In this document: positions 1-64,000 of the stretch, piece by piece
How positions within the stretch are numbered: position 1 is the stretch's first letter
How the letters are laid out: every line of letters starts with the position of its first letter
Source: Aquimarina intermedia
GTDB taxonomy: Bacteria; Bacteroidota; Bacteroidia; Flavobacteriales; Flavobacteriaceae
Direction of reading: 5' to 3'
Length of the DNA stretch: 64,000 nt
Assembly: GCF_008124785.1 (NCBI RefSeq)
Contig: NZ_VNHU01000013.1
Coordinates: forward strand, 1-64,000
Made by a program: the position numbers and the translations under genes
Notes under the pieces: model-generated
What the model saw: the letters and a program-made list of their open reading frames with translations, nothing else
Told to the model about the DNA's origin: nothing
The model's database searches: none

Positions 1-105
1 GAGAACTAATTCATCACTAACAGCAGTAATACTTAAATTATTCCTTAAAACCTTTTGTACTGCTTTAAATTTAAAATCTTTGGAATGTTTGATTTTTCTA
101 CTCAT
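1..105 (-). CDS. IS3-family transposase OrfA, N-terminal fragment
   Basis: An ATG at 105 on the minus strand opens a frame that runs off the window edge after 35 codons. It starts MSRKIKHSKDFKFKAVQKVL, a basic N-terminus followed by the start of a helix-turn-helix (NNLSITAVSDEL), as in OrfA/InsE proteins of IS3 elements. OrfA binds the terminal inverted repeats and is normally fused to the DDE catalytic OrfB by -1 frameshifting. The fragment is cut by the window and is not necessarily a broken gene. Confidence 0.75.
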   Translation of the reverse strand, partial: MSRKIKHSKDFKFKAVQKVLRNNLSITAVSDELVL

Positions 106-147
106 AAAATACCCCCAAATAGTGTCTAACTTTTTGGGGGCACTTCA
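1..147 (-). mobile_element. Partial IS3-family (IS150-like) insertion sequence, left end
   Basis: Read on the minus strand from 147, the sequence begins TGAAGTGCCCCCAAAAAGTT, the TG...CA end typical of IS150-group IS3 elements. A short leader and the start of a transposase OrfA follow. The leader can fold CCCCCAA against TTGGGGG just before the start codon, a hairpin known in IS elements to limit read-through expression. Only about 147 bases of the element lie in the window. The other end, the second reading frame and the target duplication cannot be seen. The insertion ends 41 bp downstream of the stop codon of the neighbouring oxoamine synthase gene and does not break it. Confidence 0.75.
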
Positions 148-188
148 GATTGGTGGCTTTTTCTTATAATATAACGGAGGAATTAAGG

Positions 189-1448
189 CTACTCCCCCAT
201 AGCTGCTGCAACTGCAGCTGAAATTCTTTTATAAGTACCGTTTTCCAGTGTCTCACGAATGGCTGAGAAAGCAACTAATGTTTCATCTATATCCTGTTGT
301 GTATGAGACGCAGTTGGGATCAATCTCAATAAAATTAATCCTTTTGGAATCACAGGATATACCACAATCGAACAGAAAACCCCATGATTTTCCCGTAAGT
401 CTTTCACCAATGCCATTGCCTCAGGAATACTTCCTTTGAGATACACAGGTGTCACACAACTTTGCGTTGTACCTAGATCAAAGCCTCTTTCACGCAATCC
501 GTTTTGCAATGCATTTGTATTTTCCCATAACTTATCTTTAAGCTCTGGCATTGTTCTAAGCATATCCAAACGCTTTAACGCTCCGATAACTAATTGCATT
601 TGCAAAGACTTTGCAAACATTTGGGATCTTAAATTATACTTTAAGAAATCTATAATTTCTTTATCAGCAGCAATGAATGCTCCTGTACTTGCCATTGATT
701 TTGCAAATGTAGCAAAATAAACATCTATCTGATCTTGGACACCTTGCTCTTCACCAGTTCCTGCACCTGTTTTACCTAAGGTACCAAATCCGTGAGCATC
801 GTCTACAAAAAGTCTGAAGTTATATTTCTCCTTTAGCGCTACAATTTCTCTTAGTTTTCCTTGTTCACCGCGCATACCAAAAACCCCTTCAGAAATCAAT
901 AAAATTCCTCCACCGGTTTTTTCTGCCATCTTAGTGGCACGTATCAGATTTTTCTCTATACTCTCTACATCATTATGACGATATGTATATCGCTGCCCTT
1001 GATGGAGTCTTACCCCATCAATAATACATGCATGTGCGTCCACATCATAAACTATGATATCATCTTTTGTTACCAATGCATCTACTGTAGATACCATACC
1101 CTGATAACCAAAGTTAAGAAGATAGGCCGCCTCTTTATCAACAAAAGCTGCTAATTCATCCTGAAGCTTTTCATGTAGATCTGTATGACCACTCATCATT
1201 CTGGCCCCCATAGGATATGCAGAACCATAATCAGCTGCTGCTTGAGCATCCACTTCTCTTATTTCAGCTTTATTAGCCAATCCTAAATAATCATTGATAC
1301 TCCAGGTGATTACATCTCTACCCTGAAACTTCATTCTATTTGATATAGGGCCTTCAAGCTTTGGAAATACAAAATAACCTTCTGCTTTGTCTGCCCACTT
1401 TCCTAAAGGACCTTTATCCTTGTAAATTTTATCAAATAAATCTCTCAT
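189..1448 (-). CDS. Alpha-oxoamine synthase (PLP); probable cysteate-C-fatty acyltransferase or serine palmitoyltransferase-like
   Basis: A 419-residue fold-type I PLP enzyme of the alpha-oxoamine synthase family (KBL, AONS, SPT, ALAS). It shows a glycine-rich NDYLGLA N-terminal motif, DDAHGFG near 216-222 (PLP-ring aspartate and histidine) and the Schiff-base lysine in FATFAKS at about residue 250. Family members condense an amino acid with an acyl thioester and lose CO2. It lies downstream of a cysteine-synthase-fold gene on the same strand. That pairing is known for capnine (sulfonolipid) synthesis in Bacteroidota, where cysteate and a branched acyl thioester give 3-dehydrocapnine. The assignment is inferred; serine palmitoyltransferase, which makes ceramide-like lipids, is the main alternative. 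A terminator lies between the two genes, so it probably has its own promoter. A near-consensus -7 box (TATTTTCG on the minus strand, 1475-1482) lies 26 bp upstream of the start. Confidence 0.8.
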   Translation of the reverse strand: MRDLFDKIYKDKGPLGKWADKAEGYFVFPKLEGPISNRMKFQGRDVITWSINDYLGLANKAEIREVDAQAAADYGSAYPMGARMMSGHTDLHEKLQDELAAFVDKEAAYLLNFGYQGMVSTVDALVTKDDIIVYDVDAHACIIDGVRLHQGQRYTYRHNDVESIEKNLIRATKMAEKTGGGILLISEGVFGMRGEQGKLREIVALKEKYNFRLFVDDAHGFGTLGKTGAGTGEEQGVQDQIDVYFATFAKSMASTGAFIAADKEIIDFLKYNLRSQMFAKSLQMQLVIGALKRLDMLRTMPELKDKLWENTNALQNGLRERGFDLGTTQSCVTPVYLKGSIPEAMALVKDLRENHGVFCSIVVYPVIPKGLILLRLIPTASHTQQDIDETLVAFSAIRETLENGTYKRISAAVAAAMGE

Positions 1449-1546
1449 CTACCTTAAATTTGATTTTATAAGTTTGCGAAAATACTGAAAATTGATGTGA
1501 TGACATAATAATATTTATCATCACTTAAGAAAAAATAGTATTTCAC

Positions 1547-1575
1547 AAAAAAGCACCTGAAAAATGATCAGATGC
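1547..1575 (-). terminator. Rho-independent terminator after the cysteine-synthase-like gene
   Basis: On the minus strand, GCATCTGA pairs with TCAGGTGC (one G-T pair) around a 7-base loop and is followed by six T. It lies 22 bp beyond the stop of the 1598-2638 gene and ends about 100 bp before the next start, so the two genes are at least partly uncoupled. Confidence 0.75.
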
Positions 1576-1597
1576 CTATTGTTTTTAACTTGTACTA

Positions 1598-2638
1598 TTA
1601 CTTAACCACTTCGATATCTGAAGTTGTCGTTGTTTCTTTGCTATCCATAAAGCCTTGCTCCTGCATCCATTCGTCACTATAAACTTTACTCATATACCTG
1701 GATCCGTGATCCGGCAGCAACACAACAACATTACTTGTGCTATCAAATTCTCCTTGTTCAGCTAATTGCTTAATTCCTTGAATGGCAGCACCACTGGTAT
1801 AACCCAGAAACAAACCTTCTAATCTAGCCAATTCTCTTGCAGTAAGTGCGCTATCTTCATCTCCAACCTTTTCAAATTTATCAATACTATCAAAATCAGT
1901 AGCTGTTGGAATTAAATTCTTTCCTAAACCTTCTATACGGTATGGATAAATTTCATTTACATCCAACTCCTTAGTTTCGTGATACTTTTTCAAAACTGAG
2001 CCATAGGCATCTATTCCCAATACGCGAACTTCCGGATTTTTAGATTTCAAATATCTTGCTGTACCGGATATTGTTCCTCCAGTTCCGCAACAAGCTACCA
2101 AGTGAGTAATATGCCCGTTGGTTTGTTTCCATATTTCCGGTCCCGTAGACTTAAAGTGTGCATCGATATTCAGCTCATTAAAATATTGATTAATATAAAC
2201 CGAACCTTTTGTTTCTTTGTGTATTCTTTTGGCAACTTCATAATAGGATCTTGGATCATCTGCAGCTACATGTGCAGGGCAAACATGCACCTGAGCCCCC
2301 ATAGTCTGAAGCATAGCTATTTTATCCTTCGATGATTTTGAGCTAACTGCCAAAATACACTTATACCCTTTAATTGCACTTACCATAGCCAGACTGAATC
2401 CGGTATTTCCGCTGGTAGTCTCAACTATAGTATCTCCCGGTTTTAAGATTCCTTTCTTTTCTGCCTGTTCTAAAATATAAAGAGCAATTCTATCTTTAGA
2501 AGAATGTCCCGGATTAAAAGATTCAACCTTTGCATAATAATTGCCGGGGAAATCCTTTATTATTCTGTTCAATTTAATGAGTGGAGTGTCGCCGATAAGC
2601 TCCAGAATACTATTGTACGCCTGTATCTTTTCTTTCAT
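1598..2638 (-). CDS. Cysteine synthase-family PLP enzyme; probable cysteate synthase
   Basis: A 346-residue fold-type II PLP enzyme related to O-acetylserine sulfhydrylase and cystathionine beta-synthase. The PLP lysine is in NPGHSSKDR (about K48), the substrate loop is TSGNTG (75-80), and the phosphate loop is GTGGTISG (185-192). There is also a CBS-like EGLGKNLIP stretch. It lacks the serine acetyltransferase partner and the CBS-pair domain. Next to an alpha-oxoamine synthase, the best guess is cysteate synthase, making cysteate from O-phosphoserine and sulfite as the first step of sulfonolipid synthesis. Ordinary cysteine synthase cannot be excluded from sequence alone. A 9-bp inverted repeat lies just upstream and may be an operator. 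Confidence 0.8.
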
Positions 2639-2654
2639 AAAGTAAGTTTTTACA

Positions 2655-2688
2655 GTTTATCGAACAGTATTTTGGGGTGTCGATAAAC
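2655..2688. promoter_or_regulatory. Inverted repeat upstream of the putative cysteate synthase gene
   Basis: GTTTATCGA (2655-2663) and TCGATAAAC (2680-2688) form a perfect 9-bp inverted repeat with a 16-bp spacer, 17-50 bp upstream of the start codon at 2638. No T tract follows on either strand, so it is not a typical terminator. A dimeric regulator site is the simplest reading, but no regulator is known. Confidence 0.4.
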
Positions 2689-2726
2689 GGCTAAAAAACG
2701 CCACGAAGTTACATTATTTTTTTCAA

Positions 2727-4859
2727 TTATTCGGTTATCCCCTCTAAATCTAGCAAAAACGCATACTCTTCGGCCACTTCTTTTAGGGCTTCAAAGCGCC
2801 CTGAAGCTCCTCCGTGACCAGCCTCCATATTAGTATGTAATAACAATAAATTATCTCCTTTCTTTGTCGCTCTCATTTTTGCCACCCATTTTGCAGGCTC
2901 CCAATATTGTACTTGAGAATCATGCAAACCTGTGGTCACTAATAAATTTGGATACTCTTGTGCAGTCACATTATCATAAGGAGAGTACGTTTTCATATAA
3001 TTGTAATACTCCTCATTATTTGGATTACCCCATTCGTCATATTCTCCAGTTGTTAATGGTATACTATCGTCTAGCATTGTTGTAATCACATCTACAAATG
3101 GTACAGCTGCTACTACCCCATTATATAATTCGGGTGCCATATTAATAACGGCTCCCATAAGTAACCCTCCGGCTGAGCCTCCCATAGCGTATAAATGCTC
3201 CTTTGAAGTATACCCTTCAGAAATCAAAAATTTTGAACAATCTATAAAATCAGTGAAGGTGTTTTTCTTCTTTAGTAATTTTCCGTCTTCATACCAGGGA
3301 CGTCCAAGATATTCCCCACCTCGTACATGCGCAATAACGTATACAAATCCTCTGTCAAGTAAACTTAATCGTACTGTAGAAAAATAGGGATCAATCGTCG
3401 CTCCGTAAGAACCATATCCATATTGCAATACAGGATTAGTTCCGTCCTTTTTTAAGCCTTTGCGATAGACAAGAGACATCGGTATTTTAGTTCCATCTGA
3501 TGCCGTTGCCCAAACACGTTCTGAGGTATAATTATTTTTATCAAATGTTCCCCCCAATACTTCTTGTTCTTTTTTAACTTCTTTCTCTTTTGATTCCATA
3601 TTGAAATCAATTACCGAATTAGGTGTTGACAAAGAGTTGTATGCATATCTCAAAACTTTGGTGTCAAAATCCGGATTTGTACTTACATAAGCAGTATACG
3701 TTTCATTATCGAAAGGAAGGTAGTAGGTTTGTGAACCATCCCATCGTTTAATTTGAATTTTATTAAGTCCGTTATTACGTTCACTTACTACCAAATACTC
3801 CTTAAAAATCTCAATATCTTCAAGTAAAGTTTCTTCTCGATGTGGTATAACGTCTACCCAGTTTTCTTTACTTGTCTTACCCTCTCCAGTTTTCATAAGT
3901 TTGAAGTTGGTAGCATTATCGGCATTGGTCAGAACATAGAAATGATCTTTATAATGTGAAATCCCATATTCTAAACCACGCACTCTGGGTTGAAAAATTT
4001 TAAACTCCCCATCAGGTTCATCTGCTTTTAATATTCTATACTCAGAGGTAAGGGTACTTGTTGATCCTATAACAATATATTTGTCTGATTTAGTTTTATA
4101 AACAAAGGTATTAAAGGTGTCGTCATCTTCTCTAAAAACTTCAACATCATCAGAAACCCGAGTACCTAATGTATGCTTCATAATTTTATAAGATCGAAGC
4201 GTTTCAGCGTCTTTTTTTGTGTAAAACAAAGTTTTACCATCTGCAGCCCACGTACTACTACCGGTAGCATTTTCTATGGTATCATCATACACGGTTCCGT
4301 CGACCAAATTCTTGATTTGAATGGTATACTGACGACGACTCACTGTATCCACTCCAAAAGCTACACGGGTATTGTCCGGACTTACGTTTAAACCAACTAA
4401 ACGATAATAACTATGACCTTTTGCCTCTTCATTACAATCAAATAAAATTTCTTCTTTCGCGTCCAGCGTTTCCTTCTTTCTTGAATAAATTGGATAATCC
4501 TTTCCTTTTTCATAACGCGTAATATACCAGTAGCCATTATATTTATACGGAACCGAAGCATCATCCTCCTTTATGCGCGCTTTCATCTCTTCAAAAAGTT
4601 GCTTTTGCAACCCCTTGGTATGAGCGGTCATTTGATCGTTATATTCGTTTTCTCTTTCCAGATAATCAATAACTTCAGGGTCTTCTCGGTCATTTAACCA
4701 AAAATAATTATCCTGTCGAATGTCATCAAATTTCTCTAATTGATTTTCTTTTATTTCTGCGACTGGAGGCGTTGGTTTTGTATTCAATTTATTTTCTTTT
4801 TTGGTACACGAAGTTGCAAAAATAAGCGATACTACGCAGATAATTTGAAAGGTTTTCAT
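2727..4859 (-). CDS. S9A prolyl oligopeptidase-family lipoprotein (oligopeptidase B/protease II-like)
   Basis: A 710-residue serine peptidase of family S9. The N-terminal signal ends in a lipobox with Cys18 (ATSC), so it is expected to be a lipoprotein outside the cytoplasm. Residues of about 40-430 form the beta-propeller region. The C-terminal alpha/beta hydrolase domain carries GGSAGG with the nucleophile Ser562, GLHDSQV with Asp647 and EAGHGGASGR with His682, a complete triad. Oligopeptidase B cleaves short peptides after basic residues; that specificity is inferred from overall likeness. Its stop lies 88 bp before the next gene on the same strand. Confidence 0.9.
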   Translation of the reverse strand: MKTFQIICVVSLIFATSCTKKENKLNTKPTPPVAEIKENQLEKFDDIRQDNYFWLNDREDPEVIDYLERENEYNDQMTAHTKGLQKQLFEEMKARIKEDDASVPYKYNGYWYITRYEKGKDYPIYSRKKETLDAKEEILFDCNEEAKGHSYYRLVGLNVSPDNTRVAFGVDTVSRRQYTIQIKNLVDGTVYDDTIENATGSSTWAADGKTLFYTKKDAETLRSYKIMKHTLGTRVSDDVEVFREDDDTFNTFVYKTKSDKYIVIGSTSTLTSEYRILKADEPDGEFKIFQPRVRGLEYGISHYKDHFYVLTNADNATNFKLMKTGEGKTSKENWVDVIPHREETLLEDIEIFKEYLVVSERNNGLNKIQIKRWDGSQTYYLPFDNETYTAYVSTNPDFDTKVLRYAYNSLSTPNSVIDFNMESKEKEVKKEQEVLGGTFDKNNYTSERVWATASDGTKIPMSLVYRKGLKKDGTNPVLQYGYGSYGATIDPYFSTVRLSLLDRGFVYVIAHVRGGEYLGRPWYEDGKLLKKKNTFTDFIDCSKFLISEGYTSKEHLYAMGGSAGGLLMGAVINMAPELYNGVVAAVPFVDVITTMLDDSIPLTTGEYDEWGNPNNEEYYNYMKTYSPYDNVTAQEYPNLLVTTGLHDSQVQYWEPAKWVAKMRATKKGDNLLLLHTNMEAGHGGASGRFEALKEVAEEYAFLLDLEGITE

Positions 4860-4987
4860 CTAATGTTGGTTTTTCAGAAATTTAGCTAAACAACAGCATT
4901 GTAGGGAAAATTTGAGATTTACCACTGAATTAAAAGTAATGCATAGTTTTTAATAAAAATCCTGTCTAGTTTATCATAGCAAAATAG

Positions 4988-4995
4988 TAATTTTG
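4988..4995 (+). promoter_or_regulatory. -7 promoter element for ybaB
   Basis: TAATTTTG is a perfect match to the Bacteroidota TAnnTTTG -7 element, 29 bp upstream of the ybaB start. No clear TTG lies at the usual 19-21 bp spacing. Confidence 0.5.
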
Positions 4996-5024
4996 TATTT
5001 AATACTAATTAAAAAGAAAAAGAA

Positions 5025-5348
5025 ATGTTTGGAGACATGATGGGAATGATGGGGAAACTAAAAGAAACCCAGGCTCGAGTAGAAGAAACTAAAAAAAGAA
5101 TGAGCTCTGTACTTATCGATGAAAACAGTACAGATAATTTATTACAAGTGACCGTAACTGCAAACCGAGAAATAAAAAAAATCGCTATTGCTGATGAACT
5201 TATGGAGGACAAAGATCAATTAGAAGATTATTTGATTCTAACACTGAACAAAGCTATTGCAAAGGCAACAAAAGTAAATGAAGATGAATTGGCAGCCGTT
5301 GCAAAAGATGGTATGCCAAATATCCCTGGACTGGATAAATTCATGTAA
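5025..5348 (+). CDS. ybaB: YbaB/EbfC family nucleoid-associated protein
   Basis: A 107-residue protein with the usual YbaB layout. It has a Met-rich N-terminus ([14 protein letters not shown]), an amphipathic helix, a short beta-hairpin ([15 protein letters not shown]) and a C-terminal helix ending in a [10 protein letters not shown] tail. The family forms tweezer-like dimers that bind DNA and influence nucleoid structure. In many bacteria it sits beside dnaX-recR; here it stands alone between a peptidase and a DUF1508 gene. Length and motifs are normal for the family. Confidence 0.93.
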
Positions 5349-5428
5349 ACACTGTTACGACAGTTTCCTTTTAATTCATCATTTAATTCCATATTTTTAT
5401 AGAATTAACTTTAACTTGAAGCGTTTAT

Positions 5429-5749
5429 ATGTTTGAATTAACGAAAAAGGATGATGATACATATCACTTTATACTGAAGGCCAAAAATGGTCAGATTATT
5501 TTAAGTAGTGAGCTATATTCCAGTAAAGGTGCTGCTGAAAACGGTATCGAATCCGTAAAGAAGAATTCGGTAGAAGATATTCGTTACGAGAGAAAAACTG
5601 CTAAAGATGGCCGCTTTTATTTTAATTTGAAATCCTCAAATGGTCAAGTCATAGGAAGCAGCCAAACGTATACCTCTGAGTCAGGTATGGAAAATGGCAT
5701 TGCATCGGTTAAGAAAAATGCGTCTAACGCAACAAAGACCGCTATGTAA
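5429..5749 (+). CDS. DUF1508/YegP family protein with two repeats
   Basis: A 106-residue protein made of two about 48-residue DUF1508 repeats (UPF0339, YegP-like). Each repeat has a strand pair FHFILKAKNGQIILSSELY or FYFNLKSSNGQVIGSSQTY, then a helix with GAAENGIESVKKN or SGMENGIASVKKN. The molecular role of the family is unknown. It is common in Bacteroidota as a small cytoplasmic stress-associated protein. It is followed by a strong hairpin shared with the convergent threonine aldolase gene. Confidence 0.9.
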   Translation: MFELTKKDDDTYHFILKAKNGQIILSSELYSSKGAAENGIESVKKNSVEDIRYERKTAKDGRFYFNLKSSNGQVIGSSQTYTSESGMENGIASVKKNASNATKTAM

Positions 5750-5765
5750 ATAATTAATTTTGATA

Positions 5766-5802
5766 TATACAGGCTGAAATCATATCCGTTTCAGCCTGTA
5801 TA
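5766..5802. terminator. Terminator-like hairpin between convergent genes
   Basis: TATACAGGCTGAAA (5766-5779) pairs perfectly over 14 bp with TTTCAGCCTGTATA (5789-5802) around a 9-base loop, between the DUF1508 gene and threonine aldolase. There is no strict T tract on either side. It probably acts as a bidirectional mRNA 3' end. Confidence 0.6.
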
Positions 5803-5811
5803 CACTAAAAT

Positions 5812-6828
5812 TTAATCCATACTTTGTAAGACTTCCAAAAAATACTGATGCATTCGTTCTGAATAATCATGATGTGTTACAAGCCGTAGCTTACCTTGCC
5901 CCATACTGTAAAAATGAATATCTTTTTCTGCCATTTTAGCAATAAATTCATCTTCATTGGTAGCTATTTTGAAAATTACAATATTAGTATCGATCGGTTC
6001 AACATGCAATACAAAAGGCAAGGTACTTAATACCTCTCCTATTTCTTGTGCACGCTTATGATCCTCTGCTAATCGATCCCACTGATGTTTTACCCCATAG
6101 AGTCCTGCAGCAGCCATAAAACCTACCTGACGCATACCTCCTCCCAAAACTTTGCGCACACGTATCGCATTTTTCATTAGTTCAGTATCCCCAATAAGAA
6201 CTGATCCCATAGGAGCTCCTAAACCTTTGCTTAAACATACCGATATAGTATCGAAAAGCTTACCAAAATCTTTTGGCGATTGATCTTTTGCAATCATGGC
6301 ATTCCATAAACGTGCTCCATCCAGATGAAAGCCTAATCCATGTCTTTCACAAACATCTTTTATGCTTTTTAAGGTCTCTATATCATAGCATGCTCCCCCA
6401 CCTTTATTCGTTGTGTTTTCTACGCAAACTAAGGCTGTTAATGGACTGTGATAAAAATCCGGTGGATTTATAGCCGCTTCCACCTGATCAGCAGTAATCA
6501 TTCCGCGATTCCCTTCTATTAATTTACAAGACACTCCGCTATTAAATGAAACCCCTCCCCCTTCATAATTAAATACGTGGGCATAGTGATCCGCTATCAA
6601 TTGTTCTCCCGGTTGTGTATGTAATTTTATAGCTGCCTGATTTGCCATACTTCCCGTTGGAAAAAACAGAGCCGTCTCTTTGCCAAAAAGGTTCGCTAGG
6701 TAAGCTTCCAGTTCATTAACTGATGGATCCTCTTTATACACATCATCACCTACTACCGCATTCATCATACTTTGAAGCATCCCCTTAGTGGGCTTGGTTA
6801 TGGTATCACTTCGTAAATCTATTCTCAT
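5812..6828 (-). CDS. ltaE: Low-specificity L-threonine aldolase
   Basis: A 338-residue fold-type I PLP enzyme that splits L-threonine or L-allo-threonine to glycine and acetaldehyde in the cytoplasm. It begins MRIDLRSDTITKPT, the hallmark of the family. It has FFPTGSMANQAA near 55-65, HLDGARLWNA (PLP aspartate and arginine) near 168-177 and the PLP lysine in CLSKGLGAPMGS at K201. Length is normal. It is transcribed alone, between the hairpin at its 3' end and the upstream zinc protease gene, which ends 29 bp before its start. Confidence 0.92.
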   Translation of the reverse strand: MRIDLRSDTITKPTKGMLQSMMNAVVGDDVYKEDPSVNELEAYLANLFGKETALFFPTGSMANQAAIKLHTQPGEQLIADHYAHVFNYEGGGVSFNSGVSCKLIEGNRGMITADQVEAAINPPDFYHSPLTALVCVENTTNKGGGACYDIETLKSIKDVCERHGLGFHLDGARLWNAMIAKDQSPKDFGKLFDTISVCLSKGLGAPMGSVLIGDTELMKNAIRVRKVLGGGMRQVGFMAAAGLYGVKHQWDRLAEDHKRAQEIGEVLSTLPFVLHVEPIDTNIVIFKIATNEDEFIAKMAEKDIHFYSMGQGKLRLVTHHDYSERMHQYFLEVLQSMD

Positions 6829-6857
6829 TCGTTATAATGCTATTATAAAATTTGTTT

Positions 6858-9263
6858 TTAAAAGGTACACTGAAAGCTCCCAATTGGAGATCCATCAGGA
6901 ATTTCTATAGTATTCGATTTTAGAATTAAATCTGGTTTTTCTGTATACTTTTTTAGGGTATGAATTAAAAATGTGTTGTATGCATCATCCATTTTTAACG
7001 TCTTATTTTCAAGCTTTACTTGCAATGCCTTCAATTGAGTCAGAGCAATGGCGTTAACCTGTGGATAGGCTGTAGGTTCTCTGCTCAAACGAAGTAAATG
7101 CTTTATGACACTGAACTGTATACTCTTTTGAATCTCCATATAATAAGTATTCGAGGCCTTGTTTAAAAAAGTTGTCGCTATTACCTGATCAAGTACCTCT
7201 GATAAACCTAGTTGATCTGCATCTAAACTTTTTTGTTGAACAAGTCGAGAAGCACGCTCCGGATGCAGCAATAATGATAAGGTCATTTCACTTGCAGTAA
7301 CAGGCGCACTAATTGCATCAAATGCGACTCCGGTTTTACTTTTAAAGGATTCTCTCGTTCTCGCAAAGCCATACGCTCTTGGCGGAAATAAATTCAATTT
7401 ATCTTCCGGAATCGCTAGAACGTCTGCTGATAAGGTTTTACTTAAAACCTGTAATGCTTTGCGCTGCTTTTTTGGTGAAACCACCGACGTGATAAGTTGC
7501 TTATCACCTTTAATTGCATAATTATAGGTTAATCCGCCAATTGACTTTATGACTGCCTCTGTTTGATACCGATGAAAGAAATACAGAGGAACAAAAACAT
7601 CTTCTAACACAGAATAGGATTCACCAACACGAATATTATCCTTAGAAAAATTGCGCATTGCTATTTTTCGAATAGCCAACACCTCTTCTAGTCCATCGCT
7701 CACATCTGCCCCATTATCCCATAAGTGTGCCTTAGCATGTGCACCTCCTTTGGTCCGTGCGTCGCTATCAGTAATAAAACGCAGACCTTTGGCATAGGCA
7801 GTATTCAGTATTGAATCCAAAACGTTGCTCTCATTAGCCTCTCCGGCATCAGCATAACTGTACGCGACAGTTACTTTATCCCATGCTCCAATTTCTTGTG
7901 TGTACGCTTCTGACAAATCAATTTTACCTCCCTCTAATTGCACCAAAGGATGCGGATAATCCATGACGGATGCGCGCTCAAATGTACTTGCAGCAAAATT
8001 ATGAGCAAATCCAAGGGTGTGCCCAACCTCATGAGCCGACAGTTGTCGGATTCTGGCCAATGCCATGTCCAACATGGGTTGATGATTAACATCACTAGCC
8101 GCAAAAGGTTTATTAAGCAGCGCTTGGGCAATTAAAAAATCTTGTCTAATTCTCAAGCTTCCTAAACTTACATGACCTTTTAGTATTTCTCCTGTTCGAG
8201 GATCAATAATACTGGCTCCGTAACTCCACCCTCTTGTCGAGCGATGCACCCACTGTATAACATTATATCGTAGATCCAACGGGTCAGCATCAGGTGGTAA
8301 CATTTTAACCTGAAATGCATTTTTATATCCAATCGCTTCAAAGGCTGTATTCCACCAAGAGGCTCCCTCTAACAAAGCACTTCTTACCGGCTCTGGTGTA
8401 CCCGGATCTAAATAATAAATAATAGGTTCTTTTGCTTCACTCAATGGTGCATCCGGATTCTTTTTTTCCAACCGGTGACGTAAAATAAATTGTTTTTTTA
8501 ATGGAGATTCAATCGGCGTTGCATAGTCATAGAATGACATTGATATGGCCCCACTACGCGGATCAAAACTTCTCATTTTATAACCAGCATCCGGCAACGC
8601 TACAAAGGAATGATGCTGTACAACGGTAATCGCCTTTGTATCTGGTACCACACTTGCTAGATATTTGCCGGTGGACGTCCCTGTGAAAGTAAGCAGGCTC
8701 TCAAACTCCAGATTCTTCGGAAAAGCTTTTAATTTATCAAGTAGTAAAGCACTTCGTTTTTTATCCAAAGCATACGTTCCTTCTTTCATTTTTTTTAGCC
8801 GCTGAGTTACACCGTGACTATCTTGCAACAAAAAAGGTGTAAGATCAATAACGTACTTCCCGTTTTTTTCTTCCTTGATAGGGAAACCAAACAAGACTGA
8901 TTGTGCAAATGCCTGAGCTACACTTTTCTTCTCAAGCATATTATCAGTATTGGCCCTGTATTTTAGATTTTCTTGAACTAAAAGTAATTTATTGCCTCGT
9001 TTCTGAAACTTTACGATATCTCCTCCTCCCAATTGTCCGCGGTCTAGTCCTATATCATTAGAACCTACACCGCTTACTAAAGCATGAACATACAAAAACT
9101 CTTCATTTAAACGATTAACTTCCAAATACAACTCATCCTTAGCTTCATTATAATGAAAAGTAAAAAATCCTTTGTATGATTTTAGTTCTTCTTGCTTCTC
9201 TAAAAACTGAGCGCTTACTTCAGTACATAGAATCACTAAAAAGTAAAAGCTAAGTATTCTCAT
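6858..9263 (-). CDS. Secreted zinc-dependent metalloprotease, DUF5117/DUF4953 type
   Basis: An 801-residue protein with a Sec signal peptide (cleavage after VSAQ, about residue 19). It contains an extended zincin motif HEVGHTLGFAH, with H411, E412, H415 and H421 as expected zinc ligands and general base. A downstream Met-turn-like ASVMDYPHP lies about 15 residues later. The flanking N-terminal (DUF5117-like) and C-terminal (DUF5118/4953-like) regions place it in a Bacteroidota family of large periplasmic or secreted metalloproteases. The substrate is unknown. It has no type IX C-terminal signal, so it probably stays in the periplasm or at the membrane. Confidence 0.9.
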   Translation of the reverse strand: MRILSFYFLVILCTEVSAQFLEKQEELKSYKGFFTFHYNEAKDELYLEVNRLNEEFLYVHALVSGVGSNDIGLDRGQLGGGDIVKFQKRGNKLLLVQENLKYRANTDNMLEKKSVAQAFAQSVLFGFPIKEEKNGKYVIDLTPFLLQDSHGVTQRLKKMKEGTYALDKKRSALLLDKLKAFPKNLEFESLLTFTGTSTGKYLASVVPDTKAITVVQHHSFVALPDAGYKMRSFDPRSGAISMSFYDYATPIESPLKKQFILRHRLEKKNPDAPLSEAKEPIIYYLDPGTPEPVRSALLEGASWWNTAFEAIGYKNAFQVKMLPPDADPLDLRYNVIQWVHRSTRGWSYGASIIDPRTGEILKGHVSLGSLRIRQDFLIAQALLNKPFAASDVNHQPMLDMALARIRQLSAHEVGHTLGFAHNFAASTFERASVMDYPHPLVQLEGGKIDLSEAYTQEIGAWDKVTVAYSYADAGEANESNVLDSILNTAYAKGLRFITDSDARTKGGAHAKAHLWDNGADVSDGLEEVLAIRKIAMRNFSKDNIRVGESYSVLEDVFVPLYFFHRYQTEAVIKSIGGLTYNYAIKGDKQLITSVVSPKKQRKALQVLSKTLSADVLAIPEDKLNLFPPRAYGFARTRESFKSKTGVAFDAISAPVTASEMTLSLLLHPERASRLVQQKSLDADQLGLSEVLDQVIATTFLNKASNTYYMEIQKSIQFSVIKHLLRLSREPTAYPQVNAIALTQLKALQVKLENKTLKMDDAYNTFLIHTLKKYTEKPDLILKSNTIEIPDGSPIGSFQCTF

Positions 9264-9339
9264 GAGTATGGGTTTATATTTAAGACCTTAAATCTATAAA
9301 AATAATACCAAAATCATTTTATTCTAGTCGCTTAAATCC

Positions 9340-9347
9340 TATTTTTG
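9340..9347 (+). promoter_or_regulatory. -7 promoter element for prfB
   Basis: TATTTTTG matches TAnnTTTG perfectly and lies 16 bp before the prfB ATG, predicting a very short leader. No TTG is found at the expected -33 spacing. Confidence 0.5.
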
Positions 9348-9363
9348 CCTAAAAATCGAACAT

Positions 9364-10462
9364 ATGATTACAGCTGAGACAATTCTTGATCTTAGAGAGC
9401 GCCAGGTAGCGTTAAGGAGGTATCTTTGACATTGATGCCAAAACTATAGAAATCACCAATCAGGAAGAAAAAACATTTGCTCCTGATTTTTGGAACGATG
9501 CTCGTAAAGCCGAACAATTGATGCGAGAATTGAATACCGAAAAAAAATGGGTCGCAGATTACACTAAGAGTGAATCACTTGTGGATGATCTGGAAGTAGT
9601 ATTTGAATTTTACAAAGAAGGAGAAGCTACAGAAAAAGAACTTCAGGAACGTTATTCATCTGCATTGGAGCTAATTGAAGGTTTGGAATTCAAAAACATG
9701 CTTAGTGATGAAGGGGACTCTTTAAGTGCTGTTATACAAATCACTGCCGGTGCCGGAGGTACTGAAAGCTGTGATTGGGCCAGTATGCTCATGAGAATGT
9801 ACCTCATGTGGGCTGAAAAACACGGCTACAAAATAAAAGAACTGAATTACCAGGAAGGCGATGTAGCCGGCATTAAAACCGTTACGCTTGAAATTGAAGG
9901 AGACTACGCCTTTGGCTGGTTAAAAGGTGAAAATGGTGTTCATCGGTTAGTTCGTATATCACCTTTTGACAGCAATGCTAAACGCCATACATCCTTTGCT
10001 TCTATTTATGTATATCCACTTGTCGATGATTCTATCGAGATCGAAATAAACCCTGCTGATATTAATTGGGATTTTGCAAGATCGAGTGGTGCGGGAGGAC
10101 AAAATGTAAATAAGGTAGAAACTAAAGCCATTCTTACCCATCACCCAACCGGCATCGTTATTCATAACTCTGAAACACGTTCGCAACTAGAAAACAGAGA
10201 AAAAGCAATGCAAATGCTTAAATCTCAGCTTTACGAAATAGAACTAAAGAAACAACAAGCTCAGCGTGATGAAATTGAATCTTCGAAAATGAAAATAGAA
10301 TGGGGATCACAAATACGTAATTATGTGATGCACCCCTATAAGTTAGTGAAAGATGTCCGTACAGCGCATGAAACCGGAAATGTTGATGCTGTTATGAACG
10401 GGAATCTTGATGAGTTTTTAAAAGCCTATCTTATGATGATGGGACAAAAAGAAGAAGAATAA
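9364..10462 (+). CDS. prfB: Peptide chain release factor 2 with programmed +1 frameshift
   Basis: RF2 recognises UGA and UAA and releases the finished peptide. The ATG at 9364 opens a 21-codon frame ending CTT TGA at 9424-9429. Skipping T9427 joins it to the long frame 9428-10462, giving 365 residues, the same length as E. coli RF2. The stop-recognition motif SPF is at about 199-201 and the catalytic GGQ is at about 244-246. The frameshift makes synthesis self-limiting: when RF2 is scarce, ribosomes slip at the in-frame UGA. An internal Met at 9518 is the first ATG of the second frame and is not the true start. An arsC-like gene follows 12 bp downstream. Confidence 0.97.
9415..9430 (+). promoter_or_regulatory. 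prfB programmed frameshift site
   Basis: AGGAGG (9415-9420), an internal Shine-Dalgarno, lies three bases before CTTTGAC (9424-9430). This is the same arrangement as the classic RF2 recoding signal, with the slippery CTT, the in-frame TGA and a following C that weakens termination. Confidence 0.95.
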
Positions 10463-10474
10463 ATTATATATTTT

Positions 10475-10819
10475 ATGTACACAATCTATCATAATCCCCG
10501 CTGCAGTAAATCAAGAGCTACATTAACTATCTTGCAGGAAGAGCAAACAGCGCCCGTGGAAATCATCAAATATTTAGATCAAAAATTAACGAAAAAGGAA
10601 ATGCAAGCGTTATTGACAAAGCTACAGATGGCTCCCCATGAACTAGTGCGCAAAAACGAAGCCGTATGGAAGGAAAATTATAAAGACAAGCAATTGACTG
10701 ATGATGAACTTATCTCAATTTTGATTGAGCACCCAAAATTGATCGAGCGACCGATTGTCACAAAAGATAGTCAAGGGGTGATTGGTCGACCACCAGAAAA
10801 TGTAAAAAAGCTGTTCTAA
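10475..10819 (+). CDS. ArsC/YfgD family arsenate reductase-like protein
   Basis: A 114-residue thioredoxin-fold protein of the ArsC family. The active-site motif is NPRCSKSRATL with Cys10, and a conserved IIKYL and RPIVTKDSQGVIGRPPENV C-terminal half carries the substrate arginine. The family reduces arsenate with glutaredoxin or glutathione, but many members (YfgD, Spx-like) have no proven arsenate role. No ars operon genes are nearby, so arsenate reduction is only a family inference. It is probably co-transcribed with prfB and is followed by a strong terminator. Confidence 0.88.
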   Translation: MYTIYHNPRCSKSRATLTILQEEQTAPVEIIKYLDQKLTKKEMQALLTKLQMAPHELVRKNEAVWKENYKDKQLTDDELISILIEHPKLIERPIVTKDSQGVIGRPPENVKKLF

Positions 10820-10850
10820 AGCCCCAATGCAATAAATAAAAAATTTTAAA

Positions 10851-10886
10851 AAGCGATACGCATGTTAAATGCATATCGCTTTTTTA
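10851..10886 (+). terminator. Rho-independent terminator of prfB-arsC
   Basis: GCGATACGCAT (10853-10863) pairs with ATGCATATCGC (10869-10879) with one mismatch around GTTAA, followed by seven T. The rest of the 305-bp gap to the next gene holds only AT-rich sequence and the promoter at 10999-11029. Confidence 0.85.
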
Positions 10887-10998
10887 ATTAGAATCCTAAA
10901 ATCGTCCGGGTTTGCCGTACGATAAATGGTTTAATTACGTATTTCAAAAAGATTTAAACTTTAAACCTAATTTTTATTAAAGAATAGTTAATTATTTC

Positions 10999-11029
10999 TT
11001 GATTATTACGGGGTATAGTCATAAAATTG
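10999..11029 (+). promoter_or_regulatory. Promoter of the first TonB-type receptor gene
   Basis: TTG (10999-11001), a 20-bp spacer, then TAAAATTG (11022-11029), one mismatch from TAnnTTTG. The spacing fits the Bacteroidota primary sigma factor. The predicted leader is about 90 bases. Confidence 0.5.
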
Positions 11030-11124
11030 TAGTCCTAAAGAAGCCAACACTTTAGTCATTAGTATATTATTTGAAATAAATTACCAACCCCAAACAGTAA
11101 AAAAACTCTTGAACCCATAGAATA

Positions 11125-13545
11125 ATGAAGAAAGTTATTGTGCTTACTATAATGCTTTTGAGTTTGTCAATATATGCGCAAAACAAAAAAGAAATAACAG
11201 TATCTGGACAGATTTTGGAAGCCGGTAGTTCAATACCTCTAGAATATGCCACTATTGCTTTTATAGAACAGAATACCGAAAACATAGCGTTTGGCGGCAT
11301 CACAGACAAAAAGGGTAAATTTCAGATAAAAATTAATCCGGGTATATATTCCATCCATCTTGAGTATATTTCTTGTGAAACCCGAATAATTGAACACACT
11401 AAGTATCTCAAGAATACTGATCTGGGAAATATCGAATTAAAACCATCCTCTGAGATGCTGGAGGATGTAATCATACAAGGGGATAAAACCACTGTAGAAA
11501 TTCGATTGGACAAAAAAATATACAATGTTGGAAAAGATCTGACTGCGGCAGGCGGCTCATTGAGTGATGTCTTAAATAATGTTCCCTCGGTAACTGTAGC
11601 TCCATCAGGAAGCGTTGCGCTAAGAGGTAACGGAAATGTTCGTATTTTGGTGGACGGTAAACCTTCTGCACTGGTAGGTTTACGAAGTGCAGAGGCACTA
11701 AGACAACTCCCGGCAGAATCTATTGATCGCATTGAAGTTATCACCTCCCCTTCCGCCAGATATGACGCTGAAGGTACAGCAGGGATAATTAATTTAATAA
11801 TGAAGAGAAACAAGTTGGCAGGAATCAATGCAACCTTTCTTGCTAAAACCGGTTATCCCGAAACAGGTGGAGGTTCAGGAAATTTTAATTATCGAACAGA
11901 TAAGGTGAATATTACCAATTTTACTAGTTATACCTATCGCGAAACGCCTGGTAACTCCTTTGTGGAAAATCACTTTTTTAATTTAATTGAAGACCCTACA
12001 GCGCCCAATGGGGTCAGAAATGATCCGGACTCTTACATTCAGGAAGATAGAGAATATGATAGAATTTATAGAGGTCTTACCATCAACTCGGGAATCGAAT
12101 GGTTTGTGAATCAATCTTCTTCTATTACCAATAAGTTTTTATACCGTGCTTCCAATATAGATAATAAAACTACCAACTTTATTACGGAGTTTGACGAGAA
12201 TAGAAATGCAGTTTCTGATAATGTACGGATTGATCCCAATAAGGAAAAAAATATAACTCGTCAGTATTCTCTAAACTATGATAAAAAGTTTGAAAATACA
12301 GATCATAGACTTTCATTTGATTTTCAATTTGAGAATAGTGAAGAAAACGACAATACTCGCATCACGCAAACAAATTCAAGCATCGAAGAGTTAGTCGAGA
12401 CAGTTATCGATCAACAAAATATCTTATTGCAATCAGATTATAATTTACCATTATCTGACAACTATAAAATTGAACTTGGGTATAGAGGTATTTTTAATAA
12501 TAGAGAAACAGCATATTTGGTAGAAGAAGATAGAAACAATACTATCATCACAAATACGGATCTATCCAATACGTTAGATTTTCAACAGTATGTGAATGCC
12601 GGGTATGCTCAATTCGAAAGTAAATTCGGAAAATTCTCTATTCTTCTGGGAGTTCGAGCTGAAAATACACGAATTACAATTGAGCAAAAAACAAGCAACG
12701 ATTTTAACAAGAAAAAATACACCGATCTATTTCCTACCACGAACATTGGTTATGAAATTGGTGAAAAACATACACTTACTTTAGGGTTCAATAGAAGAAT
12801 CAGAAGGCCCGGAACTGCATTCTTAAATCCTTTTCCAGCACGATCAAGTATTTCAAATATTTTTCAGGGAAATCCCAATCTTGATCCCAGCTATAGTAAT
12901 GTAGTGGAGTTATCCTACTTAAATAAAATGCCTAAACTCACACTAAATGCTTCGGTATATTATAATCATACGTCTGATGTTTTTACCTTTATTGACATTA
13001 ATACAGGAGAACGTGTAACGATTGGTACAGATGCAAATAATAATCCAACGTTTGTACCTGTGATCTCAAGAACACCGGTAAATTTAGACCAATCAGATCG
13101 TTACGGAGTGGAATTTACCGTCATTTATAATCCTACTAAGAAATGGAGAATTAATGGTAATTTCAACGGGTCGTATTACGGTATCAAAGGAGATTTCGAA
13201 AATGAAAATTTTGACGCTTCAGATGTTAGCTGGTCAGCACGTTTGAATAACAAATTTACATTACCTGGCGAAGTTGATTGGCAAACTATTTTAGATTACC
13301 GAGGTCCTATACGTAATGGACAAATTGAAAATGAAGGTGTTTTCACAGCCAATCTTGCCTTCAGCAAGAACTTATTCAAAAACAAGGCTACGCTAACATT
13401 TGGTATTAATGACCTTTTTAATTCAAACGTAGGTAAAAGTACCGTTTCAGCCACGACTTTTTCATCGTATAGTGAATACCAATGGCGTATACGAACATTC
13501 AATCTTTCCTTTACTTACCGTTTTAAACAAAAAAAAGGATCATAA
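11125..13545 (+). CDS. TonB-dependent receptor-like outer-membrane beta-barrel protein (copy 1)
   Basis: An 806-residue outer-membrane protein. A Sec signal (MKKVIVLTIMLLSLSIYAQ) is followed by a CarboxypepD_reg-like beta-sandwich (about 25-105) with ITDKKGKFQIKINPGIY. A plug-type domain follows (about 130-230; VRILVDGKPSAL, ESIDRIEVITSPSARYDAEG), then a long beta-barrel of the OMP_b-brl_3 type ending in an aromatic strand (FNLSFTYRF). These proteins import or bind large ligands, or may act in envelope remodelling. The ligand is unknown, and no SusD-like partner or anti-sigma system is adjacent. A close paralogue follows 106 bp downstream, a tandem duplication. Confidence 0.9.
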   Translation: MKKVIVLTIMLLSLSIYAQNKKEITVSGQILEAGSSIPLEYATIAFIEQNTENIAFGGITDKKGKFQIKINPGIYSIHLEYISCETRIIEHTKYLKNTDLGNIELKPSSEMLEDVIIQGDKTTVEIRLDKKIYNVGKDLTAAGGSLSDVLNNVPSVTVAPSGSVALRGNGNVRILVDGKPSALVGLRSAEALRQLPAESIDRIEVITSPSARYDAEGTAGIINLIMKRNKLAGINATFLAKTGYPETGGGSGNFNYRTDKVNITNFTSYTYRETPGNSFVENHFFNLIEDPTAPNGVRNDPDSYIQEDREYDRIYRGLTINSGIEWFVNQSSSITNKFLYRASNIDNKTTNFITEFDENRNAVSDNVRIDPNKEKNITRQYSLNYDKKFENTDHRLSFDFQFENSEENDNTRITQTNSSIEELVETVIDQQNILLQSDYNLPLSDNYKIELGYRGIFNNRETAYLVEEDRNNTIITNTDLSNTLDFQQYVNAGYAQFESKFGKFSILLGVRAENTRITIEQKTSNDFNKKKYTDLFPTTNIGYEIGEKHTLTLGFNRRIRRPGTAFLNPFPARSSISNIFQGNPNLDPSYSNVVELSYLNKMPKLTLNASVYYNHTSDVFTFIDINTGERVTIGTDANNNPTFVPVISRTPVNLDQSDRYGVEFTVIYNPTKKWRINGNFNGSYYGIKGDFENENFDASDVSWSARLNNKFTLPGEVDWQTILDYRGPIRNGQIENEGVFTANLAFSKNLFKNKATLTFGINDLFNSNVGKSTVSATTFSSYSEYQWRIRTFNLSFTYRFKQKKGS

Positions 13546-13651
13546 GAATCTCATAGTGATCTATTTAAATAAACTGTAGTGTTTTTAACATGACCTTAAC
13601 TTTTTCAAGTTAAACCTTGGTGGCATTTTGCTGGTCAAATGGTCAAAAAAA

Positions 13652-16114
13652 ATGTCCAAAATCAAATTACTGGTAACAACTGCCTTTTGCCTTCTAAGTT
13701 TAACTTTCCTACATGCACAACCTTCAACGAACACTATTCAAGTGTCCGGGAAAGTGGTTGATGAAATATCGGGTGAACCTCTAGAATATGCCACAATTAG
13801 TTTTTATAGTCCACGAAAACAAAAAATTATCACGGGAGGAATCACTGATCAAAACGGAGCTTTCAATATAGAGGTTCCTAAAGGGTTGTACGATGTTACT
13901 ATTGAATTTATTTCATTTAAAACCATTACGCTACCCAAAAGGAAATTATTTGCAGACACCACCCTCCCAACAGTAGCGTTACGTTTGGATACGGAATCCT
14001 TGGAGGATGTTGTTATTATCGCCGAAAAAACTACTGTGGATATTCGTTTAGACAAAAAAATATATAATGTTGGTAAAGATTTAACTGTAAGTGGAGGAAC
14101 CGTAAGTGATGTACTTGACAATGTTCCTTCGGTTTCTGTAGACGTAGAAGGCAATGTTGCGTTACGTGGTAATGACAATGTTAGAATCTTAATAAATGGT
14201 AAACCTTCGGGTTTGGTTGGATTGAATAGCACAGAGGCTCTACGTCAGCTACCAGCAGAATCTATTGAGCGTGTAGAAGTTATAACGTCACCCTCTGCCC
14301 GATATGATGCAGAGGGCACTGCAGGTATTCTGAATATAATTTTGAGAAGAAGCAAATTGCAAGGACTCAATGGCGCGATAACGATCAATTCAGGCTATCC
14401 CTTTCAAGCAGGTGCTTCGGGAAATATAAATTATCGAACAGGTGACTTCAACTTTTTTACAACTTCTGGATACAACTATCGCGAAGTTCCCGGAAATTCT
14501 CTTACAGAAACAAGATACTTTAATATCGATCCAGCTACCGGAGAAGATTTACCTGATTCGTTTTTAAACGAAACCCGGGATTTTGATAGAATTCGTAAAG
14601 GTTTTAATACAAACATCGGCGTTGAATGGTATGTTAATGAAACTTCATCAGTAACCACTTCATTTTTATATCGCGATAGTAATAATGAAAGCAATACCAC
14701 TAATATTATCGTAGAACCTGACAGTGATGGTAATATTTTAAACCGGAATACACGTTTTGATCCAGAATTAGAAGACGATATCACCAAACAATATTCTTTA
14801 AACTATGTCAAAAACTTTAAAAAATCCGGGCATAAACTAACTTTTGACTTTCAGATTGAAAATAATATAGAAGAAGAAAATTCTGCAATCACACAGGACA
14901 ATACTTCTGCAATTGAACTTGTCAATACTATTGAAGATCAGGATCGCATCCTTTTACAAAGTGATTATGTATTACCTATAGGAGAGCAAAGTCAGTTTGA
15001 ATTAGGATATCGTGGTAATTTTAACACGTTGGCTACTGATTATCTCGTAAGCAATCAAGTCAATGGAGAAGTTACTGTTGATACCGATGTCTCCAATAAT
15101 TTGATATACACAGAACATGTGAATGCTTTTTATTCTCAATTCGGAAGTAAGATCAATGCTTTTTCATTTTTGTTGGGGCTTCGTCTAGAAGAGACCAGAA
15201 TAACTATTGATCAAACCACTAGTGGAGACTACAGTAAAAAAAATTACTTAGATTTCTTTCCAACTATTAATCTAAGTTACGAACTGACAGAAAAACAAAG
15301 TTTGACCCTAGGGTACAATCGTCGACTAAGGAGACCCCGATCAAGGTTCATCAATCCGTTTCCTTCACGCTCTAGTATTACGAATGTATTTCAAGGAAAT
15401 GCTGATTTGGATCCCAGTTATGCAGATGCGTTTGATTTAGGATATCTCAATCGTATGGGTAAAGTAACTTTAAACACTTCGCTATACTATAACCATTCGA
15501 CTCAGATTTTTACTTTTATATCAGAAGATACCGGAACAACCACTGTCATATCTAATACTGATACTTCACAAACCGTGGTTCCCGTAATTCGTAGAACACC
15601 AATAAATTTAGCCAGTGCAGATCGCTATGGTTTTGAGTTCACAGTTACTTATAATCCCAATAAAAAATGGAGAATGAACGCAAATTTTAATGCTTTTCAA
15701 GACAATACCCGTGGAACGTATGAAGGGGTCAATTTTGATAACGACAATTTCAGTTGGTTTGCCCGTTTTAGTAATAAAATTACACTGCCTGCAAAAATTG
15801 ATTGGCAAACAAGTTTGTTTTATAGGGGTCCCAGCGAAACTGCTCAAAGTAAAAATGAAGGAATATTGAGTACGAATATGGCTTTTAGCAAAGATCTTTT
15901 CAAAGAAAAAGCATCTGTTACATTTAATGTTAGTGATCTTTTCAATTCCAGAAAACGCTCAGGAACCTCCACTACTGATACTTTTGAATCCTATAGCGAG
16001 TTTCAATGGAGAGAGCGAAGTTTTAATATCTCGTTCACCTATCGTTTTAATCAAAAGAAAAAACGCGAGCGACCTGCTAGAGATGGTAATGGAGAAGAAG
16101 AATTTGAAGGATAA
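13652..16114 (+). CDS. TonB-dependent receptor-like outer-membrane beta-barrel protein (copy 2)
   Basis: An 820-residue paralogue of the preceding gene with the same order: Sec signal (KLLVTTAFCLLSLTFLHAQ), CarboxypepD_reg-like domain, plug with VRILINGKPSGL and ESIERVEVITSPSARYDAEG, then barrel. It ends with a basic-acidic tail (KKKRERPARDGNGEEEFEG) after the last aromatic strand, which copy 1 lacks. I chose the ATG at 13652; a TTG eight codons upstream gives a worse signal peptide. Similarity is strong along the whole length, strongest in the plug. The barrel loops differ most, suggesting different ligands. A terminator follows. Confidence 0.9.
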   Translation: MSKIKLLVTTAFCLLSLTFLHAQPSTNTIQVSGKVVDEISGEPLEYATISFYSPRKQKIITGGITDQNGAFNIEVPKGLYDVTIEFISFKTITLPKRKLFADTTLPTVALRLDTESLEDVVIIAEKTTVDIRLDKKIYNVGKDLTVSGGTVSDVLDNVPSVSVDVEGNVALRGNDNVRILINGKPSGLVGLNSTEALRQLPAESIERVEVITSPSARYDAEGTAGILNIILRRSKLQGLNGAITINSGYPFQAGASGNINYRTGDFNFFTTSGYNYREVPGNSLTETRYFNIDPATGEDLPDSFLNETRDFDRIRKGFNTNIGVEWYVNETSSVTTSFLYRDSNNESNTTNIIVEPDSDGNILNRNTRFDPELEDDITKQYSLNYVKNFKKSGHKLTFDFQIENNIEEENSAITQDNTSAIELVNTIEDQDRILLQSDYVLPIGEQSQFELGYRGNFNTLATDYLVSNQVNGEVTVDTDVSNNLIYTEHVNAFYSQFGSKINAFSFLLGLRLEETRITIDQTTSGDYSKKNYLDFFPTINLSYELTEKQSLTLGYNRRLRRPRSRFINPFPSRSSITNVFQGNADLDPSYADAFDLGYLNRMGKVTLNTSLYYNHSTQIFTFISEDTGTTTVISNTDTSQTVVPVIRRTPINLASADRYGFEFTVTYNPNKKWRMNANFNAFQDNTRGTYEGVNFDNDNFSWFARFSNKITLPAKIDWQTSLFYRGPSETAQSKNEGILSTNMAFSKDLFKEKASVTFNVSDLFNSRKRSGTSTTDTFESYSEFQWRERSFNISFTYRFNQKKKRERPARDGNGEEEFEG

Positions 16115-16123
16115 TTATAATGT

Positions 16124-16156
16124 AAAAAAGGGAAGCCTATTGGACTTCCCTTTTTT
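16124..16156 (+). terminator. Bidirectional terminator after the receptor pair
   Basis: AAAAAAGGGAAG (16124-16135) pairs with CTTCCCTTTTTT (16145-16156) around a 9-base loop. A runs on one side and T runs on the other serve both the receptor gene and the small minus-strand gene that ends at 16176. Confidence 0.85.
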
Positions 16157-16175
16157 AATATAGTTTAAATAACAA

Positions 16176-16352
16176 TTATGCCATTTCTTTAGCTTTTCGC
16201 TTTTCTTCTCGCTTTAATTTAAAATTCTCAATTGTTGCTCCAAAGATCCAATAAGGTACTACAAAGGTTAATAAGAAGATCATTAACCAAAAACCTATTG
16301 TAAGAATGGTTAAAAAAGCTAAAAAACCTAAGTATTGATCAAATTCAAACAT
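16176..16352 (-). CDS. Small membrane protein, 58 residues
   Basis: A short frame from ATG at 16352 to TAA at 16176. It starts MFEFDQYLGFLAFLTILTIG, continues through hydrophobic residues to about position 40 (one long or two short membrane segments, with VVPYWIFGA at the end), and finishes in a strongly basic tail (KLKREEKRKAKEMA). It fits neatly between the shared terminator and the fumC upstream region on the opposite strand. The segregation of hydrophobic and charged residues looks like a real inner-membrane protein rather than chance. I do not recognise a family, and no function can be assigned. Confidence 0.65.
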   Translation of the reverse strand: MFEFDQYLGFLAFLTILTIGFWLMIFLLTFVVPYWIFGATIENFKLKREEKRKAKEMA

Positions 16353-16500
16353 AATGCTATAGTAATTTACAATTTTGTCAAAGATAGTAACTCTTCAGTT
16401 TATCTCATAAAATTACTTCAAAATATTTCGGTCTATCCAAAATAAAATCATTGAAAACGAATAATCACCAGTTTTCTAAACATCTAGTGTAACAAATTCT

Positions 16501-16508
16501 TAAATTTG
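16501..16508 (+). promoter_or_regulatory. -7 promoter element for fumC
   Basis: TAAATTTG is a perfect TAnnTTTG match 25 bp before the fumC start. No TTG at the expected -33 position. The region 16353-16500 has no other visible feature. Confidence 0.5.
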
Positions 16509-16533
16509 CACTCTAAAAATTAATCAGCATATT

Positions 16534-17931
16534 ATGGATTTTAGAATAGAAAAAGATACCATGGGGGAAGTAAAAGTTCCCTCAGATAAGTTATGGGGCG
16601 CACAAACAGAACGTTCAAGGAATAATTTTAAGATTGGAGCTCCTGCATCCATGCCTTTAGAAATTATTTACGGTTTTGCTTACCTTAAAAAATCAGCTGC
16701 CTTTACTAACTGTGAACTTGGTGTTTTACCTATCGAAAAAAGAGATCTAATCGCTCAGGTTTGTGACGAAATTTTAGAGGGAAAACACGATGATCAATTC
16801 CCTTTAGTAATTTGGCAAACCGGTTCTGGTACGCAAAGTAATATGAATGTGAATGAAGTGATAGCTAACCGAGCCCATCAATTAGCTGGTAAAACTATTG
16901 GAGAAGGTGAGAAAACATTACAGCCTAATGATGATGTAAATAAGTCACAATCTTCCAATGATACGTTCCCTACCGGAATGCATATTGCTGCCTATAAAAA
17001 ATTAGTAGAAGTCACCATTCCGGGAGTTACTCAATTAAGAGATACGCTAAAGAAAAAATCTGAAGACTTTAAAAAAGTTGTTAAGATTGGACGTACGCAT
17101 TTTATGGATGCTACACCATTAACTATCGGACAAGAATTATCCGGATATGTTTCTCAATTGGATCACGGACTTAAAGCGTTAGAAAATACGTTGCCACATA
17201 TGGCAGAGATTGCACTAGGTGGTACAGCTGTAGGAACCGGACTTAATACGCCTAAGGGATACGCTAAAAGAGTGTCTGAATTTATTGCCCAATTTACGGG
17301 TCTTCCTTTTATCACAGCAGAGAATAAATTTGAAGCCTTGGCAGCCCATGATGCTTTTGTTGAAACGCATGGTGCTTTAAAACAACTGGCAGTTGCATTG
17401 AACAAAATTGGAAATGATATCCGAATGTTAGCCTCTGGGCCACGAAGCGGTATCGGAGAATTAATCATCCCGGCCAACGAACCAGGAAGTTCCATTATGC
17501 CAGGCAAAGTAAACCCTACACAGTGTGAAGCCTTAACAATGGTATGTGCTCAGGTGTTAGGAAATGATGTTGCTATCGGTGTTGGCGGTATGCAAGGACA
17601 TTTTGAATTGAATGTTTTCAAACCGGTAATGGCTGCAAGTTTATTACAAAGTGCTCAATTGATTGGTGATGCATGTGTATCTTTTGATGAGCATTGTGCG
17701 CAAGGTATTGAACCAAATCAAGCGAGAATTACAGAGTTATTAAACAACTCACTTATGCTTGTTACTGCGTTAAATACCAAAATCGGATATTATAAAGCTG
17801 CAGAAATTGCAAATACAGCACATGAAAATGGTACAACTTTGAAACATGAGGCTGTTGCCTTAGGATATGTTACTGAAGAAGAGTTTGACCAATGGGTTAG
17901 ACCTGAAAACATGGTAGGTGAGTTGAAATAA
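16534..17931 (+). CDS. fumC: Class II fumarate hydratase
   Basis: A 465-residue fumarase that interconverts fumarate and L-malate in the TCA cycle, iron-independent and tetrameric. Visible landmarks are [19 protein letters not shown] at the N-terminus, the substrate-site [13 protein letters not shown] near 105, [18 protein letters not shown] near 185, and the superfamily signature [13 protein letters not shown] near 320 containing the catalytic serine loop. Length is normal. It is a single-gene unit with its own promoter and a strong terminator. Confidence 0.97.
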
Positions 17932-17944
17932 ACACTTAGTAATT

Positions 17945-17993
17945 AAAAGTAAAAAGCAGTCTAAACGTGGTATTTAGAATGCTTTTTACTTTT
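17945..17993. terminator. Bidirectional terminator between fumC and the PLP lyase gene
   Basis: AAAAGTAAAAAGCA-g-TCTAAA (17945-17965) pairs with TTTAGA-a-TGCTTTTTACTTTT (17973-17993) with one mismatch, a stem of about 20 bp between convergent genes. Confidence 0.85.
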
Positions 17994-18004
17994 AATACTA
18001 GTTA

Positions 18005-19255
18005 CTATACGTTATCCAGAGCTTGTTTTAGATCCCAGATAATATCTTCATGATTTTCTACTCCGATAGATAAACGAACCAATTTATCTGATATTTTAAG
18101 TTTTTTACGGTGCTCCTCTTCTACTCCTGCGTGGGTCATTGTTTTCGGATGCTCAGCCAAACTCTCGGTTCCACCTAAACTGACAGCCAGTTTCATTAAT
18201 CGTAAACTATTAAGAAATTTAAAAGCCTCCTTCTCACCTCCTTTGATGTCAAAAGAAACCATAGCTCCCGGTGCAGAGCACTGTTTCTTAAAAATATTAT
18301 ATTGACGTGTCCCTTTTGCTAATAATCCTAAGTAATGAACTTTTTCAATTTTATCATGACTGTTTAGAAAAGAAGCGACCTCTTGTGCATTTTTGGTCTG
18401 TTGATCCATTCTTATCTTTAAGGTCTCCAAGCTTCGTAGCAACAACCAAGCTGTATGCGGACTCACCATATTTCCTAAAAATGTTCTTAGCACCCTAACA
18501 CGTTGCATTACCTCTGCTCCTCCTAAAACCGCACCTGCTATCAAATCACTGTGTCCTCCTATATATTTTGTAGCAGAATAAACTACTAAATCTGCTCCGC
18601 ATTGTAAGGGATGTTGCCATAAAGGCCCCATATACGTGTTATCTACAGCTAACAAAACCTTTTTATCATCTGTGCTGTACGAAGCAGCCAACTCACTAAA
18701 ATCCTGAATATCTACGATATCATTTGTTGGATTTGCCGGAGTTTCCAAATAAATCATAGCTAATTTATCAGCTTTACCGGTAGCCTCAATCATACTACGA
18801 ATTTCATCCATGTCCTGATCTGGAAAAACAGCCAATGTATGCACCCCAATTTTATCCAGAAAATGTTGAATAAAATGATCCGTACCACCGTATACCGGAT
18901 TACCATAAACCAGTAAATCTCCCGGATTTAAAAATTCCATGAGCACTGTACTAATAGCAGACATTCCGCTTTCAAAAACGGCACAACCATCCGCCTGATC
19001 CCATAAGGAAAGACGATTTTCTAAAATTTCCAAATTAGGGTTATTAATACGACTGTAGATTAATCCCAATTCTTCGGTAGGGTCTTTTTCACGTAAGCCG
19101 TATGCCAATTCAAAAAAAGCCTTTCCTTCTTCGGCAGTTTTAAATACAAAAGTAGAGGTTTGAAAAATTGGACATTTTATCGATCCTTCTGATAATTCGG
19201 GCTTATAGCCGTAAGTCATCATTAAACTTTCAGGGTTAAATTTATGGTCTTTCAT
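18005..19255 (-). CDS. Cys/Met metabolism PLP-dependent enzyme (cystathionine gamma-synthase/lyase family)
   Basis: A 416-residue fold-type I enzyme of the trans-sulfuration family. The PLP lysine is in YSATKYIGGHSD (K230). The cofactor loop is FESGMSAIST (94-103) and the phosphate-binding tyrosine is in IYSRINNPN (66-74). At 121-125 it has VYGGT where typical methionine gamma-lyases carry YGCT with a key cysteine, which argues against a classic methionine gamma-lyase. It may be a cystathionine lyase or synthase, or another C-S enzyme. It is divergent from an Lrp/AsnC gene across a 203-bp region with a candidate Lrp box, so Lrp probably senses an amino acid made or used here. Confidence 0.85.
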   Translation of the reverse strand: MKDHKFNPESLMMTYGYKPELSEGSIKCPIFQTSTFVFKTAEEGKAFFELAYGLREKDPTEELGLIYSRINNPNLEILENRLSLWDQADGCAVFESGMSAISTVLMEFLNPGDLLVYGNPVYGGTDHFIQHFLDKIGVHTLAVFPDQDMDEIRSMIEATGKADKLAMIYLETPANPTNDIVDIQDFSELAASYSTDDKKVLLAVDNTYMGPLWQHPLQCGADLVVYSATKYIGGHSDLIAGAVLGGAEVMQRVRVLRTFLGNMVSPHTAWLLLRSLETLKIRMDQQTKNAQEVASFLNSHDKIEKVHYLGLLAKGTRQYNIFKKQCSAPGAMVSFDIKGGEKEAFKFLNSLRLMKLAVSLGGTESLAEHPKTMTHAGVEEEHRKKLKISDKLVRLSIGVENHEDIIWDLKQALDNV

Positions 19256-19374
19256 TTTTTATAGTAGTTTATTATCTGTTCTCTTTATTTAAATTATAGC
19301 AGCTCGAAAATCCGGCCTTAAATACCCGTTCAAAGTACGGTTTTGCAGAATAATAAACCGAAATACCGATAAAT

Positions 19375-19391
19375 AAAGAATATAATTCTTT
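19375..19391. promoter_or_regulatory. Candidate Lrp/AsnC operator
   Basis: AAAGAATATAATTCTTT is an inverted repeat with 7-bp arms. Its central 15 bases match 12 positions of the E. coli Lrp consensus YAGHAWATTWTDCTR. It sits where the -33 region of the lrp promoter (-7 box at 19410) should be, which fits autoregulation and control of the divergent PLP enzyme. Confidence 0.5.
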
Positions 19392-19409
19392 ATAAATAAA
19401 CTTAATAGT

Positions 19410-19417
19410 TAATTTTG
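19410..19417 (+). promoter_or_regulatory. -7 promoter element for the Lrp-family gene
   Basis: TAATTTTG, a perfect TAnnTTTG match, 41 bp upstream of the start. The -33 position falls at the edge of the Lrp-like palindrome and has no TTG, consistent with a regulated promoter. Confidence 0.5.
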
Positions 19418-19458
19418 CTGATTAATTGATTATATTGTCACAATTTTAGAATAAAATT

Positions 19459-19911
19459 ATGGATGCAACGGACAAAGCAATACTTCTTTTACTTCAAAAA
19501 AACGGTAAAATAACAATTAAAGAAATTGCCGAGCGTCTCAACTTAACAACTACCCCCATATTCGAACGGGTTAAAAAATTAGAACGCGAGGGTTTTATTA
19601 CCTCTTATAAAGCGATTGTTGATCGCAAAAAAGTAAATCTTCAACTTATTATATTTTGTAATGTGACCTTAAATTTACATCAAACAGATTTTCTGAAAAA
19701 ATTTGAAAAAGATATACAACAGTTTCCTGAGGTGGTAGAATGCTATCATGTTGCGGGTATGTTTGACTATTTAATAAAAATATATGCTAAGAATATGGAA
19801 GAATATCAGCAGTTTCTCTCCAACAAATTGGCTTCTCTGGAAAATATAAGCAAAGTACAGAGCTCGTTTGTTATGACTGAAGTAAAAACATTGTCCCATT
19901 TACCATTGTGA
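19459..19911 (+). CDS. Lrp/AsnC family transcriptional regulator
   Basis: A 150-residue regulator with an N-terminal helix-turn-helix (about 1-60; ITIKEIAERLNLTTTPIFERVKKLEREGFI) and a C-terminal RAM/ligand-binding beta-alpha-beta domain (about 65-145; VVECYHVAGMFDYLIKIYAKN with the conserved G-x-x-D-Y). Lrp-family proteins form octamers or larger and respond to amino acids. Divergent placement with a Cys/Met-family enzyme suggests local control of that gene. Length and domain order are standard. Confidence 0.93.
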   Translation: MDATDKAILLLLQKNGKITIKEIAERLNLTTTPIFERVKKLEREGFITSYKAIVDRKKVNLQLIIFCNVTLNLHQTDFLKKFEKDIQQFPEVVECYHVAGMFDYLIKIYAKNMEEYQQFLSNKLASLENISKVQSSFVMTEVKTLSHLPL

Positions 19912-20289
19912 TTACAATTTATGATGATTTTCTTAAAAATGTGTTAAACATCCTTAGTTAAAGTATCTATAAATATAAAGCCGTAACATCTAAGCAAATG
20001 TTAACGTAAAGAATAGCGTTATGAATTGATTTAACTTTAGAATGAAATTTGTGTTTTATTTTAATCGATGTTGGAGTATGCCGAATTTATTACAAACCTA
20101 CACTAATTTCTTTTTTATAGATGTTTGATTTGCGCTCCTGATCGCTATAACTTGCCTTCCAATCCAACTGATATTTTAAGTTTTTAGTAACATTTACTTT
20201 TTCGTACGAATCTCTTCACGCTCTGGTATCGATTGATTATGATTTACATTTGTTTTAGGAAAACACACAAATTATCTAATCAACCACCA
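19912..20289. other. 378-bp gap without an intact gene
   Basis: This stretch follows the Lrp gene. It is AT-rich and holds a short protein-like minus-strand fragment (20090-20215) but no intact frame, no clear terminator and no convincing promoter. It looks like eroded DNA. Confidence 0.6.
20090..20215 (-). pseudogene. Possible C-terminal remnant of a beta-barrel-type protein
   Basis: A 41-codon open stretch on the minus strand after an in-frame TGA at 20216-20218, ending TAA at 20090. The end reads LDWKASYSDQERKSNIYKKE then ISVGL, alternating polar and hydrophobic residues as in the last strands of a barrel. No start codon or upstream continuation is visible in any frame. A chance frame is possible. 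Confidence 0.3.
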
Positions 20290-20895
20290 ATGAAAGTTAA
20301 CAAAGTTTATCTTTTACTCATTACCATCTGCCTTCATAGTTCGCTATACGCACAATATCATAAGCGAGATAATCCTTGGGTTTTAGGAGCTGGTATAAAT
20401 ATAATCGATGATTCTGGAACGGGACTAAGTGGTAAATTTAATTTTAGTGAAAATTATAATTACAGTGCTCCACTTTCTGTTTCTATCGAAAAGCGATATC
20501 ACGACGATTATGGTATCTCTCTAATGTTAAGTCATAATAGTTTTTTGGCAGGAAAACGTGTCAATGCACAAATACTTGACGAAGAAAGAACATTTTATGC
20601 TGTAGACGCGAATTTCAAATATTATATTACGAATAATTGGTTATATACTTACCGAGCCATGTACGAAGGTTACTTAACTACAGGGGCCGGAATTAGCGTC
20701 TTTGATGGCAAAAGAGCAACTATCGTTAACGCCGGTCTTGGTGTTAACATTTATCTTTCTGAGCGTATGCGCTTAAATCTTCAGGGTTTAGCCAAATTTT
20801 ATCCCGGATCACAGAATTTATTAGCCAGTAACTATCTTCAATACAATATTGGTCTAATTTTTCGACTAACAGATGGTAAGGTATGTCAATGTTAG
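20290..20895 (+). CDS. Putative outer-membrane beta-barrel protein
   Basis: A 201-residue protein with a clear Sec signal (KVYLLLITICLHSSLYAQ, cleavage about residue 22). Amphipathic strands follow, rich in Tyr and Gly (WVLGAGINIIDDSGTGL, YGISLMLSHNSF, LNLQGLAKFYPGS) and ending YNIGLIFRL. This resembles small eight-stranded porin-like or OmpW/PF13505-type proteins of Bacteroidota. Function is unknown. I chose the ATG at 20290 because the upstream ATG (20233) adds 19 residues that spoil the signal peptide. Its stop is only 7 bp from the convergent holA stop. Confidence 0.75.
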   Translation: MKVNKVYLLLITICLHSSLYAQYHKRDNPWVLGAGINIIDDSGTGLSGKFNFSENYNYSAPLSVSIEKRYHDDYGISLMLSHNSFLAGKRVNAQILDEERTFYAVDANFKYYITNNWLYTYRAMYEGYLTTGAGISVFDGKRATIVNAGLGVNIYLSERMRLNLQGLAKFYPGSQNLLASNYLQYNIGLIFRLTDGKVCQC

Positions 20896-20901
20896 AAGCA
20901 A

Positions 20902-21906
20902 TTACGCAAAAACCTTAACCAATAACTCTTTTAAAATATCACCTTGCGATAAACTTACAGCACCTACTCCTTTACTTTTAACATCTGCATCTCTCAGTAG
21001 GTTAATTATACTACTGACTTTTTTCATAGGAAAATTATGAGCCGCCTCAGTGTAATCTTTTACGAAATATGGATTTATTTTTAGGGCTGAAGCAACGCCT
21101 CTTGGAGACTTATCTGATAATCCATGATATTGCAAAACCTGAGAAAAGAAACTATATAATAAAGAGATTGTTACTACTAACGGATTATCCTTAGGATTTT
21201 GTGAGAAATAATTAATAATTCTATACGCCTTTAAAACATTTCTCGAACCTATTGCTTTACGTAATTCAAAATTATTAAAATCTTTACTTATCCCTATATT
21301 TTGTTCGATATGATCAGGTGTGATTTGAGAACCTTTGGGAAGTATCAGTTTAAGCTTATCCAGTTCATTACTTATTTTTCCTAGATCAGTACCAAGAAAC
21401 TCCACCAACATTTGAGAAGCCTTAGGATCAATAACATATTTTGCTCCCGCCAATACTTTTTTTATCCAATCAGCTACTTGATTTTCATATAACTTCTTAC
21501 TTTCAAAAATAATTCCCGATTTGGCAACTGTTTTGTAAAGCTTCTTTCTTTTATCAATTTTCTTGTACTTATAACAAATAACCAACACCGTAGTAGGTTG
21601 TGGATTTTCGGCATAGGTAGCTAATTTTTCGATCGTTCTCGACAAATCTTGAGCTTCTTTTACGATAACGACTTGTCGATCTGCCATCATAGGATACCGC
21701 TTTGCATTGGAAACAATATCCTCAACCGTTACATCGCGACCATATAACACCATCTGATTAAAACCTTTCTCCTCTTCGGCCAGCACATTGGTATCAATAT
21801 ATTCTGAAATTCTATCAATATAATAAGGCTCCTCACCCATTAAAAAATAAATAGGCTTGATTGCACCTTTTTTAATATCACTAACAATTTTCTTTACTTC
21901 TTCCAT
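20902..21906 (-). CDS. holA: DNA polymerase III subunit delta
   Basis: A 334-residue clamp-loader subunit that opens the beta sliding clamp. The N-terminus shows IKPIYFLMGEEPYYIDRISEYI, the degenerate AAA+ fold of delta. LVVTISLLYSFFSQVLQYHGL and INPYFVKDYTEAA near the C-terminus are typical of the collar domain. Length agrees with the family. It is divergent from an HsdR_N-domain gene with only 26 bp between the two start codons, so the promoters must overlap. Confidence 0.92.
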   Translation of the reverse strand: MEEVKKIVSDIKKGAIKPIYFLMGEEPYYIDRISEYIDTNVLAEEEKGFNQMVLYGRDVTVEDIVSNAKRYPMMADRQVVIVKEAQDLSRTIEKLATYAENPQPTTVLVICYKYKKIDKRKKLYKTVAKSGIIFESKKLYENQVADWIKKVLAGAKYVIDPKASQMLVEFLGTDLGKISNELDKLKLILPKGSQITPDHIEQNIGISKDFNNFELRKAIGSRNVLKAYRIINYFSQNPKDNPLVVTISLLYSFFSQVLQYHGLSDKSPRGVASALKINPYFVKDYTEAAHNFPMKKVSSIINLLRDADVKSKGVGAVSLSQGDILKELLVKVFA

Positions 21907-21932
21907 TCAGAAAAATTCCTCAAATTTGTGAT

Positions 21933-22382
21933 ATGGTTTCTTTAAACTTTCCGACATATCAATTTCGATTCAAAAATAGCGAAAATAAAATTTCCATTTT
22001 TGACAGAATCCGTAAAAAATTTGTCACCCTTACCCCCGAAGAATGGGTAAGACAACATACAGTAGCATACTTAATCCATGAAAAAAAATATCCTCAAAGC
22101 CTGATTAATGTAGAAAAATTGATTTTGCTAAATGGAAGAAGAAAACGTTATGATATTGTGGTCTTTAATTCTGATGGCAGTATTCATTTGATTGTGGAAT
22201 GTAAAGCGAATTCTATTCCAATTACTCAAAGCGTTTTTGATCAAATCGCACAATACAACCTGGAACTGAATGCAAATTATTTAATGATTACCAATGGATT
22301 GCATCATTTTTATTGTCAAATGAGATATAACGAGCAAACGTATCATTTTTTAAACGATATACCAGAATACAGTAACGTTTGA
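21933..22382 (+). CDS. HsdR N-terminal (HSDR_N) domain protein, possible PD-(D/E)xK nuclease
   Basis: A 149-residue protein corresponding to the N-terminal nuclease domain of type I restriction HsdR subunits without the helicase part. It keeps a PD-(D/E)xK pattern: Asp74 in KRYDIVV and Glu89-x-Lys91 in LIVECKA, followed by a QSVFDQIAQYNLELNANYLMITNG helix-strand. No hsdM or hsdS is nearby. Stand-alone copies next to holA are common in Bacteroidota, so it is more likely a housekeeping or repair nuclease than a restriction enzyme. Target unknown. Confidence 0.85.
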   Translation: MVSLNFPTYQFRFKNSENKISIFDRIRKKFVTLTPEEWVRQHTVAYLIHEKKYPQSLINVEKLILLNGRRKRYDIVVFNSDGSIHLIVECKANSIPITQSVFDQIAQYNLELNANYLMITNGLHHFYCQMRYNEQTYHFLNDIPEYSNV

Positions 22383-22470
22383 CGAATTGTTTAGCATAAA
22401 GTACTTCTGATTATTATAACTTACTGGTTTAGTATCATTTAGATATATTAGTTAGTTGTGACCTTTCCTT

Positions 22471-22478
22471 TATATTTG
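22471..22478 (+). promoter_or_regulatory. -7 promoter element for the glycosyltransferase gene
   Basis: TATATTTG, perfect TAnnTTTG, 24 bp before the TTG start at 22503. It supports the short leader and this unusual start. Confidence 0.5.
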
Positions 22479-22502
22479 TTTTAAATTTATAACCACACAA
22501 TC

Positions 22503-23528
22503 TTGACCACTACATCACCCGAATCGATACGTACCCTTACAACTGCAGTAGTTATTCTCAACTGGAACGGTGTACACCTTTTGGAGAAATTTTTACCTTC
22601 AGTATACAAACATTCTCCGCAAGCATCCATCTATGTTGCTGATAACGCCTCGACTGACAATTCAATACCATTTTTGGAGCAACATTATTCAGACATTAAA
22701 ATCATTCGAAACACTGAAAATGGTGGCTACGCTAAAGGATACAATGATGCGCTACAACATATTGATGCCGATATTTATTGTTTATTAAATAGTGATGTCG
22801 AAGTTACCGAGAATTGGTTAGTGCCCATAATAGAAAGATTTCAACAGAATTCGAAGGTAGCTGCCATACAACCAAAAATTCTGGATTATAAACGAAAAAA
22901 CTATTTTGAGTACGCAGGAGCTGCCGGCGGATATATTGATCAATTGGGGTATCCTTATTGTCGAGGACGTATTTTTGATACAATTGAAGAAGACATCGGG
23001 CAATATGATGATGCAGTTGAAATTTTTTGGGCTAGCGGAGCTTGTTTATTTGTCCGCAAGCATATTTTTGAAGATGTTGGTAAATTGGACGAAGCTTTCT
23101 TTGCTCATCAAGAAGAGATTGATCTATGCTGGCGTATTAAAAATCATGGTTATAGCATTTTTTACGAAGGTAAATCTCACGTATACCATCTTGGAGGTGC
23201 TACACTAAGTAGTATGAATCCTAAAAAAACCTATCTCAATTTCAGAAACAGTCTGTTTAATCTCGTCAAAAATTGTAGCGGCTCCAAGGTTATTTTAGTA
23301 TTATTTATTAGGATGCTTCTGGACGGCTTGGCAGCTATTCAATTTGTAATATCAGGAAAAATACAGCATGCTGTTGCAATACTTAAAGCGCACTTCAACT
23401 TTTACTTAAATTTCAACACCTTTAGAAAAAAAAGAAAAAATTTCCCCATCCAAAAGAAATATTTTACCGTTTCCTCCGTTGTATGGCAGTACTTTATTTT
23501 AAAACATAAATATTATAACCAATTATAA
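22503..23528 (+). CDS. Family 2 glycosyltransferase
   Basis: A 341-residue GT-A fold glycosyltransferase. It has the nucleotide-binding N-terminus AVVILNWNG, the VADNASTDNS loop, ENGGYAKGYNDAL, and a DxD-like metal site in CLLNSDVEV. The acceptor-side motif EEIDLCWR is typical of rhamnosyl- or related transferases. A hydrophobic C-terminal segment (SKVILVLFIRMLLDGLAAIQFVI) suggests membrane association. The likely role is envelope polysaccharide or glycolipid assembly; donor and acceptor are unknown. No ATG fits: the start must be TTG at 22503 (or a rarer codon), as an in-frame stop lies seven codons upstream. Confidence 0.88.
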   Translation: MTTTSPESIRTLTTAVVILNWNGVHLLEKFLPSVYKHSPQASIYVADNASTDNSIPFLEQHYSDIKIIRNTENGGYAKGYNDALQHIDADIYCLLNSDVEVTENWLVPIIERFQQNSKVAAIQPKILDYKRKNYFEYAGAAGGYIDQLGYPYCRGRIFDTIEEDIGQYDDAVEIFWASGACLFVRKHIFEDVGKLDEAFFAHQEEIDLCWRIKNHGYSIFYEGKSHVYHLGGATLSSMNPKKTYLNFRNSLFNLVKNCSGSKVILVLFIRMLLDGLAAIQFVISGKIQHAVAILKAHFNFYLNFNTFRKKRKNFPIQKKYFTVSSVVWQYFILKHKYYNQL

Positions 23529-23591
23529 CCATTTATATCTGCTCTTTACATAAATTATTGTTAATGCCTAACGTTTGGAGGACAATTTTAA

Positions 23592-23599
23592 TAATTTTG
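23592..23599 (+). promoter_or_regulatory. -7 promoter element for the OmpA lipoprotein gene
   Basis: TAATTTTG, perfect TAnnTTTG, 38 bp before the ATG at 23638. Its position inside the longer possible frame from 23575 supports the later start. Confidence 0.5.
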
Positions 23600-23637
23600 A
23601 GCTTTATAACAGGTTTAAGACTAAAACAAATTTTCTA

Positions 23638-24504
23638 ATGAAAAAAGCAATGATTATTGGGGCTTCAATGGCAGTACTTCTTTCTTCTTGTGTCTCGCAA
23701 AAGAAATATGCTGAAATGGAAGCTAAACAAAAAGAAACTCAGGATTTACTGAATACAGCTACCGTTAAACTAAATAGCTGTTTAGAAGAAAAAGCAAGTG
23801 CTTCTTCTGAACTTAAAATTCTTCAGGATCAAGTAGGTAATCTTAAAAATACGAATGCTGCATTGTTAAATAATGTTGGCAATTTAGCTACCCTATCTAC
23901 AAAAGAAGCTGAGAACTTAGAGCGTTCTTTAGAAAGTATCAAGGAAAAAGATCTACAGATCAAAACCATGAATGATGCTATTAACAAGAAAGATTCTGTA
24001 ACGCTTGCATTGGTTACTAGTTTAAAAGGAGCTCTTGGTAACTTAAATGACGAGGATATCGAAATCAACGTTGAAAAAGGAGTAGTATATGTTTCAATTT
24101 CTGACAAACTTCTCTTCAGAAGCGGAAGTTATAATGTATCCGAGAAAGCTAAAAACGTATTAGGTAAGGTTGCTAAAGTAGTTAATGATAAGCCGGATAT
24201 CGAGTTCTTAGTAGAAGGACACACAGATAATGTGCCGATCAAGAACAAAGTACTTTTAGATAACTGGGATTTAAGTGTTAAGAGAGCTACCTCTGTAGTT
24301 CGTGTTTTACAAAACGAATTCAAAGTTGATCCTAAGCGCATGACTGCTGCTGGTAGAAGTTATTATGTACCGGTTGCAGATAACTCAAGTGCAGAAAACA
24401 GAGCTGCAAACAGAAGAACAAGAATTGTTGTACTTCCTAAGTTAGATCAATTCTACAATATGATTGAAGATGGTATGAAAAAAGCTTCTCAGGGAGGTAA
24501 CTAA
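23638..24504 (+). CDS. OmpA-family peptidoglycan-associated lipoprotein with coiled coil
   Basis: A 288-residue lipoprotein. The signal ends in LLSSC with Cys18. Residues of about 20-130 form a coiled coil rich in Glu, Lys and Gln (MEAKQKETQDLLNTA, AENLERSLESIKEKDLQI). The C-terminal OmpA domain (about 150-270) has FLVEGHTDNVPI, NWDLSVKRATSVVRVL and AENRAANRRTRIVVLP, the peptidoglycan-binding signature. It likely links the outer membrane to the cell wall. I start at 23638 (MKKAMIIG) because the upstream frame lacks a signal. A perfect terminator follows. Confidence 0.92.
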   Translation: MKKAMIIGASMAVLLSSCVSQKKYAEMEAKQKETQDLLNTATVKLNSCLEEKASASSELKILQDQVGNLKNTNAALLNNVGNLATLSTKEAENLERSLESIKEKDLQIKTMNDAINKKDSVTLALVTSLKGALGNLNDEDIEINVEKGVVYVSISDKLLFRSGSYNVSEKAKNVLGKVAKVVNDKPDIEFLVEGHTDNVPIKNKVLLDNWDLSVKRATSVVRVLQNEFKVDPKRMTAAGRSYYVPVADNSSAENRAANRRTRIVVLPKLDQFYNMIEDGMKKASQGGN

Positions 24505-24527
24505 TTCTAACCACATCACTTTTTATA

Positions 24528-24560
24528 AAACTGCTAAGATTTCTCTTAGCAGTTTTTTTT
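24528..24560 (+). terminator. Rho-independent terminator
   Basis: AAACTGCTAAGA (24528-24539) pairs perfectly with TCTTAGCAGTTT (24544-24555) around TTTC, followed by further T residues. Confidence 0.93.
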
Positions 24561-24666
24561 GTTATTAACCTTACTTGATAATAGTTATAATTTTACATCC
24601 GATAATGATCCTAATCAGAACGTGGCAGATTTAATATAAAATCAATACTTGTTAAATTTATTAACA

Positions 24667-24674
24667 TATATTTG
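24667..24674 (+). promoter_or_regulatory. -7 promoter element for the TSP3-OmpA gene
   Basis: TATATTTG, perfect TAnnTTTG, 40 bp before the start at 24715. A TTG at 24649 lies 15 bp upstream, closer than the usual 19-21. Confidence 0.45.
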
Positions 24675-24714
24675 CTGCTTCAAAAATTTTAACCAAATCT
24701 AAAAAAGATTACCA

Positions 24715-26796
24715 ATGAAAAATTTATTACTCTTCGGAGTTCTGATTTTTGGCTCGATCGCAGCAAATGCACAATCTTATATCGGATTTTTATCCGATAA
24801 TTATAGTGGTGTAAATAGTGTAATTGTGAATCCGGCTAATATTGCAGACTCTCGTTTTAAAACTGATATTAATTTAGTTGGCGTAAGTGCCTTTTTAGGT
24901 AATGACTACTACTCTGTAAAATTAGACAACGTTTTTGATAGCGAATTTGATTTTGACGATGATGGCAAGAAATCTCCTAGTGATAACAACAATATTATGG
25001 GTAATGTTGATATATTGGGACCATCCTTTATGTTTAATCTAAACTCAAAAAGTTCGATTGCTGTATTTTCCAGAGCTCGTGTTTTTTATAATGTAAATGA
25101 GGTGAATGGTAAAACCTACGAAAGTATTGAAGATGGTTTTGACAACAATGCTGATTTTAACATCAACGAAAAGGATGTTTTTCTTACCGGAAATGCCTGG
25201 GCAGAAGTTGGCGTGTCATATGCACGTATACTTATGAACAAAGAGCAACAATTCTTAAAAGGAGGTCTTTCGGTTAAGTATATGCAAGGATTAGGAAATG
25301 CCTACGCCAGTGGTAGAGACGTAACTATAGATTACGACGCGGACGGAAGCGGAACTACGGGTAGTATTGCAACCACAGGTGAAGTAACGTACGGGTACTC
25401 TAGTAATGTCGAAGATGATTTTGATGAATTCGAAGTTTTAAGTGGCGCAAATGGTGTTGCGTTTGATTTAGGTTTTGTATACGAATGGAGACCTGACCAT
25501 GCAAGTTATATGGTCACCGACAGTAAAGGAAATACGTATGCTCCCAAAGACATTAATAAGTATAAAGTAAAATTTGGTTTATCCGTTACTGATTTGGGTG
25601 CACTTAAGTATGATGATGCCACTGAAGAGATCTATGATATTACCAATACGGTTAATGAGGATGATTTTGATAACGTTGATGGTTTTCAAGACAAGCTTCA
25701 ACGATTTTATACACGAACTAGTGTTAAAAATGTTACCAAAGCAATTTTACCAACTGCGCTACATCTAACAGCAGATTGGAATATTAATAATCACTTTTAC
25801 ATGAACTTAAACTCTGATCTTTCTTTAACTTCAAAAAACAAGGAAAATACGAGTCGTGTAGCTAATAGCCTGTCATTAACACCAAGATTCGAGAGTAAAT
25901 GGTTTAGTTTCTACTCACCTATTAGTATGATGCAGCACAGTGGCTTTCAATGGGGAGCTGGTTTAAGAGCCGGACCTCTCTATGTTGGATCCGGATCGAT
26001 TCTCTCGTTATTAATTTCTGACGAATCACAAGCTGCCGATATGTATGTAGGGTTAAAAATTCCTGTATACCAAGGTCGATTAAAAGACAAAGATGGTGAT
26101 GGTGTTTTAGACAAAGTTGATGACTGTCCAGAAGTTGCTGGTCCGGAAGAGAACTTTGGATGTCCATGGCCCGATACCGATGGTGACACCGTACTTGACA
26201 AGGATGACTCCTGTGTTGATGTAGCTGGTCCCGTAGAAAATAAGGGATGTCCTTGGCCAGATACTGACGGAGATTCTTTACTTGACAAAGATGATACGTG
26301 TCCGGAAGTAGCTGGACCGGTTGAAAATGGTGGATGTCCTTGGCCTGATACTGATGGAGATTCAGTTTTAGACAAAGACGACAATTGTCCAACTATCGCA
26401 GGTACTGTTGCAAATGACGGATGTCCTGAAGTTACAGATGAGGTTCAAAAGACATTAAATGAGTACGCTAAAACAATATTGTTTGACTCAGGTAAATCAT
26501 CTATCAAATCAGAATCTAATCAGGTTCTAAGTGATATCATCGGTATTTTAAAAGAATATGCGACAGCTAAATTTACGGTAGAAGGTCATACAGACAGCGC
26601 AGGTAGTGCTAAACTAAATCAACGTTTGTCTGATGCCAGAGCTAATGCGGTTAAAAACTATCTAGTTGAAAACGGAATTGATCAATTTAGATTATCAGCG
26701 ATTGGTTATGGTGAGGATCGCCCTATTGCTACGAATAAAACCAGAGCAGGTAGAGCACAAAACAGACGTGTAGAGATTAATTTGGTAAAAGAATAA
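24715..26796 (+). CDS. Outer-membrane protein with DUF5723-like barrel, TSP3 repeats and OmpA domain
   Basis: A 693-residue protein. A Sec signal (LLLFGVLIFGSIAANAQ) is followed by an about 430-residue beta-rich region like DUF5723 barrels. Four 29-residue thrombospondin type 3-like calcium-binding repeats (about 458-571, DTDGDxxLDKDDxC...GCPWP) come next, then a C-terminal OmpA domain (about 585-693; FTVEGHTDSAGS, NQRLSDARANAV, NRRVEINLV). It probably anchors the outer membrane to peptidoglycan with a Ca-stiffened linker, as in other flavobacterial OmpA proteins. It is transcribed separately from the preceding OmpA lipoprotein. Confidence 0.9.
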   Translation: MKNLLLFGVLIFGSIAANAQSYIGFLSDNYSGVNSVIVNPANIADSRFKTDINLVGVSAFLGNDYYSVKLDNVFDSEFDFDDDGKKSPSDNNNIMGNVDILGPSFMFNLNSKSSIAVFSRARVFYNVNEVNGKTYESIEDGFDNNADFNINEKDVFLTGNAWAEVGVSYARILMNKEQQFLKGGLSVKYMQGLGNAYASGRDVTIDYDADGSGTTGSIATTGEVTYGYSSNVEDDFDEFEVLSGANGVAFDLGFVYEWRPDHASYMVTDSKGNTYAPKDINKYKVKFGLSVTDLGALKYDDATEEIYDITNTVNEDDFDNVDGFQDKLQRFYTRTSVKNVTKAILPTALHLTADWNINNHFYMNLNSDLSLTSKNKENTSRVANSLSLTPRFESKWFSFYSPISMMQHSGFQWGAGLRAGPLYVGSGSILSLLISDESQAADMYVGLKIPVYQGRLKDKDGDGVLDKVDDCPEVAGPEENFGCPWPDTDGDTVLDKDDSCVDVAGPVENKGCPWPDTDGDSLLDKDDTCPEVAGPVENGGCPWPDTDGDSVLDKDDNCPTIAGTVANDGCPEVTDEVQKTLNEYAKTILFDSGKSSIKSESNQVLSDIIGILKEYATAKFTVEGHTDSAGSAKLNQRLSDARANAVKNYLVENGIDQFRLSAIGYGEDRPIATNKTRAGRAQNRRVEINLVKE
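26086..26427 (+). repeat. Four in-frame 87-bp TSP3 coding repeats
   Basis: Tandem 87-base units (29 residues each, the last missing WP) encode the Asp-rich calcium-binding linker. The units share near-identical DNA such as GGATGTCC and GACAAAG. Such repeats can change number by recombination. Confidence 0.9.
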
Positions 26797-26820
26797 ACTC
26801 ACATACCAAAAATAGTAAAG

Positions 26821-26849
26821 AAAAAAGCGCCCGATAAAGGCGCTTTTTT
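26821..26849. terminator. Bidirectional terminator
   Basis: AAAAAAGCGCC (26821-26831) pairs with GGCGCTTTTTT (26839-26849) around a 7-base loop, between the OmpA gene and the convergent YrdC-like gene. Confidence 0.9.
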
Positions 26850-26854
26850 CTTTT

Positions 26855-27475
26855 TTAAAAAATATCGGTACTCCCCTTGCCTTCTCTCACTAACATTGGA
26901 TCTCCTTCCGTCAAATCAATAATGGTTGAAGGTATATTATCGCCGTATCCACCATCAATTACAATGTCTACTAATTTATCCCATTTCTCAAGAATAAGTT
27001 CAGGATCGGTGGTATATTCTATTACTTCATCTTCATCTCGTATTGAAGTGGAAACAATAGGATTGCCCAACGCCTCAACAAGTGCAAGACTAATCGCGTT
27101 GTTAGGCACACGAATACCAACTGTTTTCTTTTTTTTGAAAACCGTCGGCAAATTATTATTCCCAGGAAGTATAAACGTATACGGACCGGGTAATGTTCGC
27201 TTTAATAACTTAAAGGTGCTATTATCAATTTGCTTAACATAATCAGATAAGTTACTTAGATCTTTGCATATAAAAGAGAAGTTCGCCTTTTCGAGCTTTA
27301 CATTTTTAATTCTTGCTATACGCTCCAGCGCTCTTGTATTGGTTATATCACAACCCAAACCGTACACTGTATCCGTTGGGTAAATAACTAAACCTCCCGC
27401 CTTAAGAACTTCTACGACTTTGTGAATCTCTTTAGGGTTCGGATTATCTTCGTAAATACGTATTAATTTTGCCAT
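26855..27475 (-). CDS. Sua5/YciO/YrdC/YwlC family protein (threonylcarbamoyl-AMP synthase-like)
   Basis: A 206-residue YrdC-domain protein. Family members make threonylcarbamoyl-AMP from threonine, bicarbonate and ATP for the t6A37 tRNA modification; YciO-type members may differ. Visible are the KxR-like nucleotide site LKAGGLVIYPTDTVYGLGCD (about 30-49), RIKNVKLEKANFSFICKDL (in which the canonical K-R-P is altered) and VGIRVPNN with PIVSTSIRDEDE (SxN-type loop). The altered K-R-P region and PTDTVYGLGCD are typical of the YciO branch, so the t6A role is less certain. No Sua5 C-terminal domain. Confidence 0.87.
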   Translation of the reverse strand: MAKLIRIYEDNPNPKEIHKVVEVLKAGGLVIYPTDTVYGLGCDITNTRALERIARIKNVKLEKANFSFICKDLSNLSDYVKQIDNSTFKLLKRTLPGPYTFILPGNNNLPTVFKKKKTVGIRVPNNAISLALVEALGNPIVSTSIRDEDEVIEYTTDPELILEKWDKLVDIVIDGGYGDNIPSTIIDLTEGDPMLVREGKGSTDIF

Positions 27476-27555
27476 GAGTTTTAATTTCTACATTAAAGAT
27501 ACTTGTATTCATTAAAACCTGGTAAATTTTAAAGTTTTATTAATACTTGATCAAC

Positions 27556-28104
27556 CTAAGAAATGTTTTTGGACATCAAAAGCTTACGGATGATATACTG
27601 GGTAATCAATTCGGCGTAGTGATGTTTTCTATAAAATTCATGCCGCTCACCGGGATACTCAATACGTTGATTGACGAACTTTTTTTGCCAGTGACTATTC
27701 GGCATGTTCGCATCCAGACCTCCATAAAACAATGAGACATCACAATTTAGAGGGCCTTGCTCTTTTCGTAAACGTGTGGATGAAACTGCGTACAGGTTTC
27801 GGAGTTGCAAGCCCTGCAATACAGCTTTCCATGCGATGGTTCCGCCGATACTAAACGCAAGAACATACTCTGTATCCATTGTTCTCAACTCGTTAACTGC
27901 TTTAGCAATACCTTTGGTTATAAATTGATCGTGTAATAGGTCTATTTGGCTAACAGAAAGATCGATACCTCCCAGAAGACGAACGTCGAGTAGCTGTATT
28001 TGGAAATAAGGTTCAAGAAAATCACGATACCCTTCAATCCAAGAATCAGTAACAATACCCCAAATATCTGAGAGTATAATCAGTTTTGGTTTTAATCTGC
28101 TCAT
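27556..28104 (-). CDS. Putative alpha/beta-hydrolase-fold protein
   Basis: A 182-residue protein resembling a small alpha/beta hydrolase. A first strand KLIILSDIWG is followed by a helix, and a nucleophile-elbow-like AFSIGGTIAW (GxSxG variant with the first Gly replaced) lies near residue 103. DVSLFYGGLD could supply the acidic residue, and PGERHEFYRKHH near the end the histidine. The cap is minimal. Substrate unknown and activity not assured. It is on the same strand as the downstream YrdC-like gene (80 bp apart) and 41 bp from the upstream acetyltransferase gene. Confidence 0.6.
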   Translation of the reverse strand: MSRLKPKLIILSDIWGIVTDSWIEGYRDFLEPYFQIQLLDVRLLGGIDLSVSQIDLLHDQFITKGIAKAVNELRTMDTEYVLAFSIGGTIAWKAVLQGLQLRNLYAVSSTRLRKEQGPLNCDVSLFYGGLDANMPNSHWQKKFVNQRIEYPGERHEFYRKHHYAELITQYIIRKLLMSKNIS

Positions 28105-28145
28105 CTTATACCTTAGCCATTATCCCATATATCCAAGTCATAGCT

Positions 28146-28667
28146 TTACTTTCTATTCGTTTTGAGGGATGCGAAGAGATCTACACTGAAAAATTGACCG
28201 TTCTTAATTTCACTATCAACCATTGTTCCTTCATAATTGAAGTTCAGTTTTTGCAATGCTCGCTTACATTTCATATTTTCAGAATCTACAAATCCTTCTA
28301 TTCTATGAAGTTGCAATACATCAAAAGCATAATTCAAAATCAATGGCATCGCCTCTCCCATAATACCTTGCCCCCAATATTCTTTTAAGAGCCACAAACC
28401 TACTTCGGCTTTTTTATGTTCCTGAGAAAGGTCATTTAGTCCCCCAGCTCCCAAAAATTTTCGAGTGGTAGTGTCACAAATCGCCCACCAGATTCCTTTA
28501 TTTTGATCTTTAAGGTTTTTAAACCATATCATCTGCTCTTTAGTAGCCTGTAAAGTTTCAAAATGTACACCGTAATGCTCAATAACGTCAGGATGGGATA
28601 AACCAAGGAATACATTTTGAAGATCATCGGATACTATCTCTCGTAAAAAAATTCTATCTATTTTCAT
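28146..28667 (-). CDS. GNAT family N-acetyltransferase (RimJ/RimL-like)
   Basis: A 173-residue acetyl-CoA-dependent acetyltransferase. It has the N-terminal IFLREIVSDDLQNVF pattern of the RimJ/RimL branch, AEVGLWLLKEYWGQGIMGEAM (motif A with the pyrophosphate loop WGQGIMGEA) near 95-115, and FDVLQLHRIEGFVDSENMKCKRALQKLNF (motif B). It may modify a protein N-terminus or a small molecule. It follows the uvrD/pcrA gene by 26 bp on the same strand and may be co-transcribed. Confidence 0.9.
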   Translation of the reverse strand: MKIDRIFLREIVSDDLQNVFLGLSHPDVIEHYGVHFETLQATKEQMIWFKNLKDQNKGIWWAICDTTTRKFLGAGGLNDLSQEHKKAEVGLWLLKEYWGQGIMGEAMPLILNYAFDVLQLHRIEGFVDSENMKCKRALQKLNFNYEGTMVDSEIKNGQFFSVDLFASLKTNRK

Positions 28668-28693
28668 AAGTATCTAATTTTAAAAAGCAAAAA

Positions 28694-31018
28694 TTAAAGT
28701 ACTTTCAATTTTGCAAAGCGAAGCAAGAGATTCTTTATTCCTCCGTTTTCAAAGTTTATTTCGGCTTTACGATCCTGACCTACTCCTTCTATTTTCAAAA
28801 TTTTTCCTTTTCCAAAGCGCATATGTTCCACCTCGGTACCCGGACCAAAATTCTCATCAAATATAGACGTATCATTAGTAGATGCCGAGTTTCCTGCAGG
28901 TCGTAGCTTTCTTAATTTACGCAATTGTTCTTCACTCGGCTTATGCGCTGGTGGTGGCGATCCGGAAATTGGTTTCTTCAACCGTAACTTACTCTTATCT
29001 ACTTCTCCAAAAATATCATTATCTACTAAGGGTTTATAACGATACGTGTCTATTGGCGTGATATATTCTATGAATTTATCGTCAATTTCTTCAATAAAAC
29101 GACTTGGTTCTGCATCCACTAGTTTACCCCAACGGTAACGTGATTGTGTATAGGTCAAATAGGCCTGTTTTTCTGCTCTTGTAAGTGCTACATAAAACAA
29201 ACGCCGTTCTTCCTCCAGTTCACTACGCGTATTCATACTCATTCCTGATGGAAAAAGGTCTTCTTCCATACCAACGATATACACATACGGAAATTCAAGA
29301 CCTTTTGCCAGATGTATCGTCATTAATGCCACCCGATCATCATCTCCCGTATCCTGATCCAAATCAGTAGCCAATGCTACGTCTTCCAGAAACTCAGCTA
29401 AGGAACCCGAGCTATCAGCTAACTCTTTTTGACCTTCAACAAAATCTCTGATTCCATTGAGTAATTCTTCAATATTTTCAATGCGAGCAATTCCCTCGGG
29501 AGTACCATCTTTCTTTAATTCTTGAAGTAACCCGGTTTGTTTTGCAACTGTTTCTGCCAAGACAAATGCATCAGCGGTTTGATTTGTTACCTGAAAACTT
29601 CTAATCATATTCATGAAGTTTTCTAAACGCGTCTTAGTACCACTGTTAATTTTTAAATTAATACGATCTAGATGTTCTATTACTTCAAAAATACTACGTT
29701 CGTAGTGGTTGGCAGCTACAATTAATTTATCAACCGTTGTTTGTCCGATTCCCCTCGCCGGATAATTAATGATTCTCTTTAAAGCTTCTTCATCTTTAGG
29801 ATTAATTATTAATCGCAAATAAGCTAGTACATCCTTAATTTCTTTTCTTTGATAAAATGATAAACCTCCATATATTCGATACGGTATATCACGTTTTCTT
29901 AAGGCATCCTCCATAGCACGGGATTGTGCATTGGTACGATATAAAATAGCAAATTGCCCATTACCAAGTTGATGTTCCATTCTATTTTCAAATATAGAAC
30001 TTGCGACAAATCGTCCTTCATCTCCATCAGTAAGTAAACGATTCACCAAAATTTTAGGTCCCGGATCATTCGCTGTCCAAACTATTTTATCAAGCTTCGT
30101 TTTGTTTTTATCTATAATTGAATTGGCTGCTTGTACTATATTATTTGTCGAGCGATAATTTTGCTCTAAACGATATTGCTGCACGTTATCATAATCCTTC
30201 TGGAAATTGAGGATATTATTGATATTCGCTCCGCGAAATGCATAAATACTCTGCGCATCATCTCCTACAACGCAAATATTTTGAAATTTATCTGATAGTG
30301 CTCTTACAATAAGATATTGTGAATGGTTTGTATCTTGGTACTCATCAACGAGAATATATCTAAACCTGTTTTGATATTTTGCCAGTACCTCCGGAAAACG
30401 ATTCAGCAACTCATTCGTTTTTAATAATAAGTCATCAAAATCCATAGCTCCTGCTTTAAAACAGCGTTCTACGTATTTTTCATAAATCTCTCCAAGTCTA
30501 GGGCGTTTTGCCATTGCATCGGCCTCTACCAATTCTGCATTCTGAAAATATGCTTTTACTGTAATTAAGCTATTCTTATACGAAGAGATTCTGGAGTACA
30601 CTTGTTTGTACTTGTAAATATCCTTATCCAATCCCATCTCCTTTATGATAGAAGCAATAAGTCGTTGTGAATCTTGTGTATCGTATATGGTGAAGTTTGA
30701 AGGGTAGCCCAGCTTATCGGCTTCAAATCGTAATATTTTGGCAAAAATGGAATGAAAAGTTCCCATCCATAGATTCTTAGCTTCACTGGGTCCCACGATA
30801 TCTGCTATACGCTTTTTCATCTCGCGTGCAGCTTTGTTGGTAAAGGTTAGCGATAATATATTAAACGCATCAACACCCAAATGCATCAAGTAAGCAATTC
30901 TATAGGTTAAAACTCGTGTTTTACCAGAGCCAGCTCCAGCAATAACGATCATAGGACCGTCTTTTTGTAATACCGGGGCACGTTGAGCATCATTTAACTC
31001 AGCAATATATTCTTCCAA
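28694..31018 (-). CDS. UvrD/PcrA-type ATP-dependent DNA helicase (3'-5', SF1A)
   Basis: A 774-residue superfamily 1A helicase. Motif I is AGAGSGKT at 27-34, motif Ia is LSLTFTNKAAREM, motif II is YILVDEYQDTN, motif III is VVGDDAQSIYAFRGAN, motif IV is RLEQNYRS, motif V is MTIHLAKGLEFPYVYIVGMEED, and motif VI is RRLFYVALTRA. The C-terminal tail (FGKGKILKIEGVGQDRKAEINFENGGIKNLLLRFAKL) is the Tudor-like RNA polymerase-binding domain of PcrA/UvrD. It acts in repair and in removal of RecA and stalled polymerase. The start is TTG at 31018; no ATG gives the standard N-terminus ending at ELNDAQRAPVL. Confidence 0.95.
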   Translation of the reverse strand: MEEYIAELNDAQRAPVLQKDGPMIVIAGAGSGKTRVLTYRIAYLMHLGVDAFNILSLTFTNKAAREMKKRIADIVGPSEAKNLWMGTFHSIFAKILRFEADKLGYPSNFTIYDTQDSQRLIASIIKEMGLDKDIYKYKQVYSRISSYKNSLITVKAYFQNAELVEADAMAKRPRLGEIYEKYVERCFKAGAMDFDDLLLKTNELLNRFPEVLAKYQNRFRYILVDEYQDTNHSQYLIVRALSDKFQNICVVGDDAQSIYAFRGANINNILNFQKDYDNVQQYRLEQNYRSTNNIVQAANSIIDKNKTKLDKIVWTANDPGPKILVNRLLTDGDEGRFVASSIFENRMEHQLGNGQFAILYRTNAQSRAMEDALRKRDIPYRIYGGLSFYQRKEIKDVLAYLRLIINPKDEEALKRIINYPARGIGQTTVDKLIVAANHYERSIFEVIEHLDRINLKINSGTKTRLENFMNMIRSFQVTNQTADAFVLAETVAKQTGLLQELKKDGTPEGIARIENIEELLNGIRDFVEGQKELADSSGSLAEFLEDVALATDLDQDTGDDDRVALMTIHLAKGLEFPYVYIVGMEEDLFPSGMSMNTRSELEEERRLFYVALTRAEKQAYLTYTQSRYRWGKLVDAEPSRFIEEIDDKFIEYITPIDTYRYKPLVDNDIFGEVDKSKLRLKKPISGSPPPAHKPSEEQLRKLRKLRPAGNSASTNDTSIFDENFGPGTEVEHMRFGKGKILKIEGVGQDRKAEINFENGGIKNLLLRFAKLKVL

Positions 31019-31296
31019 ACCGTCATCAATTTTTATCGTTCGAAATTTAAGGAAACCCGAGAACTTATTAAATGATTTTCACAACTAATTTCTAAAATCA
31101 AAATCTTGTTCGCGTGTTGAAAAACAAGGATAATCCTACAAATTTAAGTATGTTTTTTCTTACTTATCAACAAATTTATCTACACAAAAAGACGATAAAA
31201 AACATATTATTAAGATAAAATACATTATCTTGTACAGAGCTTATGTAGTTTTAAAGACTAAAAGCCCCAACAAATACTAACCTAATTATATACTTT

Positions 31297-31584
31297 ATGA
31301 CCCCAAATCAACCCGTTTCAATAGTAGAGAAAGAACAAATCAAATTTTTAAAGTTTCCTAAAGAAGAAGTTTTAAAAAAGCGCAAAGATCAAATTGATCG
31401 AATTCTAGATTTACAACGTGCACTCTCCTTAGGGAATCTAGAGCATCAAAAAGTCAAAATTCTATTTATGGATGATCAAGGATCAAAAAAAGTTGAAACT
31501 ACCATTTGGGGAATTACAGATAAAGCTGTTATTCTCAAAGAATCTACAGTGATCCCGATGGAACGGATTTTAAAAATCGCTTAA
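31297..31584 (+). CDS. Conserved-type small hypothetical protein
   Basis: A 95-residue soluble protein, not recognised. The first half is helical and charged (KFPKEEVLKKRKDQIDRILDLQRALSLGNLE). The second half alternates as a small beta-barrel (KVKILFMDDQ, KVETTIWGITDKAVILKE, VIPMERILKI), reminiscent of Sm/SH3-like folds. The ATG at 31297 follows a 278-bp divergent region with uvrD. A terminator lies 25 bp after the stop. Coding quality looks good, so it is a real gene of unknown role. Confidence 0.8.
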   Translation: MTPNQPVSIVEKEQIKFLKFPKEEVLKKRKDQIDRILDLQRALSLGNLEHQKVKILFMDDQGSKKVETTIWGITDKAVILKESTVIPMERILKIA

Positions 31585-31609
31585 ATTCAGCTTGCCAATT
31601 TGAATTTGA

Positions 31610-31644
31610 CTCCCCTATCTATTTATTTAGATGGTGGGAGTTTT
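31610..31644 (+). terminator. Probable terminator
   Basis: CTCCC-ct-ATCT pairs with AGAT-ggt-GGGAG around ATTTATTT and is followed by TTTT, after the 95-residue hypothetical gene. Confidence 0.6.
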
Positions 31645-31798
31645 GGTTTAACATTCAACTTCAACAAAATCAACCAAAACAACTATTATAATGTTACACA
31701 CTAGAGCCCTGAAAACGAGCTGACTCATATCAAAACCAATTTTAAATTTTTTCAGGATACTTATTTTAGATACCTTTAGAATTCAAAATTGAAAAAAA

Positions 31799-32335
31799 TT
31801 GAAAAAACTAACATTCCTATTACTAACAATAGGCCTCTCTGCTTCGGGATATGCCCAACAAAAAGCACACAAAGGTTCTGTGATAAAAAATTACGGCGAA
31901 ACGTTTACGGTCGACGCCCCAACTTTCAAAACGCCTATAAATGCACCTTATAAAGTTGTATTTGATATCGGCAAATCCTATTCGAGTGATAAAATGAATC
32001 CGCTTTTTAATACGGCTGCAAGATTTGTTAATATGCACGCCGAAGCCGGGGTTCCACTAAATCAAATTCAAGTGGCACTTGTCATTCATGGATCTGCTGC
32101 TTTTGATGTACTTAATGACAAAGAGTATCAGTTAAAATTTGGACGTACAAATCCAAACACCGAGTTGCTTTCTGTCTTAAAGCAAAACAATGTACGATTG
32201 ATACTTTGTGGTCAAACTGCGGCGCATAAAAACCTCAAACCATCCCAACTGTCTCCTGATATCCAATTGGCATTATCAGCAATGACAGCCCTTGTGCAAT
32301 TACAAAATAATGATTACAGACTCATAAATTTTTAA
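31799..32335 (+). CDS. Secreted DsrE-family protein
   Basis: A 178-residue protein with a Sec signal (KKLTFLLLTIGLSASGYAQ) and a DsrE/DsrF-like Rossmann-type domain: KVVFDIGKSY at the first strand, FVNMHAEAGVPLNQIQVALVIHGSAAFDVLN in the middle, and NVRLILCGQTAAHKNL with a single Cys at the usual sulfur-carrier position. Cytoplasmic relatives relay sulfur; periplasmic ones like this have no proven role. The start is TTG at 31799, the only codon giving a full signal. It leads a four-gene operon, with the next gene starting 5 bp after its stop. Confidence 0.82.
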   Translation: MKKLTFLLLTIGLSASGYAQQKAHKGSVIKNYGETFTVDAPTFKTPINAPYKVVFDIGKSYSSDKMNPLFNTAARFVNMHAEAGVPLNQIQVALVIHGSAAFDVLNDKEYQLKFGRTNPNTELLSVLKQNNVRLILCGQTAAHKNLKPSQLSPDIQLALSAMTALVQLQNNDYRLINF

Positions 32336-32339
32336 TACT

Positions 32340-33632
32340 ATGAACCTACGTGTTCTCACTACCCTTACGCTATTTGCTCTTTGCATAGTTGCAAGTAACG
32401 CTCAACAAATAGATCCAGAAATAAAATCTATGGCAGAAGCTATAGAAAAAAAAGTCATTGACTGGAGAAGAGATTTTCATCAAAATCCCGAATTATCTAA
32501 TCGAGAATTTAAAACCGCAGAAAAAATTGCAATCCATCTCAAAGCCTTAGGGATTGAAGTTACCGAAAATGTAGCTAAAACCGGAGTTGTGGGTCTTCTC
32601 AAAGGTTCTCAACCGGGTAAAACAGTGGCCCTTAGAGCGGATATCGATGCATTACCTGTAGAAGAACGTACAGATGTTCCGTTTAAATCCAATGTAAAAA
32701 CGACATTTCTCGATACAGAAGTTGGTGTAAGTCATGCTTGCGGACATGATACGCATACGGCTATTTTGATGGGAGTTGCCGAGATATTAAGCGCTCATAA
32801 AGATAAGATTAAAGGAACGGTCAAATTTATTTTTCAACCTGCAGAAGAAGGTCCGCCACCTGGAGAAGAGGGAGGTGCAAAGCTGATGATCAAGGAAGGT
32901 GTCCTTAAAAATCCCGATGTAGATGCAATTTTTGGTCTTCATATTAACTCCGGTACTCCCGTAGGTATGTTACGATACAAGGTTGGAGGTACTATGGCAG
33001 CTGTGGAACGCTTTGTTATTAATGTAAAAGGTAAACAAACACATGGCTCTGCTCCATGGACGGGTGTAGATCCTATTTTAATTTCTGCTAAAATTATAGA
33101 CGGCCTTCAAACCATCATAAGTCGTGAAGCACCATTAGTCGATGAAGCTGCTGTGATAACCGTCGGAAAGATAACGAGCGGTGTACGCTTTAATATCATT
33201 CCCGAGACCGCAGAATTAATCGGTACTGTACGCACCTTAGATTATAATATGAGAGATCTGATTATAAAGCGAATGAATGAAATGGTGCCGGCTATTGCCA
33301 AAACTTACGGTGGCGAAGCGACCATTACTTTTCAAAATAACACCTCGATTACGTATAATGACCCGGAACTGGTGAAGCAAATGCTTCCTACTTTAGAAGC
33401 TGTAGCCGGAAAAGCAAATGTTGTTACATCCAAAGCAACTACAGGAGGTGAAGATTTTTCTTATTTTCAGGAAAAAGTACCCGGATTTTATTTTTTCTTG
33501 GGCGGCAAATCCGCTGATACTAAAATTGCTCCTTCTCATCATACTCCAGAATTTTATATTGACGAAAAGGGATTACTCCTTGGAGTAAAAACAATGTCGC
33601 AATTGGCTTTAGATTATCTAAACGCTGAATAA
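32340..33632 (+). CDS. Secreted M20D-family amidohydrolase/peptidase
   Basis: A 430-residue M20 metallopeptidase like hippurate or IAA-amino-acid hydrolases, with a Sec signal (LTLFALCIVASNAQ). Metal-site motifs are RADIDALPVEE (about 100-110), SHACGHDTHTAILMG (about 130-144) and QPAEEGPPPGEEGGA (about 165-180, catalytic Glu pair). A C-terminal ATTGGEDFSYF and SHHTPEFYID complete the dinuclear site. It cleaves N-acyl amino acids; the exact substrate is unknown. It is second in the operon starting at 31799. Confidence 0.92.
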   Translation: MNLRVLTTLTLFALCIVASNAQQIDPEIKSMAEAIEKKVIDWRRDFHQNPELSNREFKTAEKIAIHLKALGIEVTENVAKTGVVGLLKGSQPGKTVALRADIDALPVEERTDVPFKSNVKTTFLDTEVGVSHACGHDTHTAILMGVAEILSAHKDKIKGTVKFIFQPAEEGPPPGEEGGAKLMIKEGVLKNPDVDAIFGLHINSGTPVGMLRYKVGGTMAAVERFVINVKGKQTHGSAPWTGVDPILISAKIIDGLQTIISREAPLVDEAAVITVGKITSGVRFNIIPETAELIGTVRTLDYNMRDLIIKRMNEMVPAIAKTYGGEATITFQNNTSITYNDPELVKQMLPTLEAVAGKANVVTSKATTGGEDFSYFQEKVPGFYFFLGGKSADTKIAPSHHTPEFYIDEKGLLLGVKTMSQLALDYLNAE

Positions 33633-33641
33633 ATCAATAGT

Positions 33642-35246
33642 ATGAATGATTTTTTAAAGTTGCTTGCAGTAATACCTTGGTGGGGATGGGTGCTGTTATG
33701 TGTTATTTTACTCGCAATACGAGATGTGTTTTTTAATAAAAAACATACAATCACGCATAACTTTCCTGTGGTGGGCCATTTTAGATATATGCTTGAGAGC
33801 ATAGGTCCGGAACTTAGACAATACATCGTTGCAAATAACAGAGAGGAGCTGCCTTTCAATCGAATAGAACGTGGTTGGATATACGCCTCTGCCAAAAACC
33901 AGAACAATTATGAGGGTTTCGGTACGGATCGAGATATTTATGAATCGCAATATATTTTTATTAATAATGCGATGATTCCTTACAAAGTTCCAAAAGACCA
34001 TCCTAATGAAAAAGACCCTTACTTTTTGCCTTGTGCAAAAGTTATGGGAAGTTTCAATAACCGCAGAAAACCCTACAGACCGGCATCCATTATCAATGTG
34101 TCTGCCATGAGTTTTGGTTCTCTCTCTGCCAAGGCTGTAGAGTCTCTAAACAAAGGATGTAAAAAATCTTTTGCATACCATAATACGGGTGAAGGTGGTT
34201 TATCGCCATATCACAAAAATGGAGCGGATGTAGTTTTTCATTTTGGAACCGGATATTTTGGAGTGCGTGATGATAACGGTAATTTCTCTATGGAGAAAAT
34301 GAAACAGCTCGTTCAAGATAACCCGCAGATTCGTGCTATTGAGATCAAACTTTCGCAGGGAGCCAAACCTGGAAAAGGCGGTGTCTTACCTGCCTCAAAA
34401 ATCACAAAAGAAATTTCTGAAATTCGTAATGTACCCCTTAATAAGGATGTGCTCTCTCCGCCAAACCATTCCGCATTTAACAGTATTCCTGAGTTAGTTG
34501 ACTTTATCGAGCAAATTGCTGAAGCTACTGGCCTACCCGTAGGTATCAAAGCCGCAATAGGTAAAATTGATCAATGGAAAGAACTTGCTACCCTGATGAA
34601 AAAAACTGACAAAGGTCCAGACTTTATTACCATAGATGGTGGTGAAGGAGGTACCGGTGCAGCTCCGCCAAGTTTCGCTGATCATGTAGCACTGCCTTTT
34701 GTTTATGGATTTAGTGATTTTTATCGATTATTTAAAGATTTTGAACTTACTGATCGTATTGTTTTTATTGCCAGCGGAAAATTAGGTTTTCCGGCCAAAG
34801 CCATGATGGCGTTTGCAATGGGCGCAGATTGCATCAATGTAGCAAGAGAAGCTATGTTAAGCATAGGCTGTATTCAAGCAAAAGTTTGTCATAATAATTC
34901 ATGCCCGACAGGTATTGCGACTCAAAATAAATGGATGCAAGCCGGAATCAATATTGAAGATAAAGCTGAACGTGTAAGTTTTTATTTCAAAAACTTTAAG
35001 AAAGAAGTTCTAGAGATTACACATGCTTGTGGATATAGACATCCATGTGAAATGACCATGGATGATGTCGACATAAATTTGGGTGACAAAAGCTTAACAC
35101 AACCGTTGGCCAATACGTACGGCTATAATAAAGTTAAGGTCCCCTTTGATACTATACAAAGCATGAGAGATTGTCCGCACTTGGGTGGAGAGTATAATGA
35201 ACTCAATGCCACGGCCCTTCTAAATCAAAAAGAAATTCGTTATTAA
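33642..35246 (+). CDS. FMN-binding glutamate synthase-family protein
   Basis: A 534-residue protein with an N-terminal membrane segment (LLAVIPWWGWVLLCVILLAI) and a full TIM-barrel like the FMN domain of glutamate synthase large subunit. Visible are SAMSFGSLSAKAVESLNKG, EIKLSQGAKPGKGGVLP, ITIDGGEGGTGAAPPSFADHVALP (FMN phosphate loop) and IGCIQAKVCHNNSCPTGIATQ, the last with cysteines that can hold an iron-sulfur cluster. The glutaminase domain of true GOGAT is absent. The physiological reaction of this membrane-anchored branch is unknown. Third gene of the operon. Confidence 0.9.
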   Translation: MNDFLKLLAVIPWWGWVLLCVILLAIRDVFFNKKHTITHNFPVVGHFRYMLESIGPELRQYIVANNREELPFNRIERGWIYASAKNQNNYEGFGTDRDIYESQYIFINNAMIPYKVPKDHPNEKDPYFLPCAKVMGSFNNRRKPYRPASIINVSAMSFGSLSAKAVESLNKGCKKSFAYHNTGEGGLSPYHKNGADVVFHFGTGYFGVRDDNGNFSMEKMKQLVQDNPQIRAIEIKLSQGAKPGKGGVLPASKITKEISEIRNVPLNKDVLSPPNHSAFNSIPELVDFIEQIAEATGLPVGIKAAIGKIDQWKELATLMKKTDKGPDFITIDGGEGGTGAAPPSFADHVALPFVYGFSDFYRLFKDFELTDRIVFIASGKLGFPAKAMMAFAMGADCINVAREAMLSIGCIQAKVCHNNSCPTGIATQNKWMQAGINIEDKAERVSFYFKNFKKEVLEITHACGYRHPCEMTMDDVDINLGDKSLTQPLANTYGYNKVKVPFDTIQSMRDCPHLGGEYNELNATALLNQKEIRY

Positions 35247-35267
35247 CAAACCCCTTATTTTAATTTT

Positions 35268-35786
35268 ATGAATACTACTGTATTAGACATTCTGCTTACC
35301 ATTCTTCCTTCACTTATAGTTGGATTGGTAGCCATCTATTTTTTTAATCAACATTTTAGAAATGAAGACCGTCGTCGTAAATATCAGATCTATAAGGAAA
35401 ATCAAAATCAATCCTTACCCGTAAAATTACAAGCATATGAACGCATGGTTTTATTCTTGGAACGGATTTCTCCTAACCAACTTTTGACCAGAATTTCACC
35501 GATAGATCAAAATAAAAAGGGATATGAAATGATGCTGATTGGTACCATCGAACAGGAATTTGAGCATAACCTGAGTCAGCAAATTTACATAACCGCAGAC
35601 TGCTGGGACATTATTAAGGCTGCCAAAAACGGAACGATCGCTACCATTAGAAAAAATACGATGAATGAGGAGATTGAGACTTCTGATCAATTAAGAGAAA
35701 AATTACTTACCAGTTTACTACAAAAAGACGCTCCAAGTGATGCCGCAATAGCCTTTGTTAAGAAAGAAGTTAGCGAGTTGATCTAA
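35268..35786 (+). CDS. Membrane-anchored protein of unknown function
   Basis: A 172-residue protein with one N-terminal membrane helix (DILLTILPSLIVGLVAIYFF) followed by a basic stretch (NEDRRRKYQIYKENQ) and a helical cytoplasmic domain (AYERMVLFLERISPNQLL; EQEFEHNLSQQIYITADCWDIIKAAKNGTI). Flavobacterial genomes carry related short proteins, but I do not know a function. It starts 21 bp after the FMN protein and closes the operon. Confidence 0.75.
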   Translation: MNTTVLDILLTILPSLIVGLVAIYFFNQHFRNEDRRRKYQIYKENQNQSLPVKLQAYERMVLFLERISPNQLLTRISPIDQNKKGYEMMLIGTIEQEFEHNLSQQIYITADCWDIIKAAKNGTIATIRKNTMNEEIETSDQLREKLLTSLLQKDAPSDAAIAFVKKEVSELI

Positions 35787-35837
35787 AAACTCTCAACTTT
35801 ATACACAAGGTTGTCTAAAAATATATTTTAAACTAAA

Positions 35838-35909
35838 TGTCACATTGAGCGGAGTCGAAATGTATTGATGATTATGTATGATCAGCTCTTGACTCCGCTC
35901 GAGTTGACA
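35838..35909. repeat. REP-like intergenic palindrome
   Basis: TGTCAcattGAGCGGAGTC (35838-35856) is mirrored by GACTCCGCTCgagtTGACA (35891-35909): a perfect 10-bp core plus a matching TGTCA end, separated by 34 bp. The same core (GAGCGGAGTCGAA) is, from memory, widespread between genes in Flavobacteriaceae. It lies between convergent genes. Confidence 0.7.
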
Positions 35910-35950
35910 GAAGAATTACCTTTTTAGAAATCCTTTTGTCTTCCGCTCTT

Positions 35951-36874
35951 TTACCCTGCCATATCAATATCCTTCAGCTCGTTATCATCTGCCCGTTCAT
36001 TTTTCTTTCTGGCATATTCATATCCTTGCTTCCACCAACTTTTCATTAATTTCTTATTAAAAATTAACGAGTTTTCTGTCAGTTTTGAGGGTGTATAATA
36101 TAAATTAAGCGGAACCTTTTTGTTGATTGCCGCCAGTTTTCCCACCACAGTATCGTGACCTTCTACTTGATCAAGCATAAAACTAAACAAATTTACCATG
36201 AGTGAGAACGGATTTTTACCCAGTATTTTGCGGTATTCCATATTTTCTGATTCCAGAATGATCGCATCGACCTCTGTTGCACCTCTTCGTATTGCTTCGC
36301 GAATTGGTACCATACAACCAAAGCCTCCATCTGCATATTCACACCCATTTTTTGTAACCAGACTCATAAAGGGTACATAGTTGCACGAAATCCAAATCCA
36401 ATCACAAAAGTCCTCGTACGAATAATCTTTAATTGATTTATATTCCGTTTTGTTTAAGGTAAGATTAGAAACAGTCACAACAACATCCTCTGCCCTACGC
36501 CTTGCCAAGCGATAATCTGCTTTAGTAAAATTGCGTCGAATTGCACGTCTCAAGTTTTTACTCTCGCCAAAGGTTCGTTTCTTTTTTACAAACTGTAGAA
36601 ATGAAGCGAAAAAATTTATAGAAACAAACTCGCGATCTCCTTTATGTCTTACCACAAAAGGATTTATATTAAAAATTGTACTTTGATTTACATTGGTATA
36701 AATATCGTAGGTCTTATCAATATTACCTAAAGCTAATTGAGGAATCAATAAACTGCCGGTCGATGTGCCAAGAAACAGGTCGTACTTTTTACCTTTTTGT
36801 TGCATTAAGTACTGTGCTACTCCGCCGGCGTAGGCGCCTTTACTTCCTCCTCCGGAAATAACTAATGCTCGCAT
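35951..36874 (-). CDS. Patatin-like phospholipase
   Basis: A 307-residue patatin-family hydrolase. The oxyanion hole is SGGGSKGAYAGG (7-18), the nucleophile is in GTSTGSL (Ser39) and the catalytic Asp is in ADGGFGCMVP (about 187), a complete Ser-Asp dyad. There is no signal peptide. It could hydrolyse membrane phospholipids in the cytoplasm or at the inner membrane. The M1 aminopeptidase gene upstream on the same strand ends 8 bp before its start, so both are probably on one mRNA. Confidence 0.9.
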   Translation of the reverse strand: MRALVISGGGSKGAYAGGVAQYLMQQKGKKYDLFLGTSTGSLLIPQLALGNIDKTYDIYTNVNQSTIFNINPFVVRHKGDREFVSINFFASFLQFVKKKRTFGESKNLRRAIRRNFTKADYRLARRRAEDVVVTVSNLTLNKTEYKSIKDYSYEDFCDWIWISCNYVPFMSLVTKNGCEYADGGFGCMVPIREAIRRGATEVDAIILESENMEYRKILGKNPFSLMVNLFSFMLDQVEGHDTVVGKLAAINKKVPLNLYYTPSKLTENSLIFNKKLMKSWWKQGYEYARKKNERADDNELKDIDMAG

Positions 36875-36882
36875 AGTTTTAT

Positions 36883-38958
36883 TTATGGGGTTAACTTTTT
36901 TGCCAAATAATCTTTCTGATCCTCTGACAAATTATTCCTTAAAACTACATATTTCTTTTGATATTTGGGATTTTGAAGCAGTTTATCCAATATTTCTCGA
37001 CATTGGTTTCTAAAACGCCAGTTATAATGTACAGCTCCATCTACCAAGTTTAACAAAGCCTCATCAGAAAAAAATTGTAAGCTTTCAAGATACATGAAGG
37101 CATTCTCTCGCGTACTAAAATGGTGCTTTGAAGAAGTATACCCTGATAATTCCTGATAATAATTTGCGTGATTTGACGGATTATAATTGGGAGTGTTTAA
37201 TGCCAGGACTAACCAAAGAATTCTAACATTCTTATCATTGAAACCAATGATATCTTTCGTTTGCTGCAAATACACCGATCGTTTTTCGGGATAATTTGAC
37301 CATAAATAGTAAAGTGCTGCCTCTATGGTAGCATAAGACTCATCTGTCAACAGGGTTTCATACTGTTTTTGCAGATCCGGTGTAATTTTACTGAGCGTTG
37401 TTGCAATCGCCTGTCTTACCAACAAATTATTCGTCTCAAAAGCTTTATTATACATAGCCAATGCTTCCTGAGAAGTCTGTCCCTCTAATTGATACGTAGC
37501 CTCTTGTGCTAAATACTCATTAATGGGAAATTCTAATACTTCAGCCAGACGTCCCCATTTCCCAGCCAGAGGTTGGGTACGTTCCTGAGCTAAACTCAAA
37601 TACGCTTTGATAAAGTTTGACTGCGTCAAGATCTCTAATGCTTCGCGCGCTGGAAAACGTACATTCTCCAACCATTTGTTTTTGAATACATCAAGCTTCA
37701 TTTTACTAACCCGTTCTGCTACTTTTAGAAAGTTAGCTGTTGTAACATTTTTAAACTGATATTCTTTAAGATACTCCCGTATCGTCGTTTTGAAATGATC
37801 TTCGCCGATTAGATTTCGCAAAGCGTGTAGAGACCATGCGCCACGCTGATAAAAAGTAAGGGAGCTTGCTTTTGGGTCTAGCAAGGCTGTAGCCTGATCT
37901 TTTTTGGAGAGCGCAATTAATTGTTCGGCACTCTCATACAATTTGAATTCAAAATAGTCATCGCCAAAAATTTCACGTTCAGCTAACAGTGCATAATAGG
38001 TGGCAAAACCTTCTTGTAACCAGTGATGCGTCCCCTCAGTCGCTGTTACCAAATTACCAAACCATTGGTGAGCAAGCTCATGGGCATTGACACTAATATA
38101 ATTACGATCCTGGTAAGCTATAGAGTCCACCACAAATGCATCAGAAAAAATAGTAGTGCCTGTATTTTCCATTCCGGCATAGAGAAAATCCTTTACCGGT
38201 ATTTGTTTATAATTCTGCCACGGATAAGGAATTCCAATTTCTTTTTCTAAAAAGTTGAACATGCGTTTACTATGGCGATAAGTGGGTTCAACTTTTGCTG
38301 AATCCTCTGGATAATAATACAGTGTTAACGGAATCCCGCTTTGTGTCGTTTTCTCTATTTTATTGTACGATCCGATGGCGAATGCGACCAAATAACTACT
38401 CATCGGCTTTTTCATGTCATATTTCCACGACTGAATAGAATCATTGACCAACTTTTTCTCAATCAACTTTCCGTTGGCAAGCACCTCAGCTTCTTTGTTA
38501 TAATTTAAGGTAAGGTCAAAAATTACTTTCTCTTGCATATCGTCAAAACTTGGTAACCAATGCGATGTATATTTGCCTTGTCCTTGTGTCCAGATTTGAT
38601 TTCTTCCTTGATAGTCTTTTACAAAATACACTGCTTTCTTTGGGATTGCAGTGTAATTGATAACAATCGTATGTGTAGTATTTGGTTTCAAATTTGTTGA
38701 CAAACTTATAACAGCATTGTCATAGGTATATGATATTTTTTTTCCGTCAAGCGAAAGGGCTTCCAATTGCATTGCACGCGCATCGATACGAATAGTTTGT
38801 GCAGCCTCAAGTGTTTTAAAAGTATACTCAACTGTTCCTGCAACACTTTTTTCTTCAGCATCAATTAAAATATTAGCATCAGCAGTTAAAAAATCTACGG
38901 ATTGTGCAGCTACTGTGAGACTAAAAGCCATGCAAATATAGGATACAATAAATTTCAT
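36883..38958 (-). CDS. Secreted M1-family aminopeptidase
   Basis: A 691-residue zinc aminopeptidase with a Sec signal (FIVSYICMAFSLTVAAQ). It has the exopeptidase motif AGMENTGTT (variant of GAMEN) near 265, zinc site HELAHQWFGNLVTATEGTHH with the third ligand in WLQEGFATYY, and an N-terminal beta-sandwich. A helical C-terminal region follows. It trims N-terminal residues from peptides in the periplasm or outside. First gene of a two-gene unit with the patatin. Confidence 0.93.
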   Translation of the reverse strand: MKFIVSYICMAFSLTVAAQSVDFLTADANILIDAEEKSVAGTVEYTFKTLEAAQTIRIDARAMQLEALSLDGKKISYTYDNAVISLSTNLKPNTTHTIVINYTAIPKKAVYFVKDYQGRNQIWTQGQGKYTSHWLPSFDDMQEKVIFDLTLNYNKEAEVLANGKLIEKKLVNDSIQSWKYDMKKPMSSYLVAFAIGSYNKIEKTTQSGIPLTLYYYPEDSAKVEPTYRHSKRMFNFLEKEIGIPYPWQNYKQIPVKDFLYAGMENTGTTIFSDAFVVDSIAYQDRNYISVNAHELAHQWFGNLVTATEGTHHWLQEGFATYYALLAEREIFGDDYFEFKLYESAEQLIALSKKDQATALLDPKASSLTFYQRGAWSLHALRNLIGEDHFKTTIREYLKEYQFKNVTTANFLKVAERVSKMKLDVFKNKWLENVRFPAREALEILTQSNFIKAYLSLAQERTQPLAGKWGRLAEVLEFPINEYLAQEATYQLEGQTSQEALAMYNKAFETNNLLVRQAIATTLSKITPDLQKQYETLLTDESYATIEAALYYLWSNYPEKRSVYLQQTKDIIGFNDKNVRILWLVLALNTPNYNPSNHANYYQELSGYTSSKHHFSTRENAFMYLESLQFFSDEALLNLVDGAVHYNWRFRNQCREILDKLLQNPKYQKKYVVLRNNLSEDQKDYLAKKLTP

Positions 38959-39024
38959 AATCGGGTGTATTCAAATAGGTTGCCAAAATAACGATTTTAT
39001 CGCGGTTATGTGACAAGATTGACT

Positions 39025-39055
39025 TTGATCTGTTTCGCAATAAATAGTATCTTCG
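39025..39055 (+). promoter_or_regulatory. Promoter of recG
   Basis: TTG (39025-39027), 20-bp spacer, TATCTTCG (39048-39055), one mismatch from TAnnTTTG. The recG ATG follows only 5 bp later, implying an almost leaderless mRNA and excluding the GTG at 39010 as the start. Confidence 0.6.
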
Positions 39056-39060
39056 TCCTT

Positions 39061-41163
39061 ATGAATCCTAACATCTTACAAACTCCTATTGACTATCTCA
39101 AGGGCGTAGGACCCAATCGCGCTGCCTTATTAAGGTCAGAGCTCGGGATTCATGCATATCAGGATTTGGTAAATCTCTTTCCTAACCGATACATTGATAA
39201 AACGCGCTATTATAAAATAAACGAGTTGCAGCGAAGTGGTGCTGAGATGCAAATTATAGGTAAACTGATGCATCTTAAAACAGTTGAGCAGAAACGAGGT
39301 AAGCGTTTGGTTGCTAAGTTCATTGATGATACCGGCGAAATGGAATTGGTGTGGTTTCGTGGACATAAATGGATCAGAGAGAATTTAAAACTTAACGTGC
39401 CTTATGTAATATTTGGAAAGGTAAATTATTACAATGGGTTTAGCATGCCGCACCCTGAGATGGAATTACTAAGCGAACATGAAAAAAACCTAAAAATTGC
39501 AATGCAGCCGATTTATCCTTCTACAGAGAAACTCTCAAACAAAGGAATAACGAATCGGGTGATTAGTAAAATGATGCAACAGGTGTTTATTGAAACCAAA
39601 GTTCGATTTTATGATACGTTGTCTACCGATATCTTGGAATCATTAAAACTGATCAGCAAAAGTGAAGCGGTTTTGAATATTCATTTTCCAAAAAATCAGG
39701 AACTGCTGGCCAAAGCACAATTTCGTTTAAAATTTGAGGAGCTTTTTTACATACAATTACAACTCATAACCAAAAACCTCATCAGGAAACAAAAGGTAAA
39801 AGGGTATCCGTTCACCGAGGTAGGAGAACATTTTAATTCTTTTTATAGCAATCATCTCCCCTTTGACCTCACCAATGCCCAAAAACGTGTGATTAAAGAG
39901 ATTAGAAATGACATGGGTAGCAGTGCGCAAATGAATCGTTTGTTACAGGGAGATGTAGGTTCTGGTAAGACCATCGTCGGACTTATGGCAATGCTCTTAG
40001 CTATTGACAATGGTTTTCAGGCCTGTTTGATGGCTCCCACTGCGATTCTTGCTAATCAGCATTACCAAGGCATTCAAGAGCTGGTGCAAGAGCTACCGAT
40101 TACAGTCAAACTATTAATGGGTAGTACTAAAACCAAAGAACGACGCGTATTACATGAAGAACTTGAAGCCGGCACATTAAATATACTCATAGGCACCCAT
40201 GCCATTCTTGAAGATAAAGTAATATTTAAAAATCTCGGATTGGCGATCATTGACGAGCAACATCGTTTTGGGGTGGCACAACGATCAAAATTGTGGCATA
40301 AAAACAAGTATCCTCCTCATGTTTTGGTTATGACAGCCACCCCAATACCGCGAACGCTAGCCATGAGTCTATACGGAGATTTGGATATCTCGGTGATTGA
40401 TGAACTACCTCCGGGACGTAAAGCAATTAAAACCGTACACCGATTTGATAGCAACCGCTTAAAAGTATTTAAATTTATTGAGGACGAAATTGAAAAGGGC
40501 CGACAGATTTATATTGTCTATCCCCTAATTCAGGAATCAGAAGCTATGGATTATAAAGATTTGATGGATGGATATGAGAGTATTGCCAGATCTTTTTCCC
40601 AGCCCAAGTATCAAATCTCAATTGTTCATGGTCAAATGAAGCCTGCCGATAAGGATTATGAGATGGATCGCTTTGTAAAAGGCGAAACCCAGATTATGGT
40701 GGCTACCACAGTGATCGAAGTGGGTGTCAATGTGCCTAATGCAAGTGTTATGATTATAGAGAGTGCAGAGCGTTTTGGTTTATCACAGCTCCACCAATTG
40801 AGAGGTCGTGTGGGACGTGGAGCAGAACAGAGTTTTTGTATTCTTATGACCAGTCATAAATTATCAGAAGACAGTAAAACCCGATTAGAAACGATGGTAC
40901 GTACCAATGACGGTTTTGAAATCGCCGAGGTGGATTTAAAACTTCGCGGACCGGGAGATATTATGGGAACACAGCAAAGCGGAGTATTGAATCTTAAAAT
41001 TGCTGATATTGTTAAAGATAACGATATTTTGAAGTTAGCGCGATCCTATGCACTCAAAATATTGAAAGAAGATCCAAGCCTTGGAATGGAGAAACATAAA
41101 GTGCTTTTATACACCTATCAACAAATGGCGAAGCACAAAAACATCTGGAATTATATTTCTTAG
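39061..41163 (+). CDS. recG: ATP-dependent DNA helicase RecG
   Basis: A 700-residue helicase that remodels stalled replication forks and branch-migrates junctions. It has an N-terminal wedge/OB domain (YLKGVGPNRAALLRSELGI), motif I GDVGSGKTIVG, motif II IIDEQHRFGVAQR, motif III MTATPIPRTLAM, then GDLDISVIDELPPGRK, and C-terminal motifs VATTVIEVGVNVPNA and QLRGRVGRG, followed by the TRG-like end. I start at 39061 (MNPNILQTPIDYL) because the promoter lies directly upstream. Length is normal. Confidence 0.96.
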   Translation: MNPNILQTPIDYLKGVGPNRAALLRSELGIHAYQDLVNLFPNRYIDKTRYYKINELQRSGAEMQIIGKLMHLKTVEQKRGKRLVAKFIDDTGEMELVWFRGHKWIRENLKLNVPYVIFGKVNYYNGFSMPHPEMELLSEHEKNLKIAMQPIYPSTEKLSNKGITNRVISKMMQQVFIETKVRFYDTLSTDILESLKLISKSEAVLNIHFPKNQELLAKAQFRLKFEELFYIQLQLITKNLIRKQKVKGYPFTEVGEHFNSFYSNHLPFDLTNAQKRVIKEIRNDMGSSAQMNRLLQGDVGSGKTIVGLMAMLLAIDNGFQACLMAPTAILANQHYQGIQELVQELPITVKLLMGSTKTKERRVLHEELEAGTLNILIGTHAILEDKVIFKNLGLAIIDEQHRFGVAQRSKLWHKNKYPPHVLVMTATPIPRTLAMSLYGDLDISVIDELPPGRKAIKTVHRFDSNRLKVFKFIEDEIEKGRQIYIVYPLIQESEAMDYKDLMDGYESIARSFSQPKYQISIVHGQMKPADKDYEMDRFVKGETQIMVATTVIEVGVNVPNASVMIIESAERFGLSQLHQLRGRVGRGAEQSFCILMTSHKLSEDSKTRLETMVRTNDGFEIAEVDLKLRGPGDIMGTQQSGVLNLKIADIVKDNDILKLARSYALKILKEDPSLGMEKHKVLLYTYQQMAKHKNIWNYIS

Positions 41164-41281
41164 CACGGGATCGACATAGACACTTAATTTTCTATAAAAT
41201 TCGATTTCCCTTCTACATTCTTTCTTTGGTTTGAGAGCTTTCTTTAACTGAAAAAAAAGAGCTAACAATCTAAAAAAATAG

Positions 41282-41289
41282 TATCTTTC
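41282..41289 (+). promoter_or_regulatory. -7-like element of the saccharopine dehydrogenase-like gene
   Basis: TATCTTTC differs from TAnnTTTG at one position and lies 4 bp before the ATG at 41294, again implying a nearly leaderless transcript. No TTG at -33. Confidence 0.35.
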
Positions 41290-41293
41290 TTAT

Positions 41294-42439
41294 ATGAACA
41301 GTCATTATAATATCATTATTGTTGGAGCTGGCGGTATTGCTGAAGCGGCGGGGCTACTCCTAGCTGAATGGAGCACGGTGTCCCCTACCATTTTTATAGG
41401 AAACAGAACGCTTGCTAAAGCTGAAAAAGTAGCACAATGGATACAGGAAGGCACTGCAAAATCATGTACTGTGAATGCTTTTCATCTTTCTTCAACCCTT
41501 ACTGATGAGATGAAAGAGGTTTTTACTACCGGTGATATTATTCTTGACTGCCTCCCGGGAAGTATGGCGCCGACAATAGCTCGTTTTGCCAAGGACTTTG
41601 AGCTACATTATGCGAATCTTACTGAGTATGTGGATGAAACTAATGAAATCATCGATTTAGCAAAAGATGCGAAAACCGGTTTTATTCTTCAAACGGGTTT
41701 GGCTCCGGGTTACATCGATATCTTAGCGAATATGTTATTTCAAGAATTTTGTAAGGATTTTGAAGTGGATAAGGTTGAAAAGTTAGAATTCAAAGTTGGG
41801 GCCCTTACAGACCATGCGGTGGCTCCGCATTATTATGGTTTTACCTGGAGTCCGGTTGGCGTAGCTACCGAGTATCTGAAAAGCGCTCTGGTCTTAAGGG
41901 ATTATAAAAAGACAGAACTACCTTCATTATCAGAAAGAGCTCGTATCATTGTTGATGGGATTACGTATGAAGAAGATTTAACCTCGGGTGGCGCAGCTGA
42001 TTTGCCAGATGCCTTAGGTGGTAAAGTGCGTTGGTTAGACTATAAAACCTTACGACATCCCGGTCATTATGCGTGGGTGGAAAAACTATTAATTGGCACA
42101 GAAAACACCGAAGATGCTATTGAAACTTTACAGTATGAGATGGAGCGTGTCATCCCTCATATTGAAAATGATCACATCATTTTGTATGCTGCTGTCGAGG
42201 GAAAAGATAAAAAAGGAAAACTGCATCGAAGAGAAGTTGCAAAGAAAATTTTACCCCTTAAAGTTGGAAAACATACCCTGAAAGCTATCCAAACTACTAC
42301 TGCCGTACCTTTACTACAAGCGGCTCAATTATTACTTCAATCCTCAAATAAAGGCGTGTTATTACAAAGTGAAATTGATCCTATTCCTTTTTTAAATGGA
42401 AATTTTGTAGCAGCTGTTTATGGAGAAGTGGTGACATAA
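41294..42439 (+). CDS. Saccharopine dehydrogenase-family oxidoreductase
   Basis: A 381-residue NAD(P)-dependent enzyme. The N-terminal Rossmann domain has IIIVGAGGIAEAAG (GxGxxG-like) and IGNRTLAKAEKVAQW; the middle catalytic domain has TGLAPGYIDILANML and KVGALTDHAVAPHYYGFTWSP. The family includes lysine/saccharopine pathway enzymes, carboxynorspermidine synthase and membrane paralogues of unknown role. No lysine genes are nearby, so the substrate is open. It converges on the DUF3307 gene with only 2 bp between stops. Confidence 0.83.
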   Translation: MNSHYNIIIVGAGGIAEAAGLLLAEWSTVSPTIFIGNRTLAKAEKVAQWIQEGTAKSCTVNAFHLSSTLTDEMKEVFTTGDIILDCLPGSMAPTIARFAKDFELHYANLTEYVDETNEIIDLAKDAKTGFILQTGLAPGYIDILANMLFQEFCKDFEVDKVEKLEFKVGALTDHAVAPHYYGFTWSPVGVATEYLKSALVLRDYKKTELPSLSERARIIVDGITYEEDLTSGGAADLPDALGGKVRWLDYKTLRHPGHYAWVEKLLIGTENTEDAIETLQYEMERVIPHIENDHIILYAAVEGKDKKGKLHRREVAKKILPLKVGKHTLKAIQTTTAVPLLQAAQLLLQSSNKGVLLQSEIDPIPFLNGNFVAAVYGEVVT

Positions 42440-42441
42440 TC

Positions 42442-43173
42442 CTATATTTCAGTAACACTCAATATACCCATTGCATAAGTATATAAAAGTCCGACAATCA
42501 TAGCCAGACCAAAACTTAATAAGGTCCCAATCAAAACGTACTCGGTAAGTTTACGGTCTTTGGCTTTTGACAGGTCTCCGAATCTAAAAACTGATTTGGC
42601 GGTTATCAAAAATCCGATAGCTGCCCATTGACCTAATGCGATAAAAGCAAAAACAAATAATCTTTCCAGAATACCGATATATTTGCCTGCTTTTTCAAGT
42701 GAGTCTTTAGCATGATCTTCGTTAAGGTTCCAAGTACTCATTAGTAGCTTCATTATAACAGATGAAATAGAAGTAACCGCGATGATTGCTAAGACTAGAT
42801 ATAAAATTTCAATTGAATACACCCTACTCAGATCTATGGAAAAAGGTTGATACCAATAGACGATACCTGCAATAACAAGTAAATGTGCAAGCTGATCCAA
42901 TAGAAAAAGTAATTTAAAATTCACTTTTTTATCAAGATTTAATTTGATCAGATCAATCAAAAAATGACTAAATACGATGATAAGAATTGCCAGTAGATAA
43001 CGCCTATCAAACGATAGCATACAAAGTAAAGTTACTGCATGTACTAGTGTGTGTAGATACAAAAACAACGACGCCTGCTTTTTTTCCTTTTTATCCGCTA
43101 CCCATGTATCCGGCTGCAGAACAAAATCTCCAAGCACATGAGCAATTATTAATTTCAATACAAGCAACATCAT
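42442..43173 (-). CDS. DUF3307 membrane protein
   Basis: A 243-residue inner-membrane protein. The first 120 residues match DUF3307 (LIIAHVLGDFVLQPDTWVADKK, LYLHTLVHAVTLLCML, FSHFLIDLIKLNL), with conserved His and Asp residues inside or next to membrane helices. Three or more further helices follow (VYSIEILYLVLAIIAV; LFVFAFIALGQWAAIGFLI; LSFGLAMIVGLLYTYAMGI). Function unknown; the buried His/Asp suggest transport or catalysis. Its ATG overlaps the satD stop (ATGA), so the two are translationally coupled and share the operator-controlled promoter at 43786-43866. Confidence 0.88.
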   Translation of the reverse strand: MMLLVLKLIIAHVLGDFVLQPDTWVADKKEKKQASLFLYLHTLVHAVTLLCMLSFDRRYLLAILIIVFSHFLIDLIKLNLDKKVNFKLLFLLDQLAHLLVIAGIVYWYQPFSIDLSRVYSIEILYLVLAIIAVTSISSVIMKLLMSTWNLNEDHAKDSLEKAGKYIGILERLFVFAFIALGQWAAIGFLITAKSVFRFGDLSKAKDRKLTEYVLIGTLLSFGLAMIVGLLYTYAMGILSVTEI

Positions 43174-43775
43174 AGAGTAGCAATTAGGTTTTGATAGTAA
43201 TTGTTTAGATGCATTATTTCATCATAGCCACCACGTTTTAGTGCTTCGCTGATACTACTCTGGGATTTTTCTAAGAGTGTTGCAAGCTCCTTTTGTGTTT
43301 TCTTTGGATGCTCGATTGTGGCTGTAATAACCTCGGCTACAGTACTACTCCATGTATTTGCAGTGAGCAAGGCCAGACTCAGCATAAGATTGAGCGTCTG
43401 ATCATTATGGGCATCATTAGAATTTATAGCGAGGGTTTGTTTACCTAAAGCTTCAAAGGCCTCACCTGAGTTTACATACGCAGGCCCATTAGATTCGGTG
43501 ATGCGTTGTGCCCTATGGGTCTCTGCACCCAGCCCGATAGCAATGCGTACATCTAGCTTTTTATTTTGTTTCATTACTGCTTTTATGTGAAGGGCAGCTT
43601 TTAAAGCATCCTGTGGCATGGTTACTAATTGAAAACTATCTCCTCTAAATAGTTCCCACTGGGTTGGTGTATTACCATAGGTTGTTAGCACCGCTTTCAG
43701 TTTTTGTAACCACTTGGGTGTATCGCTTTCTCTTGAATTAATAATATCACCTGTTAAAACAGCAACCATTCTCAT
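43170..43775 (-). CDS. SatD-family protein with C-terminal helix-turn-helix
   Basis: A 201-residue SatD-family protein (named after an acid-tolerance locus of Streptococcus mutans). The N-terminal half has LTGDIINSRE (7-16), FRGDSFQLV (43-51) and VRIAIGLG (76-83). Their arrangement resembles palm-fold nucleotide cyclase or GGDEF domains, though this is an inference. The C-terminal part (about 155-190; KTQKELATLLEKSQSSISEAL) is a winged or MarR-like helix-turn-helix. With three palindromes over its own promoter it is very likely an autorepressor or ligand-sensing regulator of itself and DUF3307. The effector is unknown. Confidence 0.85.
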   Translation of the reverse strand: MRMVAVLTGDIINSRESDTPKWLQKLKAVLTTYGNTPTQWELFRGDSFQLVTMPQDALKAALHIKAVMKQNKKLDVRIAIGLGAETHRAQRITESNGPAYVNSGEAFEALGKQTLAINSNDAHNDQTLNLMLSLALLTANTWSSTVAEVITATIEHPKKTQKELATLLEKSQSSISEALKRGGYDEIMHLNNYYQNLIATL

Positions 43776-43785
43776 GTATTTGATT

Positions 43786-43816
43786 CAAATATATCGTTTT
43801 AAAAGACGATATCCAA
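43786..43816 (-). promoter_or_regulatory. Promoter of the satD-DUF3307 operon
   Basis: On the minus strand TTG (43816-43814), a 20-bp spacer, then TATATTTG (43793-43786), a perfect Bacteroidota -7 element. The satD ATG lies 10 bp after the box, so the leader is only a few bases. The spacer is filled by operator copy 1. Confidence 0.75.
43793..43810. promoter_or_regulatory. satD operator copy 1
   Basis: ATCGTTTTAAAAGACGAT, an 18-bp palindrome (wider arms ATATCGT/ACGATAT), located between the -33 and -7 elements, the ideal place for repression. Confidence 0.65.
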
Positions 43817-43820
43817 ATAA

Positions 43821-43838
43821 ATCGGCTTTAAAGCCGAT
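43821..43838. promoter_or_regulatory. satD operator copy 2
   Basis: ATCGGCTTTAAAGCCGAT, a perfect 18-bp palindrome starting exactly 28 bp from copy 1, just upstream of the -33 element. Confidence 0.7.
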
Positions 43839-43848
43839 AAATTAATAA

Positions 43849-43866
43849 ATCGGATAGAGAGCCGAT
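43849..43866. promoter_or_regulatory. satD operator copy 3
   Basis: ATCGGATAGAGAGCCGAT, an imperfect palindrome with ATCGG/CCGAT arms, again exactly 28 bp further on. No fourth copy is seen at the next 28-bp step. Confidence 0.6.
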
Positions 43867-44172
43867 ACTTTAATGTAATTAGGCAATTATTGAATCCGGC
43901 ACCTCTTATACATCATAACAATGAATTTTACAAAGGATATTTATTTACGCTCTTTATATCAAACATCATAAAAAATCATTTGACTCAAATATTAAAGTTA
44001 AAACAACCAACTCAAAAGTTTTCTGTAGTTTAGTGGATACTTTAAATCACTCAACCCGAAATGAGTAGCTTAAAATTTTTTAAACTACCTTTTGGAAGTA
44101 AAAAATAGTTTCGAGGGTGATTATGTTATGTAATGTTGTTGTACTACATTGAAAATAAAAAATAATTGAGTT
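43867..44172. other. Gap of about 306 bp without an intact gene
   Basis: AT-rich DNA between the satD operators and a frameshifted gene. It contains only very short frames, for example a 15-codon one at 44061 (MSSLKFFKLPFGSKK). No terminator, RNA gene or clear promoter is visible. Confidence 0.5.
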
Positions 44173-44650
44173 ATGAATTTTTTGGAATACTTTAAAAAAT
44201 ACTATTTCTGGAAAACCAAGAAGTGCAACGGAGTTTGTCCAAAAATTTATTAGAGACAGTAAAAAAAGTCGAGTTCAATTAGAAATTATTGAAAATGATG
44301 AAATTTTAATTCAAATTGATTCCTTAAAATTTTCACCTTCTTGGCTCGAATTATTTAACGTTCAAAAAGTGGACTTTGAAAACGGATTTGTAGTTTTCTT
44401 CACAATTAACCAAAAGAATATTGAAAAAAATCAGAGATATAAATTATATAAAAAGTCTAAACTTCAATTAATGGAGTTGGACGAGTTTCATGGAGATAGA
44501 CCAATTCGAACTATTGCAAAATTTATTGCTCAAACAAGTGATCCTGTATATTTAGGAAATGAAATAAAGACAATACTTGATAGCATATATCGTTCGGATA
44601 AAAAAAATCCACAAGCTCTTTTTAACCTAAGATATATTTACGAGAAATAG
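44173..44650 (+). pseudogene. Unknown gene, apparently frameshifted near its start
   Basis: An ATG at 44173 starts MNFLEYFKK but stops after 26 codons. The next frame is open from 44177 through 44650 and reads on smoothly (ISGKPRSATEFVQKFIRDSK ... LEIIENDEILIQIDSLKF ... WLELFNVQKVDFENGFVVFF) but has no ATG, only a GTG at 44369. Removing one base in the A6 run (44194-44199) or in the preceding T run joins both into a protein of about 158 residues. Either the gene is freshly broken, recoded, or the run was misread. The family is not recognised; the protein looks soluble and alpha/beta. Confidence 0.5.
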
Positions 44651-44781
44651 AACGTTCTCCGATCCGCAAAGTTTCCCGACTTCGCGATATTTTTATACCT
44701 TTATTAAGTTCATAAACTTGAAATTTACACTCACATGTTACATACCATTACTATTACAAACAATTTGAAAATATACTTTTA

Positions 44782-45300
44782 ATGGAAAAAGTTATTTTAG
44801 AAGACAGATTTACTACACACCAAAAAATTACTTTCCTTTTGTATATAGGCGCCCCGTTTATAATTGGAATTGTTACAATGTTAAAAACTAACTTGACGTC
44901 CATCGGCTTTTTAGTATTGTTATTATTTATCGCAATCTATACGTTCTTAGTCTCTGTGGCATTTTTAAAGAGAGGTTTTGTGAAAATAGATTCTCAGTTA
45001 TATAGAGGATCCTTTGTAAGAGGAAGATTATTCTTCAAGACAAAAATCGATATTTCTCGAAGCCCTAAAGTATCTGTACTTAAATTTAAAAAAAATCAAA
45101 AATTTTCTTGGTTTAGCATGGCAAAACCAGATTTAGCAACAGATTTCAATGCTTTTGAGATTAATATCTTAAATGAAAGACACACTAAAAGAGAAGCGAT
45201 CTTGAGTTTAAAAAACAAAAATAATATTGAGAGAACAATTAACTTCCTGACTTCAAACTTTGATTTAAAGAGCGAAGTATATAGTCCTAATTTTAATTAA
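44782..45300 (+). CDS. Two-helix membrane protein with PH-like cytoplasmic domain, unknown
   Basis: A 172-residue protein. Two membrane helices (FLLYIGAPFIIGIVTML; SIGFLVLLLFIAIYTFLVSVAFL) are followed by a beta-rich soluble part (FVKIDSQLYRGSFVRGRLFFKTKIDI; FNAFEINILNERHTKREAILSL), reminiscent of bacterial PH domains attached to membrane hairpins. Function unknown. It lies in a poorly conserved-looking stretch, with no operon partner. Confidence 0.75.
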   Translation: MEKVILEDRFTTHQKITFLLYIGAPFIIGIVTMLKTNLTSIGFLVLLLFIAIYTFLVSVAFLKRGFVKIDSQLYRGSFVRGRLFFKTKIDISRSPKVSVLKFKKNQKFSWFSMAKPDLATDFNAFEINILNERHTKREAILSLKNKNNIERTINFLTSNFDLKSEVYSPNFN

Positions 45301-45338
45301 AACAGAAGGTCCCTACTCTGCATTCTATGTAAAAAACA

Positions 45339-45956
45339 CTACTCTGTATCTACCGCACACTCATCGATATAAAAAGTAAGGATCGCTTTCAAATCTCTTT
45401 TTCTATAAACCTTATCTTGTATTTTTTGAACCAGAACAGGACAATCCTCAAAATAGGCAGCTGCTGTTTTTTTAAAATTTTTGCTAAATAGTTGATTGGA
45501 GCCAAAATGCGTGATCGCTGGCTCACCTTCTTTTTGCACGTAATAATTCTTGATAGGTGCACTACCTGACATCACAAACCCATTACCAAATTGATCCGGT
45601 TCGCTTCTCATAGTACGATAACTGCGATCATACGTACGGTATAACGTAACTTTACCTTGTTTTACTAATTCTACTATGGCATAGTTTCCGGTTCCGCTGA
45701 CTTTGCGTCGCACATAATGTACCATACCGTAGGGTTCATATACGGTAGCCCTGGTTATACTATCAAAACTATAATTCTGAGCTTTATCTTTTTTAGTCTT
45801 TTTAAACTTAATCTTTCCGGAAGCTCTTATTTTACCCAACCCTATAAGTTGCTTACCGTCCTTATAAGTAAGTATGGCAGTGGTAAGTTGTGCTTGTGTA
45901 CAAGTTGTTGCTAATAGCACTACTGTGCAGGTCAAAAAAAATAGATACTTCATCAA
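45339..45956 (-). CDS. Secreted hypothetical protein, tandem paralogue A
   Basis: A 205-residue protein with a Sec signal (LFFLTCTVVLLATTCTQAQ). It continues ILTYKDGKQLIGLGKI, a stretch on conversion of a surface value (SFDSITRATVYEPYGMVHYVRR), and a C-terminal helical segment ALVQ-like ending ILTFYIDECAV. The next gene upstream on the same strand encodes a protein with the same layout and end (IVTFYDEECK), so they are diverged tandem duplicates. Function unknown; both are probably exported to the periplasm. Confidence 0.75.
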   Translation of the reverse strand: MMKYLFFLTCTVVLLATTCTQAQLTTAILTYKDGKQLIGLGKIRASGKIKFKKTKKDKAQNYSFDSITRATVYEPYGMVHYVRRKVSGTGNYAIVELVKQGKVTLYRTYDRSYRTMRSEPDQFGNGFVMSGSAPIKNYYVQKEGEPAITHFGSNQLFSKNFKKTAAAYFEDCPVLVQKIQDKVYRKRDLKAILTFYIDECAVDTE

Positions 45957-46047
45957 TTTGGGGTTGTTGATTTAAAAACAAAGATAAACGTTCTCGTTTT
46001 TATTTTATTACGATATACAGATTTGTTATTTCGAGAGAGTATTATAT

Positions 46048-46653
46048 CTATTTACACTCTTCATCATAAAAAGTAACAATCTCGACTACTTCTTTCTCCG
46101 TAAATTCATTCCGGTTAATTTTTTCTACTAATGCAGGGCAATCTTTAAGATATTTTTTAAGCGCTTTTCTAAGTCCTGTCATCGCCCAACTGTCTTGTCC
46201 CAAATATTGAACTGTGTTTTCATCATCTTTACCTATAAAATACGCGTTAGAAGATGCTTCCAAAGTGGAACCAAGTAACTGAAAAACATTATTTTGCTTA
46301 AAATTGGGGATATCGATTCTAAGTTCATTAGAAATCTTATACAACACCACATCGCCATGGTACACCCATTCTAAAATAATACCCTTATTGGAGTCTTTTA
46401 AGTAACGGCGCACAATCTCTATTTCTTCCCCATTGCTATCAAATAAAATCTTATCAATGGATCGAAAATAAAAAACTTTTGTTTCTGAGTAACCACTATT
46501 TTTAAACCATAGCTCATCCGTATTTACTACTTTTATAAGCCCAGCGCTGTGAGTGCCATCTGCAAAAACGACTGTAGCATTGGTACGCTGTGCACTCAGA
46601 GTGCAAATTGAAAAAAAGACTCCTAGAATAGTTATAACAAAATGATACTTCAT
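46048..46653 (-). CDS. Secreted hypothetical protein, tandem paralogue B
   Basis: A 201-residue protein with a Sec signal (HFVITILGVFFSICTLSAQ). It shares order and motifs with paralogue A: VVFADGTHSAGLIKV, VFYFRSIDKILFDSNGEEIEIVRR, DVVLYKISNELRI, and an end of LVEKINRNEFTEKEVVEIVTFYDEE. Identity is low but the pattern is clear. The two genes are 91 bp apart. Nothing is known of the role. Confidence 0.75.
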   Translation of the reverse strand: MKYHFVITILGVFFSICTLSAQRTNATVVFADGTHSAGLIKVVNTDELWFKNSGYSETKVFYFRSIDKILFDSNGEEIEIVRRYLKDSNKGIILEWVYHGDVVLYKISNELRIDIPNFKQNNVFQLLGSTLEASSNAYFIGKDDENTVQYLGQDSWAMTGLRKALKKYLKDCPALVEKINRNEFTEKEVVEIVTFYDEECK

Positions 46654-46737
46654 TAATTATATAATTGTTTTAATCGCAGTGTTATAAAAAAATTTTGATG
46701 TCTATTGTAGATTGTAATTTATAATTACACAAGAATA

Positions 46738-46771
46738 ACAAAAATCCGCATTACGTAAAGCAATGCGGATT
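46738..46771 (-). terminator. Terminator of the endonuclease gene
   Basis: AATCCGCATT (46762-46771 read on minus) pairs perfectly with AATGCGGATT (46743-46752 read on minus) and is followed by further T residues, 24 bp beyond the stop of the type IX-secreted nuclease gene. Confidence 0.85.
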
Positions 46772-46794
46772 AGTAATAAAATTATTTGTAAAGG

Positions 46795-48975
46795 TTATCG
46801 CTTTATAAAGCGCTTATACGTCGTTTTTTGGTCGGTAGTCACCGAGACAAAATATATACCTGTTGGTAACTGTTCCAGAGAAATTTCTTTACCTGAAACC
46901 ATCCCGCTACGTACTATCTGTCCGTTTTGACTCATCACTTTATACTCAGAAACTTTTAGGGTTGTACTTCGTAAAATGATAAAATCACTAGCCGGGTTAG
47001 GATATACAGTAAAATCAATTGTCTCTGGCGCCTGAGCCTTTACCTTTTTGCCTTCTTCAATCATGCCGTAAGAAGATCTCGCAGTACTATTAGTACAAAA
47101 ATTCTTTGTGTCCTGCGTAGTATAACTACCTCCAGAAGCTAACACTGCTCCCGTAGTAGCATTTGTTAATTGATAAGATCCGTTACCATAACTACAGCAT
47201 ATTCCGTCTCCGTAGGTATCTTTAAAAATCAATGTATAACAATCCTCTTCTAAGGTTCTTGTAAGTGTTAGTGTAGAATTATCGGCTTGTGACCCGTATG
47301 TTCCACCGCTAAAAACAATTTGATTTGAACTATTTCTTATCTCCCAACTCGTCTCTTCAGGATATTGATCAAAAGTAATACGTAGATTCACATCTACGGT
47401 CGATGCAACGGGTGCACCCCCAGCATAACTACCCAAATCACCAAAAGCATTTTGAGCATAACTATCCCATTCTGCACTTACATACGAAGTGTTAGCAGTC
47501 GTTACTGAAGTCTTACGGCGTAAGGTTTTATCCTTACCAAAGTTAGCCGTTCCACCATTAAAGGTACCTACGATGTCAACAAGTGTATTGTTTTTGAATA
47601 AACCGACCGCGTCATTCCCATTAAAACTCATCTCGGTTGCAGAAGAAAGTTTGTCAGCAACATTCTTAACGGTTGCAGACGCCTGATTGTTTGCAATCAC
47701 ATACACAGCGCCATTAGTTAAGGTTCCGGATAAGGCCAAGCCTCCGGACCAGGCTCCTGCACCGTTGGATTGCTTTTTAAGGCTATAATCCGATAGGTTT
47801 ATAGTACCACCCGTTAGGTTTACAACTTCAATCGCTTTGTTATAAGAAGAACCTTCAACATATTCTGAAATAAATACTGCGTCACTACTTCCGCCTGGCG
47901 TTCCGCTTTGCGTAGTTACTGTTCTTGTATTACTAACAGCAGATCGATTTCCTGCCGCATCTTTAGCTTTTACAGTAAAAGTATAGGTGGTTCCTGCCAA
48001 CAAGCCAGAAACTGTAGTCGTGGTTCCGGATACTGTTGTAGATAAGCTTCCGTTTCTAAAAATTTCATATCCGGTTACTCCTACATTGTCACTTGAAGCA
48101 TTCCATGAAAGTTGTGTACTGGTTTGCGTGGTTGAAGCGCTGATAAGATTTGCCGGTATTGTGGGAGCTTGTGTATCAGTCTGCGTACCTCCACTAAAGC
48201 GATCTTCTGCTTGAGGCCCTCCCCAAATGGAGGTTGCAAAAGCAGGGTTATCGATAAATGGATTACGGTTTCCCTGAATATTTTCGAGAATTGGATTACG
48301 TTGCAGTTCTAACTGAGAAACAGGATCTTCTGCATTCCATTGTAATAGCAATTCTACCATATTAGCATCGCTGGCAGCAGAGCTCCCTACCGCTACATTA
48401 ATCGGTAAGCAGCGGTTACCATAACGTATGTACATAAATAACATCATACGGGCAACATCTCCTTTGAATTCATCGCCGGGATACCAATGCCCTTGTGCTG
48501 TGGTACCGGAATTACCAGAGCCGGCTGCAAACTTACGACTTCCACGATTGGAGTTACGTTGTACATCAGCAGGTCGCAAATGATGTGCATCTGCTCCGGG
48601 ACCGGTAGTTCCTAAATTTGGATTTCCCAACGATTTTGGATACACATGTTCTCGATTCCAATCTGTACTTCCTCCTCCATTATTATTTACCCCGCGTGTA
48701 CGATCTGTGGTAGAATTGCCATCAGCATCGTTAAATCCGTAGATTAGTATAACCTTACCCGATCCTGCAGGGTCCAAATCGGTTTGTTTGAGTGCATCCC
48801 ATACTCCGGGAGTATACGTTAAAAATGTAGTATGCGTATTAGTAACTTTATTCGTCAATTCATTTTTGAGTGCTGTACCTGATAAATTAATATTTACATC
48901 ATTATAATAAGCAGGCACTTGACTATAAGCATACGCTGCTACTATAAGCATAAAAAAGAGTAAAACTTTTTTCAT
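46795..48975 (-). CDS. Type IX-secreted endonuclease I with fibronectin III and lamin-tail domains
   Basis: A 726-residue extracellular nuclease. After the Sec signal (KKVLLFFMLIVAAYAYSQ) comes an endonuclease I domain (about 20-245; WNREHVYPKS and DAHHLRPADVQRNSNRGSRKF hold the metal and catalytic His). A fibronectin type III module follows (about 270-355; APTIPANLISASTTQTSTQL), then a lamin-tail domain (about 365-490; VFISEYVEGSSYNKAIEVVN), and a type IX sorting C-terminus (FTVYPNPASDFIIL ... GIYFVSVTTDQKTTYKRFIKR). It degrades extracellular DNA, for nutrients or biofilm. I start at 48975; a frame 24 codons longer spoils the signal. Confidence 0.93.
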   Translation of the reverse strand: MKKVLLFFMLIVAAYAYSQVPAYYNDVNINLSGTALKNELTNKVTNTHTTFLTYTPGVWDALKQTDLDPAGSGKVILIYGFNDADGNSTTDRTRGVNNNGGGSTDWNREHVYPKSLGNPNLGTTGPGADAHHLRPADVQRNSNRGSRKFAAGSGNSGTTAQGHWYPGDEFKGDVARMMLFMYIRYGNRCLPINVAVGSSAASDANMVELLLQWNAEDPVSQLELQRNPILENIQGNRNPFIDNPAFATSIWGGPQAEDRFSGGTQTDTQAPTIPANLISASTTQTSTQLSWNASSDNVGVTGYEIFRNGSLSTTVSGTTTTVSGLLAGTTYTFTVKAKDAAGNRSAVSNTRTVTTQSGTPGGSSDAVFISEYVEGSSYNKAIEVVNLTGGTINLSDYSLKKQSNGAGAWSGGLALSGTLTNGAVYVIANNQASATVKNVADKLSSATEMSFNGNDAVGLFKNNTLVDIVGTFNGGTANFGKDKTLRRKTSVTTANTSYVSAEWDSYAQNAFGDLGSYAGGAPVASTVDVNLRITFDQYPEETSWEIRNSSNQIVFSGGTYGSQADNSTLTLTRTLEEDCYTLIFKDTYGDGICCSYGNGSYQLTNATTGAVLASGGSYTTQDTKNFCTNSTARSSYGMIEEGKKVKAQAPETIDFTVYPNPASDFIILRSTTLKVSEYKVMSQNGQIVRSGMVSGKEISLEQLPTGIYFVSVTTDQKTTYKRFIKR

Positions 48976-49122
48976 AATTCTGAGTGTGTGTTTGTTAGTA
49001 ATAAGTAGGGGCGAAAATACTACTATTTTATGAATACTTAAATACACTCAATATTACCACAAGGTTAACGTTTGTATGGTAGCCAATTTTTATCTCTATC
49101 TGTGTAGTTTTTATCACTCGTT

Positions 49123-49857
49123 CTATCCAATATATTGGTAAACCTCATCAAATGGAATTCTAAATTGAGGACCATACACCCCTTGTACATCTCGAATACC
49201 GCAGCCAATAACCATAGTAATTTCTGCTCCGTAAGGTAATTTCAAAATGTTTTTTATTCTTATAGTATCACTACCCTCCATCGGACAAGTGTCGTATCCT
49301 ATTGCAGCCATCTTGATCATAAAATTCTGAGCAGCTAGTGCAGCACTTTTATGCGCAACTATTCGCATATCGCTGGTACGAACTTGACGATAGACAGGCC
49401 TAAACAATCCAATTACCCAAAAGAATACATACTTGATCCAACCAAAAATCCCTACAAAGTCTTTGTATACTACGGGAATTAATTTTTGATAATAGTTCAA
49501 AGCAAACTTTTCACGAGATGTATAGTCTGAAGCTTTTTTGTTTCCGTACATCTCTTTCAGAAAATTAATATTTGCCTTTTTGCGATTACGCCACAAATCT
49601 TTGCGTGCTACCACCACAACCAACTGTTTTGCGGTTTTAGCAGCGTTCTGATCAAGACAAGCTTTAGTCATTTTTTGTAAGGTTCCCTTATTAGTAATGT
49701 GATAAAACTCCCATAATTGCATATTACTGCTGGTAGGCGCTAATACCGCATTTTAAATACATTTTTTCACCTTGGTTGACGAGATATCCCTATCAGCATC
49801 AAATACACGAACCGATCGACGGTACTGAATGGCTTCTTCTACCCTTTTTTCTATCAT
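49123..49857 (-). pseudogene. Nitroreductase-family gene with an in-frame stop at codon 35
   Basis: The full frame begins with ATG at 49857 (MIEKRVEEAIQYRRSVRVFD, the classic nitroreductase N-terminus with FMN-binding RRS). It is interrupted by TAA at 49753-49755 and continues NAVLAPTSSN-MQLWEFYHI in the same frame to 49123. Gln (CAA) or Lys (AAA) to stop is a single-base change. The 199-residue frame from ATG 49722 lacks the first FMN-binding strand and is probably inactive. The rest keeps family features (ALAAQNFMIKMAAIGYDTCPMEG) plus a membrane-like stretch (YVFFWVIGLF). Either a recent pseudogene or a sequence error. Confidence 0.8.
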
Positions 49858-50014
49858 ACGATTATTTTTATCACAATATATAATGTATCTATTGCTCTAA
49901 AACTATGAGTACAATAAAACCGTTATTATTTTGTGTAAATCACTCCAAACTATGTAAGTAATTTCTACTATATTTATTTGATAACAATAGTAATCATTTA
50001 AAAATAATACACTT

Positions 50015-50203
50015 ATGAAAAAAATTAAAGAATTAAAAGGGATTAAAACACTAAGTAAAACTGAGCAAAGTTCAATTTTGGGTGCCTGGGGCAATAGAGT
50101 ATATTGTGGAGGCCCCCGTCAGTGCTGTTTTAGAACTGCTAACGGACAGGAATTTTGTGATTATGGATACTGCCAGTCAAACGGTAATTGCGTCTGGGCA
50201 TAA
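50015..50203 (+). CDS. Cysteine-rich leader peptide, possible bacteriocin or RiPP precursor
   Basis: A 62-residue peptide with a Bacteroidota-type leader (MKKIKELKGIKTLSKTEQSS, then ILG). It resembles GG-leader and ComC-type precursors in which a conserved LKGIKxLSKxEQ helix precedes a double-glycine-like site. Here the site is ILG-A, giving a 39-residue core (24-62) with six cysteines at 31, 37, 38, 48, 53 and 59 in a C-x5-CC-x9-C-x4-C-x5-C pattern. No peptidase-ABC exporter, modification enzyme or immunity gene is recognised nearby. Probably exported by a transporter elsewhere. It ends at a strong hairpin. Confidence 0.7.
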   Translation: MKKIKELKGIKTLSKTEQSSILGAWGNRVYCGGPRQCCFRTANGQEFCDYGYCQSNGNCVWA

Positions 50204-50226
50204 GTATGATAGAGAATAGGTATTTA

Positions 50227-50276
50227 AGTTCTAAACAAATCAAATTATAAAAATTTACTTTGTTTAGAACTTTTTT
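50227..50276. terminator. Terminator after the cysteine-rich peptide gene
   Basis: AGTTCTAAACAAA (50227-50239) pairs perfectly over 13 bp with TTTGTTTAGAACT (50259-50271), followed by five T. The 19-base loop is long. It overlaps the stop of the convergent ackA gene and may serve both. Confidence 0.8.
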
Positions 50277-51459
50277 AGTTTAAAAGTTCATAGGATTGTT
50301 CCGCAATTTCTAATTCTTCATTCGTAGGAATTATTAATATCTTAACGGGAGCATCTTTACTATTTATTTCTCTAATGTTCTTAGATCGTATAGCATTTTT
50401 AACCTCGTCTAGCTCAATTCCAAAGGTTTCCATGTCCGTACAGACCATATTTCTAATCACATCAGAATTTTCTCCTATTCCTGCAGTAAACACAATGGCA
50501 TCAACCCCATTCATTACAGCAATATAGGAACCAATGAATTTTTTAATTCTATAAGCGTTCATCTGCAGAGCTAACTCGCAATCTTTATTTCCTTCGGCAG
50601 CTTGTGCTTCTATATCTCTAAGGTCACTATACCCTGTAAGTCCCAGCATACCGCTTTCTTTTTGCAATAAATCACTTACTTTTTCAAGGGTATATCCCAA
50701 GGTATTTACCATATAAAATATGATCGCGGGATCTATATCTCCAGATCGTGTACCCATGATCAATCCGTTCATAGGAGCAAAACCAAGAGAATGATCTATA
50801 CTCTTACCATTTTGAATAGCGGTCATACTACACCCGTTACCCAGATGGATGGAAATTACTTTAGCATTATCTTTATCTAAGTATTCGGTAGCCTTCTTGG
50901 CTATATATTTATGACTCGTACCATGGAAACCATATACTCGAATATTATGCTCTTCCAGAAATTTACTCGGAATAGCATATTTATGAGCCTTTACCGGAAT
51001 TGTATGATGATATGCGGTATCAAATACAGCAACCTGCTTTGCCTCTGTAAAAATTTCTTCAGCAACTAAAATGCCTTGCAAGTTGGCAGGATTATGCAGC
51101 GGCGCCAAAGGAATTAAACTTTTTATTTTATCCATTACCGCTTCAGTGATTAAGGTGGTATCGGTAAAATCACTTCCTCCATGTACCACACGATGCCCTA
51201 CAATCGCCACTTCTTTTGGAGACTTTAAAACCCCAATATTTTTATCTAGCAAATAAGTTAACAACAGTTGCAATCCTTTCTTATGCGTACTTACCTCAAC
51301 ATTTTTGTCTAAAGAATTATCCGTCGTCTTATAAGTTATATGCGCATCTCCAAATCCTATACGCTCTATAATACCCGAACAAATTACGGTCTTTTCCGGC
51401 ATTTCAAAAAGTTGAAATTTTAGGGATGAACTTCCTGAATTGAGTACTACGATTTTCAT
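50275..51459 (-). CDS. ackA: Acetate kinase
   Basis: A 394-residue kinase converting acetyl phosphate and ADP to acetate and ATP. Signatures are MKIVVLNSGSSSLKFQLF at the N-terminus, VGHRVVHGGSDFTD near 85, VFDTAYHHTIP near 145, GFHGTSHKYIAKKA near 175, VISIHLGNGCSMTAI near 200, and DAIVFTAGIGENS near 320. It follows pta by 37 bp on the same strand, forming the Pta-AckA overflow pathway. Length is normal. Confidence 0.96.
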   Translation of the reverse strand: MKIVVLNSGSSSLKFQLFEMPEKTVICSGIIERIGFGDAHITYKTTDNSLDKNVEVSTHKKGLQLLLTYLLDKNIGVLKSPKEVAIVGHRVVHGGSDFTDTTLITEAVMDKIKSLIPLAPLHNPANLQGILVAEEIFTEAKQVAVFDTAYHHTIPVKAHKYAIPSKFLEEHNIRVYGFHGTSHKYIAKKATEYLDKDNAKVISIHLGNGCSMTAIQNGKSIDHSLGFAPMNGLIMGTRSGDIDPAIIFYMVNTLGYTLEKVSDLLQKESGMLGLTGYSDLRDIEAQAAEGNKDCELALQMNAYRIKKFIGSYIAVMNGVDAIVFTAGIGENSDVIRNMVCTDMETFGIELDEVKNAIRSKNIREINSKDAPVKILIIPTNEELEIAEQSYELLN

Positions 51460-51496
51460 GAATGATTATTTGAATGGATAGTATTATTAAACTTAT

Positions 51497-53590
51497 TTAA
51501 AGGCCTTGTGCCTGAATTGCGGTTATTATAACGGTATTGTAAACATCATCAACAGTGCATCCCCTACTTAAATCATTTACCGGTTTATTGAGTCCTTGTA
51601 ACATCGGACCAATTGCCAGTGCTCCGGTCTCCCGTTGCACCGCTTTATACGTATTGTTACCTGTATTAAGGTCAGGAAAGATAAGCACACTAGCTTGCCC
51701 TGCAACTTCAGAGTTAGGTAATTTACTTTTGCCGACACGCATATCTACAGCTGCATCATATTGAATCGGTCCTTCAATTTTCAATTCGGGATGACTCTTT
51801 TTAACGATTTCTGTCGCTTCTCTAACCACTTCGACATCCTCTCCCTTTCCAGAAGTACCTGATGAATAGGAAAGCATAGCTATTTTTGGCTCTATACCAA
51901 ATGCAGCGGCAGAGTGTGCCGAGGATATGGCTATTTCGGCTAATTCTTCGGCATTTGGGTTTGGATTAATCGCACAGTCTCCAAATACGGATACACGATC
52001 TTCTAAACACATGAAAAACACTGAAGAAACCACTTTAACTCCGGGTTTGGTCTTTATAAATTGTAATGCAGGTCGGATGGTATGTTGCGTCGTATGTACG
52101 GCACCAGAAACCATACCATCAGCATGTCCTTTATATATCATCATTGTGGCAAAATATGAAACATCAGCCATCATATCTCTGGCCATATCCATATTTACAT
52201 TTTTGTGTTTACGTAGCTCGTAAAATGTTTTTACATAGTCATCATAATATGGAGATTTGGTCGGAAAAACAATATGCACTTTCTCAAAATCTATGGGGAT
52301 ATCCAATTTTGTTGCTTTGCTCTTAAGTTTCTTTTCATCACCAATCAGCGTAATCTCGACCACATCTGAAGCTAACAATCTCGAAGTCGCCCGTAAAATT
52401 CTTTCATCGGATCCTTCTGGTAAGACTATATGTTTTTTATGTTGGAGTGCTCTTTTTAATAAATTATATTGGAACATTCTGGGAGTAATCCCAACTGGTT
52501 GAAAGGTAATAAGTCGATCAGCAAGTTCCTCGACATTGACATACTTTTCAAAAGTACTAATGGAGGTAACTATCTTTTGTTGATTATCAGCATATATTCT
52601 GGATTTAATGGCTCCAATTTTATTTGTGATAGAAAAAGTTCCACTGGAAACAGAAATTATAGGAAAAGATAAAGAAACTCCCTCAATTAATTTTAAGATA
52701 GAGGGCTCAGGGATAATCCCACCGGTTAAAATAATTCCTGATATCTTTGGATAATTTGCAGAAATATTAGCCTGTAACACTCCCAAAATAATATCTGCTC
52801 TATCACCAGGAGTAATAACCAGACTGTTGTCCTTAAGATGAGTAAGATAATTACGTAGCTGCATTGCTCCTACTCCGTAGCTACCTGCCTGATTGTTTAA
52901 AAATTCTTTACCAAAAAGAACCTTACCTTCTAATTTATCTGCGATTTCTTTAATTGTCGGATTTATCAGAGAGTCAACCTTCGGAATTAAAATTTTCTTG
53001 ACATCCTTGTCAAAATTTGAATCAAAAGCTTGTTGCAAACCTTCCAAGTGGTTTTCAGAAATCTTGTTAGCAACAACAGCTAGTACCTCTACTTCTCTAC
53101 CTTCGAAACGATTGTAAGCCAATTTTAAATTCCCTGTCGTATCCTCAATTGTTTTATCAAAACCACTGGCAATGATAATTGCGGGAATCCCCAAATTTTT
53201 TGCAACTATAACATTGATATCAAATTCAATAATACTTCCTTCGTCAGAGAAGTCAGTTCCCTCTACAAGCACAAAATCAAATGTGTCTTCAAGATATTTA
53301 TATTTTTGAATAATAACGTCAATAACTTCGCCGGATTTACCCTGATTGTATTTTTTAAGTACTTCACTTCGGGTAAAGGCGTATGCTTTTTTTACATTTA
53401 TATCCAATTCAAAATGTGAGATAACAGTTTGAATATGATTATCTATTTCTCCTTCTTTTGGGTCATCAATTATAGGCCTAAAGTAACCTACTTTAGCTAC
53501 TTTGCCCAACAACATACGCATCAGACCCAATACCATAATAGATTTCCCACTATTGGGTTCGATCGTCGCTATATATACTGCTTTACTCAT
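51497..53590 (-). CDS. pta: Phosphate acetyltransferase (long form)
   Basis: A 697-residue enzyme converting acetyl-CoA and phosphate to acetyl phosphate. It is the three-domain form: an N-terminal P-loop dethiobiotin synthetase-like domain (ATIEPNSGKSIMVLGLM), a middle DRTGG domain (about 215-330), and the catalytic C-terminal PTA domain (about 375-697; HIVLPEGSDERILRA, GHADGMVSGAVHTT, SYSSGTSGKGEDVEVVREAT). Upstream of ackA in a two-gene operon. Length is typical. Confidence 0.95.
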   Translation of the reverse strand: MSKAVYIATIEPNSGKSIMVLGLMRMLLGKVAKVGYFRPIIDDPKEGEIDNHIQTVISHFELDINVKKAYAFTRSEVLKKYNQGKSGEVIDVIIQKYKYLEDTFDFVLVEGTDFSDEGSIIEFDINVIVAKNLGIPAIIIASGFDKTIEDTTGNLKLAYNRFEGREVEVLAVVANKISENHLEGLQQAFDSNFDKDVKKILIPKVDSLINPTIKEIADKLEGKVLFGKEFLNNQAGSYGVGAMQLRNYLTHLKDNSLVITPGDRADIILGVLQANISANYPKISGIILTGGIIPEPSILKLIEGVSLSFPIISVSSGTFSITNKIGAIKSRIYADNQQKIVTSISTFEKYVNVEELADRLITFQPVGITPRMFQYNLLKRALQHKKHIVLPEGSDERILRATSRLLASDVVEITLIGDEKKLKSKATKLDIPIDFEKVHIVFPTKSPYYDDYVKTFYELRKHKNVNMDMARDMMADVSYFATMMIYKGHADGMVSGAVHTTQHTIRPALQFIKTKPGVKVVSSVFFMCLEDRVSVFGDCAINPNPNAEELAEIAISSAHSAAAFGIEPKIAMLSYSSGTSGKGEDVEVVREATEIVKKSHPELKIEGPIQYDAAVDMRVGKSKLPNSEVAGQASVLIFPDLNTGNNTYKAVQRETGALAIGPMLQGLNKPVNDLSRGCTVDDVYNTVIITAIQAQGL

Positions 53591-53668
53591 GTAGTATTTT
53601 TTTTTAATAACAAAAAGGTTTGAACGGACAGCGTATCATCAATTCCTTACTTAACTGTTAGTCGCTTG

Positions 53669-54898
53669 CTATTTTTCTAAAAGCGTTTTCATAAAACGCT
53701 CAAACTCATTCTTGAAATCGATATATTTTTGTCCTGTGGCCGGACCGTTAAATCCGGTATGAATTTTTTGTACATTCCCTTCCTTATCCAATACTATAGT
53801 TGTTGGATACGATAGAACATGATTGAGCATCGGAAGTTTTTCTTGTGCTTTTTGCTTACTCGATGTTCCAAATTGGGCCAATAAAATTGGATACGGTACC
53901 TCAAGGCTATTCTTAAAACGCTGTATAGATTTAATTGCCTTTTCTTCTGTTTTAGCATACTCAAACGCCAATCCCACAAATGCCAAGTCTTTGTCCTTAT
54001 TTGCTTCATAAAATTGTCTGTAATACTTTGTTTCATCTACGCAATTTGGACACCAGGTGCCTAAGACCTGTATGACAAGAACTTTATCTTGAAACTGCGG
54101 ATCTGTATTGGAGACCATAGTACCTTCAGTATCCGGGAACTCAAATGTAAAAGATTTTCCTTCTTCTGTAATGGTAGTAAGTGAATCTTCCGACGGCAAC
54201 TCAAAATCGGGATTCAATTTTGCACTAAAAGGTTCTTTCCAGTGTTGTCCCGAATAGAACATTCCTTGCATGGTACTATCAGCAACCTGAGCTGTAAAAA
54301 GAAAAGCATGCGCCCCATCAAATGTAGATAATTGAAGCTGATCTCCATTAAGCACACCTTCTAAATAGCGATAATCACCGGTGGTTGTTCTAAAAGTTCC
54401 TGTAACCACATTTCCGTTTTGTTTAAAAATACCTTTAGCAATATAACTATCCTCTGTATTTGGACTAAAAACAGTCTCCCAACTCCCAGTAATCTGATGC
54501 TTAGGTTGGGCCTTTACGGCAAAACGATCCTGTACCCCATATTGAGCTTCAAACGGTACCTTACGATTTAATGATTCAATAACAAAATCTCCTTTAATGA
54601 GTGTCGAATCAATAAATTTAGCTTTTATATAGCCTTCAAAAACAGGAAGTTTAATTTTTATTAAGTTATCTGTTATTGAAATTTCGTGAACCTCAATGGA
54701 TTCTTCTGCATTAAAAATTTCTAACGTTTGATCGTCAAAAACTTCAAATAAAAAAGGAGCCTTTTTATTATCCTGCATCATGAGTGTAGCTCTCCAAGCT
54801 CCCGCTTTTAGCGATTTTATGTTCGCCTCTTTGTCTTGGTCTTGTTTACATCCAAACGTCAATAATGCAATGGTAAGGATTAGAATAGTGTTTTTCAC
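53669..54898 (-). CDS. TlpA-like thiol-disulfide oxidoreductase lipoprotein
   Basis: A 409-residue lipoprotein. The start is GTG at 54898 (MKNTILILTIALLTFGC, lipobox Cys17); a TTG ten codons upstream breaks the signal. Residues of about 25-240 form a beta-rich N-terminal region (TITGSWETVF; GTFRTTTGDYRYLEG). The C-terminal thioredoxin domain has LGTWCPNCVDETKYY with an intact CxxC and a cis-Pro loop VLSYPTTIVLDKEGN. It likely reduces disulfides of periplasmic proteins or cytochromes. It is transcribed alone. Confidence 0.88.
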   Translation of the reverse strand: MKNTILILTIALLTFGCKQDQDKEANIKSLKAGAWRATLMMQDNKKAPFLFEVFDDQTLEIFNAEESIEVHEISITDNLIKIKLPVFEGYIKAKFIDSTLIKGDFVIESLNRKVPFEAQYGVQDRFAVKAQPKHQITGSWETVFSPNTEDSYIAKGIFKQNGNVVTGTFRTTTGDYRYLEGVLNGDQLQLSTFDGAHAFLFTAQVADSTMQGMFYSGQHWKEPFSAKLNPDFELPSEDSLTTITEEGKSFTFEFPDTEGTMVSNTDPQFQDKVLVIQVLGTWCPNCVDETKYYRQFYEANKDKDLAFVGLAFEYAKTEEKAIKSIQRFKNSLEVPYPILLAQFGTSSKQKAQEKLPMLNHVLSYPTTIVLDKEGNVQKIHTGFNGPATGQKYIDFKNEFERFMKTLLEK

Positions 54899-54984
54899 AA
54901 AATAATTTTTAAGTAATATACAATACAAAAGCCGATTGGATATAAGTATCTAATCGGCTACTGATAATTTTAATTTATCTACAA

Positions 54985-55383
54985 TTATTGTTTTTCAATA
55001 GTTGTTTTTGACTTAGTTTTAGATTTTACGTTCTTCTCTTTTACAGGTTTCACACCTTTATCCTGCCTTTCTACAACTAGCTCAGTAAATTTAATCTCAC
55101 CCGTTACCGGATCTTTTTCTTCTATAGAAAAAATTTCATTTCCTTTTTCATCAATAATAGAAGTCATACTTTGAGCACCCTTTTTTCTTTTAGCTCTTTT
55201 CGTTTCCTCTTCAGAAGATGTACTTTTCAGGTTTTCGGACTTATCAGAATCCTTGTCTTTTATTTTCTTACTAACTTCGGTAGCAGGAGTATCATTTTTT
55301 GTCTTTTCATTTTGAGCCAATGCATCACAAACACCTACTAGCATGAACGCAGAAAATAAAATAAAAAAATTGAGGCTTTTCAT
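54985..55383 (-). CDS. Secreted lysine-rich hypothetical protein
   Basis: A 132-residue protein with a Sec signal (KSLNFFILFSAFMLVGVCDALAQ). The rest is highly charged and probably disordered (KDKDSDKSENLKSTSSEEETKRAKRKKG), with one ordered-looking stretch (SMTSIIDEKGNEIFSIEEKDPVTGEIKFTELVVE). I start at ATG 55383; a TTG two codons upstream is less likely. Function unknown. It lies divergent from pheT. Confidence 0.7.
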   Translation of the reverse strand: MKSLNFFILFSAFMLVGVCDALAQNEKTKNDTPATEVSKKIKDKDSDKSENLKSTSSEEETKRAKRKKGAQSMTSIIDEKGNEIFSIEEKDPVTGEIKFTELVVERQDKGVKPVKEKNVKSKTKSKTTIEKQ

Positions 55384-55538
55384 TTTCAATAGTTTAAAAT
55401 TTTATCAAAGATAACATTTTTGCTCAGTTTTTAATCCTTACAGGTTGTCAAATAAAACATAAATTAAAGAAATACCAGAGCATTAATAGGGTTTTAATAA
55501 AAATTGCTAGCTTCTTCGTGATATGGGTTGCTTCTTGT

Positions 55539-55568
55539 TTGTCAACATTGATCATTATAGTATCTTTA
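55539..55568 (+). promoter_or_regulatory. Promoter of pheT
   Basis: TTG (55539-55541), 19-bp spacer, TATCTTTA (55561-55568), one mismatch from TAnnTTTG, 25 bp before the pheT ATG. Confidence 0.6.
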
Positions 55569-55593
55569 CCGCCTAATTTCAGAATCATCATAA

Positions 55594-58020
55594 ATGAAAA
55601 TTTCATATAACTGGCTTAAGCAATTTATTAAACTTGACTGGGATGCTCAAAAAACAGGAGAACTCTTAACCGATTTAGGTCTGGAGGTTGAAGGTATTGA
55701 CTCCTATCAGAGTGTGAAGGGTGGCTTGGAAGGCATCATTGTTGGGCATGTTCTTACCTGTGAAAAACATGAGAATGCAGACAAACTAAAGGTTACTACG
55801 GTTGATCTTGGTACAGGAGAGCCGGTGCAGATTGTTTGTGGTGCAGCCAATGTAGCTGCCGGACAAAAAGTACCTATTGCCACCGTTGGGACGACGCTTT
55901 ATGACGATAAAGGAGAGGCTTGGACTATTAAAAAGGGTAAAATACGCGGAGAAGTCAGTCATGGAATGATCTGTGCTGAGGACGAGTTGGGATTAGGTAG
56001 TAGTCACGATGGTATTATGGTTCTGGAAGCTGATATTCCCGCAGGAACTCCCGCTTCCAAAATTTTTGATGTTGAAAATGATCAGATTTTTGAAATCGGT
56101 TTGACTCCGAACCGTGCAGACGCCATGAGTCATTGGGGGACGGCACGCGACCTTAAAGCAGGACTTATACAACAAGAGATTAATCTGGAATTAATAACCC
56201 CGTCGGTCTCTAATTTTAGAGTAGAAAATCGTCTGCATAAAATTGATATTGATGTTAAAAATCCAGCATTAGCTCCCAGATATTGCGGAGTCACTATCTC
56301 TGATATTAAAGTTACCGAATCGCCAAAATGGCTGCAACATCGCTTGAAAGCTATTGGGATTCTCCCAAAAAACAACGTGGTTGATATTACTAATTATGTG
56401 TTACATGAATTAGGACAACCGCTACATGCTTTTGACGCACAACATATCACAGGTAATAAAATCATCGTCAAAACATTAGATACCGGGACCAAATTCACCA
56501 CCTTAGACGAAGTGGAACGAGAATTACATGAAGAAGATTTAATGATCTGTGATGCAGAAAAACCTTTGTGTATTGCCGGTGTCTTTGGCGGACTAGAATC
56601 AGGTGTAACAGAAAAGACAACGTCCATATTTCTTGAAAGTGCATATTTTAATCCTGTAAGCATAAGAAAATCTGCTAAAAGACACGGACTTAACACGGAT
56701 GCTTCATTCCGTTTTGAACGTGGAATAGATCCCAATATTACCGAGTATGCACTTAAGCGTGCCACCTTATTAATTCAAGAATTAGCCGGAGGAGTGGTTA
56801 CTAGTGATATAGCGGATTTATATCCTAAAAAAATCGAAGATTTTCAAGTTTTCCTATCTTTTGAAAATACCGCAAAACTTATAGGTGAAGAGCTTCCTGC
56901 CGAAACTATTAAACGTATTCTAACCTCGCTTGAAATAAAAGTAAATAATGTCACAGAAAGCGGTTTAGGACTAACCATTCCTGCTTATCGCAACGATGTA
57001 CAACGTGAAGCCGATGTCATTGAAGAAATTTTGCGTGTATATGGCTATAATAATGTCAAGTTTACTCAAAAATTAAATGCATCCATTTCGAATATTGATA
57101 AGTTTGCTGATCATACTATTCAAAATACAATTGCCGGTCAATTGGTCGGACAGGGTTTCTTCGAAATTATGACAAATTCTTTAACTACACCTAATTCAAT
57201 AAAGTTAAGTGAGCAGTTAAATGATGAGCAATCGGTACGCATGTTAAATCCATTGAGTAATGATTTATCTGTTATGCGACAGTCCATTCTCTTTTCGGGA
57301 TTAGAAGCTGTTAGTTACAACATTAATCGTAAACGAGCAGACCTCAAACTTTTTGAATTTGGCAAGACCTATCATCAATATGGAGATGAGCGTGTAGAAC
57401 AAAAACACCTCAATCTATTATTGACAGGTAATAAAAATGATGAACGATGGACGGAAGCTTCACAACAAACAAATTTCTTTATTCTAAAAGGTGTGGTTAG
57501 CTCCATACTTGAACGTCTAGGAATTAACACTTCGCGAATAACACCTATAAAGAGTGATGTTTTTTCAGAAGGGATCGCTTTTAGCATAGGTAAAAAACGA
57601 TTAGTAGAGCTAGGGGTGATAAAAAAATCAGTCTTAAAGAATTTTTCTATTAATCAGGAAGTATTGCACGCAGACTTTAATTGGGACTTGCTAACAGAAT
57701 TTGTAAGACATACTGCTGTCAAATATCATCCTATCGCAAAATATCCCGCTGTTCGTCGAGATTTTGCTTTGCTACTGGATCAAAAGGTAACATTTGATGA
57801 AATCTATACCATCGCCAACCAAACTGAAAAGAAGTTACTTAAGCAAGTCAATTTATTTGATGTATACGAAGGTAAAAACCTGCCTAAAGGAAAAAAATCC
57901 TATGCAGTAAGTTTTACCCTCCAGGATGAGAACAAAACATTGACTGATAAGCAAATTGATAAAATAATGAATAAGCTACAACATAACTTTGAGACTAAAC
58001 TCGAAGCAGAGCTTAGATAA
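55594..58020 (+). CDS. pheT: Phenylalanine-tRNA ligase beta subunit
   Basis: An 808-residue PheRS beta subunit. It has a tRNA-binding EMAP-like domain (about 40-150; GHVLTCEKHENADKLKVTTVDLG), B3/4 editing domain (about 210-390; RYCGVTISDIKVTESPKWLQ, HELGQPLHAFDAQHI), B5 domain (about 405-475), the catalytic-like core and a C-terminal FDX-ACB anticodon-binding domain (about 715-808; KYHPIAKYPAVRRDFALLLD). Length is normal. pheS is not adjacent, which is usual in Bacteroidota. It has its own promoter and terminator. Confidence 0.97.
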   Translation: MKISYNWLKQFIKLDWDAQKTGELLTDLGLEVEGIDSYQSVKGGLEGIIVGHVLTCEKHENADKLKVTTVDLGTGEPVQIVCGAANVAAGQKVPIATVGTTLYDDKGEAWTIKKGKIRGEVSHGMICAEDELGLGSSHDGIMVLEADIPAGTPASKIFDVENDQIFEIGLTPNRADAMSHWGTARDLKAGLIQQEINLELITPSVSNFRVENRLHKIDIDVKNPALAPRYCGVTISDIKVTESPKWLQHRLKAIGILPKNNVVDITNYVLHELGQPLHAFDAQHITGNKIIVKTLDTGTKFTTLDEVERELHEEDLMICDAEKPLCIAGVFGGLESGVTEKTTSIFLESAYFNPVSIRKSAKRHGLNTDASFRFERGIDPNITEYALKRATLLIQELAGGVVTSDIADLYPKKIEDFQVFLSFENTAKLIGEELPAETIKRILTSLEIKVNNVTESGLGLTIPAYRNDVQREADVIEEILRVYGYNNVKFTQKLNASISNIDKFADHTIQNTIAGQLVGQGFFEIMTNSLTTPNSIKLSEQLNDEQSVRMLNPLSNDLSVMRQSILFSGLEAVSYNINRKRADLKLFEFGKTYHQYGDERVEQKHLNLLLTGNKNDERWTEASQQTNFFILKGVVSSILERLGINTSRITPIKSDVFSEGIAFSIGKKRLVELGVIKKSVLKNFSINQEVLHADFNWDLLTEFVRHTAVKYHPIAKYPAVRRDFALLLDQKVTFDEIYTIANQTEKKLLKQVNLFDVYEGKNLPKGKKSYAVSFTLQDENKTLTDKQIDKIMNKLQHNFETKLEAELR

Positions 58021-58045
58021 TTATATAAATTAAATAAGCAAACAA

Positions 58046-58084
58046 TAGCCTTTTTCACTTCGTTGAGAAAGGCTACTTATTTTT
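58046..58084 (+). terminator. Terminator of pheT
   Basis: TAGCCTTTTTCA (58046-58057) pairs with TGAGAAAGGCTA (58064-58075) with one mismatch, followed by a T-rich tract. Confidence 0.75.
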
Positions 58085-58236
58085 ATGTCTATTTACTAAT
58101 ATAAACATGTTGATATCGACGGCAGACAAATAACAATCAACAAACGTTAAAGTTGAGATACCATCGCTGAGTTTTGATCCTAATTATTGGAGAAAATCCT
58201 CTAAATCGCTAATTTAGTGATGCTAAAGAAAAAGAA

Positions 58237-58956
58237 ATGATGGTACCACGAACGAATCTTGAAAAGCAACTTACTAAAATCAGAGATAAGCAATACACTT
58301 CTCATGACTGGAAATCTCAGGTTGCACTATTGTTTGATCAGGAAACAATAAAAACTGAAAAGATAGTCGAGAAGCTAACAACAGTTTCATCATCCAGTGA
58401 GAATAACTTTGATTTTGAGGTGCTCGAAACCTCTAAGATCTATCATCTCGATCAGATAAGGAAAATTTGTATTGATTACCGTTTACGCTTCTTGGATGCT
58501 AAATTCTTTAAGGGTACAATACCTTATGAAGCCGTAACCATTATTAAAGATTTAGAAAAAACACATAATACGAGCCTCAACGGCTTTAAAATCGTAGCGC
58601 CTTCTAAACTTTTTAAACTTGAAAATGCAGATGATCCCTTATTATTTGCGCCGATAGGAAACGATTATTTTTATTTAATTCATAAATGGGGAAAAGACTT
58701 ACATCCACTACGTAAATTTTTTATGTGGTTTTTTAAAAGCTTTGAAAATTTACTATTCCTAACCTTTTTAGTAAGTGTTTTATGTACCTTTATGGTTCCG
58801 GATGGTTTGTTTAGTAAACAACAAAACACTTCTACTACTATTATGGTGTTTTTATTTGTATTCAAGTCAATTGCAGCAGTAGTACTTTTTTATGGCTTTG
58901 CACTAGGCAAAAATTTTAATACAGCCATCTGGAACAGTAAATATTTTAATGCTTAG
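58237..58956 (+). CDS. Hypothetical membrane protein, first gene of a three-gene operon
   Basis: A 239-residue protein with a soluble N-terminal part (helical, charged; LEKQLTKIRDKQYTSHDWKS) and two C-terminal membrane helices (LLFLTFLVSVLCTFMVP; TIMVFLFVFKSIAAVVLFYGFALG). The cytoplasmic region has RKICIDYRLRFLDAKFFKGTIP and FAPIGNDYFYLIHKWG. I do not recognise a domain. The next gene starts 11 bp after its stop, and a third 3 bp later, so they form one unit ending at a strong terminator. Confidence 0.75.
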   Translation: MMVPRTNLEKQLTKIRDKQYTSHDWKSQVALLFDQETIKTEKIVEKLTTVSSSSENNFDFEVLETSKIYHLDQIRKICIDYRLRFLDAKFFKGTIPYEAVTIIKDLEKTHNTSLNGFKIVAPSKLFKLENADDPLLFAPIGNDYFYLIHKWGKDLHPLRKFFMWFFKSFENLLFLTFLVSVLCTFMVPDGLFSKQQNTSTTIMVFLFVFKSIAAVVLFYGFALGKNFNTAIWNSKYFNA

Positions 58957-58967
58957 TTTTATTATAT

Positions 58968-59192
58968 ATGTTTCCAGATAGCAATTATGAGCGGGTCTAC
59001 ACCGGCAGTTTGATCACAATACAATTTTTACAAACAATTCTTCAGGATAACGGAATTAATTCAATTACCAGAGACGACATGAAATCGGGTATGATGGCTG
59101 GTTTTGGAGGAGGTATTCCTGATCACATTCAGTTATTTGTAGAAAAAGAAGATGTAACCAAAGCAATGGCTCTAATCAACCAACATAAATAG
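58968..59192 (+). CDS. DUF2007 domain-containing protein
   Basis: A 74-residue protein of the DUF2007 (putative signal-transducing) family. Its fold is ferredoxin-like, with ERVYTGSLITIQFLQTILQDNGI, then a flexible loop (SGMMAGFGGGIPDHIQ), and LFVEKEDVTKAMALINQ. The family often lies beside membrane proteins and may bind a ligand or metal; no specific role is known. Tightly placed between two membrane-protein genes. Confidence 0.85.
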   Translation: MFPDSNYERVYTGSLITIQFLQTILQDNGINSITRDDMKSGMMAGFGGGIPDHIQLFVEKEDVTKAMALINQHK

Positions 59193-59195
59193 TTT

Positions 59196-59408
59196 ATGAA
59201 TAATAACGAACACCATAGTCCGACACCTAAACGTAAAACCTGGGATTTATTAATCGGTATAGCTCTAGTCTTGTTTGGATCATTTAGACTCTATACGCGT
59301 TTACAAACAGAAGAAGACTGGAGTTTCAGATCCATATTCACGCTGGCTTTTATACTATACGGAGCTTATTTAATTTTCAGATACTTCAAAAATTCTTCTA
59401 GAATTTAG
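59196..59408 (+). CDS. Small two-helix membrane protein
   Basis: A 70-residue protein with two membrane helices (WDLLIGIALVLFGSFRLYTRL and FTLAFILYGAYLIFRYF) joined by a short loop (QTEEDWSFRSI), and a basic N-terminus. It starts 3 bp after the DUF2007 stop, so coupling is very likely. Function unknown. It ends the operon. Confidence 0.78.
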   Translation: MNNNEHHSPTPKRKTWDLLIGIALVLFGSFRLYTRLQTEEDWSFRSIFTLAFILYGAYLIFRYFKNSSRI

Positions 59409-59428
59409 TTTATCTCAACATAAGATGT

Positions 59429-59458
59429 AAAAAAAATCCCGCTTTATGCGGGATTTTT
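59429..59458. terminator. Bidirectional terminator
   Basis: AAAAATCCCGC (59432-59442) pairs with GCGGGATTTTT (59448-59458) around TTTAT, between the small operon and the convergent ABC-F gene. Confidence 0.93.
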
Positions 59459-59476
59459 GTATACTATATAAAATTG

Positions 59477-61180
<1,704 letters not shown>

Positions 61181-61269
61181 TTAAAAATTTAATTAACTAT
61201 AAATTAACAAAACCAGAACGTCTTTCCTTTTATTTTTGGCTAGTCAGAAAGTAAGGTAATTTTTCCCAA

Positions 61270-62715
61270 ATGCATATTAAACTTATAAAGCGATTCGCTT
61301 TTATATTGAGTATACCCTGTTTTTTCTATTCTTGTGATGACTACGGTTATTCGAATAGAGCTGACACTTATCTCGGTGGCGAAATCGTAAACCCAAATTC
61401 TAATTTTGTTATCTTATCCAAAGAAAACAAACTATCTGACACGATTTATCTTGACCAAAATAATAGGTTTTTGCATAAAATTAAAGATTTTGAAGCAGGA
61501 GTTTATTCCTTCCGGCATGCTCCAGAAAATCAAATTGTGCTTTTAGAAAAAGGTGATAGCCTCTATTTCAGACTCAATACGATGGAATTGGATGAATCCC
61601 TTGCTTTTACAGGAGTTGGAGCTGAAAAAAATACTTTTTTAATTGAAATGTTTCTGCTTAATGAAAGAGAGCGAGATGATTTAATCAGAAGAGGATTTAA
61701 ACTTGAACCAGAAGCTTTTCAAGAAAAACAGAATGTGTTGCTAAACAGAAGAAAAAAGAGGTTCAATCAGCTCAATACAAAAATCAAGTTGAGTCCTCTG
61801 GCAAAAAAAATATTGAAAGCTAGTTATCAATATGATTTCTATTCACGCCATGAGATGTATTCTTATAGCCATTACGGAGTAACCGACATTTCAAACATCA
61901 ACAAACTCCCTCAATCATTTTTTACATATCGTGGAAAAGTTAATTTTAATGACAAGGATTTAAAGCGTTTGTACTCTTACAATAGATTTTTAAATCATTA
62001 CATCACAAACTCTTCTTATACAAATTACACAAAAGGAAAGTCATATCGTACCGATCCTGTTGGTGTCACGCTTTATGAACTTAACTTGGTGGATAGTTTG
62101 ATAACCAATGAGTACATCAAAAACAATTTACTGCGTGGTATAACGAGCGAATTTTTATTAGGGAATGAAGATACTATCGCTTCAAAAAAAGTCTTAGAGT
62201 CGTATACAGGAAAAAGTTCGAACAATTTGTTTACAGAAGAACTGAATCGTTTAAGAAAAGCCACATCAAAATTAAAACCAAACAATATCATTCCCAATCA
62301 AGATCTTATTAGTTCTAATGGGGATCTGATTAAGCTATCCTCAGTCTTTGAAAAACCTATTACCGCCTTGTTTTTTTGGTCTTTAGAAGATCAAAAACAT
62401 TATATGAGTGCCCATCAAAGGGCTACACAGTTAACAGATCGATATCCTAAAATTGATTTTATAGGAATTAATACGGATGAGCAACAAACCAAAAGTTGGT
62501 TACGAGCAATCAAACGTCATGACTATAATCCTAAAAGGGAATATGAGTTCAAGCACCCCAAGTGCTCATCTGAAGAGCTTGTAATTTATGATAAAAACAA
62601 GGTTATTTTGGTCAATCAAGATGGTAAAATTATTAATACTACCAACGATTTATTTTCTCCTTCTTTCGAAAAACGATTATACCTTTATCATGAAATGATA
62701 AGTAACACTAATTAA
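61270..62715 (+). CDS. Lipoprotein with degenerate thioredoxin-like domain (no CxxC)
   Basis: A 481-residue lipoprotein (lipobox FFYSC, Cys22). The N-terminal region (about 30-110; LGGEIVNPNSNFVILSKENKL, FLHKIKDFEAGVYSFRHAPENQIVLLEKGDSLYFRLN) resembles DUF4369-type beta domains that precede TlpA-like thioredoxins in Bacteroidota. A long helical middle follows. The C-terminal domain keeps thioredoxin order (SSVFEKPITALFFWSLED, YPKIDFIGINTDEQQTKSWLRA, ELVIYDKNKVILVNQDGKI), but the FWSLEDQ site has no cysteines. It cannot do thiol redox chemistry and is probably structural or binding. Gene stands alone. Confidence 0.8.
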   Translation: MHIKLIKRFAFILSIPCFFYSCDDYGYSNRADTYLGGEIVNPNSNFVILSKENKLSDTIYLDQNNRFLHKIKDFEAGVYSFRHAPENQIVLLEKGDSLYFRLNTMELDESLAFTGVGAEKNTFLIEMFLLNERERDDLIRRGFKLEPEAFQEKQNVLLNRRKKRFNQLNTKIKLSPLAKKILKASYQYDFYSRHEMYSYSHYGVTDISNINKLPQSFFTYRGKVNFNDKDLKRLYSYNRFLNHYITNSSYTNYTKGKSYRTDPVGVTLYELNLVDSLITNEYIKNNLLRGITSEFLLGNEDTIASKKVLESYTGKSSNNLFTEELNRLRKATSKLKPNNIIPNQDLISSNGDLIKLSSVFEKPITALFFWSLEDQKHYMSAHQRATQLTDRYPKIDFIGINTDEQQTKSWLRAIKRHDYNPKREYEFKHPKCSSEELVIYDKNKVILVNQDGKIINTTNDLFSPSFEKRLYLYHEMISNTN

Positions 62716-62717
62716 AA

Positions 62718-62756
62718 AAAAATACCGCTTGAAAAGTTTCAAGCGATATTTTTTTT
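62718..62756. terminator. Bidirectional terminator
   Basis: AAAATACCGCTTGAAA (62719-62734) pairs with TTTCAAGCGATATTTT (62737-62752), one mismatch, with T/A runs on both sides, between the lipoprotein gene and the convergent aldolase gene. Confidence 0.88.
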
Positions 62757-62778
62757 GGTATTTTGAAAATTCTTTTTT

Positions 62779-63432
62779 TTAATTCCCTTTTTTATAATCT
62801 TCAAGAAATTTTGCTAAACCAATATCCGTTAATGGATGTTTTAACAATCCTTCGATGGATGATAGTGGACCTGTCATTACATCAGCTCCAATTTTAGCAC
62901 AATCGATAACATGCATCGTATGTCTTACTGATGCAGCCAATATCTCTGTTTGAAAACCATAATTATCATAGATAAGACGAATTTCGGCGATAAGATTCAA
63001 ACCATCTGTTGAGATGTCGTCTAATCGTCCAATAAATGGTGACACATATGTAGCTCCCGCCTTTGCAGCTAGAAGCGCCTGTCCTGCAGAAAACACTAAG
63101 GTACAGTTGGTACGTATCCCCTTATCGCTAAAATATTTAATTGCCTTTACTCCTTCTTTAATCATTGGAACTTTTACCACAATTCGCTCGTGTAACTTTG
63201 CCAATGCTTCTCCTTCTTTAATCATTCCCTCAAAATCGGTAGCAATAACTTCTGCACTTACATCACCTGTTACGATATCACATATCTTCTTATAATGTGC
63301 AATAATATTCTCTTCTCCTGTAATACCTTCTTTGGCCATTAAGGATGGATTAGTCGTTACTCCGTCAAGAACTCCTAAATCTTGCGCCTCTTTAATTTGA
63401 TCAAGATTAGCTGTATCAATGAAAAATTTCAT
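62779..63432 (-). CDS. fsa: Transaldolase/fructose-6-phosphate aldolase family enzyme
   Basis: A 217-residue TIM-barrel aldolase of the short transaldolase (FSA/TalC) branch. It has the N-terminus [31 protein letters not shown], the Schiff-base lysine in [12 protein letters not shown] (about K88), and [26 protein letters not shown]. It links sugar phosphates of glycolysis and the pentose-phosphate path. Whether it acts as transaldolase or FSA cannot be told from sequence by eye; in Bacteroidota this form usually replaces the classic transaldolase. Single gene. Confidence 0.92.
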
Positions 63433-63508
63433 GTTGTTGTGTTTTGGTTTGTATTTATTAAGATCGTGCGAAGATAAAATTTATTTCGCTGATCCCCTGT
63501 TTATCGTT

Positions 63509-64000
63509 CTATAATTTATAATGATTCATCAAGAGTTTCTCATACATTTTACTAGGTAGAATTCCATGAAGCAGCACAGAAAATCGTTGCATAAACGCAC
63601 CTATTTTATACCGCACTTTAGGGGTGTCATCCTCAAGAATCCTTGCAACTGCTCTTGCCATTATTTCCGGATCTTGTCCATCATCCACATGAGCATCCAT
63701 GAGATTTAATGTGTTATTATACGTAGTTCTATACGGTGAATTTTCTTTTACAGGAGCATGATATCTTCCAGCTGCTATATTTGTTGCAAAATCTCCCGGA
63801 GCAACATTACTCATTTTAATATTGAAGGGCTTCAACTCCATACGCCAAGCTTCAGCAGTAATTTCTAACGCTGCCTTGGATGCACTATAAACGCCACGAA
63901 ATGGAAGTCCCATGTAGCCGGCGATAGAAGTTATATTAATTATGAAACCTTTTTGCTGCTTCCTCATAATTGGTAATACAGCTTTGATTACATTTACAGG
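63509..64000 (-). CDS. Short-chain dehydrogenase/reductase, N-terminus outside window
   Basis: A Rossmann-fold SDR oxidoreductase cut by the window end. The frame is open to base 64000 (PVNVIKAVLPIMRKQQKGFI). Visible are the catalytic Ser in IINITSIAG, YSASKAAL (YxxxK), and an extended C-terminal half typical of classical SDRs (ELKPFNIKMSNVAPGDFATNIAAGRY). The NAD(P)-binding TGxxxGxG lies beyond the window. The C-terminal extension ends with a hydrophobic-basic tail (MQRFSVLLHGILPSKMYEKLLM). Substrate unknown. Confidence 0.9.
   Translation of the reverse strand, partial: PVNVIKAVLPIMRKQQKGFIINITSIAGYMGLPFRGVYSASKAALEITAEAWRMELKPFNIKMSNVAPGDFATNIAAGRYHAPVKENSPYRTTYNNTLNLMDAHVDDGQDPEIMARAVARILEDDTPKVRYKIGAFMQRFSVLLHGILPSKMYEKLLMNHYKL

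Follow-up and report, generated by a model that had tools for sequence, protein, structure and literature searches.

A three-palindrome array with conserved spacing upstream of satD–DUF3307 in Aquimarina intermedia and its relatives: a probable operator of SatD

Organization of the satD locus

What binds the three palindromes that precede the satD–DUF3307 genes of Aquimarina intermedia, and what would such binding do to the promoter with which they overlap? The locus lies on contig NZ_VNHU01000013.1, whose first 64,000 nucleotides (hereafter the window) were analysed, and it comprises the following features:

42442..43173, minus strand: gene of a DUF3307 membrane protein (PF11750, E=3.1e-28), with a 4-bp overlap with the satD stop
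43170..43775, minus strand: satD, 201 aa (PF16264, E=1.3e-10), N-domain and C-terminal helix-turn-helix (HTH)
43233..43262, minus strand: SatD recognition helix, residues 172-181 (DSSP helix), coupled to the half-site letters
43245-43247, minus strand: SatD residue 177, within predicted helix 172-181
43786..43793, minus strand: putative -7 promoter box TATATTTG, whose first two bases coincide with the final two of palindrome 1
43792..43811, unstranded: candidate operator palindrome 1, the promoter-proximal 20-bp site, between the -33 and -7 elements
43814..43816, minus strand: putative -33 element TTG, 20 bp from the -7 box
43820..43839, unstranded: candidate operator palindrome 2, with a perfectly symmetric 18-bp core (43821-43838)
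43848..43867, unstranded: candidate operator palindrome 3, distal, with the weakest symmetry of the three

A sequence-only reading of this DNA had reported three palindromes at an exact 28-bp period, and all of them were recovered, beginning at 43793, 43821 and 43849 with a step of exactly 28 bp. The numbers of complementary half-pairs are 7/9, 9/9 and 6/9, respectively, and the middle copy (core 43821-43838) is the sole 18-bp palindrome with 9/9 pairs within the 64-kb window. By the family consensus described below, the unit is a 20-bp site (43792-43811, 43820-43839 and 43848-43867) with linkers of 8 bp. Copies 1 and 2 are 79% alike over 28 bp. The position assigned to copy 1 by the same reading also proved correct on the minus strand: this palindrome falls within the 20 bp that separate TTG from TATATTTG, two motifs that we take, by the Bacteroidota promoter consensus, to be the -33 and -7 elements.

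Occurrence of the array among SatD homologues

SatD relatives were present in 91 of the 296 order genomes, 218 of the 397 family genomes and 77 of the 296 phylum genomes (the three sets overlap). Within Aquimarina the distribution is patchy, with SatD in 5 of 32 other genomes of the genus. Of the SatD matches in the family-level list, five are flagged for a stop codon (TAA in four, TAG in one), which may simply be one close to where the match ends. The pool of 293 loci included 120 fetched regions and the best 80 loci from a search of named genomes with an alignment as the query; a search of the contigs of these named genomes with a single SatD protein gave no match. One locus lay too near a contig end, and removal of identical proteins from the remaining 292 left 250 homologues, which were picked by likeness to the window SatD or its close relatives, not randomly, and among which near-identical proteins are still found. 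The coupling tests described below used the 215 loci with an array score of at least 30, of which 213 have DUF3307.

The three-copy inverted-repeat score was computed for the 250 loci at 14 periods; all array scores other than those of this open test allow periods 28 and 29 only. Period 28 was the best or tied for best in 225 of the 250 loci, period 29 was the best in 18 and another period in 7, and the shuffled sequences gave a flat profile. A three-palindrome array (score of at least 30 at period 28 or 29) was detected in 215 of the 250 distinct SatD homologues, and in none of 750 control windows taken elsewhere in the same loci, with base composition unmatched. The top array score was higher than in all 40 dinucleotide shuffles in 225/250 loci. 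The array upstream of satD is far beyond chance.

The unit of the family is a 20-bp site of the form TATnnn-N8-nnnATA, and three whole convergent palindromes are present in 139 of the 215 arrays. Three copies were counted in 172 arrays, four in 38, five in 4 and six in one. Among the 35 homologues scoring under 30, many carry two clear sites and several none. The 29-bp period was observed in 15 of the 215 arrays, 14 of which have the half-site TATAAG, and 12 of which belong to a single family, f5. These twelve loci, all with TATAAG, are L010, L148, L150, L152, L153, L156, L158, L159, L176, L206, L208 and L209. Two loci (L277, L286) come from Kangiella, which we take to be gammaproteobacterial, i.e. 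of a phylum other than Bacteroidota; both carry the half-site TATACG at a 28-bp step, with array scores of 33 and 36 of 36, and this array may perhaps reflect horizontal transfer of the whole SatD unit.

The sequence-only reading had proposed, as a check, to look for ATCGGC-like sites at a fixed spacing in satD homologues; taken to the letter, this check would fail in part. The spacing is indeed kept, but the half-site letters drift with the protein: 32 half-site consensus strings, some of them perhaps noise, were distinguished among the 215 arrays. Within a locus (175 loci analysed) the half-sites of different copies show an identity of 0.86, and that of the linkers is 0.54, as compared with 0.49 for linkers of different loci. 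Since half-sites are kept while linkers are near background, the copies appear to be held by selection and not to be fresh duplications, so that selection on the half-sites explains this pattern of identities better than recent duplication does. The conserved feature is the architecture, and it is the drifting letters that point to SatD itself as the binder.

Coupling of half-site letters to the SatD recognition helix

The identity of each residue was correlated with half-site identity over all locus pairs, within bins of N-domain identity. Residue 177, which lies in the predicted recognition helix, gave the highest value of all SatD residues (partial r=0.61) and was followed by residues 171, 170, 13, 174 and 178. 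The coupling of residues 1-140 had a standard deviation of 0.042 and a maximum of 0.164, and the maximum among 243 columns of DUF3307 (213 loci) was also 0.164. Because the letters of the array covary with the recognition helix far above the N-domain or DUF3307, SatD very probably binds the array, which lends support to the proposal of the sequence-only reading that SatD is the operator-binding protein.

The pairings at residue 177 could be read as a simple code. Gln177 occurs with A at half-site position 5 (71/71 loci), Lys or Arg177 with C at position 6, i.e. G on the other strand (33/35), and Glu177 with C at position 4 (73/79; 75/81 for Glu and Asp together), the classes C4, C6 and A5 having been defined after the code was seen, with C4 assigned first. 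Such residue-to-base pairings are chemically sensible. Gln occupies residue 172 in 209 of 213 loci, and 205 of these 209 have A at position 2; the four loci without Gln172 all differ from A at this position (two Arg-G and two Ala-T), the Ala-T pair possibly reflecting a one-base register shift. When position 6 is taken singly, residue 13 (r 0.30) equals residue 177 (0.30). At half-site positions 1-3, which hardly vary, N-domain columns couple at 0.25-0.34, the best-coupled residue for the nearly invariant position 3 being residue 27 (0.34). Two loci have an unusual recognition helix, namely L157 (KDKTTVN), which has no array at a score of at least 30, and L161 (KDATTVN), whose half-site is ATTGGC.

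The influence of kinship on this coupling was examined in several ways. On a FastTree tree built from the SatD N-domain only, with Fitch ties broken by alphabet, 33 class changes of residue 177 and 34 class changes of the half-site shared 20 of 428 branches, as against 2.6 expected (p 5e-17). Ten of these 20 co-changes went as the code predicts, four (E to K with C4 to A5) were contrary to it and six involved other residues. When raw letters were used in the branch test of all 201 residues, residue 174 ranked first, 145 second, 177 third and 171 fourth. Residue 145 (43341-43343) sits outside the recognition helix despite its second rank; it may represent an auxiliary contact or stem from the alignment. 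Among 43 loci with less than 60% N-domain identity, E/D-C4 was found in 19/21, K/R-C6 in 8/8 and Q-A5 in 5/5, with other residues in 9. At the same level of divergence, the nearest helix predicted 2.13 of the 3 variable bases and the nearest N-domain 1.40, and 300 entropy-matched column sets gave a mean of 1.17 and a maximum of 1.51; the seven helix columns of this prediction test were picked after the coupling scan and are not independent of it. Below 50% N-domain identity, the corresponding values were 1.88 of 3 bases for the nearest helix and 0.99 for the nearest N-domain. A permutation meant to keep kinship was uninformative and is given no weight here, as single-linkage clustering collapsed the loci into between one and three groups.

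Number of targets per genome

The motif ATCGG-N8-CCGAT occurs at four places in the window assembly (29 contigs), two of them inside the satD array and another at position 117204 of contig C4. The remaining one (24781-24798) was weighed as a possible second target, but because it is a single copy within an OmpA-like ORF (24715-26796), with no tandem partner, it was treated as a chance occurrence. A tandem pair with 0 mismatches is found only in the satD array in the whole window assembly. The other 8 forward tandem places need 3 mismatches, and a reversed control pattern also gave 8. In the three genomes searched for tandem sites, i.e. the window genome, G180 (half-site TATTAC) and G111 (TATCTG), the tandem operator was detected at one location, at satD; the control pattern had 0 matches in G180 and in G111. 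A single target, in which one protein and one promoter have to change, would explain the drift of the half-sites.

Geometry of the promoter

A strict -7 box (TANNTTTG) was identified within 80 bp of the start in 116 of the 215 arrays, the other 99 being without one. It overlaps or abuts the called three-copy array in 66 of the 116 cases and lies outside it in 50. Measured against the palindrome, the box begins at offset 18 in 63 loci, at 16 in 25 and at 17 in 8, which places 96 of the 116 boxes in phase with the array; the -7 box of the window is also at offset 18. A palindrome scoring at least 9/12 is present at the register of the -7 box in 74 of the 116 loci and absent from 42, and TTG is found 15-26 bp upstream of the strict box in 66 of the 116. 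The terminal ATA of the half-sites favours TA at the -7 box, but not the subsequent TTTG.

This geometry is most simply read as occlusion of the -7 box, and repression is likely because the strict box is mostly in phase with the array, overlapping an outer half-site. The block of the promoter suggested by the sequence-only reading gains from the strict boxes, most of which are in phase and over an outer half-site, but it has no such basis in the 99 arrays of 215 that are without a strict box. Cooperative binding of SatD is plausible from the fixed spacing.

Features of the SatD protein

The family PF16264, in which the window SatD scores 41.7 bits (gathering threshold, 29), presumably takes its name from the satD gene in the sat operon of Streptococcus mutans. 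In our set, by comparison, a DUF3307-like gene follows satD in the same order and on the same strand in 249 of 250 loci, with a median gap of -4 bp, which makes it a probable operon partner of satD. A search of the open-licence literature, in which the name SatD is covered in part, returned no operator or DNA-binding role for SatD.

The predicted structure (pLDDT 97.7) places HTH helices at residues 161-168 and 172-181, in agreement with the C-terminal HTH previously suspected from the sequence; matches to HTH models were weak. The C-terminal part alone gave weak matches to two PADLOC models (best 8.4e-4) and four PHROGs models (best 6.1e-5). The N-domain has a nucleotidyl-cyclase/palm fold according to Foldseek, with 14 PDB matches at E <= 0.001, the top one being the adenylyl cyclase Ma1120 (E 1.5e-4, probability 1.00, TM 0.51 on the target). 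It therefore resembles class III nucleotidyl cyclases, GGDEF domains and the Cas10 palm in fold (Ma1120, Cmr2) and in two invariant Asp residues. The residues invariant over the 250 SatD proteins include D10, G45, D46, Q49, G83, G97 and G104. D10 and D46, which we equate by motif with the metal-binding Asp residues of class III cyclases, suggest metal-nucleotide binding. Unlike class III cyclases, SatD has a fused DNA-binding domain, and the equivalents of the catalytic Asn and Arg, compared by eye with the class III motif, appear to be variable, which makes catalysis by the N-domain doubtful.

Proposed mechanism and alternatives

We consider it probable (roughly 0.79) that SatD acts as a one-component transcription factor and regulates itself, with its own operon, satD–DUF3307, as the sole recognisable target, and that the array serves to block the promoter. 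What was computed directly is the array with its kept spacing, the link between its letters and the recognition helix, its occurrence at one place in each of three genomes, and the phase of those -7 boxes that are strict; from these we infer dimerisation of SatD, cooperative filling of the sites, repression rather than activation, and a signal of nucleotide type. Each dimer would place its two C-terminal recognition helices on the half-sites of one 20-bp TATnnn-N8-nnnATA palindrome, and three or more dimers would be aligned at 28-bp steps across the promoter. For the window, this would put the promoter-proximal dimer in the spacer between -33 and -7, in contact with the edge of the -7 box, where it would exclude RNA polymerase and keep the satD–DUF3307 operon repressed. 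Release would follow a signal, for which the nucleotidyl-cyclase-like N-domain is the probable sensor.

The evidence for SatD as the binder would be the same if SatD activated its operon or switched between activation and repression, either by MerR-like binding of the -33/-7 spacer or by acting from two upstream sites. Two of the three sites of the window do lie upstream of the -33 element, and 50 of the 116 strict -7 boxes fall outside the array as called with three copies. Against this, the box is in phase (offset 16-18) in 96 of 116 loci and overlaps an outer half-site where a palindrome is present (at least 9/12 in 74/116), and we regard activation as unlikely. That another HTH regulator binds the array, with SatD a mere neighbour, is very improbable: the half-sites alone could not discriminate between the two proteins, but no point in favour of another regulator was found, the half-site class tracks SatD residue 177 (71/71, 33/35 and 75/81), and the adjoining DUF3307 has no such link.

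Still less credit is given to the array as a loading site for a spreading protein of the ParB/Noc type in place of an operator. The HTH region does show a weak similarity to such proteins (E 0.055-0.91), and the fold of the N-domain suggests nucleotide binding; however, all of this similarity is far below threshold (TIGR00180, 13.2 bits vs a cut-off of 58.45), the N-domain has the cyclase/palm fold, and each of the three genomes tested has the array at one location, the satD promoter. A functionless tandem repeat resembling a minisatellite is the least probable of all and verges on the negligible. It would account for the exact period and for the 79% likeness of copies 1 and 2 of the window over 28 bp, but the linkers have diverged to near background with the half-sites kept, and the period is constant though the sequence of the unit differs between loci.

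If self-regulation by SatD is the correct reading, it would, from sequence alone, show the SatD family to be DNA-binding, name its target and supply a residue-to-base code, in Bacteroidota and in at least one other phylum (that of Kangiella). A nucleotidyl-cyclase-like domain would then act as the sensor of the regulator, giving the search for its signal a concrete starting point. The near-constant architecture with its 32 half-site strings also offers many natural pairs in which to follow the joint change of regulator and operator specificity.

In a study of LacI-family local regulators, local regulation pairs factor with operator across genomes, and the code is carried by a pair of residues in the factor and a pair of bases in its site (PMC2978694). 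The use of local regulation to pair factor and operator is common to that work (PMC2978694) and ours, and it serves as a precedent for the present approach. SatD differs from the LacI family in its sensor domain, in having an array of at least three operators spaced by a constant 28 bp, and in its main coupling at one residue, 177, as opposed to two.

A bolder extension, which we hold as tentative and give less than even odds, is that nucleotide-gated one-component repressors form a class founded by SatD, where a metal-keeping cyclase/palm domain controls the side-by-side assembly of dimers and so sets the dose of DUF3307. The N-domain would bind or make a nucleotide signal, and DUF3307 would be the regulated product, a membrane protein of unmatched fold. 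With a single target, protein and operator could drift freely, and the family would record the change of DNA specificity.

Features of the DUF3307 protein

The DUF3307 model (pLDDT 93.2) is predicted to be all-helical and found no counterpart in the PDB at E <= 0.001, the best E-value being 0.89. The protein matches phrog_2470, a phage membrane-protein family (E 9.3e-16); a tblastn search of phage records at E 1e-3 gave no match to the window SatD or DUF3307. Residues H12, D16, Q20, H41, H45, H70, D74, D93, Q94 and H97 are near-invariant over 246 sequences, and this set of His, Asp and Gln suggests a metal site in the membrane.
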